From Clostridia bacterium (GTDB lineage Bacteria; Bacillota; Clostridia; Peptostreptococcales; Anaerovoracaceae), in assembly GCA_024689085.1 (NCBI GenBank), contig JAILDT010000020.1, positions 1 through 52,496 of the forward strand: DNA of 52,496 bases. The letters are read 5' to 3'. Position 1 is the stretch's first letter, and every line of letters begins with the position of its first letter. The notes beneath the pieces are model-generated. The model had not been told where the DNA came from, did no database searches, and saw only the letters and a list, made by a program, of their open reading frames with translations. Positions 1-52,496 of the stretch are shown in pieces. Both the position numbers and the translations under genes were made by a program.

Positions 1-147
1 TCCACCCGCTTCACCGACGGCGGTGAATTCGGGCAGGGTTGCGAGATGGGAATCTCCACCCAAAAGCTCCACGCACGGGGGCCATTGGGGCTCGAGGAAA
101 TATGCACCTTCAAATACATCATCAAAGGAAACGGGCAGGTCAGATGA
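1..147 (+). CDS. proA: Glutamate-5-semialdehyde dehydrogenase, C-terminal fragment (5' end outside window)
   Basis: Frame 1 reads [48 protein letters not shown], matching the conserved ProA C-terminus ([25 protein letters not shown]). Confidence 0.88.
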
Positions 148-158
148 CCTGCTCTTTT
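135..158 (+). terminator. Intrinsic terminator overlapping the proA stop codon
   Basis: GCAGGTC-agat-GACCTGC (7-bp stem) followed by TCTTTT; the TGA stop (145-147) lies inside the hairpin. Confidence 0.65.
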
Positions 159-278
159 AATAAAGCATATTAGTTATTTTCAGTACTGTTATCATCCTTG
201 ATTTCAGGCTCTGTACAACCCTTTTTTGACTATCTTGCGATTCTTATGGCTGTAACCGTTTTCATGAATTAATAGGTC

Positions 279-307
279 TTGAAAAGGTTGTTTCTTGTCG
301 GTATATT
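279..307 (+). promoter_or_regulatory. Candidate sigma-A promoter for the hydrogenase operon
   Basis: TTGAAA (279-284) - 17 nt - TATATT (302-307), ~85 nt upstream of the GTG start at 394. Confidence 0.45.
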
Positions 308-393
308 TACATTGTTCAATTAGATAAAACGCTAAAAAACGATTTATTTACATCTTACAGTTCTATTTCTTTTCTAAGTGAGGTAAACAAAGA

Positions 394-2247
394 GTGAGCA
401 GATTGGAATTCAAACAGAAAAGCCAGGCTCAGAAGGAAGTCGAAGCTCTGTACGGAGATATCCAGCGCAGAGTCATCGCCAGCCCTCCGAGCCAGTGTCA
501 GGTGGACATGACTTGTTCGTTCCTGAAGCTGTGCCAGGCGCAGTCCTGCGGCAAGTGCGTCCCTTGCAGAGTCGGCGTCTACCAGATGATCCAGATTCTG
601 GAGAACATCCTGGACATCGACACAGAAAGTTCAACGGAGGATCTGGTGCTTTTGCAGAAGACTGCAGAAACCGTTCGTGATTCTTCGGACTGCGCTATCG
701 GATGGGAAACCGCAGAGATCGTTCTCAAGAGTCTCCAGAGTTTCAGCGAGGACTATATGTCCCACATCGAGAGAAAACGCTGCTCCGACAGCGTAACGGA
801 TCTGAGAAACACCGTTCCTTGTGTTTCCAAGTGTCCTGCGGAAGTCGATATCCCTGGCTATATTTCACTGATCAAGGCCGGCAGATATGACGACGCAGTG
901 AAACTGATCAGAAAGGACAATCCGTTCCCGACGGTATGCGCGCTCATCTGTGAGCACCCATGCGAGGGACACTGCAGAAGAAACATCCTGGACGCTTCCA
1001 TCAACATCAGAGGTCTGAAGATGTTTGCAGTTGACAACTGTTCCGATACTGTTCCGATTCCGGAGATCAGAGAGAACACCGGCAAGAAAATCGCCATCAT
1101 CGGCGGCGGTCCGAGCGGACTGACTGCTGCATACTACCTCTCCCTCATGGGACACAAATGCAAAGTCTTTGAGAGAAGAGCACAGCTCGGCGGAATGCTC
1201 CGCTACGGCATTCCAAGCTATCGTCTGCCAAGACACAGACTCGACTGGGACATTAAGTCCATCCTGTCTGCGGGCATAGACGTAGAACTGAACGCGGATA
1301 TCAACACAGAAGCGGCCGTAAACAAGCTGATGAAAGACTACGACGCGGTCTACGTCGCCATCGGCGCGCACAACTACAAGATGATCGGCATCGAAGGTGA
1401 AGAAAGCAAGGGCGTCATCTCCGCAGTAGATATGCTCCGCGGAATCGGCGACGACAAGATGCCGGACTTCAAAGGCAAGAGAGTCGTCGTTGTCGGCGGC
1501 GGCAACGTAGCCATGGACGTCGCCCGTACAGCGATGCGTCTCGGCGCAGCGCATGTGGACATCGCATACAGAAGACGCAAGGTCGACATGACTGCCCTGC
1601 CTGAGGAAATCGACGGCGCGATTGCGGAAGGCTGCCGTCTGCTGGAACTGAGAACTCCTGTCAGAATCGAGCATGACGAGGAGGGTAACGTCAAGGCTCT
1701 GGTGGTTAAACCGCAGAAGGTCGGACCGTATGACGCCTCCGGACGTCCGAAATCCTTCCCTGCGCAGAAGGACGAGCAGGTCCTCGAGTGCGACATCGTC
1801 GTCGGCGCGATTGGACAGGAAATCGATTCCGAAGTATTCGAAAAGGCCGGCGTATCTGTTCTCTGGAAGAAACTGAATACAGACGAATCCATGGCTGTGG
1901 AAGGTATGGAAGGCGTCTTCGCGGGAGGCGACAGCGTAACCGGTCCTTCGACCGTAATCAACGCCATCGCCCAGGGCAGAGTCGCCGCTGCGAATATCGA
2001 CAATTACCTCGGATACAATCATGAAATCAAAGTTGAACTCGACATCCCTGAACCGGAACTGGACGACTACATCCAGTGCGGAAGATCCGAACTCACCAGC
2101 CGTTATCCTGATGAAAGAAACCGCGACTTCGACGGATTTGAAAACGGTCTTCTCCTTGAGGAGGCCCTTCAGGAAGCCAGCCGCTGTCTGAGATGTGACT
2201 GCAACAATCTCGGCGCATTCAGAGGAGGGAGGCACACATCATGGTAA
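394..2247 (+). CDS. NuoF-type 4Fe-4S C-terminal domain fused to GltD-like FAD/NAD(P)-dependent oxidoreductase
   Basis: N-terminal SCGKCVPCRVG (NuoF 4Fe-4S motif); then CVSKCPAEVDIPGYISLIKAGRYDDAVKLIRKDNPFPTVCALICEHPCEGHCRR and dinucleotide folds IIGGGPSGLTAAYYL and VVVVGGGNVAMDVARTAMRLGA...YRRRK, typical of glutamate synthase small subunit-like proteins. Confidence 0.9.
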   Translation: MSRLEFKQKSQAQKEVEALYGDIQRRVIASPPSQCQVDMTCSFLKLCQAQSCGKCVPCRVGVYQMIQILENILDIDTESSTEDLVLLQKTAETVRDSSDCAIGWETAEIVLKSLQSFSEDYMSHIERKRCSDSVTDLRNTVPCVSKCPAEVDIPGYISLIKAGRYDDAVKLIRKDNPFPTVCALICEHPCEGHCRRNILDASINIRGLKMFAVDNCSDTVPIPEIRENTGKKIAIIGGGPSGLTAAYYLSLMGHKCKVFERRAQLGGMLRYGIPSYRLPRHRLDWDIKSILSAGIDVELNADINTEAAVNKLMKDYDAVYVAIGAHNYKMIGIEGEESKGVISAVDMLRGIGDDKMPDFKGKRVVVVGGGNVAMDVARTAMRLGAAHVDIAYRRRKVDMTALPEEIDGAIAEGCRLLELRTPVRIEHDEEGNVKALVVKPQKVGPYDASGRPKSFPAQKDEQVLECDIVVGAIGQEIDSEVFEKAGVSVLWKKLNTDESMAVEGMEGVFAGGDSVTGPSTVINAIAQGRVAAANIDNYLGYNHEIKVELDIPEPELDDYIQCGRSELTSRYPDERNRDFDGFENGLLLEEALQEASRCLRCDCNNLGAFRGGRHTSW

Positions 2248-3959
2248 ACGTAACAATAAACGGAAGAAAAACTTCAGTGCAGCAGGGAACCACCATCATG
2301 AATGCTGCCAAATCAATCGGTATAGAGATTCCGCACATCTGTTACTGGGAGGGACTCAACGATATCGGTGCCTGCCGTATCTGTGTTGTTGAACTGGAAG
2401 GCAAAGACAAACTCGTTTCTTCCTGTAATACGGAAGTCGAAGAAGGTATGGTCATCTACACCAACAGCCCTAAAGTAAGACAGGCGAGAAAGATCAACGT
2501 TCAGCTTGTTCTGGCGGAGCACGACTGCAAATGCGCGACATGTCCGAGAAGCGGTAACTGCGCACTGCAGGGCATCGCAAGAGATCTCGGTATCGTCGGC
2601 ACCTCCTTCGTAGAGAATCCTGATGACTACAGATGGGATGAATCCTTCCCGCTCATCAGAAACGCCACTAAGTGCGTAACCTGTCTGCGCTGCGTTCAGG
2701 TCTGCGACAAGATCCAGAACATGGGCGTATGGGAAAAGCTTGGCTCCTCATTCCGTACGACCGTCGGCGTAACTGACGGTGTGCAGATCAGAAATGCCAA
2801 CTGTACCCTCTGCGGTCAGTGCATCACCCATTGCCCTGTCGGTGCGCTCAGCGAGAGAAACGACACAGACAAGGTACTCGACGCGCTTGCTGATCCTGAA
2901 ACTGTCACCATGGTTCAGTTCGCGCCGGCCGTCAGAGTTGCCTGGGGCGAAAAGATCGGCATGAACCGAGTCGAGCAGACAACCGGCAAACTGGTCGCTG
3001 CCCTGAAGCAGATCGGTTTCGACTACGTGTTCGATACCGTTTATACTGCTGACATGACCATCATGGAAGAAGGCAGCGAACTGATTGACAGAATCGGACA
3101 CAAGGACGAACACCCGTGGCCGATGTTCACCTCCTGCTGCCCGGGCTGGCTTAGATTCGTTCAGCTCGAGTATCCGGAACTCATACCGAACCTCTCCACT
3201 GCCAAATCACCGCAGCAGATGTTCGGCGCAATCGCGAAAACTTACATGGCCGAAAAGCTCGGCGTGGATCCTGCAAAGATCTGCTGCGTATCCATCATGC
3301 CTTGCACGGCCAAGAAATATGAGTGCGACGAGCATACGCTCAAAGACTCCGGATTCAAGGATGTCGATGTGGTCCTCACCACAAGGGAATTGGACAATCT
3401 GATTTCCATGGACGGAATCAAAGCCGCACAGCTTCCTGAGATGCCGTTCGATTCCTTCTTCGGTGAAGGAACCGGCGCAGGCGTCATCTTCGGCGCGACA
3501 GGCGGCGTTATGGAGGCGGCTCTGCGTTCCGCATACTTCCTGATCACCGGTGAAAATCCTCCTGTGGACGCATTCCAGAATGTCCGCGGTATGGATGGCT
3601 GGAAAGAAGCCACCTTCACGGTTGCAGGAATCAAACTGCGCATCGCCGTTGCCAACGGACTGGGCAACACGAGGAAACTCATCGAAGCCATCAAGGCCGG
3701 CGAAGTATCCTATGATTTCGTTGAAATCATGGCTTGTCCTGGTGGATGCTCCGGCGGCGGCGGACAGCCGATCCACGACGGCACCGAGATGGCAGCACTC
3801 AGAGGAAGCGAACTCTACAACATCGATAATACACTGGAGATCAGATTCTCACACGAGAATCCGACCGTCACCATGTCCTATGAGGAGTACTTCGGCAAAC
3901 CGAACTCCGAGAAGGCGCATCACCTGCTCCATACAGACGTATCTCAGTGGAGGCTGTAA
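2241..3959 (+). CDS. hydA: [FeFe]-hydrogenase catalytic subunit, group A
   Basis: 2Fe-2S ferredoxin domain, HDCKCATCPRSGNCALQ (His/Cys cluster), two 4Fe-4S motifs, and H-cluster motifs TSCCPGW, MPCTAKKYE, EIMACPGGCSGGGGQP. Confidence 0.96.
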   Translation: MVNVTINGRKTSVQQGTTIMNAAKSIGIEIPHICYWEGLNDIGACRICVVELEGKDKLVSSCNTEVEEGMVIYTNSPKVRQARKINVQLVLAEHDCKCATCPRSGNCALQGIARDLGIVGTSFVENPDDYRWDESFPLIRNATKCVTCLRCVQVCDKIQNMGVWEKLGSSFRTTVGVTDGVQIRNANCTLCGQCITHCPVGALSERNDTDKVLDALADPETVTMVQFAPAVRVAWGEKIGMNRVEQTTGKLVAALKQIGFDYVFDTVYTADMTIMEEGSELIDRIGHKDEHPWPMFTSCCPGWLRFVQLEYPELIPNLSTAKSPQQMFGAIAKTYMAEKLGVDPAKICCVSIMPCTAKKYECDEHTLKDSGFKDVDVVLTTRELDNLISMDGIKAAQLPEMPFDSFFGEGTGAGVIFGATGGVMEAALRSAYFLITGENPPVDAFQNVRGMDGWKEATFTVAGIKLRIAVANGLGNTRKLIEAIKAGEVSYDFVEIMACPGGCSGGGGQPIHDGTEMAALRGSELYNIDNTLEIRFSHENPTVTMSYEEYFGKPNSEKAHHLLHTDVSQWRL

Positions 3960-5398
3960 TGGCTGCATACAACAGCACATCGAAAAAAGCAGAAGAATTC
4001 ATCAACGATAAAAAAATCAAAGAGACACTTGCTTTTGCAGCGGCCCACAAAGATGATCTGGAGCTGATGAAGGAGATTCTGAACAAGGGCAGAGAGTACA
4101 AAGGCCTCTCTTATGCAGAGGCCGCTACGCTGCTCGAGTGTGAGGATCCGGACATCATTCAGCAGATCTTTGACCTAGGCAAGGAGATCAAGGAGCATTT
4201 TTACGGCAACCGCATTGTTATGTTCGCGCCGCTCTATCTCTCCAACTACTGTGTCAACGGATGCGTCTATTGCCCGTACCACGGACAGAACAAGACCATC
4301 CCGCGCAAGAAACTGACCCAGGAGGAAGTGCGCGATGAAGTCATCGCCCTCCAGGACATGGGCCACAAGCGCCTCGCCATCGAGGCCGGTGAGCATCCGA
4401 CGGAAAACCCGATTGAATACATCCTGGAGTGCATCCGGACCATCTACAGCGTGAAGCACAAGAACGGTGCCATCCGCAGAGTCAACGTGAACATCGCAGC
4501 GACAACAGTTGAGAATTACAAGAAACTCAAGGACGCCGGCATCGGCACATACATCCTCTTTCAGGAGACCTACAACAAGGAAGCCTACGAACAGCTCCAT
4601 CCATGGGGCCCGAAGAGCGACTACGCCTACCACACGGAGGCCATGGACCGCGCGATGGAAGCGGGCATCGATGACGTCGGATGCGGCGTGCTCTACGGTC
4701 TGAACAACTACAAGTACGATTTCGTCGGTATGCTCATGCACGCCCACCATCTGGAGAAGACCTACGGATGCGGCCCGCATACCATCAGCGTACCGCGCGT
4801 GCGCCCGGCGGATGATATCGATCCGGACGAACTGGACAATGGCGTTCCTGACGACGTCTTCAAGAGAATCGTCGCGGTACTACGCATCGCTGTGCCTTAT
4901 ACCGGCATGATCATGTCCACCCGTGAGAGCGCAAAGACCCGGCGTGAGTGCCTCGAGATCGGCATCACGCAGATCAGCGGCGGCAGCAGAACCAGCGTCG
5001 GCGGATACGGAGATGAACTGGACGAAACCGGCGGTTTCGATTCTGAGGATACCGCGCAGTTCGACGTGGAAGACCGGCGCACCCTCGCGGAAGTCGTCGA
5101 CTGGCTGATCGACCTCGGTTATGTGCCGAGCTTCTGCACGGCCTGTTACCGGGAAGGCCGCACCGGCGACCGCTTCATGCGCCTGCTCAAGTCAGGACAG
5201 ATCGCCAACATCTGTCAGCCGAACGCTATGATGACGCTCAAAGAGTTCCTCATAGACTACGCCAGCGAAGAGACGAAAGCCAAAGGCGACGCTCTGATCG
5301 AAGAAAAACTGTCACTGATTCCAAACGAAAAGGTCCGCGCGATCTGTCGCGAGCACCTGAAGGAAATCGAGAATGGCAATAGAGATTTCAGATTCTAA
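3959..5398 (+). CDS. hydG: [FeFe]-hydrogenase H-cluster radical SAM maturase HydG
   Basis: Radical SAM motif CVNGCVYCPYHGQNK, ThiH/HydG-like sequence, adjacent to hydA; start at ATG 3959 overlaps the hydA stop. Confidence 0.95.
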   Translation: MAAYNSTSKKAEEFINDKKIKETLAFAAAHKDDLELMKEILNKGREYKGLSYAEAATLLECEDPDIIQQIFDLGKEIKEHFYGNRIVMFAPLYLSNYCVNGCVYCPYHGQNKTIPRKKLTQEEVRDEVIALQDMGHKRLAIEAGEHPTENPIEYILECIRTIYSVKHKNGAIRRVNVNIAATTVENYKKLKDAGIGTYILFQETYNKEAYEQLHPWGPKSDYAYHTEAMDRAMEAGIDDVGCGVLYGLNNYKYDFVGMLMHAHHLEKTYGCGPHTISVPRVRPADDIDPDELDNGVPDDVFKRIVAVLRIAVPYTGMIMSTRESAKTRRECLEIGITQISGGSRTSVGGYGDELDETGGFDSEDTAQFDVEDRRTLAEVVDWLIDLGYVPSFCTACYREGRTGDRFMRLLKSGQIANICQPNAMMTLKEFLIDYASEETKAKGDALIEEKLSLIPNEKVRAICREHLKEIENGNRDFRF

Positions 5399-6434
5399 GA
5401 CAATCCGGCAGCTCCTCTCCGGCAATGGTCCGGACGAGGCGCTGTTCGCAGAAGCAGACCGCATACGCAGAGCAATCTACGGCGATGCGGTCTATTTACG
5501 CGGGCTCATAGAGATTTCCAACTACTGCCGTAACAACTGCTATTACTGCGGCATTCGCGCAGGCAATACGAATCTCGTGCGATACCGCTTAGATAAGGAA
5601 ACGATCCTTGCATGCTGCCGAACCGGCTACGCCCTTGGGTTCCGCACCTTCGTGCTCCAGGGCGGCGAGGATCCATTTTTTTCGGATGATGCTGCCGGCG
5701 ACGAACGTCTCTGCGAAATCGTTGCGGAAATCCACGAAGCCTATCCGGACTGCGCCGTCACCCTTTCTGTCGGAGAACGCTCCCGGGAAAGCTACCAGCG
5801 TCTCTTTGATGCCGGTGCCCGCAGATATTTGCTGCGCCACGAAGCCGCGTCGGAAGACCTGTACCGCATGTTGCACCCTTCTGAGATGCGTCTTGCAAAC
5901 CGCAAGCGGTGTCTCTATGATTTAAAAGAGATCGGTTATCAGGTGGGCGCGGGATTGATGGTCGGCGCGCCGGGGCAGACAATGGAGCATCTGCTCGAAG
6001 ACCTGGCGTTTCTGCAAAAGCTCCAGCCTGACATGATCGGCATCGGGCCGTACCTGCGCCATGCGGACACGCCTTTTGGAAAGAGCAAGGCTGTCTGCGC
6101 CCAGGGGTTATACAAAGAACAGAAACTGAATTTGACGCTCAGACTGCTGGCCGTACTGCGCATCCTGTTTCCGTATGCGCTTCTTCCATCGACGACAGCA
6201 CTGGGAACCATCGATCCTGACGGCAGACAACTTGGTCTGAAAGCAGGCGCCAACGTCATTATGCCGAACCTGTCGCCGGCCGATGTTCGGGACAAATACG
6301 CCATCTACGACAATAAACTCTTCACAGGCGCGGAATCCGCACAGGGCATCGCGGCTCTGCGGAAACAAATCGAGGACGCCGGTTACCGCATCGCCATCGA
6401 CATCGGAGATGTGAAAGGAAAGGATACAAAATGA
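5373..6434 (+). CDS. hydE: [FeFe]-hydrogenase H-cluster radical SAM maturase HydE
   Basis: Radical SAM motif CRNNCYYCGIR in a BioB-like enzyme; overlaps hydG by 26 nt. Confidence 0.94.
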   Translation: MAIEISDSKTIRQLLSGNGPDEALFAEADRIRRAIYGDAVYLRGLIEISNYCRNNCYYCGIRAGNTNLVRYRLDKETILACCRTGYALGFRTFVLQGGEDPFFSDDAAGDERLCEIVAEIHEAYPDCAVTLSVGERSRESYQRLFDAGARRYLLRHEAASEDLYRMLHPSEMRLANRKRCLYDLKEIGYQVGAGLMVGAPGQTMEHLLEDLAFLQKLQPDMIGIGPYLRHADTPFGKSKAVCAQGLYKEQKLNLTLRLLAVLRILFPYALLPSTTALGTIDPDGRQLGLKAGANVIMPNLSPADVRDKYAIYDNKLFTGAESAQGIAALRKQIEDAGYRIAIDIGDVKGKDTK

Positions 6435-7636
6435 GCCTCAACAATACGCCGAAAGCAAACAGACTGCATATTGGAATCTTCGGCAGACGCAATGCCGGAA
6501 AGTCATCCCTGATCAACGCGCTGACCGGTCAGAATCTCGCCATCGTCTCCGATACGCCGGGAACGACGGCTGATCCTGTCTACAAGTCCATGGAACTTCA
6601 CCCCATCGGCCCGGTCGTCTTCATCGATACAGCCGGTTTCGATGATGAAGGGGAACTGGGACAGCTGCGCGTTGCCAGGACTGCAGACATCATCGCCAAA
6701 ACGGACATGGCCATTCTGGTGACGGATGGCTCTGCTGCGGACGATACGTGCGAAACCGACTGGCTTGGCCGTCTGGAAAAAGCCTGCGTTCCGGTGATTA
6801 CTGTGCGAAGCAAATCTGATACTCCCGACTGCGGCAGAGATGCCGCTGATGCTTTTGCATCTGCCATCCCTGTCAGTGCCAAAACCGGCGACGGCATCAA
6901 GGAGCTCCGCACGGCCATCATCAACGCCGTGCCGGAGGAATTCATGCAGGACAGAATCCTCGGCGAAGTGCTGGAAGACGGCAGTCTTGTGATGCTCGTC
7001 ATGCCCCAGGATATCCAGGCGCCGAAGGGCCGTCTGATCCTGCCGCAGGTCCAGACACTGCGCGAACTTCTCGACAGGAAGTGCTCCGTTATGTCGACCA
7101 CTGCCGATGGTTTCACAAAAGCACTGGAATCTTTGCATCGTGCGCCGGATCTGATCATCACCGACTCCCAGTGCTTCCATGAAGTGTATCAAAAAAAGCC
7201 GGAGCAGAGCGCTCTGACTTCTTTCTCCATTCTCATGGCTGCCGCCAAAGGCGACATCGATGTTTTTATGGACGGCGCATCGGCCATCGACGAGGCGCTG
7301 GCGAATGATGCGGAACGTTTCCGCGTCCTCATCGCTGAAGCCTGCACCCATGTGCCTCTGAACGAAGACATAGGTACGGTCAAAATCCCACGGCTGCTGC
7401 AAAAGCAGTTCGGCGGCCGTATCGAGATCACGAACGTTCGCGGGACCGACTTCCCTGACGCGGAAGGTCTCAAACAATATGACCTCATCATCCACTGCGG
7501 CGCATGCATGTTCAACCGCAGGCACGTCTTAAGCCGCATTGCCGCTGCACGCGAAGCAGACGTGCCAATCACCAACTACGGCATCTTTCTGGCGAAGATG
7601 GCGGGCATCCTCGACAAAGTCACTCTGCCGGATTAG
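6431..7636 (+). CDS. hydF: [FeFe]-hydrogenase H-cluster maturation GTPase HydF
   Basis: G-domain [21 protein letters not shown]; Cys/His-containing C-terminus ([12 protein letters not shown]); ATGA overlap with hydE. Confidence 0.94.
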
Positions 7637-8163
7637 AGCTTCACAACTTCCTGATCGTAGAAGCTTTTCGTTCGCTCATCGAAAAGGATCCACTTCACGA
7701 CATCCAGCTTGCCTGGATGTTTTTCTATGAAGTCGCGCACCTCGTTCACAGCGATCTGCGCCGCCAGATCCAGCGGGAAGTGATAGACGCCCGTGGAAAT
7801 CGACGGGAATGCGACGCTGCGGATTCCATTCTCAACCGCCACTTCCAGCGATCTGCGGTAGCAGGAAGCCAGTTTCGCCGGCTCGTTGCTGCCTCCGCCG
7901 TGCCAGATCGGACCGACGGTGTGGATCACATATTTGCATGGCAGCTTGTAGGCACCTGTAATCTTGGCGTCTCCCGTGTCACATCCATGCAGCGTTCTGC
8001 ACTCCTCCAGCAGTTCCCTGCCTGCTGCCCGATGGATCGCGCCATCGACACCGCCGCCGCCCAGCAGCGACGTGTTGGCCGCGTTCGCAATGGCTTCCAC
8101 ATCGGTGATCTTCGTAATATCTCCAAGCTGCGTTTCCACGCGTGTCGTGTTGATCATGCTCAT
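7633..8163 (-). CDS. Macro domain protein (ADP-ribose / O-acetyl-ADP-ribose hydrolase family)
   Basis: [35 protein letters not shown]...IHTVGP...[15 protein letters not shown], typical MacroD/YmdB motifs. Confidence 0.93.
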
Positions 8164-8178
8164 AGAATTTCCTTTCTG

Positions 8179-9900
8179 CTACAGTATGCTCTGCAGTTTC
8201 CCTTTGATGTATACTCGCTCCGGCACCACGTCGTGCAGGCGGTATGGGTCTACTTCAAACAGATTCTCTCCCAACACGAGATAATCTGCGTCTTTTCCCA
8301 CTTCAATGGAACCAATCTGATCCTCTATCCCCAGTTGCTTCGCTCCGTTTAAGGTGTATCCCTCCACAAGCTGCTCCATGGTCATACATTCATCTGCAGG
8401 CGGATAAACCGGAGCCGTGCCGCCATCCTTTCTGCCATCGACAAGCTGCTGTCCAAAATCCGGGTCCTGTCTGGTCAGTCCGACTTCCATGCCCCAGAAC
8501 GGACTCCATCGATCCATATTGTGCAGTTCCACTTCATCGGAACTAAACGAAACGGTCGCGCCTGTCTCGAACACCGTCCGGCTCTGCAGCGTGCACAGTC
8601 CCCTCTCTGGTCCGAGCAGTTTCTGCATATTCTCCGGTTCGGAGCCACAGACGCCGCCATTCCAGCTTGGTGTGAAGTTCGCCACGATGCCCAGCTCCTT
8701 GAATCGTCCGCAATCCTCGGGCCGCAGCACTTCGTCATGAGCACAGGTCACAGTGATACGGAATGGTTCGCCCTGACCAGACTCCCCTTCCCTGCGCAGT
8801 GTCTCCACACAGTTCATGACTTTGCGCACAGCGCCTTCCCCGACGGTATGCAGGTGAAAATCGATTCCCGCATGATTGAGATCCCGCATAAACGCAAGCA
8901 ATCTCTCTTCAGATATCAAAGTCCCGCCGCTTGTGCCTGTATCCGCATACGGCTCGACCATACATGCTGTGTGGATGCGCTGGGTTCCGTCGAACATCAT
9001 CTTCATGGTCTCGAGACGGACATTCTGCGTTTCGTATTTGGCTTTATACCGTTTCAACTGATCGATGGCGTCTTCCACCATGTCCGGATGCCAGAGCATG
9101 TGACTCATGAACATACGGACCGGGATTTTCCCTTCCTCGTCCATGGCCTTGAACGTCCGGAAAATGAGATCCTCCTCTGTCATATTGCCAGCGTCGAAGA
9201 TTGTTGTGACGCCCCTCGAAACCAGATAGCTGAGCAGCTTCGTAATGCCCAGACGCAGTTCGTTCTCTTTCGGCGTTTCCGTCGCCAGGATCGGCACCAT
9301 AGTCATCTCCGTGATCATGCCCGTCAGCCTGCCGTTCTCATCCCGGTCATAGCGACTCAGGCCCGGGGCGATATCCTCGGTGTTTTCTTTGATTTTGAAA
9401 TACCGCAGGGCCGCTGAATTCAGAATGGCGCTGTGACATTCTCCCTCCATGAGAATCACCGGCCGGAACCGAACGATTTTATCCAGATCGTCCCGGGTAA
9501 TCGGATCGTCTGCCAGTATTTCAATCTTTCCGTAAAACATGGCGTAGAACAGACGGAACGGGTGCTCCCTGACCATGTCCCTGAGCTTTTGCAGTACCTC
9601 CTCCTTCGACTGACAGTCGTACATCGGGAACGCGTCGTCATCGTCCCCGCCGAGAAACACACTCATGGCAATGTGCGTGTGTGAATCGACGATGCCGGGC
9701 ATGACGAACTTGCCGTCCAGATCCAGGGTCTCCACGGGTTCCGTCAGCACCTCTGATTCCTGGGAAACAACCCAGAACTCCACTTCTTCATTTGTGCCGA
9801 CGCAGGCGAATTTCCCGCCGCGCACGGCAAACGCCTCCGCCCAGGGATGTTCTTTATCCTGGGTATATACGTTCGCGTTTTTGACAATGTAATCATTCAT
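8179..9900 (-). CDS. Amidohydrolase family protein (YtcJ-like)
   Basis: LDGKFVMPGIVDSHTHIAM, FHLHTVGEGAV, GSIEVGKDADYLVL; YtcJ-like length and architecture. Confidence 0.88.
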   Translation of the reverse strand: MNDYIVKNANVYTQDKEHPWAEAFAVRGGKFACVGTNEEVEFWVVSQESEVLTEPVETLDLDGKFVMPGIVDSHTHIAMSVFLGGDDDDAFPMYDCQSKEEVLQKLRDMVREHPFRLFYAMFYGKIEILADDPITRDDLDKIVRFRPVILMEGECHSAILNSAALRYFKIKENTEDIAPGLSRYDRDENGRLTGMITEMTMVPILATETPKENELRLGITKLLSYLVSRGVTTIFDAGNMTEEDLIFRTFKAMDEEGKIPVRMFMSHMLWHPDMVEDAIDQLKRYKAKYETQNVRLETMKMMFDGTQRIHTACMVEPYADTGTSGGTLISEERLLAFMRDLNHAGIDFHLHTVGEGAVRKVMNCVETLRREGESGQGEPFRITVTCAHDEVLRPEDCGRFKELGIVANFTPSWNGGVCGSEPENMQKLLGPERGLCTLQSRTVFETGATVSFSSDEVELHNMDRWSPFWGMEVGLTRQDPDFGQQLVDGRKDGGTAPVYPPADECMTMEQLVEGYTLNGAKQLGIEDQIGSIEVGKDADYLVLGENLFEVDPYRLHDVVPERVYIKGKLQSIL

Positions 9901-10030
9901 GGTTACAGTATAACACTATTTGCTGTTCAGTACCGCAAGCAAATTGACCGCCGCAAGTGCTTGCTCTATAATGGAAACGACGAGAGTAATGCAAAAGCAA
10001 CAAGACTGGTTTTGGAAGCGGAGTTGGAAA

Positions 10031-11914
10031 ATGACTTTGGAAACGAACATGAAAACAGATTCTGCATCTTTTGATTTCGATAAATGGGAAGCATGTATGC
10101 GCGAGGTCCTGAACGAGACGCCGGATCTGCTCCTTACAGAGAGCGACCGCCAGGGTGAACCTGTGCTCCGGGCAGAAATCGCAGACTACCTGTACCGCAC
10201 CAGAGGCGTAGTGTGCAGCCAGAAACAGGTCATCATCAGCGCCGGTGCGCAGCAGCTCATCAACCACCTGGCAAGGATTCTCAAACTCATGGACATCGAA
10301 CATGTCTGCACCGAGGATCCGGGATACGCCCCTGTCCAGAGCATCTTCCGCGATTGGGGGTTCAGCATCAGCAGTATTCCGGTCAGGGAAGACGGTCTGG
10401 CCATTGAAAAACTCCCGACGAATATCCGTACGGCTGTTTACACCTGCCCGCAGAACCAGTTTCCGACGGGAGCTGTCATGCCGGTCAGCAACCGGTACCT
10501 GCTCCTCGACTGGGCCGAAGAGAACGACAGCCTGATCATTGAGGATGACTATAACAGTTCTCTCAGCGACGAAGAAGATCTGATTCCTGCCCTGCAGGGA
10601 ATGGATGAAGGCAAGCGCGTCGTGTACATGGGTACGTTCAGCCCTACCCTCTTCCCGGCAGTGCGCATCAGTTACATGGTGGTGCCGGAAGATATGGCCG
10701 ACCTCTTCGATCAGATCAAAGATGAATATGACCAGACCTGTTCCAAAACAGAACAGCTGACGCTGGCCCGCTTTATGCACAAGGGCTGGTATCAGGACAA
10801 TCTGGATCGGGTCAGGACGCTGTATACGGAAAAACTCCGCGGGGTGCTGGATGCGATCCACGAATACGACGCCAACGGCAGTTTCATGACGGTAGAGAAT
10901 ACGCTGAACGGCGTCAACATTACGCTGAAGATCGACACCCATGCCAGAACCATCAGCCTTGGTTCCTCCGGAAAAGCCAGATCCGCAGAACTCCTGCAGG
11001 AGATGACAGGCCGCATGGTCGACTCTGCGGCTTCACTTGGTATCAAGGTCAGAGGCATCAGTCAGCTGAGCCGCAACGGCCAGATCTATCTAATTCTGTC
11101 CTACGACCAGATCCCTGCAGGCGAGATCCGCAGTGCTGTGAAAGATCTGATTCAGAATCTGAAGTCCGTCATCACCAAAGGCGGACTGGACACCCCTTCC
11201 GTTTACGAAGTCATCCGCCTTACGGACGGCAGACCGCAGTTTCTGCCGGAACACTACGCGCGTCTTGAGAACTCTCTTGGCGCCATCGGCATGCCGGTTC
11301 CGTTCACCTGCGAGAAGCTGGAGGAGAGCATCTGCAAACTGGCCGACGAAGGACAGATCAAAGACCACAACCTCAAGCTGGAAGTGGATATCAGCGGTCA
11401 CGGCGTGCTCTATCTGAATCCGACCCACTACCCTTCCGCAGAGCAGTATGCGGAGGGCGTGAAGACGGAGCTCTTCTACGGAGAGAGAAAGAACCCGAAC
11501 ATCAAGATGATGGATCAGGAACTGCGCGACGCCACTGACGCGGCCATCCGCGAGCATGATCTCTATGAAGTGATTCTCGTGGACCGCAGCGGGCAGATCA
11601 CAGAGGGCAGCCGGTCCAACATTTTCTTCATAAAAAATGGAGAGGTGTATACGTCACCGCTCCATCAGGTACTGCCGGGCGTTACCCGCGGCAAAATCAT
11701 TGAAATACTCAAAAGCAAAGGCATCACTGTTCACGAGGAACCAATCTCCGCTGACCATATCGGGGCCTTCGACGCGGCCTTCATCAGCGGCACATCGCCA
11801 AAGGTTCTCCCGATTGCTGCGGTAAATGACACGATTTACGATGTGAACGATCCGCTGCTGCGAGACCTTATGTGTTGGTACGACGCGGCGTTCATGAACC
11901 AAGGTGCATTATGA
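10031..11914 (+). CDS. Fusion: MocR-type fold-I aminotransferase-like domain (no wHTH, catalytic Lys replaced) + class IV (fold IV) aminotransferase domain
   Basis: N-half: LRAEIADYLYRTRGVVCSQKQVIISAGAQQLINHLARIL...CPQNQFPTGAVM...IIEDDY...YMGTFSPTLFPAVRISYMVVP. C-half: YEVIRLTDGRPQFLPEHYARLENSL...NPNIK...ITEGSRSNIFFIKNGEVYTSPLHQVLPGVTR. ATG 10031 has a GGAG 7 nt upstream. Confidence 0.82.
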   Translation: MTLETNMKTDSASFDFDKWEACMREVLNETPDLLLTESDRQGEPVLRAEIADYLYRTRGVVCSQKQVIISAGAQQLINHLARILKLMDIEHVCTEDPGYAPVQSIFRDWGFSISSIPVREDGLAIEKLPTNIRTAVYTCPQNQFPTGAVMPVSNRYLLLDWAEENDSLIIEDDYNSSLSDEEDLIPALQGMDEGKRVVYMGTFSPTLFPAVRISYMVVPEDMADLFDQIKDEYDQTCSKTEQLTLARFMHKGWYQDNLDRVRTLYTEKLRGVLDAIHEYDANGSFMTVENTLNGVNITLKIDTHARTISLGSSGKARSAELLQEMTGRMVDSAASLGIKVRGISQLSRNGQIYLILSYDQIPAGEIRSAVKDLIQNLKSVITKGGLDTPSVYEVIRLTDGRPQFLPEHYARLENSLGAIGMPVPFTCEKLEESICKLADEGQIKDHNLKLEVDISGHGVLYLNPTHYPSAEQYAEGVKTELFYGERKNPNIKMMDQELRDATDAAIREHDLYEVILVDRSGQITEGSRSNIFFIKNGEVYTSPLHQVLPGVTRGKIIEILKSKGITVHEEPISADHIGAFDAAFISGTSPKVLPIAAVNDTIYDVNDPLLRDLMCWYDAAFMNQGAL

Positions 11915-12456
11915 TCAAAATCATAGCCAATTGCTTTGGCGTATTATCCACAATCTGTTTTATCATCTCATTCCAGGTCAAATCCAACCGGGGACTGTTT
12001 ATCATACAGTCTATTGCGAACGTGTTTTACGGAACCCAGTTCTATCTGCTCGGCGCAACAGGCGGCCTTTTCAACATGTTCATGCAGATTGTCCGTAATG
12101 TTCTTCTCCTGAAGATCGAAGACTGGAAATGGCTCAAATGGAAAGGCTGCGCACCGCTCTTCTGCGTGCCCAGCCTCATCTACATGTTCGTAAACTGGTC
12201 AGGTCCTCTGGATATCCTGCCATTCATTGCCTTCACTGTCGGCACCCTCGCCTTCTGGACCAACAGCGCCAAGATGTTCCGCCTGTCGGAACTGGTCTGC
12301 GTCTCCCCTGCGTGGCTGCTTTATGATTTTATCACCGGCGCCTATGGCGGCATCCTGACGGAACTGGTCATTCTCGGCTCCGTTGTTGTCTCCATCATCC
12401 GCTTCGGCTGGAAAGGCCTCGACGATCCGGAGTTCAAAGGCAAAACAACTGAGTAG
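11911..12456 (+). CDS. YgjV-family inner membrane protein
   Basis: Several hydrophobic helices; FGVLSTICFIISFQVKSNRGLFIIQSIANVFYGTQFYLLGATGG resembles the YgjV family; ATGA overlap with the upstream gene. Confidence 0.7.
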   Translation: MIKIIANCFGVLSTICFIISFQVKSNRGLFIIQSIANVFYGTQFYLLGATGGLFNMFMQIVRNVLLLKIEDWKWLKWKGCAPLFCVPSLIYMFVNWSGPLDILPFIAFTVGTLAFWTNSAKMFRLSELVCVSPAWLLYDFITGAYGGILTELVILGSVVVSIIRFGWKGLDDPEFKGKTTE

Positions 12457-12464
12457 CCGATCCC

Positions 12465-13493
12465 TTACAGTACTTCCTGATAGACATCCAGCACGTTTCT
12501 GTAGCAGATGCCTTCTATCTCGTCGGCCGTCAGGCCGTATTTTTCAAATCCTTCGGCGAGCGTTTGCATCTGGGATGCGTTGACGACAGCCAGGTCGTCT
12601 CTCCCGATGCCGTCATAGTCCGTTCCCAGACCGACCACTGCCTTGCCTCCCACATTCATCATGTGCCGCGCGTGTTTTGCCAGCGCTTCGATGGTGCTTT
12701 TGCATGCCAGTTCAGATTCGTATTCCGTCAGAAACTCCGGACAGAAATTCAGACCGATGACGCCGCCGTGCTCGCCAGTCACCCGGATCATATCATCCGT
12801 CATGTTCCGATTGCAGCCGCACAGGGCGCGGGCGTTGGAGTGACTTGCGACAAACGGCCCCCTCAGAGTCTTCGCCACGTCGTAGAATCCTGCATCAGAC
12901 AGGTGGCTCACGTCGACCAGAATCCCCAGATCCGCCATGGTCTCCACCGCTTCGAAACCTTTGACTTTGAGCCCGTTGTCCGTCCTCGGCACAAACCGGA
13001 AATACCGAGTGTAATCCTCGTCCAATCCACCCGGTATATCGTTCGGAAATCCCAGTTCATTCTCATAATTCCACGTCAGGGTCATCATCCGGACGCCCTC
13101 TTCATGCAGGGCCTTCAGCCTTTCGATGTCCCCTTCCAGAACGCCCCCTTCTTCGACGGTCATCACTGCCGAGATGAGTCCCTCGTCCCGGTTCCGTATG
13201 ATATCCTCATAGGTGCGCGCCTCGCGGACCAGATCCGGATTTGCCGCAATCTCCGCATGGTAGATTTCCGCCATTTCGGAAAACTGGGTCCACGGACTTG
13301 TGCCGTCTTCCATCTGCAGGTCAGCGTAAAGGGCGAAGTTCTGGATCAGGGATCCTCCCGCTTTCAGTTTGAGCAGGTCGATCTGCAAGTCCTTGCCGTC
13401 CACTTTCGCCTCCCGCAGAAAAGCTTCCTTCCCTTCTCTGCGCGCCAGCCAGAGCATCATAATTGTGTCACAGTGCATGTCAGCGATATACAT
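12465..13493 (-). CDS. Membrane dipeptidase (peptidase M19)
   Basis: MYIADMHCDTIMMLW, ILVDVSHLSDAGFYDV, FVASHSNARALCGCNRNMTDDMIR, GLGTDYDGIG. Confidence 0.92.
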   Translation of the reverse strand: MYIADMHCDTIMMLWLARREGKEAFLREAKVDGKDLQIDLLKLKAGGSLIQNFALYADLQMEDGTSPWTQFSEMAEIYHAEIAANPDLVREARTYEDIIRNRDEGLISAVMTVEEGGVLEGDIERLKALHEEGVRMMTLTWNYENELGFPNDIPGGLDEDYTRYFRFVPRTDNGLKVKGFEAVETMADLGILVDVSHLSDAGFYDVAKTLRGPFVASHSNARALCGCNRNMTDDMIRVTGEHGGVIGLNFCPEFLTEYESELACKSTIEALAKHARHMMNVGGKAVVGLGTDYDGIGRDDLAVVNASQMQTLAEGFEKYGLTADEIEGICYRNVLDVYQEVL

Positions 13494-13639
13494 TTTCCTT
13501 CCTCCTGTCATTGCTCTTATTATACTTCATTTGAAGCCCCCAAAATACTGTCTAAATACAAAAAAAGTGTTTATTTCCCTGCGTTTTTTTGTTATCATAC
13601 TACAGCGTGGGTCTTCAGCCCACGGGAGGAGGTAGTTTT

Positions 13640-15190
13640 ATGGTAAACAAACTGAAGAAGAAAGAAAAGAAGAAGAGAGGCTTCTTGTCTTCATTCTCAA
13701 TTTGCTTCCTCGTAGTCATTCTGGCAGCACTTTTATCCTGGATTATTCCAGCCGGAAACTACGACACCTTAGTATATGACGAGGGTTCTGACCAGTTCAT
13801 CGTATACTCAGCAGATTATGATGAAGACGCAGGCACCGGTACTGAAACCGCGTATCCTGCAACCCAGCAGACGCTGGACGACTTCGGTATTACCGCCGGA
13901 CTCGACAACTTCCAGAACGGCAACATCTACAAGCCAATGTCGATTCCTGGCACATACCAGAAAGTCGAAGCGCATCATCAGGGCATCAAAGAATTCCTGG
14001 CTTCTCCGGTACAGGGTACCGCAGACGGCTTTGACATCATATTCTTTATTCTGATGCTCGGTGGTACGATCGGAGTTATCAATTACATCGGCGCATTCAA
14101 CGCGGGTATCGGCGCTCTGGCCAGATCATGCAAGGGCCGTGAGCAGATCATTCTGATCCTTGTTACCGCGCTGATTGCACTGGCAGGAACGATTGAAGGT
14201 TTCTGTGAAGAAACAATCGCACTTTATCCAGTACTTGTTCCTGTCTTCCTGGCAGCAGGCTATGACGCCATCACAGCTGTCGGTGCTATCTACATGGGTT
14301 CCACCATCGGCTGCATGTTCAGCACGATCAACCCGTTCTCCGTAGGTATCGCATCCTATGCTGCCGGAACATCCATGAATGCAGGCATCGGCTTCAGACT
14401 GGTCGGCCTGATCATCGGTACCGCAATCACAGTCGCATACCTCATGAGATATGCCCAGAAGATCAAGAAGGATCCTGAGAAGTCCCTGGTATACGATCAG
14501 AGAGAGTTGGTTGCACAGAAGTTCTCCGCCATCGATATGGAGAACATTCCTGAATTCACGACCAGAAGAAAGCTGGCTCTGCTGGCCTTCGTTCTGACCT
14601 TCGCCATCATGATCCTCGGCATCATGAAGCTCGGCTGGTGGTTCGAAGAACTGTCCATCCTGTTCATGTGCTCAGGCGTTGCCATCGGTATCATCGGCGG
14701 CATCGGCGAGAAGAACATCGTTCGTGAGTTCGTAAACGGCGCTGCCGATCTGGTTGGCGTAGCCCTGATCCTGGGCGTCGCCAGAGCGGTCACAATCCTC
14801 CTGGACAACGGAAACATTTCCGGCACGATCCTGGAAGGACTGTCCTCCGCAGTATCCGGTATGCCGCCTGCAGTATTCCTCGTTCTGCTGATGCTGGTAT
14901 ATGTAATCCTCGGATTCTTCATCAACTCATCATCAGGACTGGCTGTACTGTCCATTCCTATCATGGCGCCGCTGGCTGACATCGTAGGTATTCCTAGAGA
15001 ACTGATCGTATCCGCTTATGTATACGGTCTGGGAATCATCACTTTCATCACTCCGACAGGTATCGTAATGCCTTCCCTCGAAGTTGTTGAAACCACGTAC
15101 GACAGATGGCTGAGACTGGCCATGCCGCTCGTCATCATACTGACTGTATGGGGCGCGATCATGCTCATCGTTCAGCTGATGTTTACGTAA
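13640..15190 (+). CDS. YfcC/DcuC-like carboxylate or basic amino acid transporter
   Basis: Multi-helix membrane protein; GTIEGFCEETIALYPVLVPVFLAAGYD and FFINSSSGLAVLSIPIMAPLADIVGI, typical of the YfcC family. Confidence 0.85.
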   Translation: MVNKLKKKEKKKRGFLSSFSICFLVVILAALLSWIIPAGNYDTLVYDEGSDQFIVYSADYDEDAGTGTETAYPATQQTLDDFGITAGLDNFQNGNIYKPMSIPGTYQKVEAHHQGIKEFLASPVQGTADGFDIIFFILMLGGTIGVINYIGAFNAGIGALARSCKGREQIILILVTALIALAGTIEGFCEETIALYPVLVPVFLAAGYDAITAVGAIYMGSTIGCMFSTINPFSVGIASYAAGTSMNAGIGFRLVGLIIGTAITVAYLMRYAQKIKKDPEKSLVYDQRELVAQKFSAIDMENIPEFTTRRKLALLAFVLTFAIMILGIMKLGWWFEELSILFMCSGVAIGIIGGIGEKNIVREFVNGAADLVGVALILGVARAVTILLDNGNISGTILEGLSSAVSGMPPAVFLVLLMLVYVILGFFINSSSGLAVLSIPIMAPLADIVGIPRELIVSAYVYGLGIITFITPTGIVMPSLEVVETTYDRWLRLAMPLVIILTVWGAIMLIVQLMFT

Positions 15191-15208
15191 TGCGATAAAC
15201 TCGTTCGA

Positions 15209-15237
15209 AAGGCCATGCATTCCTGCGTGGCCTTTTG
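15209..15237 (+). terminator. Intrinsic terminator
   Basis: AAAGGCCATGCA-ttcc-TGCGTGGCCTTTT (one G-U pair) downstream of the transporter. Confidence 0.7.
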
Positions 15238-15261
15238 TATCTTTACAAAGGAGATTTACAA

Positions 15262-16701
15262 ATGGCAGTATTGGAAGGATTAAAACCCGAAAAAGTATTT
15301 CAGTACTTCGAAGCAATCTGTCAGATCCCCCATGGATCTGGCAATACCAAAGCGCTCAGCGACTGGCTTGTGGATTTCGCAAAAGCAAGAAACCTGGAGC
15401 ATTACCAGGATGAGCTGAACAATGTGATCATCATCAAAGAGGCTTCCGCAGGATATGAGGCGAGCGCGCCTGTCATCCTGCAGGGTCACATCGATATGGT
15501 CTGCAATCAGGTAGAGACGTGCACGAAGGACATGGCCGCCGAAGGTCTGGACCTTGTCGTGGACGGCGACCTCATCTACGCAGAAGGAACGACCCTGGGT
15601 GGTGACGACGGCGTAGCTGCCGCTTTCATGCTGGCGATTCTGGATGACGACGCACTGCCGCATCCTCGCGTTGAGATGGTCTTCACGACAGAAGAAGAAA
15701 CCGGCCTTTACGGCGCGGAAGCCATCGACGTTTCGCCGCTGCAGGGAAAGCGTTTCATTAACATCGACTCCGAAGACGAGGGCATCGTCACCGTCGGCTG
15801 CGCCGGCGGCGTGACAGGCATCGGGGCGGTTCCGTTTACCAGAGAGGCGTATGAAGGTCAGGCTTTTGAAATCAAACTCTCCGGTCTCAGAGGCGGACAC
15901 TCCGGCACGGAAATCATCCTGGGTCAGGAGAACGCTGTGAGAACACTGGGCAGACTGCTCTATGAACTGCAGGAGGACGCGGGCACCCGTATCGTCACAC
16001 TGCAGGGCGGCGTGGCAGACAATGTCATCCCAACCTCTGCTTCCGCTGTGATTGTCGCTCCGACGGCCGACAAAGCGCGGGAAGTGTTCGAATCCTGCAA
16101 GGCAACCTTTGCCCACGAGTTCAAGGTCGATACGGACTTCGACATGACGCTGGCGGAAACGGACAGTGCCCTCGACCCAATGGATGAGGATTCCTGTCAG
16201 CGTGTTCTGGCTTACCTGATTGGTACGCCGAACGGGATCGAAAAGATGACCATCGGAATCGATGGTCTGCCGCAGACATCGCTCAGCCTGGGTGTTCTCA
16301 GGACTTTTGACAGTGAAGTCGAGTATACCTTCTGCATCCGCAGTTCCGTGGATTCGGAATGTGAAATGCTTGCCCGCAGACTGGAATGCCAGATCAAACC
16401 GCTGGGCGGTACTCTCAGAAGAGAAGGTCCGTATCCTGGTTGGGAATACGCACCGGTATCACCGCTGCGTGATCTGATCTGCAAGGTCTACAAAGAGCAG
16501 ACAGGTAAGGATATGGTCATCGAAGCCATCCACGCCGGTCTGGAATGCGGCTACTTCTCAGGCAAGATTCCTGGTCTGGACTGCGTATCCATTGGCCCGG
16601 ACGTGAATGATGTCCATACGCCGATGGAAAAACTGTCTATCAGCTCAACCCGGAGAACCTGGGAGCTGGTCGTAGAAGTGTTGAAGCAAATGAAGGCCTA
16701 A
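15262..16701 (+). CDS. pepD: Aminoacyl-histidine dipeptidase (M20, PepD-like)
   Basis: VFQYFEAICQIPHGSGNTKALSDWL, LQGHIDMVCNQ, GDDGVAAAFMLAIL, TTEEETGLYGA, GLRGGHSG. Confidence 0.93.
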   Translation: MAVLEGLKPEKVFQYFEAICQIPHGSGNTKALSDWLVDFAKARNLEHYQDELNNVIIIKEASAGYEASAPVILQGHIDMVCNQVETCTKDMAAEGLDLVVDGDLIYAEGTTLGGDDGVAAAFMLAILDDDALPHPRVEMVFTTEEETGLYGAEAIDVSPLQGKRFINIDSEDEGIVTVGCAGGVTGIGAVPFTREAYEGQAFEIKLSGLRGGHSGTEIILGQENAVRTLGRLLYELQEDAGTRIVTLQGGVADNVIPTSASAVIVAPTADKAREVFESCKATFAHEFKVDTDFDMTLAETDSALDPMDEDSCQRVLAYLIGTPNGIEKMTIGIDGLPQTSLSLGVLRTFDSEVEYTFCIRSSVDSECEMLARRLECQIKPLGGTLRREGPYPGWEYAPVSPLRDLICKVYKEQTGKDMVIEAIHAGLECGYFSGKIPGLDCVSIGPDVNDVHTPMEKLSISSTRRTWELVVEVLKQMKA

Positions 16702-16715
16702 CTCCATCATGTATC

Positions 16716-16746
16716 AAAAACAGCCCTCTCGCAGGGCTGTTTTTTC
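16716..16746 (+). terminator. Intrinsic terminator
   Basis: AAAACAGCCCT-ctcgc-AGGGCTGTTTTTT between pepD and the aldo/keto reductase gene. Confidence 0.85.
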
Positions 16747-16795
16747 GTGGTATAATTGTTCCGGACATCAATGACATAAAAAGGAGGAATGATCC

Positions 16796-17926
16796 ATGCA
16801 ATACAGACAGTTTCAGACGATAGGGAAAGACGTGTCCCTGCTCGGACTTGGCGCCATGCGGTTCCCGCTGGGCGAAGACGGTAAGGCCGATGAGGCAGCG
16901 TCAATCCGCATGATTCGCCACGCCATCGACAACGGAATCAACTATGTGGATACCGCCTATACCTACCACGGCGGTCTCAGTGAAGTCATCGTCGGCAAGG
17001 CTCTCAAAGACGGCTACCGGGAGCGTACGCTCATCGCGGACAAACTGCCGATCTGGCTTGTGAAGGAAGAGGCTGACGTCCGCAAATACTTCGATGAGCA
17101 GTTGCAGCGTCTCGATGTGGATTGCATCGATATGTACCTGATCCACTGCATCGAAAAGGATGGCTGGAAAGTGACGAAGGACTGCCGCGTCATCGAGATT
17201 CTGGAAGAACTCAAGGCGGAGGGAAAGATCGGTCACATCGGTTTCTCCTTCCACGACGATCTGTCTCTGTTCAAAGAAGTCATTGACGCCTATGACTGGG
17301 AGTTCTGCCAGATTCAGCTGAACTATGTGGATGTCAACTTCCAGGCAGGTCTGGAAGGTCTTCACTACGCCGGCGCGAAAGGAATCCCTGTCGTCATCAT
17401 GGAGCCTCTGAAAGGCGGCCGTCTGAGCGACGCGGTTCCGCCTGTCGTTCAGAAATTGTGGGACGAAGCTCCGGTCAGCCGCACGCCGGCTGAATGGGCT
17501 TTCAAATGGGTCGCTTCGCAGCCTGAGGTATCCACCATCCTCAGCGGCATGAGCAACATGGAGCAGCTGGAACAGAACCTTGCACTCTTCGCAAAAGAAG
17601 ATCTGACAGTGCTGACCGGGGAAGAGAAGGCTCGGATCGAACAGGTTGCGGAACTGTACCGCACCCTGATCAAATACCCATGCACGGAATGCCAGTACTG
17701 CCAGCCATGTCCGAATGGCGTGCTGATTCCGCGCATCATCCGCTACTACAATGACTGGTGCGCCTATGAACATAACCCGAAGCTCAAGGATGAATATCTG
17801 ACCTGGCAGGATGATTCGGAACACGCCTCCAACTGCATCAAGTGCGGCGCCTGCGAGGAACACTGCCCGCAGCACTTACCGGTGATGCAGATCATGGACG
17901 AAATCGTTGCAGCATTTGGAAGATAA
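16796..17926 (+). CDS. Aldo/keto reductase with C-terminal 4Fe-4S domain
   Basis: AKR N-terminus (GLGAMRFP, YVDTAYTYHGG) plus CTECQYCQPCPNGVLIP and CIKCGACEEHCPQHLPV cluster motifs. Confidence 0.92.
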   Translation: MQYRQFQTIGKDVSLLGLGAMRFPLGEDGKADEAASIRMIRHAIDNGINYVDTAYTYHGGLSEVIVGKALKDGYRERTLIADKLPIWLVKEEADVRKYFDEQLQRLDVDCIDMYLIHCIEKDGWKVTKDCRVIEILEELKAEGKIGHIGFSFHDDLSLFKEVIDAYDWEFCQIQLNYVDVNFQAGLEGLHYAGAKGIPVVIMEPLKGGRLSDAVPPVVQKLWDEAPVSRTPAEWAFKWVASQPEVSTILSGMSNMEQLEQNLALFAKEDLTVLTGEEKARIEQVAELYRTLIKYPCTECQYCQPCPNGVLIPRIIRYYNDWCAYEHNPKLKDEYLTWQDDSEHASNCIKCGACEEHCPQHLPVMQIMDEIVAAFGR

Positions 17927-17941
17927 AACAGACTAGTTGAC

Positions 17942-19276
17942 ATGACAGATATCAATTACATTACAGCAGTAGAAGCTGCGGCAAGCGTCCGGTCGGGAGA
18001 CCGTGTTTACATCGGAACGAGCAGCAGCTTCGCCTATGAAATGCTGGACGCCCTTTTTGACAGAAAAGATGAACTGGAGAACGTAACGCTCCTCTGCGCA
18101 ATGTCCATTTCCCCATGCCGGATGTTCGATACGGACTGGCCAGCCGACATACCCGCCGGACGCAAGGGCAACCCGTTTATTTTTGATACCTTTTTCCTCG
18201 GCGCCGGCGAACGGAAGGCACACCGAAAGCACAATATGGACTTTGCATTCACGTCCTTCCACCTGAGTCAGATCGACCTCTGGATGCGTGAAATCGGACA
18301 GCCGGACATCAGCTTTCTTCAGGTTTCACGGCCCGATGAAAGCGGGCGCTGTTCCTTCGGGTCAGCCGGCATCTGCGACAATAAATACGTAGTGGAAGAA
18401 ACGAAACGCGGTGTTTATCTGGAGAGCAACACCGGCAGCCCATACGTCTACGGACAGGACAATCTCATCAGTCTGGATCACGAGAAAGTGGCGGGCGTTG
18501 TGCTTACAGACAACAATGCACCGGAACTCATGCCGGACAAGATCGATGATATTTCAAAGCAGATTTCTGAAATCGTCGTAGCGGAAGTGCCTGACGGCGC
18601 CACCCTGCAACTGGGCCTTGGTAAGATGTCCACGGCCATCGGCTATGACCTGAAACAGCGAAACGATCTGGGCATCTTCTCGGAACTCTTCAGTCAGCCT
18701 ATGATGGTGCTCATGAAGAACGGGAACGTGACGAACCAGTGCAAAGGCTTCATGGACGGGATGAGTGTCTTCTCTTTTTCCGCGGGGACCCAGGAAATGT
18801 ACGATTTCATGGACCACAACCCACAGATTTACGGGGCACCGTTCCCATTCGTCAATGACGCGCGGAACATTGCGAAAAACAAAAGAATGATTTCCATCAA
18901 CTCCGCTATGGCCGTCAATCTATACGGCGAAGTAGCTGCAGACGCCATCGGATACGCTCAGCAGAGCGCTGTAGGCGGACAACTGGATTTCGTCAAGGGC
19001 GCTCAGTGGTCCGAGGGCGGCAAATCCATCATTGCTCTCTCCTCTTCTTTCATGAAGAACGGCAAGCGACGCAGCAAGATTTCCCTGCAGTTCGCGCCGG
19101 GAACGCCGGTCACGACGCCGCGAAGCGAAGTGCAGTATGTAGCGACAGAATACGGATGCATCAATTTGAAAGTCCTGAATATGTCGGACCGCGTGCGGGC
19201 CATGATCAGTCTGGCCCACCCGGACTTCCGGGATCAGCTCACAGAAGAAGCAAAAAACGCCGGCCTTTTGAAATAA
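17942..19276 (+). CDS. Acetyl-CoA hydrolase/transferase family (4-hydroxybutyrate/butyryl-CoA:acetate CoA-transferase-like)
   Basis: SGDRVYIGTSSS, VAEVPDGATLQLGLGKMSTAIGYDL, LGIFSELF, FAPGTPVTTPRSEVQYVATEYGCINLK. Confidence 0.85.
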   Translation: MTDINYITAVEAAASVRSGDRVYIGTSSSFAYEMLDALFDRKDELENVTLLCAMSISPCRMFDTDWPADIPAGRKGNPFIFDTFFLGAGERKAHRKHNMDFAFTSFHLSQIDLWMREIGQPDISFLQVSRPDESGRCSFGSAGICDNKYVVEETKRGVYLESNTGSPYVYGQDNLISLDHEKVAGVVLTDNNAPELMPDKIDDISKQISEIVVAEVPDGATLQLGLGKMSTAIGYDLKQRNDLGIFSELFSQPMMVLMKNGNVTNQCKGFMDGMSVFSFSAGTQEMYDFMDHNPQIYGAPFPFVNDARNIAKNKRMISINSAMAVNLYGEVAADAIGYAQQSAVGGQLDFVKGAQWSEGGKSIIALSSSFMKNGKRRSKISLQFAPGTPVTTPRSEVQYVATEYGCINLKVLNMSDRVRAMISLAHPDFRDQLTEEAKNAGLLK

Positions 19277-19295
19277 AAGGCACGGCGTCTTTTTT
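19257..19295 (+). terminator. Intrinsic terminator overlapping the CoA-transferase stop codon
   Basis: ACGCCG(g)CCTTTT-gaaat-AAAAGG(ca)CGGCGT followed by CTTTTTTT; stop TAA is in the hairpin. Confidence 0.7.
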
Positions 19296-19304
19296 TATTC
19301 ATTT

Positions 19305-20324
19305 TTACAAGAGCATATCTCTTGCAATCGGCTCGTAGAATCTTTTCTGCAGATCTTCCCAGCTCTGTCCTCTGTCTGCCAGGATCCACATCAGTTTCGC
19401 GACGATCGCTTCCAGCGTCATGTCCCGTCCTTCCAGGATTTCGAATGATCCTGTCAGCCGTCTGCCCACTTCATAGCTCTCCAGATGGCTGCCTTCATAG
19501 GTGACCTGGGTCGTCATGGCGAGGACTTTCTCTTCCGGCTCGAATTTGCTGAGCTCATCAAAGAGCGTCTGTTTGATCGATGCCGGAATCCCTCCTGCTC
19601 CGAAACTCTCGATGACGATACCGTCGTAGATTCTGAATATTTCCGGAATCAGCTCCGGCGACATGCTCGGCGTCAGTTTGAGCAGGAAGACGTTCGGATT
19701 GATGCTATCGTAAAAGACAACGTCCTGACCCGCCGCATCAGATCCGTTCACAAAGGCAGGATCGTTCAGGAACCGGATGATCCGACCGTTGCTGATGGCT
19801 GCAATAATCGGAAGATTGATGCTGGTGAATGCAGAAAAGCTCGTGGACCGGACTTTCTTCGCTCTCGTTCCTGCTATGACGTTCCCCGCGAATACGATCT
19901 GCACGCCTCTCGAAGCCGGATCGCTGGCATAGAGGATGCTGTCCTGCAGGTTGGATTTCGCATCTGTGATCTCAAACCCGATTGGCTTCTGCGCTCCTGT
20001 CAGAACAATTGGCTTGCGGGAATTCTGGATCATGTAGGACAATACAGCAGCTGTGTTCGCCATGGTATCCGTACCGTGGCAAATCACAAAGCCGTCATAA
20101 TCATCATAGTGCTTTTGCACGGCATCGACGATGGTCAGCCAGTGATTGGCCGTCATGTCCGTACTGTCGATGTGAAACAGTTCCTCGATATTGATATCGA
20201 TATCCGCGCCGATCTGCGGCAGATATCCGCGCAGCTGTTCGCTCGTCAGTCCCGGAACGAGGCCGTCGGGGGACTGGACAGATGCGATCGTTCCGCCCGT
20301 TGTCAGAATCAGAATGTGTCTCAT
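19305..20324 (-). CDS. Asparaginase
   Basis: HILILTTGGTIAS, DGFVICHGTDTMANTAAVLSYM, IVLTGAQKP motifs of the L-asparaginase family. Confidence 0.93.
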   Translation of the reverse strand: MRHILILTTGGTIASVQSPDGLVPGLTSEQLRGYLPQIGADIDINIEELFHIDSTDMTANHWLTIVDAVQKHYDDYDGFVICHGTDTMANTAAVLSYMIQNSRKPIVLTGAQKPIGFEITDAKSNLQDSILYASDPASRGVQIVFAGNVIAGTRAKKVRSTSFSAFTSINLPIIAAISNGRIIRFLNDPAFVNGSDAAGQDVVFYDSINPNVFLLKLTPSMSPELIPEIFRIYDGIVIESFGAGGIPASIKQTLFDELSKFEPEEKVLAMTTQVTYEGSHLESYEVGRRLTGSFEILEGRDMTLEAIVAKLMWILADRGQSWEDLQKRFYEPIARDMLL

Positions 20325-20340
20325 ATTTTTCGTATGTCCT

Positions 20341-21210
20341 TTATACAATGATTTCCACGTCGTCCAGAAATCGTTTCAGCCCCACGGGTGCATCTGCGAT
20401 ATCATCCAGATTGGTCCACCCTAGGGAAACCATCTTATTGCCGCCATGATAATCACTGCCGGCGGTCACATATAAATCGTACTTCTCTGCCAGCGTGAGG
20501 ACCTCGTCCTGAATTTTTGGTGTGAATCCGGAATAGTAGGCTTCAACACCCTGGATGCCGAATTCGATCAGCCTCTGCAGCCGCTGATCCATCTCCTCCC
20601 CCAGAATCAGGTCGTCGCCGTCACCATAAGACGGATGTGCGAGAATCGGGATGCCGCCGCTCCTGAGGATCCCTTTGATCGCTTCCTCCGGGCGAACGTG
20701 TACGTTCTCAAACTCCTTTTTATTGATATAATCGTTGATTGCTTCTTTGATGTCTTTGGCGTAACCGTACTGTATCATGAGCTTCGCGATATGCGGTTTG
20801 CCCGGGTTGTCTCTCGTGAGCAGTTCATGGATTTCCTCTTCCGGGAAGGTGAACCCAAATCGATCTTTCAGAAAATCCAAACGCGCTCTCGTCTTCTTCA
20901 TGCGCAGCGCATGCCCCTCGAACACAACTTCTGCGATTCCGGGAATCGCCGGATTATAGCCGTATCCCAGAATGTGGTACTTCCCCTTTTCATCCTTGCA
21001 CGAAAATTCGACGCCGCGTATAAAGGGCGTTTTCTGTTCCTGCGGCAATACTGCCAGCATGTGCGGAATCCGGATGCCTGCTTTGATTGAATCGTGATCT
21101 GTCACAGAGAACAGGTCAATCCCCGCCTCGCGGACATTTGAAAGAATTTCCTCCAGACTGTCGGTTCCGTCCGATATTAACGTGTGCATATGCAAGTCGA
21201 TCTTTTTCAT
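20341..21210 (-). CDS. PHP domain metal-dependent phosphoesterase
   Basis: KIDLHMHTLISDGTDSLEEIL, LFSVTDHDSI, GIPILAHPSYG, VTAGSDYHG. Confidence 0.93.
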   Translation of the reverse strand: MKKIDLHMHTLISDGTDSLEEILSNVREAGIDLFSVTDHDSIKAGIRIPHMLAVLPQEQKTPFIRGVEFSCKDEKGKYHILGYGYNPAIPGIAEVVFEGHALRMKKTRARLDFLKDRFGFTFPEEEIHELLTRDNPGKPHIAKLMIQYGYAKDIKEAINDYINKKEFENVHVRPEEAIKGILRSGGIPILAHPSYGDGDDLILGEEMDQRLQRLIEFGIQGVEAYYSGFTPKIQDEVLTLAEKYDLYVTAGSDYHGGNKMVSLGWTNLDDIADAPVGLKRFLDDVEIIV

Positions 21211-21264
21211 GGCACTCCTATTGTACCACATTTTATTGTCTGTTTCGGGTGATTAAGCTATACT

Positions 21265-22386
21265 TTGTGTATGTTAGAAACGACTTTAAAAACAACCGGT
21301 TCCCTCTCCGGCGTCCTGCTGGACTGGTATGATAAAAACGGACGGGTTCTGCCATGGCGCACCGATCCGACGCCATACCATGTCTGGCTTTCGGAGATCA
21401 TGCTGCAGCAGACCCGCGTCGAAGCAGTCCGGGATTATTACGCGCGGTTTCTGGAAACGCTCCCTACCATTGCATCTCTCGCAAAGGCAGACGAAGACCT
21501 TTGCACAAAGCTGTGGCAGGGTCTGGGCTACTACAGCCGCGTCCGGAATCTCCACCGTGCGGCACAGCAGATCATGGAGGAATATGACGGCGTCATGCCA
21601 CGAACCTCCGGCCAGTTGCAGAAGCTCGCAGGCATCGGCCCCTACACCGCCGCTGCCATCGCTTCGATTTGCTTTGATGAACGAATCCCCGCCATCGACG
21701 GGAATCTCCTGCGCGTCTTTTCACGCATGACCGGTTTCGGGGAAGATATCAAATCCAATGCCGCGAAAACGGCCGCGAAGGCGTTTTACGATGAGATTTT
21801 CCCACAGACGCGCTGCGGCGATTTCAATCAGGCGCTGATGGATCTGGGCGCGACGGTCTGCCTTCCAAACGGCATGCCTCACTGCGAAGCATGCCCCTGG
21901 GCAGAATGCTGCCGTGCAAAGGCAGACGGAACCTGTCAGCAGCTGCCTGTCATTCTCCCTAAGGCGAAACGGACGATCGAACACAAAACGGTGTTTCTCA
22001 TATATTATCAGGGCGGTCTCGTCCTGCGCAGACGGCCGGACAAGGGTCTTCTGGCCGGGCTCTATGAGTACCCGAATACCGACGGTCATCTGAAAGAATC
22101 TGATCTTCCCAGCTATCTCCGAACACTTGGCTTCTCCGCTGTTCAGGTGCGTCCTCTCCCGGAGGCGAAACACATCTTCACCCACAAGGAGTGGCACATG
22201 ACAGGATGGGAAATCCTCGCCGATGAGTGGGAAGAGTTCACTCCGGGCAAACCAAAAGACCAGGAATTATTCCTGGCCTCTGCTTCCGATCTCCATCATG
22301 TGTATTCGATTCCCTCCGCTTTCGCGAAGTACACAGCGTTAATCCGCGGGAACTATCTGAACGATTTCATCGGCAATCCCGGATAA
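21265..22386 (+). CDS. mutY: A/G-specific adenine glycosylase
   Basis: LPWRTDPTPYHVWLSEIMLQQTRVE, LAGIGPYTAAAIASI, CLPNGMPHCEACPWAECC FeS loop, C-terminal NUDIX-like region. Confidence 0.94.
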   Translation: MCMLETTLKTTGSLSGVLLDWYDKNGRVLPWRTDPTPYHVWLSEIMLQQTRVEAVRDYYARFLETLPTIASLAKADEDLCTKLWQGLGYYSRVRNLHRAAQQIMEEYDGVMPRTSGQLQKLAGIGPYTAAAIASICFDERIPAIDGNLLRVFSRMTGFGEDIKSNAAKTAAKAFYDEIFPQTRCGDFNQALMDLGATVCLPNGMPHCEACPWAECCRAKADGTCQQLPVILPKAKRTIEHKTVFLIYYQGGLVLRRRPDKGLLAGLYEYPNTDGHLKESDLPSYLRTLGFSAVQVRPLPEAKHIFTHKEWHMTGWEILADEWEEFTPGKPKDQELFLASASDLHHVYSIPSAFAKYTALIRGNYLNDFIGNPG

Positions 22387-23010
22387 CAATTCACTGCTGT
22401 GGGTAGCGATGAGCAAGGTTTTTCCTGCCGCTTTCCATTCTCTGAGAAACTGCGTCAGCCATTCCTGCGTTTTTTTATCCAGTCCCGCATAAGGTTCGTC
22501 CAGAATCAGGACGTCCGGATTCAGCGATATGACCGACGCCAGGGCGACCCTTTTCTTCTGACCGCCGCTCAAGTGATACGGTGCCTTATCTGTGAGATCC
22601 TCCAGATCGAACAGTTTCAGGCAATCGCCGACTCGTTCTTCCACTTCCTGATCAGAGAGCCCCATCTGCCTCGGTCCGAATGCCACCTCATCATAGACTC
22701 TCGGATTGAACAGCATCACATCCGGTGACTGGAACAGGAAGCCGATTCTCTTGTGGAATTTTTTTGCCTTTGCATTATCCTTCAAATAGCCTTTTGTGAT
22801 TTTGACTCCATCAAAAGAGTAGTCCCCCTTTTCCGGGAAGGACAGTCCTGTAAGAATACGGAACAGCGTGGTCTTGCCGGCTCCGTTGTCTCCTTCTATG
22901 ATGACGCAGCTGCCCTCCTGTACGGACATTGAATAATCCTTCAGTACAGGCGCTTCGTCTTCATTGTATCGAAATGTGATTTCGTTCAGTTCTATCAGAT
23001 TCATGCTCAA
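22339..23010 (-). CDS. cbiO: ECF-type Ni/Co transporter ATP-binding protein
   Basis: Walker A GDNGAGKTTL, HLSGGQKKRVALA signature, LILDEPYAGLD; next to cbiQ/cbiM homologues. Confidence 0.9.
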   Translation of the reverse strand: MSMNLIELNEITFRYNEDEAPVLKDYSMSVQEGSCVIIEGDNGAGKTTLFRILTGLSFPEKGDYSFDGVKITKGYLKDNAKAKKFHKRIGFLFQSPDVMLFNPRVYDEVAFGPRQMGLSDQEVEERVGDCLKLFDLEDLTDKAPYHLSGGQKKRVALASVISLNPDVLILDEPYAGLDKKTQEWLTQFLREWKAAGKTLLIATHSSELLSGIADEIVQIVPAD

Positions 23011-23720
23011 AGCCCCTTATAATCGTCAGTAAATCCACGGCATCTCATGGCTTCATACATCTGCTCATTCATTTCGGTTCCCCTGATGAATGTTACACCC
23101 ATTACGCCTCCAATGGAAGAGTACTTTTTCTCGTGCTTTCCGACTGCGCGGAACTGCATCGACGTCAGCAGGTCCTGAATGAGATTCCCCAGCAGCACAA
23201 TGTATTTGAGTGTTATGTCCAGAGTAAACACGAAGATCCCCGGCACATGTATCTTCCTGAGGGCAAGAGTGACGTGATTCCATTGGGTCGTATGATTAAA
23301 TATGGTCACCATTGTCACACAGATGAACACTTTGGCTACTACGACCAGATTGTTCGGTATCCCCGCCGGGTTCATCAGCATCGCCGGCAAAAACAACACA
23401 AAAGCAAGAGCCGCCGCCGCAACCGGGGTCTTAAAGATTCCCAGCAGACCTTTCGCCGGCCATGTGCACAGATAGGCCAAAAGACCGGCGACGATGCCCA
23501 TCAGAACGAGCCGGCTCTGCGTGATTGATGTGATGACGATCAGCGCCACCAGCGCAAGCAGCTTGAACAGGGCAGGAAGATGCCTCTTTTTTTCATGGCC
23601 TGCCTGAACTTTCAGTCTGGACATGACCTTCCCGATGGTCTGAATGGTCTTCACAACAAATGTGCCGCCATCTTTCGGCGGCACATAATCATCAGTTTTC
23701 CTCATCCATTCAGGAAGCAT
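23007..23720 (-). CDS. cbiQ: ECF transporter transmembrane protein (CbiQ/NikQ)
   Basis: Multi-helix protein with FRAVGKHEKKYSSIGGVMGVTFIRGTEMNEQMYEAMRCRGF, a CbiQ-type coupling region. Confidence 0.88.
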   Translation of the reverse strand: MLPEWMRKTDDYVPPKDGGTFVVKTIQTIGKVMSRLKVQAGHEKKRHLPALFKLLALVALIVITSITQSRLVLMGIVAGLLAYLCTWPAKGLLGIFKTPVAAAALAFVLFLPAMLMNPAGIPNNLVVVAKVFICVTMVTIFNHTTQWNHVTLALRKIHVPGIFVFTLDITLKYIVLLGNLIQDLLTSMQFRAVGKHEKKYSSIGGVMGVTFIRGTEMNEQMYEAMRCRGFTDDYKGL

Positions 23721-24759
23721 TGACCTTTTCTCGTCCCTTCATAGGTATTGAAATCAACTTGAATATGATGATCAGAAGCGCAACGCCTATGACTGCCGAA
23801 AGAATATAGGCAAGCACTTCGCTCACTCCTCCCAGCGTATAATCCGGCATGAGTACATCCAGCGACCATCCGCTTTCGAGACCGCTCGGGGTATAGCCAA
23901 GCGGCGCCCCATTCGAAGTCGTCTCTGCAATTTCCTCGGCGCCCCATTCTCCCCAGGCTGTACCTGTGGCCAGAAGACCCAGCGGAGTTGCGGCGATCAG
24001 AATAGCCAGCAGTACGAATACAGGAACGCGAGTGCCCTTCTTCTCGACATGCTCTCCCAACCTCTCACCTATGATTGCGTCATATGTCAGATCAGGCGAC
24101 GTCTTCATGACAAAGGCGTATATCGCGACTGTGAAAATCGCTTCTACGACACCCGCAACCAGGAGGTGCGGAATCGTCATGGCAGGAATCGCAACGGACA
24201 AGTCGTACGGGCAGTACAGGGCGTTCCCTGCAGCATCATGGAACAGAAGCGGCTGGATGCCGAATTCAATCGCTGCACACAGTGCCGCCACATTGATACC
24301 GATATAGGATCCTATCGCTGCCGCTGTCAGTTTGTGCCTGGTCGTCGCGCGTTCATTGCCGCCGAACAGTTTTATGATCAATCGATAAATGGCATATCCT
24401 ACGTACGGGAGCACGAATGCCATGTTAAAGCAGTTCGCTCCAAAAGCGAGAATACCACCATCGCCAAACATGACCGCCTGCAGCAGCAACGCAATGGACA
24501 CCGCAATACAGGCGGCATCCGGGCCGAAGAGCAAGGCAATCAGTGTTCCTCCTACGGCATGCCCTGTGGTTCCTCCCACAAGAGGCACGTTGAACATCAT
24601 TCCGAGAAATGAAAAAGCTGCTCCGACTCCAATCAATGGAATCTTTTCCTTTGGCAGCTCTTCATTGACTTTCTTCACCGCATGGACCCACACAGGGACC
24701 ATCGCGGCTCCCATGACTCCACAGGTTGAAGGTGATAGATAATTTTCAGGTATATGCAT
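23710..24759 (-). CDS. cbiM: Ni/Co substrate-binding ECF component, CbiM/NikM with C-terminal NikN/PDGLE-like extension
   Basis: MHIPENYLSPSTCGVMGAAMVPVW N-terminus; GGTTGHAVGGTLIALLFGP; C-terminal region with two further helices around PSGLESGWSLDV. Confidence 0.87.
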   Translation of the reverse strand: MHIPENYLSPSTCGVMGAAMVPVWVHAVKKVNEELPKEKIPLIGVGAAFSFLGMMFNVPLVGGTTGHAVGGTLIALLFGPDAACIAVSIALLLQAVMFGDGGILAFGANCFNMAFVLPYVGYAIYRLIIKLFGGNERATTRHKLTAAAIGSYIGINVAALCAAIEFGIQPLLFHDAAGNALYCPYDLSVAIPAMTIPHLLVAGVVEAIFTVAIYAFVMKTSPDLTYDAIIGERLGEHVEKKGTRVPVFVLLAILIAATPLGLLATGTAWGEWGAEEIAETTSNGAPLGYTPSGLESGWSLDVLMPDYTLGGVSEVLAYILSAVIGVALLIIIFKLISIPMKGREKVNAS

Positions 24760-24762
24760 TAT

Positions 24763-24810
24763 GAGCCTCCTTTATCAGGTTAAAGTAATTGTAACCTGAG
24801 CAGGAGGCTC
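24763..24810 (-). promoter_or_regulatory. Two-tier inverted repeat in the cbiM leader that pairs with the Shine-Dalgarno sequence
   Basis: Minus strand: GAGCCTCCT-gct-CAGGTTA-caattactt-TAACCTG-ataa-AGGAGGCTC, then ATA-ATG. The right arm contains the SD AGGAGG. Confidence 0.8.
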
Positions 24811-24816
24811 GTACAA
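24788..24816 (-). promoter_or_regulatory. Candidate promoter of cbiMQO embedded in the inverted repeat
   Basis: Minus strand TTGTAC (24816-24811) - 17 nt - TACAAT (24793-24788). Confidence 0.5.
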
Positions 24817-24848
24817 GCGGGGTGGGGGGTTCTAAACCCAAAGAAATT

Positions 24849-26108
24849 TTACAGTAAATCCTGGAATCCCGGTACCCACAGGTGGCGAGGGATGCCATCC
24901 ACCATGATTGGCGGGACGTCTCCCTGGATCAGCGGCTTGACATATGTGAGGAATTCATCCGTCACATACGTTCCGTCTTCCGTGATCCACTCTCTCGGGA
25001 CCATTCTCTCATCATTGGCAATCTTGTGTACATCCTTGACCGCAGTGTCTGAACCGTACGGATCGTCGGAGGTCCTGACGATGACGGCCATCTTGCCGCT
25101 CTCCCCTTCATCGGCAGCCTTCATCGCTGCGCCGCCTACTTCGAAGGCTTCCAGAATGTCCACTCTGGACGCGCAGTGGCTTGCTGCTCTCTGCAGTGTG
25201 GACAATTCGATTCCTCTGGTTTTGCAGCCCAGTTCACCGGCGAGGACCTCACAGAGATACCTCGCAGTTCCGGTTAGCTGTTTATGCCCGAAGGCATCCA
25301 CGTATTTCACGTTGTTTCCCATCTCACTGATATAGGTTCCGCCCGCAGTACGGATTCCTTCGGAAACCGCCATGACGACTGAGGACTTTGTCTTCAGCAG
25401 TTCTCTGCATTTTTCGACGAAAGCGTCCACGTCAAACGGCAGTTCAGGAAGATAAATGGCGTCCGGCCCGTCGCAGTCCTCGCCTTTCGCGAGAACCGCT
25501 GCTCCCGTCAGCCAGCCGGCGTTTCTTCCCATGATTTCCACGACGATGACCTGGCCGTTTTTCGTTTCCAGGCACCATCCGTCACGGATGATTTCCTTCA
25601 CAGACGTACCAATGTACTTGGCTGCAGATCCGTAACCCGGGGTGTGGTCTGTCAGTGCCAGGTCGTTATCGATGGTCTTCGGACAACCAACAAACCGAAT
25701 ATCCGATCCTTTCACCGTACCGTAATCAGAGAGTTTCTTGATCGTGTCCATCGAATCGTTTCCGCCGATGTAAATGAAGCAATCGATTTCAAGTTCCTCC
25801 AGAATCTTGAACAGATCTTCATACAGTTTTTCGTCTTCCGATATCTCAGGCAGTTTATATCTGCAGGAACCTAGATAAGCAGCCGGCGTACGCTTCAGCA
25901 GTTCTTCATCCAATCCCGTTTTGATGTGATCAGATAAGTCGATATAGCGTCTTTGAAGCAACCCCTGAACGCCGTGGATCATGCCATAGACCTTGTCATA
26001 TCCTCTGTCCTTCGCGGTTCTGTACACACCTGCGAGAGAAGAATTGATAGCGGCCGTCGGTCCTCCGGACTGCCCTACTATTACATTCCTTTTTTTCTTT
26101 TCTTCCAT
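24849..26108 (-). CDS. pfp: Phosphofructokinase, probably PPi-dependent
   Basis: VGQSGGPTAAINSSLAGV, YIGGNDSMDT (GGDD-type site variant associated with PPi use), CPKTIDNDLALTDHTPGYGSAAKY. Confidence 0.88.
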   Translation of the reverse strand: MEEKKKRNVIVGQSGGPTAAINSSLAGVYRTAKDRGYDKVYGMIHGVQGLLQRRYIDLSDHIKTGLDEELLKRTPAAYLGSCRYKLPEISEDEKLYEDLFKILEELEIDCFIYIGGNDSMDTIKKLSDYGTVKGSDIRFVGCPKTIDNDLALTDHTPGYGSAAKYIGTSVKEIIRDGWCLETKNGQVIVVEIMGRNAGWLTGAAVLAKGEDCDGPDAIYLPELPFDVDAFVEKCRELLKTKSSVVMAVSEGIRTAGGTYISEMGNNVKYVDAFGHKQLTGTARYLCEVLAGELGCKTRGIELSTLQRAASHCASRVDILEAFEVGGAAMKAADEGESGKMAVIVRTSDDPYGSDTAVKDVHKIANDERMVPREWITEDGTYVTDEFLTYVKPLIQGDVPPIMVDGIPRHLWVPGFQDLL

Positions 26109-26183
26109 GATGGATATCTCCCTTCGTGACTTCAATCAATATTGCTACCATCATTATAACATAATGGCAGACATCCTTTTAGT

Positions 26184-27116
26184 TTATTTCATGAAATCCA
26201 GCACCTGCTGTCTCCCTGTCAATGCCGTGCAGGCTCCCGCCGCTGTGGCGCAGATGGCGCCGCATGCCGATGCGAAATCCAGTGCCTGCCGCAGAGATGA
26301 ACCACGCAGAATCTCAGAAGCAAGTCCTGCAATGAAATTATCTCCTGCTCCCGTTGCGTCCACCGACCGGATTTTATACGCCGGGATGTAGCCTTTGTCC
26401 AGAGACGATCTGAAATAGCACCCCCTGTTTCCCAGCTTGATGATGACGTTCTTTACGCCCTTTTGACAGAACACTTCCGCCGTCTCTTCCGGATCCGTCT
26501 TACCCGTCAAATAACGCGCCTCGTCTTCATTGGGCGTGATATAGTCGACCCATGGCAGAGATTTCTGAACATCTTCCAGCGTCAGCTTTCTGAAATTCGG
26601 GATCTTCGTGTCAGCAAACACAATGCTCCCGCCGGCCTTCGCCTGCTTCAGAAAGCGTTCTATGATCTCCGCGTCGTCAAATGGAGCGCGGAACAGTGAT
26701 CCTATAATGACAGCCTTTGCGCCCGCAATGCTCTCAGGATGCTGATCGGGGCGGAAGTTGTATCTATGGGCTGCATTGGCGATCGAGCTCCGCTCTCCAG
26801 TGTGGTCCACCAGCAGCGTGCTGATCGGCGTCGGATGCTCCTCGTCCTTCAGAATCGCGTCCGTTGCCACCCCGAACCGTTTCAGGGCTTCTTCTACGAG
26901 CTTGCCTGCTTCATCCTCTCCAAGATGGCACAGGATCGCTGTATCCATACCGAGTTTCGCCGACGCAATCGCACTGTTGACCGCTTCTCCGCCTACGTGC
27001 AGAGAACCCTGCTCCGCATGATAGACTCTCCCGGACACCGGCTCGGGATCATACCCGATGATAATGGAATCGACCAGAGCCATCCCTGTTGTAATGATGT
27101 CGTACTTGTTCATCAT
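26184..27116 (-). CDS. PfkB-family (ribokinase-like) carbohydrate kinase
   Basis: GGEAVNSAIASAKLG, DATGAGDNFIAGLASEIL (PfkB signature 2). Confidence 0.92.
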   Translation of the reverse strand: MMNKYDIITTGMALVDSIIIGYDPEPVSGRVYHAEQGSLHVGGEAVNSAIASAKLGMDTAILCHLGEDEAGKLVEEALKRFGVATDAILKDEEHPTPISTLLVDHTGERSSIANAAHRYNFRPDQHPESIAGAKAVIIGSLFRAPFDDAEIIERFLKQAKAGGSIVFADTKIPNFRKLTLEDVQKSLPWVDYITPNEDEARYLTGKTDPEETAEVFCQKGVKNVIIKLGNRGCYFRSSLDKGYIPAYKIRSVDATGAGDNFIAGLASEILRGSSLRQALDFASACGAICATAAGACTALTGRQQVLDFMK

Positions 27117-27129
27117 ATCTATTTGAGTA

Positions 27130-28416
27130 TTATCTCGGTTTGATCATCATGTGGATGATTTCCGTATTTGTCTCGTGCATCGCCACCCTGCCCAGATAGC
27201 CATAATTCCGGATGGTATTTTCGACGCCCTTGAGGACCAGTCCGTCGCCATCGTAGAACTCCTGTCCGTTCTGATACATCTCATATCCCAGAAGTCCGGA
27301 TTCCACCGCAACAGCAATCTTCGCCGCGCAGGAAGCCTTTGCACCGTCGCAGACGATGCCGGAAGAAATCGCCAACGTGTTGACGATCGTGTGGGAGATC
27401 GTCTTGCGGTCGCCGCCGTTGATATAGGCGATCCCCGCCGCTGCACCTGCTCCTGCCGTGACCACGCCGCAATAGGCTGACAGCCGTCCGATATCGGTTT
27501 TCGCGTGCAGCGTCACCAGATTAGCAACCAACAGTCCTCTGAGCAACGTCTCATGAGATACCCCTGCCTCTTCCGCGTACAGAATCACCGGAACGGACGT
27601 GGTCAGTCCCTGATTACCGCTGCCGGAATTGATGACCACTGGCAGTTCACATCCGCCCATTCTCGCGTCGGACCCGGCGGCTGCGTATGCTTTTGCCTTT
27701 GTCCGGATATTATTCTGGCCTTCCATCATAATCGTCTTTCCGACGTTGGCTCCGAAGTCCCCTTTTAAGCCTTCCTCGGCAATCTCCATGTTGCAGCGAA
27801 TCTGCTTCTCCAGAATCTCTGCTACGTCCACCAGCTCACAGGTATCTGCAAAATCAATAATATCCGCAACCGTGAGCATGGTGTAATCCGGCCCGCCTTC
27901 CGCGGCGGCATCATCTCCCTCCTGCTTCTCGAAGATGACTTCTCCATTTTTCTCAATGCTGACGATATTTGTGTGCTCGTCTTTGATATGTACTTTGGCG
28001 CTTTCGTCACCCTTCGCTACGGTGATTTCAACCTCCAGGAGGCTTTCGGAATCCAGCGCTTCCACCTCCATTTCCGCCTGCGCCAGATACGGTTCGATGT
28101 GGTATTTGACACCCGGCGGAATATCTGCGATGACGAGCAGTCCCCCATTCTCATTCCCTCCAATGATGCCGGCTGCCGCCGCCACCTTTATGCCGCGCCG
28201 CCCTTCTGTATTCGGCACAACAACGCTCTTGACGTTCTTGATGATATTCCCGCTTGCGCAGATTTTGACTATATCAGGGATATCACCAAGAATGCTTCTT
28301 GCCTTTGCTGCACAGTAAGCGATGGCGATCGGTTCCGTGCACCCCATGGCGCTGACCAGCTCGCGATTCAGAATCTCAACATATGTCTGATAGGTTTCGC
28401 TGTTTCGTTCCATCAC
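27130..28416 (-). CDS. L-cysteine desulfidase-like protein (UPF0597/YhaM family)
   Basis: NRELVSAMGCTEPIAIAYCAAKAR, VINSGSGNQGLTTSVPVI, SSGIVCDGAKASCAAKIA. Confidence 0.9.
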   Translation of the reverse strand: MMERNSETYQTYVEILNRELVSAMGCTEPIAIAYCAAKARSILGDIPDIVKICASGNIIKNVKSVVVPNTEGRRGIKVAAAAGIIGGNENGGLLVIADIPPGVKYHIEPYLAQAEMEVEALDSESLLEVEITVAKGDESAKVHIKDEHTNIVSIEKNGEVIFEKQEGDDAAAEGGPDYTMLTVADIIDFADTCELVDVAEILEKQIRCNMEIAEEGLKGDFGANVGKTIMMEGQNNIRTKAKAYAAAGSDARMGGCELPVVINSGSGNQGLTTSVPVILYAEEAGVSHETLLRGLLVANLVTLHAKTDIGRLSAYCGVVTAGAGAAAGIAYINGGDRKTISHTIVNTLAISSGIVCDGAKASCAAKIAVAVESGLLGYEMYQNGQEFYDGDGLVLKGVENTIRNYGYLGRVAMHETNTEIIHMMIKPR

Positions 28417-28478
28417 TCTCTCCTTTATTAATTGATTTGTATTCTATATTATACAACAAAAAAGGCTTCCGTTTCGGA

Positions 28479-29822
28479 TTACGCGTATCCGTATCGTTTT
28501 CTCAATACTACTGTGTAGATGATCACAGGGATGATTGATCCTGCCTCCGCCACGGCGGCAGAAAACCAGATGCCGTTCAGCCCGAAGAATATCGGCAGAA
28601 TCATGACCGCTCCAATTTCGCATATGACGACACGCACTGTTGCGATAATCGCGGATACGACACCATTGTTCAGCGCCGTGAACATGCCCGTCACAAAGAT
28701 ATTGATGCCGCATGTGATAAATATCAGTGCGTAGATACGTATCCCATGGACCGCCATATCGACGAGATCCGCATCATATCCGACGAATATGGATACCAGC
28801 GGCCGCGCGAAAATGATGAGTATCGCCAGCATCGCCAGCCCTCCACCTTCCATCAGGATCATGCTCTTCCTGAAGAGATTCTTCATTTCAGTCTGGTTTT
28901 CCGCGCCGAAGTTGAAACTGAAGAGTGGCTGTACACCCATGTTGTACCCCGCGAAAATCGCAAAGAAGATGAACGTACAGTACTGCATGACGCCAAAGGC
29001 AGCCACGCCGTCAGCTCCCGCAAGGCGCAACAGCTGAAAGTTGTACAGCATGGATACGACCGATTCGGAAATGGTCGATACGAACTCGGATAATCCGTTC
29101 GTACAGGCCTTCCGCAGCGCCCAAAATTCCACGTGCGGTCTGCCGATCCGCAGCAGGCTGTCGTTTGGACGGCTGAAGTAGACCAGCGGCGTGATGCCTC
29201 CGATCAGTTCACTGATCCCTGTCGCGACAGCGGCTCCCATAATGCCCCAGTGGAAGATAACGATAAAGAGAAAGTCCAGAACGATATTCGTGACACCCGT
29301 GATTACTGTGATCCAGAATCCCAGACGGGGTTTCTCGGCCGTTACGAACAGAATCTGGAACAGGAACTGCAGCATATAACAGGGCAGTGTGATCATTCCG
29401 ATCAAGCCGTATACCATGCAGTAATCCACCATGTTCTGCTCAACGCCGATCAGTTCAATCGCAGGCCGAAGGATGAAAACGCCGATCACGGCCATGATTA
29501 CGCCAATGGCAATGCAGATATATACAAAAAATGAAAAATAGCCATTCGCTTTTTCCGGATTCTGTTCGCCGAGCGTCTTCCCTATGATTGCCGACCCGCC
29601 GGTGCCGATCATCAGACCGAACACGCCGAGGACTGAGAAAATCGGGAACGTGACATTGACGGAAGCAAAGGCAACTTTCCCCACATAATTGGAAATGAAC
29701 AGCCCGTCGACGATACCATAAACGGACAGGAAAATCATGTTCGCAATCGTAGGAAGGACGAACAGGAACAGCCTTCTGTATGTAAAATGATCCGATAGTT
29801 GAATTCTATCTTTTGTGCTCAT
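28479..29822 (-). CDS. MATE family efflux transporter
   Basis: Twelve-helix profile; FVLPTIANMIFLSVYGIVDGLFISNYVG, GGSAIIGKTLGEQNPEKANGYF. Confidence 0.92.
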   Translation of the reverse strand: MSTKDRIQLSDHFTYRRLFLFVLPTIANMIFLSVYGIVDGLFISNYVGKVAFASVNVTFPIFSVLGVFGLMIGTGGSAIIGKTLGEQNPEKANGYFSFFVYICIAIGVIMAVIGVFILRPAIELIGVEQNMVDYCMVYGLIGMITLPCYMLQFLFQILFVTAEKPRLGFWITVITGVTNIVLDFLFIVIFHWGIMGAAVATGISELIGGITPLVYFSRPNDSLLRIGRPHVEFWALRKACTNGLSEFVSTISESVVSMLYNFQLLRLAGADGVAAFGVMQYCTFIFFAIFAGYNMGVQPLFSFNFGAENQTEMKNLFRKSMILMEGGGLAMLAILIIFARPLVSIFVGYDADLVDMAVHGIRIYALIFITCGINIFVTGMFTALNNGVVSAIIATVRVVICEIGAVMILPIFFGLNGIWFSAAVAEAGSIIPVIIYTVVLRKRYGYA

Positions 29823-29972
29823 AAAACTCCTTTCAATTCGCCACCATGATATCACATCTCAACGCCGATAAACAAAAAATCTGCTCCCACGCGCGCGGTT
29901 GATTCCGGCCGGTAAATGTGGTTAAATATATATGAACTTTTGTATCATTACTTTTGGAAAGGAAGATCATAT

Positions 29973-30434
29973 ATGAACAGGCTTAAGGAAGGCATTGTGG
30001 AAGTTGACGGTGTTGCGCTCAGCCCGGAGACGACACTCGCGGATGTGGAAAACATCGGCATCGACAAAGGCGTACAGAGATTCCATGGAAATCAGTATCT
30101 GGAGGTCCTCTTTAATGAGCCTGTTGAAAGCGACGGCGTGACATTTCAGGTTTCCATCAGAGTCGCACAGGCAGACGACCAGAAAAAAGTCGTGCTGCTC
30201 GACCCAAAGATGAACAGACCATTCCGGGACATCATGGATGAAAGCAGAGCGAAACAGGAAATCTGCGAGGAATGGCTGAAGAGGAACATGGATATTCCTC
30301 CGACAAGGGACACAGATGATGGCATCATCTACTCTTTCCCTTGGGGACACATCCTCAGTTCCGCTGCCGAGCACATCAATTTCGGCAACATGGAAGGATG
30401 TATCAAGCTCGTCTACGGAGAATTCCCGATATAG
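29973..30434 (+). CDS. Hypothetical protein (153 aa)
   Basis: Open frame with GGAAAGGAAG SD upstream of ATG 29973 and a strong terminator downstream; no family recognised. Confidence 0.8.
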   Translation: MNRLKEGIVEVDGVALSPETTLADVENIGIDKGVQRFHGNQYLEVLFNEPVESDGVTFQVSIRVAQADDQKKVVLLDPKMNRPFRDIMDESRAKQEICEEWLKRNMDIPPTRDTDDGIIYSFPWGHILSSAAEHINFGNMEGCIKLVYGEFPI

Positions 30435-30462
30435 AACCGAAAGCAAAAGCAACATAATCAGC

Positions 30463-30509
30463 AAAGACTTCAGGGTAAGAAACGATTCCTGAAGTCTTTT
30501 TGTTTTTCT
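30463..30509 (+). terminator. Intrinsic terminator
   Basis: AAAGACTTCAGG (30463-30474) / CCTGAAGTCTTT (30488-30499) perfect 12-bp stem followed by TTGTTTTT. Confidence 0.88.
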
Positions 30510-30522
30510 ATGGACTTTTCTG

Positions 30523-30551
30523 TTGACTGTACGCACGAAAAAAGAGATAAT
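30523..30551 (+). promoter_or_regulatory. Candidate sigma-A promoter for the APC permease
   Basis: TTGACT - 17 nt - GATAAT. Confidence 0.55.
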
Positions 30552-30606
30552 ATGCACGGTGCGTTTTTCAAACGCCTACATTGATATATAAAGGGAGATA
30601 GTGTAA

Positions 30607-31989
30607 ATGGAAAATCAACTTCAGAAAAGATACGGCCTGATCACTGCGATCTGCGTCGTAGTCGGTATCGTCGTCGGTTCCGGCGTCTTCTTCAAGGCAG
30701 AAAAGATTCTTGTCTGCACCGACGGAAGAACGTCCCTCGGAATCCTGGCATGGCTGATCGGCGGTATCATCATGGTATCCTGCGCCTACGTGTTCGGCGT
30801 ACTGGCTTCACACCATGAAAAGTGCAACGGAATTGTAGACTATGCGGAAGAAATGTGCGGCGAGAAGTACGGATATATCGTCGGCTGGTTCATGGCGACC
30901 ATCTACTACCCGACCCTGACTTCCGTACTGGCATGGGTCACCGCCAGATACTTCAGCGTTCTGGTCGGCTGGGACATCGTCGGTCCGCAGTGCATGGCGC
31001 TGGCCGGTTTCCTGCTGATCCTGGCTTATGTCTGCAACTCACTCAGTCCGGTCATCGCCGGTAAAGTACAGGTTGCCACAACAGTCATCAAGTTCATCCC
31101 TCTCCTGCTCATGGCAATCGTCGGAACAATTTTCGGACTTGCCAATGGAATGACGGTAGAGAACTTCCACTATGTGGCTGAGGGTGCAGGTCCTGCAGGC
31201 CCTGCTCTGTTCACAGCAGTCTGCGCGACATCCTTCGCCTATGAAGGCTGGATCATTGCGACATCCATCAACTCTGAGATCAAGGATTCCAAGAAGAATC
31301 TGCCGCGCGCGCTCTTCTTCGGATCGCTGATCGTCGTTTTCATTTACATCGTTTACTATATCGGACTCGCCGGAGCAGTCGACAACGCGACCATGATGGC
31401 CGGCGGCGAAGAAGGTGCGAAAATCGCATTTACGACCATCTTCTCCAGAATCGGCGGCACAGGCGTCTTCGTACTGATCGTCGTTTCCTGCTACGGCGTA
31501 CTGAATGGTCTGATGATGGCCAACGTCAGAGGTTTCTACTCTCTGGCCCTCAGAGGCAAAGGCTACAATCCGAAGATGTTCAGCCAGGTCGATCCTGTTA
31601 CCAACATGCCGTCCAACGCATCCATCATCGGGCTGCTGGTCGCTGGCTGGTGGCTGCTGTACTTCTACGGCGCAAACCTGACAGCTCCTTGGTTTGGACC
31701 GTTCTGCTTCGATACGTCAGAGCTTCCGATCATCACGATCTACGCGATGTACATTCCGCTCTTCCTCGTGCTGATCAAGAAGATCAAGAACTACAACATT
31801 ACGCCGATTATTCCGGTGATTGCGATCCTCGGCTCACTGTTCATGGTGGTCGCCGCGATCTTCGCGCACCGCATGGCAGTTATCTTCTATCTGATCGTAT
31901 TCGTTGTAATCATCCTCATCGGAATTCCGAGGATGAACGCCGTTCCGATGGACAAGCTGAATGATACCCCATCTGAGAAACTGGAATAG
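30607..31989 (+). CDS. APC superfamily amino acid permease
   Basis: YGLITAICVVVGIVVGSGVFFKAEKIL; FAYEGWIIATSINSEIKDSKKNLPRALFFG. Confidence 0.92.
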   Translation: MENQLQKRYGLITAICVVVGIVVGSGVFFKAEKILVCTDGRTSLGILAWLIGGIIMVSCAYVFGVLASHHEKCNGIVDYAEEMCGEKYGYIVGWFMATIYYPTLTSVLAWVTARYFSVLVGWDIVGPQCMALAGFLLILAYVCNSLSPVIAGKVQVATTVIKFIPLLLMAIVGTIFGLANGMTVENFHYVAEGAGPAGPALFTAVCATSFAYEGWIIATSINSEIKDSKKNLPRALFFGSLIVVFIYIVYYIGLAGAVDNATMMAGGEEGAKIAFTTIFSRIGGTGVFVLIVVSCYGVLNGLMMANVRGFYSLALRGKGYNPKMFSQVDPVTNMPSNASIIGLLVAGWWLLYFYGANLTAPWFGPFCFDTSELPIITIYAMYIPLFLVLIKKIKNYNITPIIPVIAILGSLFMVVAAIFAHRMAVIFYLIVFVVIILIGIPRMNAVPMDKLNDTPSEKLE

Positions 31990-32004
31990 ACTATTAAGAA
32001 TAAG

Positions 32005-32038
32005 AAAGGGAGATATGCAACTGCATGTCTCCCTTTTT
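32005..32038 (+). terminator. Intrinsic terminator
   Basis: AAAGGGAGATATGCA-act-(T)GCATGTCTCCCTTT followed by TTC. Confidence 0.8.
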
Positions 32039-32068
32039 CGATGTCCCTTCTTATGATACAATACACCT

Positions 32069-32587
32069 ATGAGAATAGATGAAGTTATAAAACAATGTAT
32101 CCAGTCGGACGAAGACATCCTCTGGGCGCTGCAGGATGATCATGAGGCTGTCGCCCACCGGAAATCTCTCATGTTCTTCTCCGAACCGGGCCTGATCTCA
32201 GATATCCGAGAAGCGCTTGACGCCAAGTCCTCCTCTGATGACGCAGGCAAGGTTTCCTTGCCGCAGTTGACCGAGAGCAAGAAACTGAGCAGGTATTTTG
32301 ACCTGGTCGGGAAAACTGCGTCCACGCAGGCAAAAAAAGAAGCCTTCGTTTCCCAGCGAAAGCTTCTGGATTCCGGTACTGATGCGATTTGCCTGGAGAC
32401 CATGGACGGTCAGCAAAAGTGGATCGACAAAGACCTCGCCGAGGCATTTGCGTTCAAACGGAAGTATCTGTTTGTGGATCCATCGGCCGTCAACGCTGAT
32501 GACATCGCCGCTGATGAAATCGCGAACATGGTCTTCATCGAAGAAGAAGGCAAGATCGCAGGCATCGTCATGAGCCTCAGGATCTGA
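32069..32587 (+). CDS. Hypothetical protein (172 aa)
   Basis: Open frame with a plausible -10 (TATGATACAAT) upstream; no family recognised. Confidence 0.7.
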   Translation: MRIDEVIKQCIQSDEDILWALQDDHEAVAHRKSLMFFSEPGLISDIREALDAKSSSDDAGKVSLPQLTESKKLSRYFDLVGKTASTQAKKEAFVSQRKLLDSGTDAICLETMDGQQKWIDKDLAEAFAFKRKYLFVDPSAVNADDIAADEIANMVFIEEEGKIAGIVMSLRI

Positions 32588-33641
32588 ATTCCTTCATCAC
32601 CGCTTCGGCAAATGCCGAAGCGTCTTCTTTAATATTCTGATTCTGCATAATAGAGCCCGGATCGTTCGCGATGCGCATCATCGCAAATCTCGGCGGAAGA
32701 AAAAAAGTCTTATTCATATTCAGTGCGCTGACCAACTGCTCCGCGACTATGTCGCTGCCGCTGTAGCCTGATACGATCACTGCGTAAAGCCGTTTATCAG
32801 AAAAACTCCGGACGCGGACCAGTGCTGTGAGTCGATTGATGAACGCCGCCAGGTTCGCGCTGACAGCATCGTTATAATTCGGACAGATCATAATCAGGCC
32901 ATCGCAGTCGAGAACGGCCGGATAAACATCATCTGTGATGACTCCTCCGTAAAAACACTTCCCCTTTTCCCCAAAATGCAGGCATGTTTCATAGGAACAT
33001 GCATGACAGTCATGCAGTTCGCCGTTCCGCAGCGATATTTCCTGTACGTCAGCGTCAAGATTATCACGTATCATGCTCCATAAAAGCATTGTATTCGACG
33101 TCTCGGGAACACCGGCATGAAGCGCCAGTAATTTCGGATGGTCGACTCGCTTCTTCTTATTATTGCAAACTCGTTCAACGAGTTCCCGAACGGACACTTT
33201 ATACGCAGTCTCATTGTCCGTCCCCAGATTTGCAGCGATGATATTGAAGTTGCGCAGTGTTCTGGTCCCCTCCACCAAAGGCCGTCCGGGGAACGCACAG
33301 CCCGCTCTGTTCGCAGAGAACACCATGTGTCTTGCAACTGATTTCGTGAACAACTCACTGTTGCCATCCACCACGATTCCTGCCAGACAGCCTTCGAACA
33401 TGTCTCTGTTCAGGCGTATGCGCTTCAATAGTTTCACATACTCAAGATTGATGCCGGACTCCCCCAGTTCAATGGCAAACAAAAGCTTCCGCCCGCGCAG
33501 GTCGGCCGCTGCGATTTCATCTGCCGTTTCCAGCAGATCGTATTCATATCCTTCCAGTCCAAACTCCAGAACACTCTTTAACCGCATCGTTTTCTCTTCG
33601 TCCTGGCAGCGGGGCTGGATCACTGTGATTGTTTTATTCAT
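32577..33641 (-). CDS. Flavodoxin/NADPH-dependent FMN reductase-like protein with a ~170-aa N-terminal extension
   Basis: C-half: KLLALHAGVPETSNTMLLWSMIRDNLD...LHDCHACSYETCLHFGEKGKCFYGGVITDDVYPAVLDCDGLIMICPNYNDAVSANLAAFINRL, resembling iron-sulfur flavoprotein-type reductases. Confidence 0.75.
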   Translation of the reverse strand: MNKTITVIQPRCQDEEKTMRLKSVLEFGLEGYEYDLLETADEIAAADLRGRKLLFAIELGESGINLEYVKLLKRIRLNRDMFEGCLAGIVVDGNSELFTKSVARHMVFSANRAGCAFPGRPLVEGTRTLRNFNIIAANLGTDNETAYKVSVRELVERVCNNKKKRVDHPKLLALHAGVPETSNTMLLWSMIRDNLDADVQEISLRNGELHDCHACSYETCLHFGEKGKCFYGGVITDDVYPAVLDCDGLIMICPNYNDAVSANLAAFINRLTALVRVRSFSDKRLYAVIVSGYSGSDIVAEQLVSALNMNKTFFLPPRFAMMRIANDPGSIMQNQNIKEDASAFAEAVMKEFRS

Positions 33642-33651
33642 GCAGGTCTTT

Positions 33652-34629
33652 TTACCCCAACCTCTTTAAGTTAGTGTAGGCTCTTTCGATTCTTTCAAAC
33701 AGCAGGTCATCCAACGGCAGATCCTCAATCTCAAGGCCTGCCTCAGTGCGTCTGTTTCGCACACCCAGAAAAGCTCCGTCTTCGCCATCTCCGAACCAGG
33801 CGGAACTGTATTGCCAGTGGCCCCGGAGATTCTCCAGAATCGAGATCGCCCCGGAAGAAACCGCAGGTGCGATGTATGGCTTGAATCCCGTCTCCCGGAC
33901 CTCGATATTTGCCTTTACCGTCAGAGCAGTCAGTTCTTTTGATTTTGCATCATCGTAATGATAAATGTCATCAGCGACTACCAAATCACTTCCGTGAGGC
34001 CCAAATACGCGGCCGTTTGTAATATAAGACGAAAAAGCCGGATTCCGGTGCGCATGATACGCTGCCCGTCCGTTCATCACGCCCAGCCCAAAGCCCTGGA
34101 TCCGGGAAGCACTGATTCCGCCCCGGAGTGCTGCTTTGCACAGTGGATCTACCGGATCGGAGACCACGAAAAAATCGCCGTCAAAATTTGTCTGGACCGC
34201 TGCCTTCGCATAGGTTTCGATCAGTTTCGTGTTTTTTTCCAGCTGGACCATGCGCACGTCAACATCGTTCTGCGACAGATCAGGAACGCCGGTCGAGGCG
34301 CAGAAGACAAAGACATCGCACTGAAAAAGATCGCCCATTTCAACTGGCAGAACTTCAGGAAATGCGGATGGATCCTCCGGCATCGCGATCTGGTTCAGTT
34401 CCTGTTCCCACCTGCTGACATTCTTCTCATTGATATCGCAGATTCCGATTTCAGAAACGATATCATTTCCAAGAAGAAGCATGGCCAGGGCCAAGGTTCC
34501 TCCCACATCGCCCATGGCGAGGATGTTGACGCGGTTCTTCTGATCCTTTTGCAGCTGGTATCCCGGAACAATGAATGTGTTGTCCCTCTGTATTATTTCA
34601 CCCTGGTGCAATTCGCTCAGTTTTCTCAT
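33652..34629 (-). CDS. Divergent lactate/malate dehydrogenase-like NAD-binding protein
   Basis: VNILAMGDVGGTLALAMLLLG Rossmann start, VFVFCASTGVPD, VVSDPVDPLCKAAL (cf. VSNPVD), GVMNGRAAYH, FGPHGSDLV (cf. GEHG). Confidence 0.7.
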   Translation of the reverse strand: MRKLSELHQGEIIQRDNTFIVPGYQLQKDQKNRVNILAMGDVGGTLALAMLLLGNDIVSEIGICDINEKNVSRWEQELNQIAMPEDPSAFPEVLPVEMGDLFQCDVFVFCASTGVPDLSQNDVDVRMVQLEKNTKLIETYAKAAVQTNFDGDFFVVSDPVDPLCKAALRGGISASRIQGFGLGVMNGRAAYHAHRNPAFSSYITNGRVFGPHGSDLVVADDIYHYDDAKSKELTALTVKANIEVRETGFKPYIAPAVSSGAISILENLRGHWQYSSAWFGDGEDGAFLGVRNRRTEAGLEIEDLPLDDLLFERIERAYTNLKRLG

Positions 34630-37600
34630 ATCAGTCCTTTCAGTCTTTGCAGCCGTTCTATATCATCCTCTACATATGTGCTCGCCGCCAGCGCCCTGTC
34701 GAAGTCCAGACATTGGCCGACATCTGTCAGCTTCGGCGCGTTTACGACCTCCGGCAGTCTCTGCAGAGTGAGTTTCCTCTGATACTCTTTCTGATACTCT
34801 TCCTCTAATGTCTTGAGAATATCCCTGGCGTTTTCCAGGCACACCATCGAAAAGTTATAGATGGCTGCTTTGCTACACTGATTCGACAGGAATTTCGGAA
34901 GAACATACGGAAGGATCAGATTGATTGCCGTAAAGTCATCATCGATCGTTCCCGTATGACGTTCCACACCGTCTCCGCCGATGAACGGATACAGAGAGGA
35001 TTCGACGAACCATGCTTTCAGATTCGGCAGGAAGTAGACACTGTCCACGGATCTCTTCTGAACCGCCATGAGATCCTTCCCATTTCCGGACAGGATGCCC
35101 ACGAGCAGTTTGTGGACATGTACGCCGTTTTCGGTGAGAACAGGGTCGAGCCTCTGCATGCGGTAGCCCTTGTGCAGAATATCATCTACCAGAATCGCGC
35201 TGCGGCGGAACGAACGAATCGTTCTTACCTGATCTTCTATCCCCGCGTAGTTCGGGTACTCTTTAATACGGAAGCTGGAAAGGTCCGGTGAAAAACTTTT
35301 TTCCAGATGCAGTGTTTTCGTCACGGTATTCGGCACTGCCATATGATTCAGGATCTTGCCGAACGGAACGCACATATACGGTCCGAGAACGCGCTTCTCC
35401 CCTTCTTCAGACGGCACGCCGTTTTCTTCTGTGATCATCTGAACAAGCTTGTTGTGCATCACAAGAGAATTATAGGAAAGAACCAGTGTATCGGGGAACA
35501 TTTCTGTCAGTGACTGCTGCAGCCTGGTGTGGGCTTTCCTGAGTACCTTCTCGACTCTCGGATTCTTGTTCAGCGGGCTCTTCAGCACGGTACTCATATT
35601 CTGGATCAATGTTACCGGACTGCGCATATCGACACCGTAACAGCCTGACGGCGCTCCGTCGATCATGATTTCTTTGAACCCCTGTCTCAGAAGGACATCG
35701 ATCAGTTTCTTGTCTTTTTTGCTGTTTGGCGGTTCATGATAAATCGCATAAGTATAATCATCCTTCAGCGCTTCAGATAATGTTTCCGTGAGAATCAGCT
35801 GATAGGAATCCTCATCGAGCGAAAGAGAATCCGCCCAAATCCTGTCCAGAACCAGTGTGTTCCCGGGAGCCCGTTCCCGAATAAAGGACGCAAGCTTCTG
35901 ATTACCGAATTCTTCATAGAGCATCCTGGTTTCAACAGGGTGAACGAAGGCCTCTGCAACAACGGCTCCATCCTTCGCTCCATCTGAAATGCTGACCGAA
36001 TGCAATACTCCTCCGCTGCGGTCGCTCTGGAAACGCAGATCTCTTGCTGACAGGATATATTTATACATCGGCTGACGGAGATACAGCGCATTGTCGTAGA
36101 TATAATTCTGAACGACAGGATCGATCAGACTGGCGATGTCCCTGTTCTCATCAATGTTGTCGCGTATTTTGGTGGAGCTGATATCTTCCAGGTGCGGAGG
36201 CAGAGTCAACTCAATGACTTCCCCTCGTATTTTGGATCTTCCTTCCTGATAGCTCCTGCCGCTGGTGTTGTCCCTTTCGGATCCTTCTCTCTGGAAAACA
36301 ATATGATTCATTCCATGGATGGAATCTGGTTCCGGATCATTTCTATAAGAACTTGCATTGGCGATCACATCGCTCCCGACTACCATATATAGTTCCTTCC
36401 CGGGAAGAAGCCTCCGGAGTCTGCGGATGTCAGAAGGATTCGCGATATTGATCGGCTGATCATCCGGAAAGATATATGTGCCTATCAGATCCGCGCATGT
36501 CATGTTCATGATCCGTCTGCGATGCTGTCGAGGCTGTGTGTTCTTTGACCATGAAAACTCATCCAGTGCAAGGTACACCTCATATCCGGCATCACGGATC
36601 GCAGTAACGATACCTTTGTGACCTAAGGAGAACGGATCGAATGTTCCAGGGAAAAATGCTGCTTTGTCCATATCCTGAAGCGGCAGCTCTCCGCAGAAGA
36701 ACTGATAGTCCGAAATGAATCTGTAAACGTGATTCAGAGAGGATGCGTTGCTGAAGAACCGCAGCATGTCACCCTTTCGGTCTTCAATCAGCGTAAGCAT
36801 TTTTTTGCATAGAATCACAAAGATTTCTGCCTTTTGCTGCAATGATAAAAGCTCTGACCCGAACACGGATCTGCCCAGCACCTGAAATGCTTCCTGACTG
36901 ACGACTCTGTGATAATTTGCCATGCCCATAAGGAGCATGCCGATGATTTCTCTGCAGCGGTCGCTGTCTTCATCATTCGCATTCTGCAATATGACTCCCA
37001 GCGTATCCAGCGTTACAGAAACAACCTTCTCATTGACATTGTACAGAAGCTGTTGAATATCCTTCATGACTTCCGTCTGCTCATCCGGATGGAGCTTCGT
37101 AATCAGAATTCCCAAGTATTCCGGGATATATCTTGAAAACTGATAATCTCCGATTTCCAGCCCTCTCATCAGTTCCACGACGATCTCGTGTTTCTGTTCT
37201 CTGGTGAGCCGGTCGAAAATCAGGATCAATCCCCTGCCCGCTTCATGCCGGATCGTAACACGTTCGCTGACCTTCAGCAGATTCGAGAAATGTGCTGCCG
37301 TGTAAAAGACCTCTTCCTGCTGGCCGCTCATGATTCTGTCCAGCATGACTTCGATGTTGACGGCCTTGACGACCCATGGCGTGTCGATTCTGAGATCATC
37401 ACGGAACATGGCAGTATAATCGGCTTCTGTGATCGCCGGGGCTTCAAATGAATCAGACAATCGAAGCGCTTCTGCTGTTCTTTCCTTTAGAAATGCTGCG
37501 CTGATCTGATATTCGCCTTCCACAGGATACGTCAGAAGAGTTGCAAGGCGGTTGGCAATCTGCGGATATGCAGCGCCGTCTTTTTCTTCCCGCTGGATTG

Positions 37601-39449
37601 CTTCGGCCATTTTCCTGATGATACGAAGCGCAGCTACTTTGATTTCCGGTTCACTGCGCTCCATTGCTTCCTCGCAGAAACCGGTAATCGTCCTGATGTT
37701 CTCCTCATGAAGGACATCGAATGGGATCTCCAGAACTGTATCGAGCAGAATAAACATCATGGCTTCCGTTCGCCCGTGCTTTCTCAGCAGCTCCATAAAC
37801 GCACCGATATACTCAGGGATAAGCGTTTCAGACGCATATTCCAGCAAAGCCTGGAAGGTGAATTTCAAAGAATAACCCATCCACCTCTGCTGACGTTCCG
37901 TTCTCTGTAAATCAGGTTCTGTGACAATCGCCAGATGCTCTTCCCAGAGTTTCCGGCTGTCAATGATATCCTCCGGAAGTGTCGCTCCATTCGGAAGATC
38001 TTTGCGGTATTCTTCATCATAGCATGCGATGATTTTTCCAATCAGAACGGCAGCCTGCCTGCGGATATCTCCGCCGCGCTGTACCAGCAATTCCTGAAGG
38101 AAATGAACCGCCATGTATTTCTGCTCTTCGCTCAGGTAGGTGAAGTATTCTTCAATTGTTCCGATGTATGCCCGGATGTTTTCCCATTGCTTTTCACTTC
38201 TTGCATTTTCAAGAAGATCTCCAAATTCGCGTACACTTCCAAACCGGTGCATGACATCGATATTGTGATCAATGGCAAGATGCTTCAGCCGCACGACTGA
38301 TTCATGCGCATCCAGCAACGAGGCGTCCGTCCACTGGAGCCGCTCTGTCTGTACTTCATCCAGTTCCGTTCTGACGCCCAGACTCACCATGTAGTCCTCA
38401 AAATCCCTGAGCTTGCGGTATACTCTGACATACCGGTCATGCTTTGTCTGGTCAACGTTTTCAAGTTTGCCAAGAATTACATCGAATGCCTGTCTGAGGC
38501 TGTAGAATCTGATCTCTTCGCGACCATTTTCATCCCGGCTGCTTTTTACCCGGAAATCCGCGTAGATCAGAAGCAGATTTTCACAGGACAGATTCTCGAG
38601 TTCCAGATCCCAGGTTGAATGGTTGCTCGCGATATGCGCGATACCCGGCAGTTCCATGCGCAAAAGCAACTCATCTGTATAATAATAATGCAGGTGCGGT
38701 ATCCTTGGGATTTCTTCTTCCCTGCATCCGAATTTTCCAATATCATGCGCCGCGGAAGCGGCAGATACCATCGCCAGATCGACAGGAACATCATTGCGGC
38801 GAAGCTGTCTTGCCATATGCATCGCGACATAATGAACGCCGGCGATATGACCTAAAGTGTTAAATGGCTGCAGCATTTTACCTATCACAAGAAACTCATA
38901 CAGATAATAGTCTCTGCTGAGTTTCATAAAGCGCATATATTCTTTCCCCGCCGGAAACTGACTTGCTTCTTCTTCGCTCAGAAACTGAAAATCAAAATCC
39001 GGGATTACACGCTGACGTCTCTGCCTGTCGAGTTCCAGCATCACATGAAAAACCTCACAGAAGAGCAGTTCCGGCAAAAGCGATTCCTCGCCCGGCATCT
39101 CAGCTCCCTGCTTCGGATACATCCACAGCAGGATCCTCCTGTAGATACTGTCCAGCCATCCTCCGGCAGGTTCTTTGAATCCGGGATGAAATCTGCTGCC
39201 CGCTTCAACGAGGTATGGGCGGCAGAGATGCAGTATTTGCTCACAATCGATCGGGGTTTCTCCGGTTTCCGGGTCATCCCGAAACAGCTCTGCCAGTGCA
39301 TCCGCAAGATCCTGAAGCTTTAATTCTTCCATCAGCGTCTGCATATCCCTTTTCTTCATGCCGACTTTTCTGGTGAAACTGCCTCTCTGCAAACTGCGCT
39401 GCAGGTTTTTATATATAAACTTGCCTGTGATCCTGTTTGCCTCCATCAT
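34626..39449 (-). CDS. Giant multidomain protein: HD domain, helical repeat region, NadD-like nucleotidyltransferase, GNAT-like region, PRTase-like C-terminal region
   Basis: HD ligands in GVHYVAMHMA...SAAHDIGKFG...HLHYYYTDEL...ASNHSTW...IYADFRV; long helical region; FFPGTFDPFSLGHKGIV and DISSTKIRDNI (adenylyltransferase motifs); IDVLLRQGF; SAILVDDILHKGYRM (PRPP-loop-like). ORF extends to a TTG at 39482; ATG at 39449 preferred. Confidence 0.85.
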   Translation of the reverse strand: MMEANRITGKFIYKNLQRSLQRGSFTRKVGMKKRDMQTLMEELKLQDLADALAELFRDDPETGETPIDCEQILHLCRPYLVEAGSRFHPGFKEPAGGWLDSIYRRILLWMYPKQGAEMPGEESLLPELLFCEVFHVMLELDRQRRQRVIPDFDFQFLSEEEASQFPAGKEYMRFMKLSRDYYLYEFLVIGKMLQPFNTLGHIAGVHYVAMHMARQLRRNDVPVDLAMVSAASAAHDIGKFGCREEEIPRIPHLHYYYTDELLLRMELPGIAHIASNHSTWDLELENLSCENLLLIYADFRVKSSRDENGREEIRFYSLRQAFDVILGKLENVDQTKHDRYVRVYRKLRDFEDYMVSLGVRTELDEVQTERLQWTDASLLDAHESVVRLKHLAIDHNIDVMHRFGSVREFGDLLENARSEKQWENIRAYIGTIEEYFTYLSEEQKYMAVHFLQELLVQRGGDIRRQAAVLIGKIIACYDEEYRKDLPNGATLPEDIIDSRKLWEEHLAIVTEPDLQRTERQQRWMGYSLKFTFQALLEYASETLIPEYIGAFMELLRKHGRTEAMMFILLDTVLEIPFDVLHEENIRTITGFCEEAMERSEPEIKVAALRIIRKMAEAIQREEKDGAAYPQIANRLATLLTYPVEGEYQISAAFLKERTAEALRLSDSFEAPAITEADYTAMFRDDLRIDTPWVVKAVNIEVMLDRIMSGQQEEVFYTAAHFSNLLKVSERVTIRHEAGRGLILIFDRLTREQKHEIVVELMRGLEIGDYQFSRYIPEYLGILITKLHPDEQTEVMKDIQQLLYNVNEKVVSVTLDTLGVILQNANDEDSDRCREIIGMLLMGMANYHRVVSQEAFQVLGRSVFGSELLSLQQKAEIFVILCKKMLTLIEDRKGDMLRFFSNASSLNHVYRFISDYQFFCGELPLQDMDKAAFFPGTFDPFSLGHKGIVTAIRDAGYEVYLALDEFSWSKNTQPRQHRRRIMNMTCADLIGTYIFPDDQPINIANPSDIRRLRRLLPGKELYMVVGSDVIANASSYRNDPEPDSIHGMNHIVFQREGSERDNTSGRSYQEGRSKIRGEVIELTLPPHLEDISSTKIRDNIDENRDIASLIDPVVQNYIYDNALYLRQPMYKYILSARDLRFQSDRSGGVLHSVSISDGAKDGAVVAEAFVHPVETRMLYEEFGNQKLASFIRERAPGNTLVLDRIWADSLSLDEDSYQLILTETLSEALKDDYTYAIYHEPPNSKKDKKLIDVLLRQGFKEIMIDGAPSGCYGVDMRSPVTLIQNMSTVLKSPLNKNPRVEKVLRKAHTRLQQSLTEMFPDTLVLSYNSLVMHNKLVQMITEENGVPSEEGEKRVLGPYMCVPFGKILNHMAVPNTVTKTLHLEKSFSPDLSSFRIKEYPNYAGIEDQVRTIRSFRRSAILVDDILHKGYRMQRLDPVLTENGVHVHKLLVGILSGNGKDLMAVQKRSVDSVYFLPNLKAWFVESSLYPFIGGDGVERHTGTIDDDFTAINLILPYVLPKFLSNQCSKAAIYNFSMVCLENARDILKTLEEEYQKEYQRKLTLQRLPEVVNAPKLTDVGQCLDFDRALAASTYVEDDIERLQRLKGLI

Positions 39450-39478
39450 GCTTCCCTTTCCCGTTTTTCTGCAATATT

Positions 39479-40009
39479 TCAATCGCGTTCATAAACGCTC
39501 TTGCCATGGCTGTCACAGGCCACGACGAGGGGCAGTTTATTTACTTTCAGCGCCCTGATGGCTTCTGTCCCCAGTTCGTCGAAGGCAACGACGTCTGCAG
39601 ATTCGATGCACTGCGAGATCAATGCAGCCGCTCCTCCGATGGCCGCGAAGTAAACCGCCGTATTCTCTGCCATAGCATCCATAGCTTCCCGGCTTCTCGG
39701 CCCCTTGCCGATGGTCGCGCGGACGCCTCTTGCCAAAAGCTCCGGCGTATACGGGTCCATACGGCCGCTGGTCGTCGGACCTGCCGATCCGATAGGATAT
39801 CCGGGTCTCGCCGGCGTTGGTCCGGCGTAATAGATCATTGCCCCTTCCAAATCAAAGGGCAGTTCCTCTCCATTCTGTATCATAGTCTGAAGCTTTTTAT
39901 GCGCAGCGTCTCTTGCCGCATAGATCGTGCCGGTCAGCACGACCATATCTCCGGCTTTCAGTTCAGCTGCCATTTCCTTCGTCAGCGGCTGGGTCAGTTC
40001 GTATCTCAT
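39479..40009 (-). CDS. Fumarate hydratase class I, beta (C-terminal) subunit
   Basis: GTIYAARDAAHKKL, IYYAGPTPARPGYPIGSAGPTTSGRMD. Confidence 0.93.
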   Translation of the reverse strand: MRYELTQPLTKEMAAELKAGDMVVLTGTIYAARDAAHKKLQTMIQNGEELPFDLEGAMIYYAGPTPARPGYPIGSAGPTTSGRMDPYTPELLARGVRATIGKGPRSREAMDAMAENTAVYFAAIGGAAALISQCIESADVVAFDELGTEAIRALKVNKLPLVVACDSHGKSVYERD

Positions 40010-40848
40010 AAGGTCACCTCTTCATGCCTGCATACGTGGCAGTTGATATTGACAGCTACAGGGAGCCCTGCGATGTGAGTCGGCGCAGCGATAATATTCA
40101 CTGCCAGCGCTGTCGTTTCTCCTCCGAACCCCTGGGGACCGATGCCGAGAGCATTGATCCTTTCGAGCAGCCGCTGCTCCATTTCCGCATAAAACGCGTC
40201 TTTATTGTGCTCGCCCAATGGCCTCAGAAGGGCTTTCTTCGCCATGAGGGCGGCCTTGTTGAAGTTTCCTCCAATACCGACGCCAACGACGATCGGCGGG
40301 CACGGATTGCCGCCGGCCTGCCGGACAACGTCTACAATGGCGTCCTCGGCGCCTGCCGCGCCGGCTCCCGGCATCAGCATCCTGATCTGGCTCATGTTCT
40401 CTGAACCGAATCCTTTCGGCGCTACTGTAATTTTGACTTGTTCGCCGGGGACGATTTCGGTCACGATGTCCGCCGGCGTACTGTCTCCTGTATTCACTCT
40501 GTCAAAGGGATCCCTGACGATGGTCTTCCTGAGATAGCCTTCCAGGCATCCCTGCCGGACGCCTTCCTGGATGGCTTCCGTAAGATCTCCACCGGTCAGG
40601 TGGACATCCTGTCCGATTTCCATAAAGACACAGGCCATTCCCGTGTCCTGACAGACCGGAAATACGCCTTCCTCTGCAATGTCGATGTTTTTCTCAATGC
40701 TGTCGAACACATACCTTGCCAGCTCACCGGTTTCCTTCTGTGCACATTGGCGGATACAATCCTTCACATCCTCCCCCAGGTGATAATTGGCGTGTATGTA
40801 CAGGTCCCGGATGGCTTCTGTGATTGTCTTTACGTCGATTTCCCTCAT
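40006..40848 (-). CDS. Fumarate hydratase class I, alpha subunit
   Basis: PVCQDTGMACVFMEIG, PKGFGSENMSQIRML, GIGIGGNFNKAALMAKKALLRP-like region. Confidence 0.93.
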   Translation of the reverse strand: MREIDVKTITEAIRDLYIHANYHLGEDVKDCIRQCAQKETGELARYVFDSIEKNIDIAEEGVFPVCQDTGMACVFMEIGQDVHLTGGDLTEAIQEGVRQGCLEGYLRKTIVRDPFDRVNTGDSTPADIVTEIVPGEQVKITVAPKGFGSENMSQIRMLMPGAGAAGAEDAIVDVVRQAGGNPCPPIVVGVGIGGNFNKAALMAKKALLRPLGEHNKDAFYAEMEQRLLERINALGIGPQGFGGETTALAVNIIAAPTHIAGLPVAVNINCHVCRHEEVTL

Positions 40849-40865
40849 CTTGTTTCTCCACTGGA

Positions 40866-42050
40866 TTATCTGTATCGTCTCGCGACGCCCGTATCACGCG
40901 CCGCCTGGGCGACTGCCTTTGCGACGGCGTCCTTTACTCTCGGGTCGAAGGCTTTCGGGATAATGTAATCTGCCGACAGTTCTTCGTCGGAGATCAGTTC
41001 CGCCAGCGCCTTCGCCGCCGCCAGTTTCATCGGCTCGTTGATGTCGGATGCATGAACGTCGAAGGTTCCCCGGAGGATCCCCGGGAAGGCCACAACGTTG
41101 TTGATCTGGTTCGGGAAGTCCGAACGGCCTGTAGAGACTACCGCCGCGCCGCCTGCTTTCGCCTCGTCCGGAAAGATCTCCGGCGTCGGGTTCGCGCAGG
41201 CGAAGATGATCGGATCCTTCGCCATGGAGGCGACCATTTCCTTCGTCACTAGACCTGGTCCTGAGACGCCGATGAAAACATCCGCGCCCTTCATGGCGTC
41301 CGCAAGGCTTCCTGTCATGCCTTCAAGGTTCGTGACCTCCGCCATCTCTTCCTTGATCCAGTTCATGTCTTCTTTTCTGCCTTTGTAAATGATGCCGCCC
41401 CGGTCTGTCATAATGATATCCTTAAATCCGGCAGACAGCAAGATGTTGGTGATGGCGATCGCTGCAGCGCCCGCTCCGGAAGTGACGATCCGAACGTCCT
41501 CCTTCTTCTTTCCCACCACCTTCAGGGCGTTGGTCAGGCCCGCCAGGGTGATGACTGCTGTTCCATGCTGATCGTCGTGAAAGATCGGAATATCGCAGCG
41601 CTCCTTCAGCTTCCGCTCGATCTCGAAACATCTCGGCGCACTGATATCCTCCAGGTTGATGCCGCCGAAAGAACCCGAGATCTGATAGATGGTCTCTACG
41701 ATCGTATCCACATCCTGGGACTTCACACAGAGCGGAAAGGCATCCACGTCGCCGAAGGATTTGAAGAGTACGCATTTGCCCTCCATGACCGGCATGCCGG
41801 CTTCCGGGCCGATATTGCCGAGGCCCAGCACGGCGGATCCGTCGGTCACGACAGCGCACAGATTGTACCGCCGTGTCAGCGTATAGCTTTTTTCAACATC
41901 TTTCTGGATCTCCAGACATGGCTGGGCCACGCCCGGGGTATAGGCCAGAGAGAGGTCTTCTTCATTGTTTACTGGAACGGTAGCGATGACCTCGATCTTT
42001 CCGTTCCATTCTTCCTCGTGGAGCCGTAGGGACTCCTTCGCGCAATCCAT
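40866..42050 (-). CDS. NAD(P)-dependent malic enzyme
   Basis: DLSLAYTPGVAQPCLEI, VTDGSAVLGLGNIGPEAGMPVMEGK, FHDDQHGTAVITLAGL, FACANPTPEI. Confidence 0.95.
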   Translation of the reverse strand: MDCAKESLRLHEEEWNGKIEVIATVPVNNEEDLSLAYTPGVAQPCLEIQKDVEKSYTLTRRYNLCAVVTDGSAVLGLGNIGPEAGMPVMEGKCVLFKSFGDVDAFPLCVKSQDVDTIVETIYQISGSFGGINLEDISAPRCFEIERKLKERCDIPIFHDDQHGTAVITLAGLTNALKVVGKKKEDVRIVTSGAGAAAIAITNILLSAGFKDIIMTDRGGIIYKGRKEDMNWIKEEMAEVTNLEGMTGSLADAMKGADVFIGVSGPGLVTKEMVASMAKDPIIFACANPTPEIFPDEAKAGGAAVVSTGRSDFPNQINNVVAFPGILRGTFDVHASDINEPMKLAAAKALAELISDEELSADYIIPKAFDPRVKDAVAKAVAQAARDTGVARRYR

Positions 42051-42055
42051 TTCTG

Positions 42056-43657
42056 TTATCTCCTTCTAGCTGCTGCTTTGATGAACTCTCTGAAGAGCGG
42101 ATGTGCCTTGTTCGGTCTGCTTTTGAATTCCGGATGATACTGCACGCCGACAAAGAACGGATGCTCCGGAATGTTGACCTGTTCCACCAACCGCCCGTCC
42201 GGAGACGTACCGGCGATGATCATACCTGCCTCTTCGAAGCGGTCTCTGTAATCATTATTGAATTCATATCTGTGACGGTGCCGTTCCGAGATCTGACGGC
42301 AGCCGTAGATCTCCTCCAACAGGCATCCCGGACGGATCTCGCAAGGGTAAGCGCCCAGTCTCATGGTGCCGCCTTTTGGGATATCCCCGTACTGATCCGG
42401 CATGAAGTCGATGATTTTGTGCGGGCAGTCCTCGCTGAATTCTCCGGAATCGGCGTCCTCGATCCCCAGGACGTTCCGCGCGAATTCAATGGCGGCCACC
42501 TGCATACCCAGACAGATTCCCAGATACGGGATATTGTGCCGTCTGGCGTAGCCGGCTGCAAGAATCTTGCCTGCGATGCCCCTGTCGCCGAAGCCGCCCG
42601 GAACAAGGATCCCGTCCACATCGCCCAGAATCTCATCTTCTGTTTCCGGCGTGATGTCCTCCGCCTCGATCCACTTGATCTCGACAGTGTTGCTGTTCTC
42701 ATAACCTCCATGACGCAGGGCTTCCGCAACGGACAGATACGCATCGTGGAGCTTGATGTACTTTCCGACAAGAGCAATCCGCACCACGTCGCCGCCTGCC
42801 CGGATACGCTCGACCATGTGTCTCCATTCTTCCATGTCGCATGGGCCTGCGTCAATACCCAGCTCCCGGCAGACGATCCAGGAGAAGTGCGCCTCCTCCA
42901 GCATCAGCGGAGCTTCATAGAGGATCGGCAGTGTGATATTCTCGATGACGCAGTCACGTTTCACATTGCAGAACATAGCGATCTTGTCGTAGATGCTCTC
43001 ATCGATATGCTGGTCGGAACGCATGATGATGATATCCGGGGAAATGCCCATGTTGCGCAGTTCCCGCACAGAATGCTGGGTCGGCTTGGACTTGTGTTCT
43101 CCCGAACTTACGATGTACGGAACCAGTGTGACGTGAATGAAGACGCAGTTCTCTCTGCCCTGCTCCAGCGCCACCTGACGGATCGCTTCCAGGAACGGCT
43201 GGCTCTCGATATCGCCGACCGTGCCGCCGATCTCCGTGATGATCACATCGCAGTCACTCTCTTTTCCTACGTTATATATAAAGGCTTTGATCTCATCCGT
43301 GATGTGCGGGATGACCTGGACGGTGCTGCCCAGATAATCGCCTTTGCGTTCCTTGTTGAGGACGTTCCAGTAAACCTTTCCTGTGGTCAGGTTGGAAAAG
43401 CGGTTCAGGTTCTCATCGATGAACCGTTCATAGTGGCCCAGATCCAGATCGGTCTCCGCGCCGTCATCCGTTACAAAAACTTCGCCGTGCTGAAAGGGGC
43501 TCATGGTTCCCGGATCCACGTTGATGTACGGATCCAGTTTCTGCGAGATCACTTTCAGGCCTCTGGCTTTCAGCAGCCTGCCCAGTGACGCTGCCGTGAT
43601 TCCCTTTCCCAGTCCGGATACGACACCGCCTGTTACGAAGATATATTTCTTGTCCAT
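42056..43657 (-). CDS. pyrG: CTP synthase
   Basis: [80 protein letters not shown]-type glutaminase motif. Confidence 0.97.
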
Positions 43658-43679
43658 TAGGTTCACCTCCACGTTTCCT

Positions 43680-45224
43680 CTATTCCATTTCCACCGTTCC
43701 CGGTGGCTTACTCGTCAAATCGTATAATACCCGGTTCACATGATCGACTTCGTTCACGATTCTGGTCATGACACGTTGCAGTACGTCCCACGGGATCTCT
43801 GAGGCCTCCGCTGTCATGAAGTCGCTGGTCTGCACAGCCCGCAGTACGATCGCGTAGTCATAGGTCCGGAAATCTCCCATGACGCCAACGGTCTGCATAT
43901 TGGTCAGGGCGGCGAAATACTGGCTGATCGATCCGGCCAGACCTGCCTTCGCAATCTCCTCCCGGTAGATAGCGTCCGCCTCCTGCACCACGTGGACTTT
44001 TTCCTCCGTGACTTCGCCGATGATCCGCACGGCCAGTCCCGGTCCCGGGAAAGGCTGACGGCTGACCAGTTCCTCCGGCAAGCCGAGTTCCCTGCCAAGC
44101 TGACGGACTTCGTCCTTGAACAGCATACGCAAAGGCTCCAGGATCTCTCTGAAATCCACATGATCCGGGAGGCCTCCCACGTTGTGATGGGATTTGATGA
44201 CCGCGGATTTCCCCAGCCCGCTTTCGATCACATCGGGATAGATCGTTCCCTGGGCCAGGTATTCATGGCGGCCAATCTGTTTCGCTGTTTTTTCGAAGAC
44301 ACGGATGAACTCCTCACCGATGATTTTGCGTTTGGCTTCCGGTTCGCTGGCGCCGGTCAGTTTTTCGTAATACCGCTGCGCTGCGTCCACCAGGACGAAG
44401 TTCAAGTCGAACTGCCCGTCTTCGCCGAAGATCGACGCCACCTGCGCCGCTTCATTCTTTCGCAGCAGTCCGTGGTCTACGAAGACGCACGTCAGCTGAT
44501 TGCCGATGGCTTTTGACAGAAGCGCCGCGCACACAGAGGAATCCACGCCGCCGGACAAGGCAAGCAGTACGCGGTCCGTTCCCACTTTTTCACGGATCCG
44601 GTCGATCTGTGTGCGTGCGAAAGAATCCATCTTCCAGTCCTGCTCACAGCCGCAGACCTCCAGCACGAACCGCTTCAGAAATTCTGAGCCGTGCCGGGTG
44701 TGGTTCACCTCCGGATGAAACTGCACAGCGTAGAAACCGCGGCTGCGGTCCTCCATGGCCGCCACCGGGCAGTCTGTCGTATGGGCTGTGATCACAAATC
44801 CTTCCGGCGGCTCGCTGATGTAGTCCGTGTGACTCATCCAGCAGACATTCACGTCATCCGCCTCCGCAAGGATGCCGTTTTTATCGTCAATGGTCACTTC
44901 CGTTCGTCCATACTCACTGGTCGGCGCGGAATCGATCCTGCCGCCCAATCTGTACGCCATGAGCTGTGCACCGTAGCAGATTCCCAGAATCGGAACGCCC
45001 AGTTCGAACACTCCGTCATCGATGGACGGCGCGCCCTCTCCGTAGGCGCTTTGCGGTCCGCCGGTAAAGATGATGCCCTTCGGATCAAATGCCTTGATAT
45101 CCGACAGCTCCATCTGCTCGTATCCGTGCACCTCTGAATAGACGCCGCACTCGCGCACTCTCCGCGCGATCAGCTGATTGTACTGTCCTCCGAAATCCAG
45201 TATGAGGATCTTGTTTTCTGACAT
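43680..45224 (-). CDS. guaA: GMP synthase (glutamine-hydrolysing)
   Basis: [58 protein letters not shown]. Confidence 0.97.
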
Positions 45225-45244
45225 GGGCCTTTGCCTCCTTGTAT

Positions 45245-46135
45245 CTATGATTCTTCTCCGTTCACCATGTCACGGACGTAATCGATGAAACGCTGCTCGA
45301 TGGTCGGCAGAGGATGTCCCTTCAGCCACACGAACAGGTACTCCAGTTTTTTGTCTTTGCCTGCGATTTCCTTGAAAACCAGGGAATCGTTCGGGATATA
45401 AGCGGTCCTCGGGTAGATGCTGATGCCGACCATTCTTCCCGCCAGGGCGGCCGCGTCCAGATAACTGTCCATCTCGCAGATGATTTTCGGTTCCGCCTTG
45501 CTCGACGCGAACCATTTGTAGATTGTTTCGATCAGCGCTTTCCTGCTCGGCACGATGAGATTCTCTCCCGCCAGATCCGCGATTCTGATTTCTTTTCCCT
45601 TTCTCTTCGCGAGAGGATGCTCTTTACTCATCAGGGCTGCCATCCGCTCCTCTCCGACGCTGAAACTGTGCAGAAGAGAGTTATCACACGGCGCCGTAAT
45701 CACGGCGAGGCTGATGAGTCCGCCTCTCAGCTTTTCCAGCAGGTCGTCAGTGCTCCCGTCCAGAATGCGCAGGCGCATGTTTGGATATTCAGCAAGAAAT
45801 CCCGCGAACCACTCCGCGGCGATGTCTGGCGCCATTCCCTCGACGAGGCCGATGGAAATCGTCCCGCTCATGCCTTTGCCCATGGACAGAACTTCTTCCT
45901 GAGTCTTATCCGAAAGGTTCAGGATCTCCTTCGCTCTCCGGTACAAAAGCTGCCCGCTCTCGGTCAGTGTCAGCTGGCGTCCTCCCCGGATGAACAGCTC
46001 CGTATTCAGTTCTTTCTCCAATCCTCTGATCTGCGCACTCAGCGGCGGCTGACTCATGTGCAGTTTTTCCGCTGCTCTTGTAATATTCAGCTCATCCGCC
46101 ACTGTCACGAAATACCGCAGTGTTCTCAAATCCAT
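45245..46135 (-). CDS. LysR family transcriptional regulator
   Basis: N-terminal w[53 protein letters not shown]. Confidence 0.95.
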
Positions 46136-46224
46136 CGTCGGTCTCCTTATCCATATCGAAACACTATTATTATGTATGTATTATATGTTTTCCATTATGG
46201 ATTTAACAACCGTAAACTGTGTTT

Positions 46225-47523
46225 TTATCCGCGGATAACGATACTGTCTCTCTCCGGCCCGACGGAGATGTACTCTACGCGGCATCCCACGGCGTCTTCG
46301 ATCATGCAGACATACGCCCGGGCTTCCTTCGGAAGGTCCTCCCATTTTCTGACACCCGAGATGTCGCAGTGCCATCCGTCCACATATTCGATCACCGGCT
46401 TCGCCTGGTCGAGCACCGCCGGGAATGGGAACCGATCTGTTTCCTGTCCGTCCACGCTGTAACGGACGCAGACCGGGATCTTTTCCATATAACTGAGCAC
46501 GTCCATCTTGGTGACCGCCAGGCTGGTCACAGTCTGAAGCTCTGCACCGTACTTCGTCGCCACCAGATCCAGCGGCCCCACTCTGCGCGGGCGGCCGGTC
46601 TTTGCGCCGTATTCGGCCCCTGCCTCGCGGAGCTCGTCCGCTTCCTGTCCCGACATCTCACAGACGAACGGACCCTCTCCCACACAAGTGGAGTATGCCT
46701 TGATGACGCCGATCACATCCGTGAGCGCAATGGCGGGAGCGCCTGATCCAATCGGCGCGTACTTCGCCAGCGTTGTGGAAGATGTCGTGTACGGCCAGAT
46801 CCCGTAATCGATGTCCCTGAGCGCTCCAAGCTGCGCCTCGAACAGGATGCTTTTGCCGCTTTCCTGTGCATCCATCAGGAAGCGGCCGGCATCGCAAAGG
46901 AATGGTGTGATCGGATCGCAGTACTCTCTGATCCAGTCTTCTATCATGTCCCATGTATAGCGTTCCGCACCGTATACTTTCGTGATGGTCAGGTTTTTCC
47001 ATTCAAGAATATCTGCAAGGTGCGCTTTCAGTAGTTCGGGATGCAAAAGCTCACCTGCAAGGATGGTTTTCTTTTGATATTTATCAGAATAGAACGGGGC
47101 GATGCCCTGCTTTGTCGATCCGTATTTCTTATCGGCAAGCCGATCTTCCTCCAGTTCGTCCAGTTTCCTGTGCCACGGCATCAGAAGAGACGCGCGCTCG
47201 CTGATTTTCAGATTGTCCGGGGTGATCTCGATCCCTTTCGACCTGACTTCTTCTATCTCCTTCCAAAGGCTCTCCGGATCCAGCGCTACGCCGCCTCCTA
47301 GTACATTGACGACACCGCTGCGCAGCACGCCGGACGGGAGCATATGCAGTGCGAATTTCCCCTTTTCATTGATAACAGTATGGCCGGCGTTTCCTCCGCC
47401 CTGGTAACGTACGACGATGTCGTAACGCTGGGTCAGCAGATCGACCATTCTTCCTTTTCCTTCATCTCCCCAGTTGACACCAACTACTCCGCAGCTGCTC
47501 ACTTGCCTCAACCTCCGTTTCAT
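46225..47523 (-). CDS. purA: Adenylosuccinate synthetase
   Basis: VGVNWGDEGKGRMVDLLTQRYDIVVRYQGGGNAGHTV. Confidence 0.96.
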   Translation of the reverse strand: MKRRLRQVSSCGVVGVNWGDEGKGRMVDLLTQRYDIVVRYQGGGNAGHTVINEKGKFALHMLPSGVLRSGVVNVLGGGVALDPESLWKEIEEVRSKGIEITPDNLKISERASLLMPWHRKLDELEEDRLADKKYGSTKQGIAPFYSDKYQKKTILAGELLHPELLKAHLADILEWKNLTITKVYGAERYTWDMIEDWIREYCDPITPFLCDAGRFLMDAQESGKSILFEAQLGALRDIDYGIWPYTTSSTTLAKYAPIGSGAPAIALTDVIGVIKAYSTCVGEGPFVCEMSGQEADELREAGAEYGAKTGRPRRVGPLDLVATKYGAELQTVTSLAVTKMDVLSYMEKIPVCVRYSVDGQETDRFPFPAVLDQAKPVIEYVDGWHCDISGVRKWEDLPKEARAYVCMIEDAVGCRVEYISVGPERDSIVIRG

Positions 47524-47693
47524 GTTTTTGCAAATAATCCTTTTATAAAAGTAGAATACCTTGTCTGGAAAGCTATTTGAAATATATATATTATTGTATG
47601 TATCATACTTTTTTCATATACCTCAACAGGCCGCATCATGTAGGTTTCCCAGGGGCGGTATGGTACAATAATGTGGTAAAAGGAGAAATAATT

Positions 47694-49109
47694 ATGAACG
47701 ACAGATACGAATCACCACTGGCCTCGCGTTACGCGTCCGACTACATGCTGAAGCTGTTCTCAAGCGATACGAGATATCAGACCTGGAGAAAGCTCTGGAC
47801 TGCACTCGCGAGGGAGGAGATGCGTCTGGGACTTCCAATCACTGAAGAACAGGTGAACGAGCTCGCGCAGCACACCCGCGATATCGACTACGAGTGCGTC
47901 CGGCAGCGGGAAAAGGAAGTCCGCCACGATGTAATGGCTCACGTGTACGCCTACGGCAAGGCGGCCCCATCCGCCGCCGGCATCATCCATCTCGGCGCGA
48001 CCAGCTGCTATGTCACCGACAACGCCGACCTGGTCATCTACCGGGACGCTCTCGTCTACATCCGACGTCAGCTGCTGGGCGTCATTGCCAATCTGGCCGC
48101 TTTTGCCGATCAGTACAAAGGCATGCCGGCTCTTGGGTACACCCATTACCAGCCAGCACAGCTCGTCACCGTCGGCAAGCGGGCGACGCTGTGGATCCAG
48201 GATCTGGTCAGCGACCTCACGGAAATCGACTTTGTGCTCGAAAATCTGAAGTTCCTCGGATGCCGCGGCACAACGGGAACAGAGGCGAGCTTCATGGATC
48301 TGTTCGAAGGTGATGAAGATAAAATAGACGAAATGAATCAGGCGATCGCTGCCGCCTTCGGTTTCGATCAGTGCTATGATGTCTGCGGACAGACCTACCC
48401 GCGCAAGACCGACGTCAGGATCCTGAACGCCCTGTCGTCTGTGGCGCAGAGCTGTTACCGCATGGCAAACGACATCCGTCTGCTGCAGCACGACCGGCAG
48501 GTCGAAGAGCCATTCGAAAAGGATCAGATTGGATCCTCCGCTATGGCCTACAAACGCAACCCAATGCGGTGCGAGAGAATATGCTCCCTGGCGCGGTATC
48601 TCATGACAGATGCTGCAAACGCCTCAGCCACCGCTTCCGTTCAGTGGCTGGAGCGGACGCTGGATGACTCCGCCAACCGGCGCATTTCCATGCCGGAGGG
48701 ATTCCTCTGTGCTGATGCGATCCTGCGTCTGGCACAGAACGTCACCAACGGTCTGCACGTCAACGAGCAGATGGTGGCAAAGGCAGTCAACGAATATCTG
48801 CCGTTTATGGCAACGGAGAATCTGCTCATGGAGGCGGTCAAAAGAGGCGGCGACAGACAGAAGCTGCATGAGGTCATCCGTCAGGCTTCCATGGAGGCGA
48901 CGGCGAAGATGAAGGCGGGCGAAGACTGCGACCTGCTTGCTCGGCTTGCCGCCGAGCCGCAGTTTGCCCTCTCGGAAGAGGAAATCCATGAAATTATGCG
49001 ACCGGAGCTTTATATCGGCAGATGCGCTAAGCAGGTGGACCGCTACCTCGCCGAAATCAAGCCGCTGATCGAAGGCGTCAGTGCAGAATCATCAGATATT
49101 GAGATATAA
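47694..49109 (+). CDS. purB: Adenylosuccinate lyase
   Basis: GSSAMAYKRNPMRCERI signature, HLGATSCYVTDNADL; SD AAAGGAG upstream of ATG 47694. Confidence 0.95.
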   Translation: MNDRYESPLASRYASDYMLKLFSSDTRYQTWRKLWTALAREEMRLGLPITEEQVNELAQHTRDIDYECVRQREKEVRHDVMAHVYAYGKAAPSAAGIIHLGATSCYVTDNADLVIYRDALVYIRRQLLGVIANLAAFADQYKGMPALGYTHYQPAQLVTVGKRATLWIQDLVSDLTEIDFVLENLKFLGCRGTTGTEASFMDLFEGDEDKIDEMNQAIAAAFGFDQCYDVCGQTYPRKTDVRILNALSSVAQSCYRMANDIRLLQHDRQVEEPFEKDQIGSSAMAYKRNPMRCERICSLARYLMTDAANASATASVQWLERTLDDSANRRISMPEGFLCADAILRLAQNVTNGLHVNEQMVAKAVNEYLPFMATENLLMEAVKRGGDRQKLHEVIRQASMEATAKMKAGEDCDLLARLAAEPQFALSEEEIHEIMRPELYIGRCAKQVDRYLAEIKPLIEGVSAESSDIEI

Positions 49110-49129
49110 GAAGAAGGAAGAGGTTTGAA

Positions 49130-49843
49130 ATGAACAAAGGTGCTCAGTTATACGAAGGAAAAGCGAAGAAAGTTTTTGCGACAGACGATCCGCAGCTGCT
49201 CATCGTATCCTACAAAGATGATGCGACTGCTTTCAACGGTCTGAAGCACGGCACCATCGAGGGCAAAGGCGTCATCAACAACAGGATGAGCAATGCGCTG
49301 ATGCACTATCTCGAGAAAAAAGGAATTCCGACCCACTATGTGGAAGAACTCTCAGACCGTGATACGGTGGTCAAGAAAGTCGAAATCGTGCCTCTCGAGG
49401 TCATCATCCGGAATATCTCCGCAGGTTCTTTTGCCAAAAGATACGGCGTGAAAGAAGGCATCGTCTTCGATTCACCGACCATCGAGTTCTCCTACAAAAA
49501 CGATGAACTTGGCGATCCCCTGATCAACGATTACCACGCCATGGCCCTGAAACTTGCCACTCCTGAAGAAATTGAGGACATAAAAAAATACGCCTTTCAG
49601 ATCAATGATGAACTGAAGGCGTTCTGGAAGTCCTGCGGTGTGACACTTGTGGATTTCAAGCTGGAGTTCGGCAGAGTCGCAGACGGCAGCATCGTCCTGG
49701 CGGACGAGATCAGTCCGGACACTTGCCGGCTCTGGGATAGCAAAACCGGCGAGAAGCTGGATAAGGATCGTTTCCGCAGAGATCTGAGCGGCGTGGAAGA
49801 CGCCTACCAGGAAGTCATGCGGCGGTTGGAAGAAAAAATATAA
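49130..49843 (+). CDS. purC: Phosphoribosylaminoimidazole-succinocarboxamide synthase
   Basis: LYEGKAKKVFAT, EVIIRNISAGSFAKRYG, VDFKLEFGR, LADEISPDTCRLWD. Confidence 0.97.
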   Translation: MNKGAQLYEGKAKKVFATDDPQLLIVSYKDDATAFNGLKHGTIEGKGVINNRMSNALMHYLEKKGIPTHYVEELSDRDTVVKKVEIVPLEVIIRNISAGSFAKRYGVKEGIVFDSPTIEFSYKNDELGDPLINDYHAMALKLATPEEIEDIKKYAFQINDELKAFWKSCGVTLVDFKLEFGRVADGSIVLADEISPDTCRLWDSKTGEKLDKDRFRRDLSGVEDAYQEVMRRLEEKI

Positions 49844-49861
49844 GACCCCGGGAAGGGGTCT
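49844..49861. terminator. Short hairpin between convergent purC and ilvE
   Basis: AGACCCC-gggaa-GGGGTCT; no clear U-tract on either strand. Confidence 0.4.
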
Positions 49862-49867
49862 CATCGA

Positions 49868-50950
49868 TCAAATCGTAACGATCCAGTCACCCATGATGTC
49901 AGGTAGTTTTCCTATCTGCATTCCATAAAGTGTATCGTACAGGCGTTGGCTGACGTCACCGACGACTTCGTTGTTGATGACATAGTCTTCGCCTTTATAA
50001 TTCAGTACGCCGATCGGAGAAATGACACATGCCGTTCCGGTTGCCCACGCTTCTTTCAGGGTACCGTCCTTGATTGCTTCAAAGACTTCCTCCAGCGCGA
50101 TTCGTCTCTCTTCAACTTTCATCCCCCATTTGCGCAGCAACTGAATCGTGCTGTCACGTGTGACGCCGGGCAGAATCGATCCTGTCAGTTCCGGTGTTAC
50201 GACGGTGTCACCGATCCGGAAGAACGCGTTGGACGTGCCGACTTCCTCCACGTAACGGCGTTCCTTCGCATCCAGCCACAAAACCTCCTCGCAGCCGAAC
50301 TCGTGGGCTTTGTAGGACGCGATCATTCCGCAGGCATAGTTGCCTCCGCATTTCGCGAATCCTGTGCCTCCGACTGCTGCACGGATGTATTCCTCTTCCA
50401 CAAGAATGCGGCTTCCGTGGAGCTTGGTTTCATTTCCCTGATAATAGGCCCCCACAGCGCAAAGGATAATGATGAACCAGTACCTCTTAGCAGGAAGGAC
50501 GGAAAAGCTCACTTCAGGAGACAGAATGAACGGCCTGATGTACAGGGATGTTCCCGGACTAGTCGGCGTCCAGTCTTCATCTACCTTGACGATTGCTTTC
50601 ACAGCCGCGAGAAACAGATCCTCATCCATGGCAGGGATACACATTCTCTCGTTGGTTCTGTTCAGGCGCTTTGCGTTCATGTCCGGACGGAACAGGTTCA
50701 GCGTTCCCTCAGGATTCCGATAAGCTTTCAGTCCCTCGAACATCATCTGCCCGTAATGCAACGTTGTGGCGCCCGGATCAAAGTAGATCGGTCCGTAAGG
50801 AACGATGCGGCCGTCATGCCAGCCCTGTCCTTCGTCATACTCCATGAGAAACATGTGGTCAGTAAAATACTTACCAAATCCCAGGGACGATTCGTCTGTT
50901 GGTTTTGGCTTTGGATGTTCGTTTCTGGTTACAGGAAAAGTGTATTCCAT
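49868..50950 (-). CDS. ilvE: Branched-chain amino acid aminotransferase
   Basis: YGQMMFEGLKAYRNPEGTLNLFRPDMNAKRLNRTNERMCIP; EVGTSNAFFRIGDTVVTPELTGSILPGVTRDS. Confidence 0.95.
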   Translation of the reverse strand: MEYTFPVTRNEHPKPKPTDESSLGFGKYFTDHMFLMEYDEGQGWHDGRIVPYGPIYFDPGATTLHYGQMMFEGLKAYRNPEGTLNLFRPDMNAKRLNRTNERMCIPAMDEDLFLAAVKAIVKVDEDWTPTSPGTSLYIRPFILSPEVSFSVLPAKRYWFIIILCAVGAYYQGNETKLHGSRILVEEEYIRAAVGGTGFAKCGGNYACGMIASYKAHEFGCEEVLWLDAKERRYVEEVGTSNAFFRIGDTVVTPELTGSILPGVTRDSTIQLLRKWGMKVEERRIALEEVFEAIKDGTLKEAWATGTACVISPIGVLNYKGEDYVINNEVVGDVSQRLYDTLYGMQIGKLPDIMGDWIVTI

Positions 50951-51087
50951 GTGCGTCTCCTCTTTCATTTGTATAAACTGTTCTATCTCATCTCTTGATG
51001 TACCAAACCGCTCTACCGCAATTGTACGTCAATTGTTTTTGCATGTAAATAACATAATGCCTCTAGCAGCCCTTAACCGGTTTTCGG

Positions 51088-51441
51088 CTACAATAATCCC
51101 GCTTTTGCACCTATTTCCTGTTTCAATAACGGAACATCCTTTTCAACGATTTCCCATATAATCTTATTATTTACTCTGACATATCCATGAGCAATCACAT
51201 TCCTGGTTCCATAAATCTCGTGCCATGGTACAGTATTCATAATCTCCTTGCAGTTGTCTGAAAGACGATTTGTCGCTTCACCTATCTGAAATACATTCAT
51301 CAAAACCGCATCCCTGTAATCCTCATCCAGATTAAACTGTTCAAATGTATTTCCAAAGCGTTCAATAATGCTCATAATTCGGTCGCAGTAATCAAGAATT
51401 GCTGCCAGATTATCCATATCCCTATCACTGATTTTTCTCAT
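51088..51441 (-). CDS. HepT-like (DUF86) putative toxin
   Basis: RNVIAHGYVRV (R-x4-H-type HEPN motif) and small alpha-helical protein downstream of a MNT-type nucleotidyltransferase. Confidence 0.88.
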   Translation of the reverse strand: MRKISDRDMDNLAAILDYCDRIMSIIERFGNTFEQFNLDEDYRDAVLMNVFQIGEATNRLSDNCKEIMNTVPWHEIYGTRNVIAHGYVRVNNKIIWEIVEKDVPLLKQEIGAKAGLL

Positions 51442-51922
51442 ATACAGTCACATAATCCTTTTCTATATGCTCAATCAATCTTTTTGCTGCACGGGTATTA
51501 TCTGCATGAAGCGCATCTGCCATAACAAGATCCACGTTTTTCCCAAAGGCACTCCTGATACCTCCCTCTAAAGCGAGATATTCTTTCATATCCCGGATGC
51601 TGTCACACTCGATCAGAAGATCGATATCACTGTCTTCAGTCGCCTCTCCTCGGGCATAGGACCCAAACAAGATGGCTTTTTTTATCCCATATTTTTTTGC
51701 AATCGGCAGTATCAGCAGCCTTATAGCCTCAATTGACAATACTGATTCATTACCGCAGATGTTATCTCTTATCAGGTTTTTGATATACCCCTGTTTATTT
51801 CCCACTTCATCCAGCTTCGCCAGAATATCCGCATCATTGGTCATATTGAACTTAAACATTATCGATTTGGTATGATTTCTGTCATACTTTGCGGATGCCT
51901 TTCGTTGTGCTTCTGTAACCAT
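51425..51922 (-). CDS. MntA-like minimal nucleotidyltransferase (putative antitoxin) with N-terminal ribbon-helix-helix-like domain
   Basis: AILFGSYARGEATEDSDIDLLIE (GSx10DxD); N-terminus AKYDRNHTKSIMFKFNMTNDADILAKLDEVGNKQGYIKNLIRDNI resembles Arc/MetJ-type RHH proteins. SD AGGAGGG before ATG 51922. Confidence 0.85.
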   Translation of the reverse strand: MVTEAQRKASAKYDRNHTKSIMFKFNMTNDADILAKLDEVGNKQGYIKNLIRDNICGNESVLSIEAIRLLILPIAKKYGIKKAILFGSYARGEATEDSDIDLLIECDSIRDMKEYLALEGGIRSAFGKNVDLVMADALHADNTRAAKRLIEHIEKDYVTVYEKNQ

Positions 51923-51938
51923 ACATAATCCCTCCTGC

Positions 51939-51960
51939 AATATAAGTATATACTTATATT
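51939..51960. repeat. Perfect 22-bp palindrome, candidate operator
   Basis: AATATAAGTATATACTTATATT, perfectly self-complementary. Confidence 0.85.
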
Positions 51961-51973
51961 TCTATTTGGTCAA
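51945..51973 (-). promoter_or_regulatory. Candidate promoter of the nucleotidyltransferase-HepT operon
   Basis: Minus strand TTGACC (51973-51968) - 17 nt - TATACT (51950-51945); overlapped by the palindrome. Confidence 0.65.
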
Positions 51974-52022
51974 CATTGATAACAGCTTTATCAATTCACA
52001 CAGTCGAAAAACAGAAGTCCAT

Positions 52023-52394
52023 TTAATGAATATTCCCACATAAGTGGCAGATAAATGACGGATCATATAAATCGCCGTAATCACCGTACTTGTAATACCA
52101 TCGATATGCCGCTTCAATATTGTCCATGTCGTCTATATAAGGGATGTCGTTATTTGCGCACCACTCTTTCACCACATTGGCGGCTTCTTCATCAGTCATT
52201 CCGGGACACTCAGGCATTAATACATAATCATCGGAATCATTGTATTCCTTTCGAAGTTCTTCATTGTAATCCGGCCACTCTGGTGTTCTTGCCACACTTC
52301 TGAAGTGTCTCCCGCTTTTACACAAATAGTAATCATGCGAGGGTTTGTAGTCTTTACAGTTAACCACAAGAATGCTTAAGTTAACAGGTTTCAT
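52023..52394 (-). CDS. Hypothetical protein (~123 aa), Cys/Trp/Tyr-rich
   Basis: ATG 52394 with SD AAAGGAG upstream and consensus promoter; no family recognised (ends SFICHLCGNIH). Confidence 0.75.
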   Translation of the reverse strand: MKPVNLSILVVNCKDYKPSHDYYLCKSGRHFRSVARTPEWPDYNEELRKEYNDSDDYVLMPECPGMTDEEAANVVKEWCANNDIPYIDDMDNIEAAYRWYYKYGDYGDLYDPSFICHLCGNIH

Positions 52395-52419
52395 TTCATT
52401 GATCTCCTTTCCCAATATA

Positions 52420-52448
52420 AATAGCGCAGACTAAACGTCTGCGCTATT
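52420..52448. promoter_or_regulatory. 12-bp perfect stem-loop at the predicted 5' end of the transcript
   Basis: AATAGCGCAGAC-taaac-GTCTGCGCTATT. Confidence 0.7.
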
Positions 52449-52474
52449 ATACCATTTGTTTACATTTCTGTCAA
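52446..52474 (-). promoter_or_regulatory. Perfect-consensus sigma-A promoter
   Basis: Minus strand TTGACA (52474-52469) - 17 nt - TATAAT (52451-52446), with TG in the extended -10 region (ATGGTATAAT). Confidence 0.85.
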
Positions 52475-52496
52475 TTAAACCCTACTCCCACTCTTC

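Follow-up and report, generated by a model that had tools for sequence, protein, structure and literature searches.

A giant five-domain protein with conserved hydrolase and adenylyltransferase sites and two co-inherited redox partners in Clostridia

The window (the whole 52,496-nucleotide stretch of Clostridia bacterium DNA analysed here) encodes one very long chain in which a hydrolase, an adenylyltransferase and a phosphoribosyltransferase fold sit together, raising the question of what a single protein of this make-up does. We tentatively read it, with somewhat less than even confidence, as a one-chain enzyme that assembles and edits (or turns over) an adenine dinucleotide, probably one other than plain NAD, and acts with two redox partners. 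Our literature searches found no publication describing its architecture, in keeping with a preliminary description of the locus, which knew of no characterised protein built this way.

Five domains in one open frame

The gene had been described as one open frame, and a single unbroken frame does span 34626-39482 on the minus strand, encoding 1618 amino acids from a TTG at 39482 that overlaps the fumarase beta stop (TTGA). The ATG at 39449, the codon of Met12, has a AGGAAAAGGA-like ribosome-binding site just ahead of it and is the likelier start, giving a chain of ~1,607 aa. Hundreds of homologues share this architecture at a length of ~1,600 aa, and they are common in Clostridia, which excludes a chance origin of the frame.

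Profiles, AlphaFold and Foldseek agree on five domains: an HD hydrolase, a HEAT solenoid, a NadD-like adenylyltransferase, a GNAT fold and a type-I phosphoribosyltransferase (PRTase) fold (Table 1). Modelled with AlphaFold2 as two separate halves, the protein reached a pLDDT of 91 and a pTM of 0.90 for residues 12-935, and a pLDDT of 88 and a pTM of 0.88 for the C-terminal half; together with the profiles and Foldseek, the two models support every domain that had been proposed from the sequence.

Table 1 Features of the giant gene and its surroundings in the window
Feature	Residues or size	Coordinates	Strand	Remarks
Giant multidomain gene		34626..39449	-	likely start ATG 39449
HD hydrolase domain	~195-372	38367..38900	-	complete YqeK-type ligand set
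HEAT-repeat solenoid	~373-930	36693..38366	-	profile, AlphaFold2 and Foldseek
NadD-like adenylyltransferase domain	~938-1138	36069..36671	-	GTFDPFSLGHK, GSD, ISSTKIR; altered base pocket
GNAT-fold domain	~1140-1290	35613..36065	-	AlphaFold and Foldseek; poorly conserved
Type-I PRTase-fold domain	~1291-1618	34629..35612	-	PF00156, AlphaFold, Foldseek
PRPP-loop-like motif AILVDDILHKGYR	1429-1441	35160..35198	-	acidic pair and Gly conserved
Partner 1, LDH/MDH-superfamily Rossmann protein	325 aa	33652..34629	-	Pfam Ldh_1_N E 4e-7
Partner 2, Fe-S flavoprotein-like FMN reductase	354 aa	32577..33641	-	Pfam FMN_red E 3.5e-17
Fumarase beta		39479-40009	-	upstream of giant
Fumarase alpha		40006-40848	-	upstream of giant
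Malic enzyme		40866-42050	-	upstream of giant

Conserved sites and a changed base pocket

The HD residues H212, H246-D247, K250, H265, H288 and D309 are identical in 73 of 73 sequences and match, one for one, the dinuclear H..HD..K..H..H..D set of YqeK, with Streptococcus pyogenes YqeK as reference; YqeK enzymes hydrolyse Ap4A (PMC11857287). A YqeK-like ligand order had been suspected, and all metal ligands of YqeK (COG1713, Ap4A hydrolase) and its HDxxK lysine indeed recur in the same order at similar spacing. Aligned with hhalign against the genome's own YqeK, the HD profile gave a weak match (probability 46%, E 2e-4), and no YqeK model was among the NCBIfam matches of the giant. Unlike YqeK, this HD domain is embedded in a huge chain, and the host has a normal YqeK besides. 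The long helical-repeat region that follows proved to be a HEAT solenoid in the AlphaFold2 model, in Foldseek searches of the N-terminal half (hits to importins, the PP2A A subunit and other HEAT proteins) and in PF02985 matches (6 of 19 family members).

The assignment of a NadD-type nucleotidyltransferase likewise held. Pfam CTP_transf_like matches the domain above its family cut-off (E 1e-7), TIGR00482 matches at E 2e-13 with 50.6 bits, below its equivalog cut-off of 112.45, and solved NadD structures were found by Foldseek with the C-terminal half (best E 2.8e-7). With NadD the domain shares its fold and the ATP-binding motifs GTFDP..GH and ISST.IR; G[TS]FDPxxxGH and ISSTxIR are near-invariant in 73 family sequences, the residue before the motif His being S in 53 of them and G in the other 20. 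Comparing 60 giants with 16 stand-alone housekeeping NadDs, we found GTFDPxxLxH, GSD and ISSTxIR all kept. The mononucleotide pocket, however, differs: the nicotinate-stacking Trp of NadD (E. coli W117; PMC8035330) is replaced by an invariant Tyr1046 and SYTxxTL by NIANPxDL, and an invariant DEFSWSK is gained.

The preliminary description had doubted that this is the housekeeping NadD, and the genome does carry the separate nadD-yqeK pair that would be expected, within an aspS-nadD-yqeK-rsfS locus, as well as pncB. Because of these genes, and because other invariant residues stand where NadD has its nicotinate-pocket motifs, we reject a role as housekeeping NadD or YqeK. A substitute nicotinate PRTase was also rejected, with PncB (TIGR01513) present in carriers and non-carriers alike. 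The earlier suggestion of something other than the housekeeping NadD is supported; NAD synthesis as the purpose of the giant is not established.

The closest known arrangement is the NadD-YqeK fusion (PRK07152/NF005519; JCVISYN3A_0380), which likewise carries a YqeK-type HD domain on the same chain as its NadD-type adenylyltransferase. In JCVI-Syn3A, NaAD is hydrolysed by the YqeK part of the fusion, as are its analogues with cytosine or uracil, and the fusion has been proposed as a proofreader of NAD synthesis (PMC9426524). Yet the fusion model covers 361 positions against ~1,607 aa in the giant, scores 36.5 bits (E 2.6e-9) on the NadD part of the giant where its cut-off is 315, and describes a protein of housekeeping NAD synthesis with the opposite domain order (HD is N-terminal in the giant). 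The fusion also has neither HEAT, GNAT-fold and PRTase-fold parts nor dedicated partners.

Beyond the NadD-like domain, a region first noted as weakly GNAT-like has that fold by AlphaFold and Foldseek (GNAT structures at E 1.8e-4), although the canonical [QR]xxGx[GA] acetyl-CoA loop after beta 4 was not found; the segment past strand 1208-1217 reads ADSLSLDEDS and is unconserved. The PRTase-like tail was also upheld, Foldseek pairing it with UPRT and XPRT structures at probability 1.00 (E about 1e-4) and PF00156 recognising 3 of 19 homologues (E 7e-4 at best). Type-I PRTases bind PRPP through a loop of the pattern hhhh[DE]DhhTTGxT. The acidic pair and Gly of this loop are kept in 70-73 of 73 sequences; unlike the Thr-rich loop of typical type-I enzymes, the giant reads DDILHKGYR, with H and K at the Thr positions and R at the last. 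It further differs from type-I PRTases in an invariant PNTVTK..H.EK segment, and identity to solved members is ~10-17%. Known nicotinate and nicotinamide PRTases belong to another fold class, type II.

These features bear on an alternative route of NAD salvage or repair, in which a single complex would turn a pyridine base, PRPP and ATP into ordinary NaAD or NAD, the HD domain would proofread and the redox partners would be supplied locally. We judge this unlikely. NadD is the nearest adenylyltransferase relative, the proofreading proposed for the NadD-YqeK fusion offers a precedent, and the partners are an NAD-fold and a flavin protein; nevertheless, nadD, yqeK and pncB are already in the genome, the nicotinate-pocket motifs are swapped, and the PRTase fold is of another class than that of the known nicotinate and nicotinamide enzymes.

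Partner genes, distribution and a natural split

Three genes form a unit led by the giant gene; the LDH/MDH-like gene comes next, its start overlapping the giant's stop (ATGA), and the Fe-S flavoprotein gene last. In partner 1, the Pfam match is confined to LDH's N-terminal Rossmann portion; His212 (GPHG), Arg126 and Arg188 are invariant, and the position equivalent to the catalytic Asp, assigned by eye, is unconserved (the inspected rows show N, H or A). Lacking a conserved equivalent of this LDH/MDH residue, partner 1 may not be a classical dehydrogenase. Partner 2 resembles iron-sulfur flavoproteins in its FMN_red match and four invariant cysteines (C212, C215, C220 and C229) but has an additional N-terminal domain.

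Both partners are essentially confined to genomes with the giant. The giant occurs in 110 of 198 genomes of the host's order, about half, and also elsewhere in Clostridia, gut isolates among them; within the order, the dehydrogenase-like gene accompanies it in 108 of these 110 genomes and is present in 0 of the 88 without the giant. Among 61 relatives, the dehydrogenase-like gene was found in 26/26 carriers and the flavoprotein gene in 25/26, and each in 0/35 others. Five loci seemed to be without partners; in four of those genomes the dehydrogenase-like gene lies elsewhere. The fifth (L117) and genus g298 (2 genomes) lack it.

This patchy spread disfavours core RNA modification, one form of a reading we consider very improbable, that of an RNA- or macromolecule-modifying enzyme in which the NadD-like domain would adenylylate, the PRTase fold bind or exchange a base and the solenoid grip the substrate. 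HEAT solenoids frequently bind macromolecules, and the nucleotidyltransferase fold occurs in RNA-modifying enzymes such as TmcAL, but profile searches of the giant found no RNA-binding domain and the partners are redox proteins.

The fumarase and malic enzyme genes are probably co-transcribed with the giant in the window; they are absent beside an 86%-identical homologue at locus L027. Fumarase, malic enzyme, guaA and pyrG were rejected as members of the system, being local to the window, and the conserved neighbours are the two partners only. A link to 2-hydroxyacyl-CoA dehydratase (PF06050) was also dismissed: it is missing from the host genome and present in non-carriers. A divergent glutamate dehydrogenase gene adjoins the giant in about 10 loci, and malic enzyme lies near it in the window, L078 and L085. 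As redox branch points, these two neighbours would suit a sensor or signalling enzyme, whose HEAT scaffold and catalytic domains would regulate fermentation enzymes, either by setting the level of an alarmone-like (Ap4A-like) dinucleotide or by sensing the redox state of NAD(P); Ap4A hydrolysis by YqeK enzymes (PMC11857287) fits as well. We hold this quite improbable: neighbours other than the partners are not conserved, profile searches found no receptor, DNA-binding or kinase domain, and three strictly conserved catalytic sites fit an enzyme better.

In one lineage, the giant is split into two complementary subunits: A has an intact HD domain and a dead NadD, and B is without HD, keeps NadD and PRTase and adjoins the partner genes. 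Two further genomes carry paralogues with dead NadD and intact HD. HD and NadD functions are therefore separable, as the split and these paralogues show. The preliminary description, right as to the domains, had overlooked this split together with the partner genes and the wide distribution. Dead NadD domains, like the missing acetyl-CoA loop, might indicate a mostly catalytically dead chain that holds the two redox partners as a scaffold. This we find scarcely credible: the HD, NadD and PRTase motifs of the main copy are near-invariant across Clostridia, and the NadD-dead copy of the split lineage is complemented by a NadD-intact one.

Possible reactions of the three proteins

The nearly constant co-inheritance of the giant with two redox proteins suggests that the three make and check an NAD-like molecule. 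If the giant is an assembly-and-editing enzyme, its PRTase-fold domain would join a base and PRPP into a mononucleotide, which the NadD-like domain would then adenylylate with ATP. Incorrect or excess dinucleotides would be hydrolysed by the YqeK-like HD domain, a task that YqeK performs in the JCVI-Syn3A fusion, and the HEAT solenoid may keep the active sites together and dock both partners. The dinucleotide-binding LDH/MDH-like protein and the four-Cys flavoprotein could reduce, oxidise or use the product. The analysis shows the domain architecture, the invariant active sites, the altered base pocket, the almost obligatory partners and the separable HD and NadD functions; the reactions and their sequence, a dinucleotide product other than plain NAD or NaAD and what the partners do are inferred from these. 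Counting against this reading are the unusual PRPP loop, the variable Asp-equivalent position of partner 1 and the weak match between the HD profile and the host's own YqeK. Taken further, fermenting Clostridia, many gut species among them, might use the unit to make and exploit a novel NAD analogue, an adenine dinucleotide cofactor carrying another base, which the giant would synthesise and proofread and whose redox chemistry the partners would perform; we rate this extended version as rather unlikely.

The system offers readable enzymology in three conserved, co-inherited proteins carried by roughly half of the order's sampled members as well as by other Clostridia. Were the product not NAD, common anaerobes would possess a cofactor or signal that is new; if it is NAD, making and proofreading it on a single chain would still be a novel principle. 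With the natural split and the NadD-dead paralogues, cutting and joining can be tested apart.

A phage or defence origin was rejected after the phage collection, PHROGs and PADLOC gave no match, PADLOC returning no defence protein for the giant, partner 1 or partner 2. The sole 'plasmid' match of the search was a 2.6-Mb Acetoanaerobium record.

Domain folds and conserved motifs

The giant occupies an uninterrupted frame whose TTG at 39482 shares bases with the stop codon of the fumarase beta gene upstream. Sequence context makes ATG 39449 (Met12), preceded by purine-rich AGGAAAAGGA, the likelier start, the same end of the gene as in the preliminary description.

Pfam detected CTP_transf_like (residues 943-1108, E 1e-7, above cut-off) and HD (residues 210-302, E 7e-4, 20.3 bits versus a cut-off of 22). 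NCBIfam NadD models also matched (best TIGR00482, E 2.4e-13), all under their equivalog cut-offs. We ran AlphaFold2 on two halves with 60-sequence alignments from related loci, obtaining pLDDT 91 and pTM 0.90 for residues 12-935, and pLDDT 88 and pTM 0.88 for residues 926-1618. In Foldseek searches of the PDB, the N-terminal half matched HEAT proteins (PP2A A subunit, SF3B1, importins). For the C-terminal half, the hits were NadD (8aih, E 2.8e-7, with TM by target 0.7-0.8), phosphoribosyltransferases acting on uracil and xanthine (E about 1e-4) and GNAT protein 2oh1 (E 1.8e-4); mycobacterial isocitrate lyase 2, which ends in a GNAT-like part, also matched. Through these profile and structural matches, every domain called from sequence alone, including a GNAT region flagged as weak, is backed by fold or motif.

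Among the named domains, the GNAT fold shows the lowest conservation (mean majority-residue frequency 0.43, compared with 0.73 in HD, 0.71 in NadD and 0.68 in the PRTase core); lower values (0.35) are confined to the first 150 residues and mid-solenoid. The GNAT-fold domain lacks the [QR]xxGx[GA] loop and is probably structural or regulatory. Across 73 full-length sequences, near-invariant positions comprised H212, H217, H246, D247, K250, C253, H265, H288 and D309 in HD; PGTFDPF..xH, DEFSWSK, GSD and ISSTxIR among the NadD residues tested; and D1433, D1434 (72 of 73), H1437, G1439, R1441 and PNTVTK in PRTase.

Coordinates of features in the window
Feature	Position	Strand	Remark
NADH_4Fe-4S/pyridine-nucleotide oxidoreductase gene, then iron-only hydrogenase gene	394-3959		
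Two-part FMN reductase gene	32577-33641	minus	second after giant; four invariant Cys
LDH/MDH-superfamily protein gene	33652-34629	minus	next after giant; ATGA overlap
Giant, open frame	34626-39482	minus	1,618 codons
Malic enzyme, fumarase alpha and fumarase beta genes	39479-42050		directly upstream of giant
HepT-like ribonuclease (HEPN) and MNT nucleotidyltransferase pair	51088-51940		typical toxin-antitoxin arrangement

Comparison with stand-alone NadD and YqeK

The genome encodes PncB and an ordinary 202-aa nadD (GTFDPVHYGH, ISATQIR) between aspS and yqeK-rsfS, names we assigned by reading translations. This separate nadD-yqeK pair, whose presence the preliminary description had left to be checked, bears out its suggestion that the giant is not the housekeeping NadD. 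In an alignment of the NadD domains of 60 giants and 16 stand-alone NadDs (15 of the latter from relatives), ATP-side motifs were common to both, whereas the mononucleotide side differed: where NadD has SYTxxTL, the giants have NIANPxDL; DEFSWSK stands in place of the PFK segment; and Tyr1046 of GSDVIANASSY occupies the position of the Trp in GTDSFLKIDTW. The E. coli NadD stacks W117 and H45 against the nicotinate ring, whose carboxylate is bound by Y118 (PMC8035330). A pocket kept within the family yet unlike that of NadD points to, without proving, use of a different mononucleotide. Beside this pocket and the separate nadD, ordinary NAD salvage or repair seems to us a rather unlikely role; were NAD the product, the giant would be a variant on the NadD-YqeK theme.

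The HD ligands match in order and approximate spacing both the genome's own YqeK and the ligands defined by structure in S. pyogenes YqeK (H29, H58, D59, K62, H91, H117, D135; PMC11857287); the preliminary description had likened their order to that of YqeK-type enzymes. The domain is putatively YqeK-type by ligand set; since hhalign against the genome's own YqeK scored weakly, subfamily-level homology is unproven.

Distribution, partner genes and natural splits

Long homologues occurred in 26 of 61 relatives, in 102 of 190 good Peptostreptococcales genomes (67 of 103 genera) and in 8 of 399 genomes sampled evenly from the phylum. GTDB species genomes held at least 553 confirmed loci; the 80 retained include Anaerovorax, Anaerotignum, Sedimentibacter, Oscillibacter, Emergencia, Hornefia, Flintibacter and Clostridium fessum. 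Single contigs of a Megasphaera assembly and a spirochaete MAG also carry the giant, which could reflect transfer or contamination. One locus lies on NZ_CP154629.1, a 2.63-Mb circular Acetoanaerobium noterae record with 4 annotated features, catalogued as a plasmid in PLSDB; from its size it looks like a chromosome.

Of 86 loci whose downstream sequence is long enough to judge, 81 have both partners alongside the giant; nearly all other neighbours vary. In 198 genomes from the order, 108 of 110 carriers have the dehydrogenase-like gene, as against 0 of 88 non-carriers; the exceptions are G533 and G553 (genus g298), and the gene was likewise not detected for the giant locus L117. Among the 61 relatives, it accompanied the giant in 26 of 26 carriers and the flavoprotein in 25 of 26, both being absent from all 35 non-carriers. 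This tracking holds even inside the window's own genus, where the giant is patchy. In the dehydrogenase-like protein, the histidine of GPHG and two arginines are conserved; because the catalytic Asp position is not, ordinary hydroxyacid dehydrogenase activity is doubtful. A divergently oriented glutamate dehydrogenase gene adjoins the giant in about 10 loci (L029, L030, L047, L049, L050, L051 and others), and an MgtE-like gene follows the three-gene unit in about 9. The malic enzyme and fumarase genes, apparently co-transcribed with the giant in the window, are missing at L027, where a homologue 86% identical to it has pyrG and guaA directly upstream.

One lineage (G059 and G490, with part of the pattern observed in G520 and G560) has two genes in place of the giant. 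In subunit A the HD domain retains its full ligand set and NadD is broken, with SANFDPM or GSFDPMNLGQ and loss of ISST; subunit B lacks HD, retains intact NadD and PRTase motifs and adjoins the partners. Full-length second copies in G551 and G586 (L167 6711-11537; L168 7448-12349) keep HD intact, have GQ for GH in NadD and ISST lost, and lack partner genes. A second paralogue in G046 (L034 7489-12372) has all motifs intact and no adjoining partners, which the other copy has. The split subunits and NadD-defective copies argue that the predicted HD and NadD activities are both maintained and separable; plausibly they work in trans. Of everything analysed here, this pattern is the strongest evidence that these predicted activities are real.

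Proposed dinucleotide pathway

The simplest reading of a PRTase, adenylyltransferase and YqeK-type chain, which we hold tentatively as a distinct possibility, is that the PRTase-fold domain would convert a base to a mononucleotide, the NadD-like domain would convert this to an adenine dinucleotide and the HD domain would edit or turn over the dinucleotide. The redox partners may act on or with the product. Here we infer the reactions, base identity and partners' role alike. Dinucleotide making and HD editing in one chain have a precedent in the JCVI-Syn3A NadD-YqeK fusion, whose YqeK domain hydrolyses NaAD and wrong-base analogues, with proofreading proposed (PMC9426524). That the product is a new redox cofactor is a stronger claim than the general mechanism, and we consider it improbable.

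No Pfam, NCBIfam, PADLOC or PHROGs model spans the whole giant. Like the preliminary description, which knew of no characterized protein of this kind, we found no published description of the architecture in a search that left preprints and most subscription papers outside. The architecture and three-gene unit appear to be new; the component folds were already known. Elsewhere in the window, the oxidoreductase and iron-only hydrogenase genes are perhaps part of an electron-bifurcating hydrogenase.
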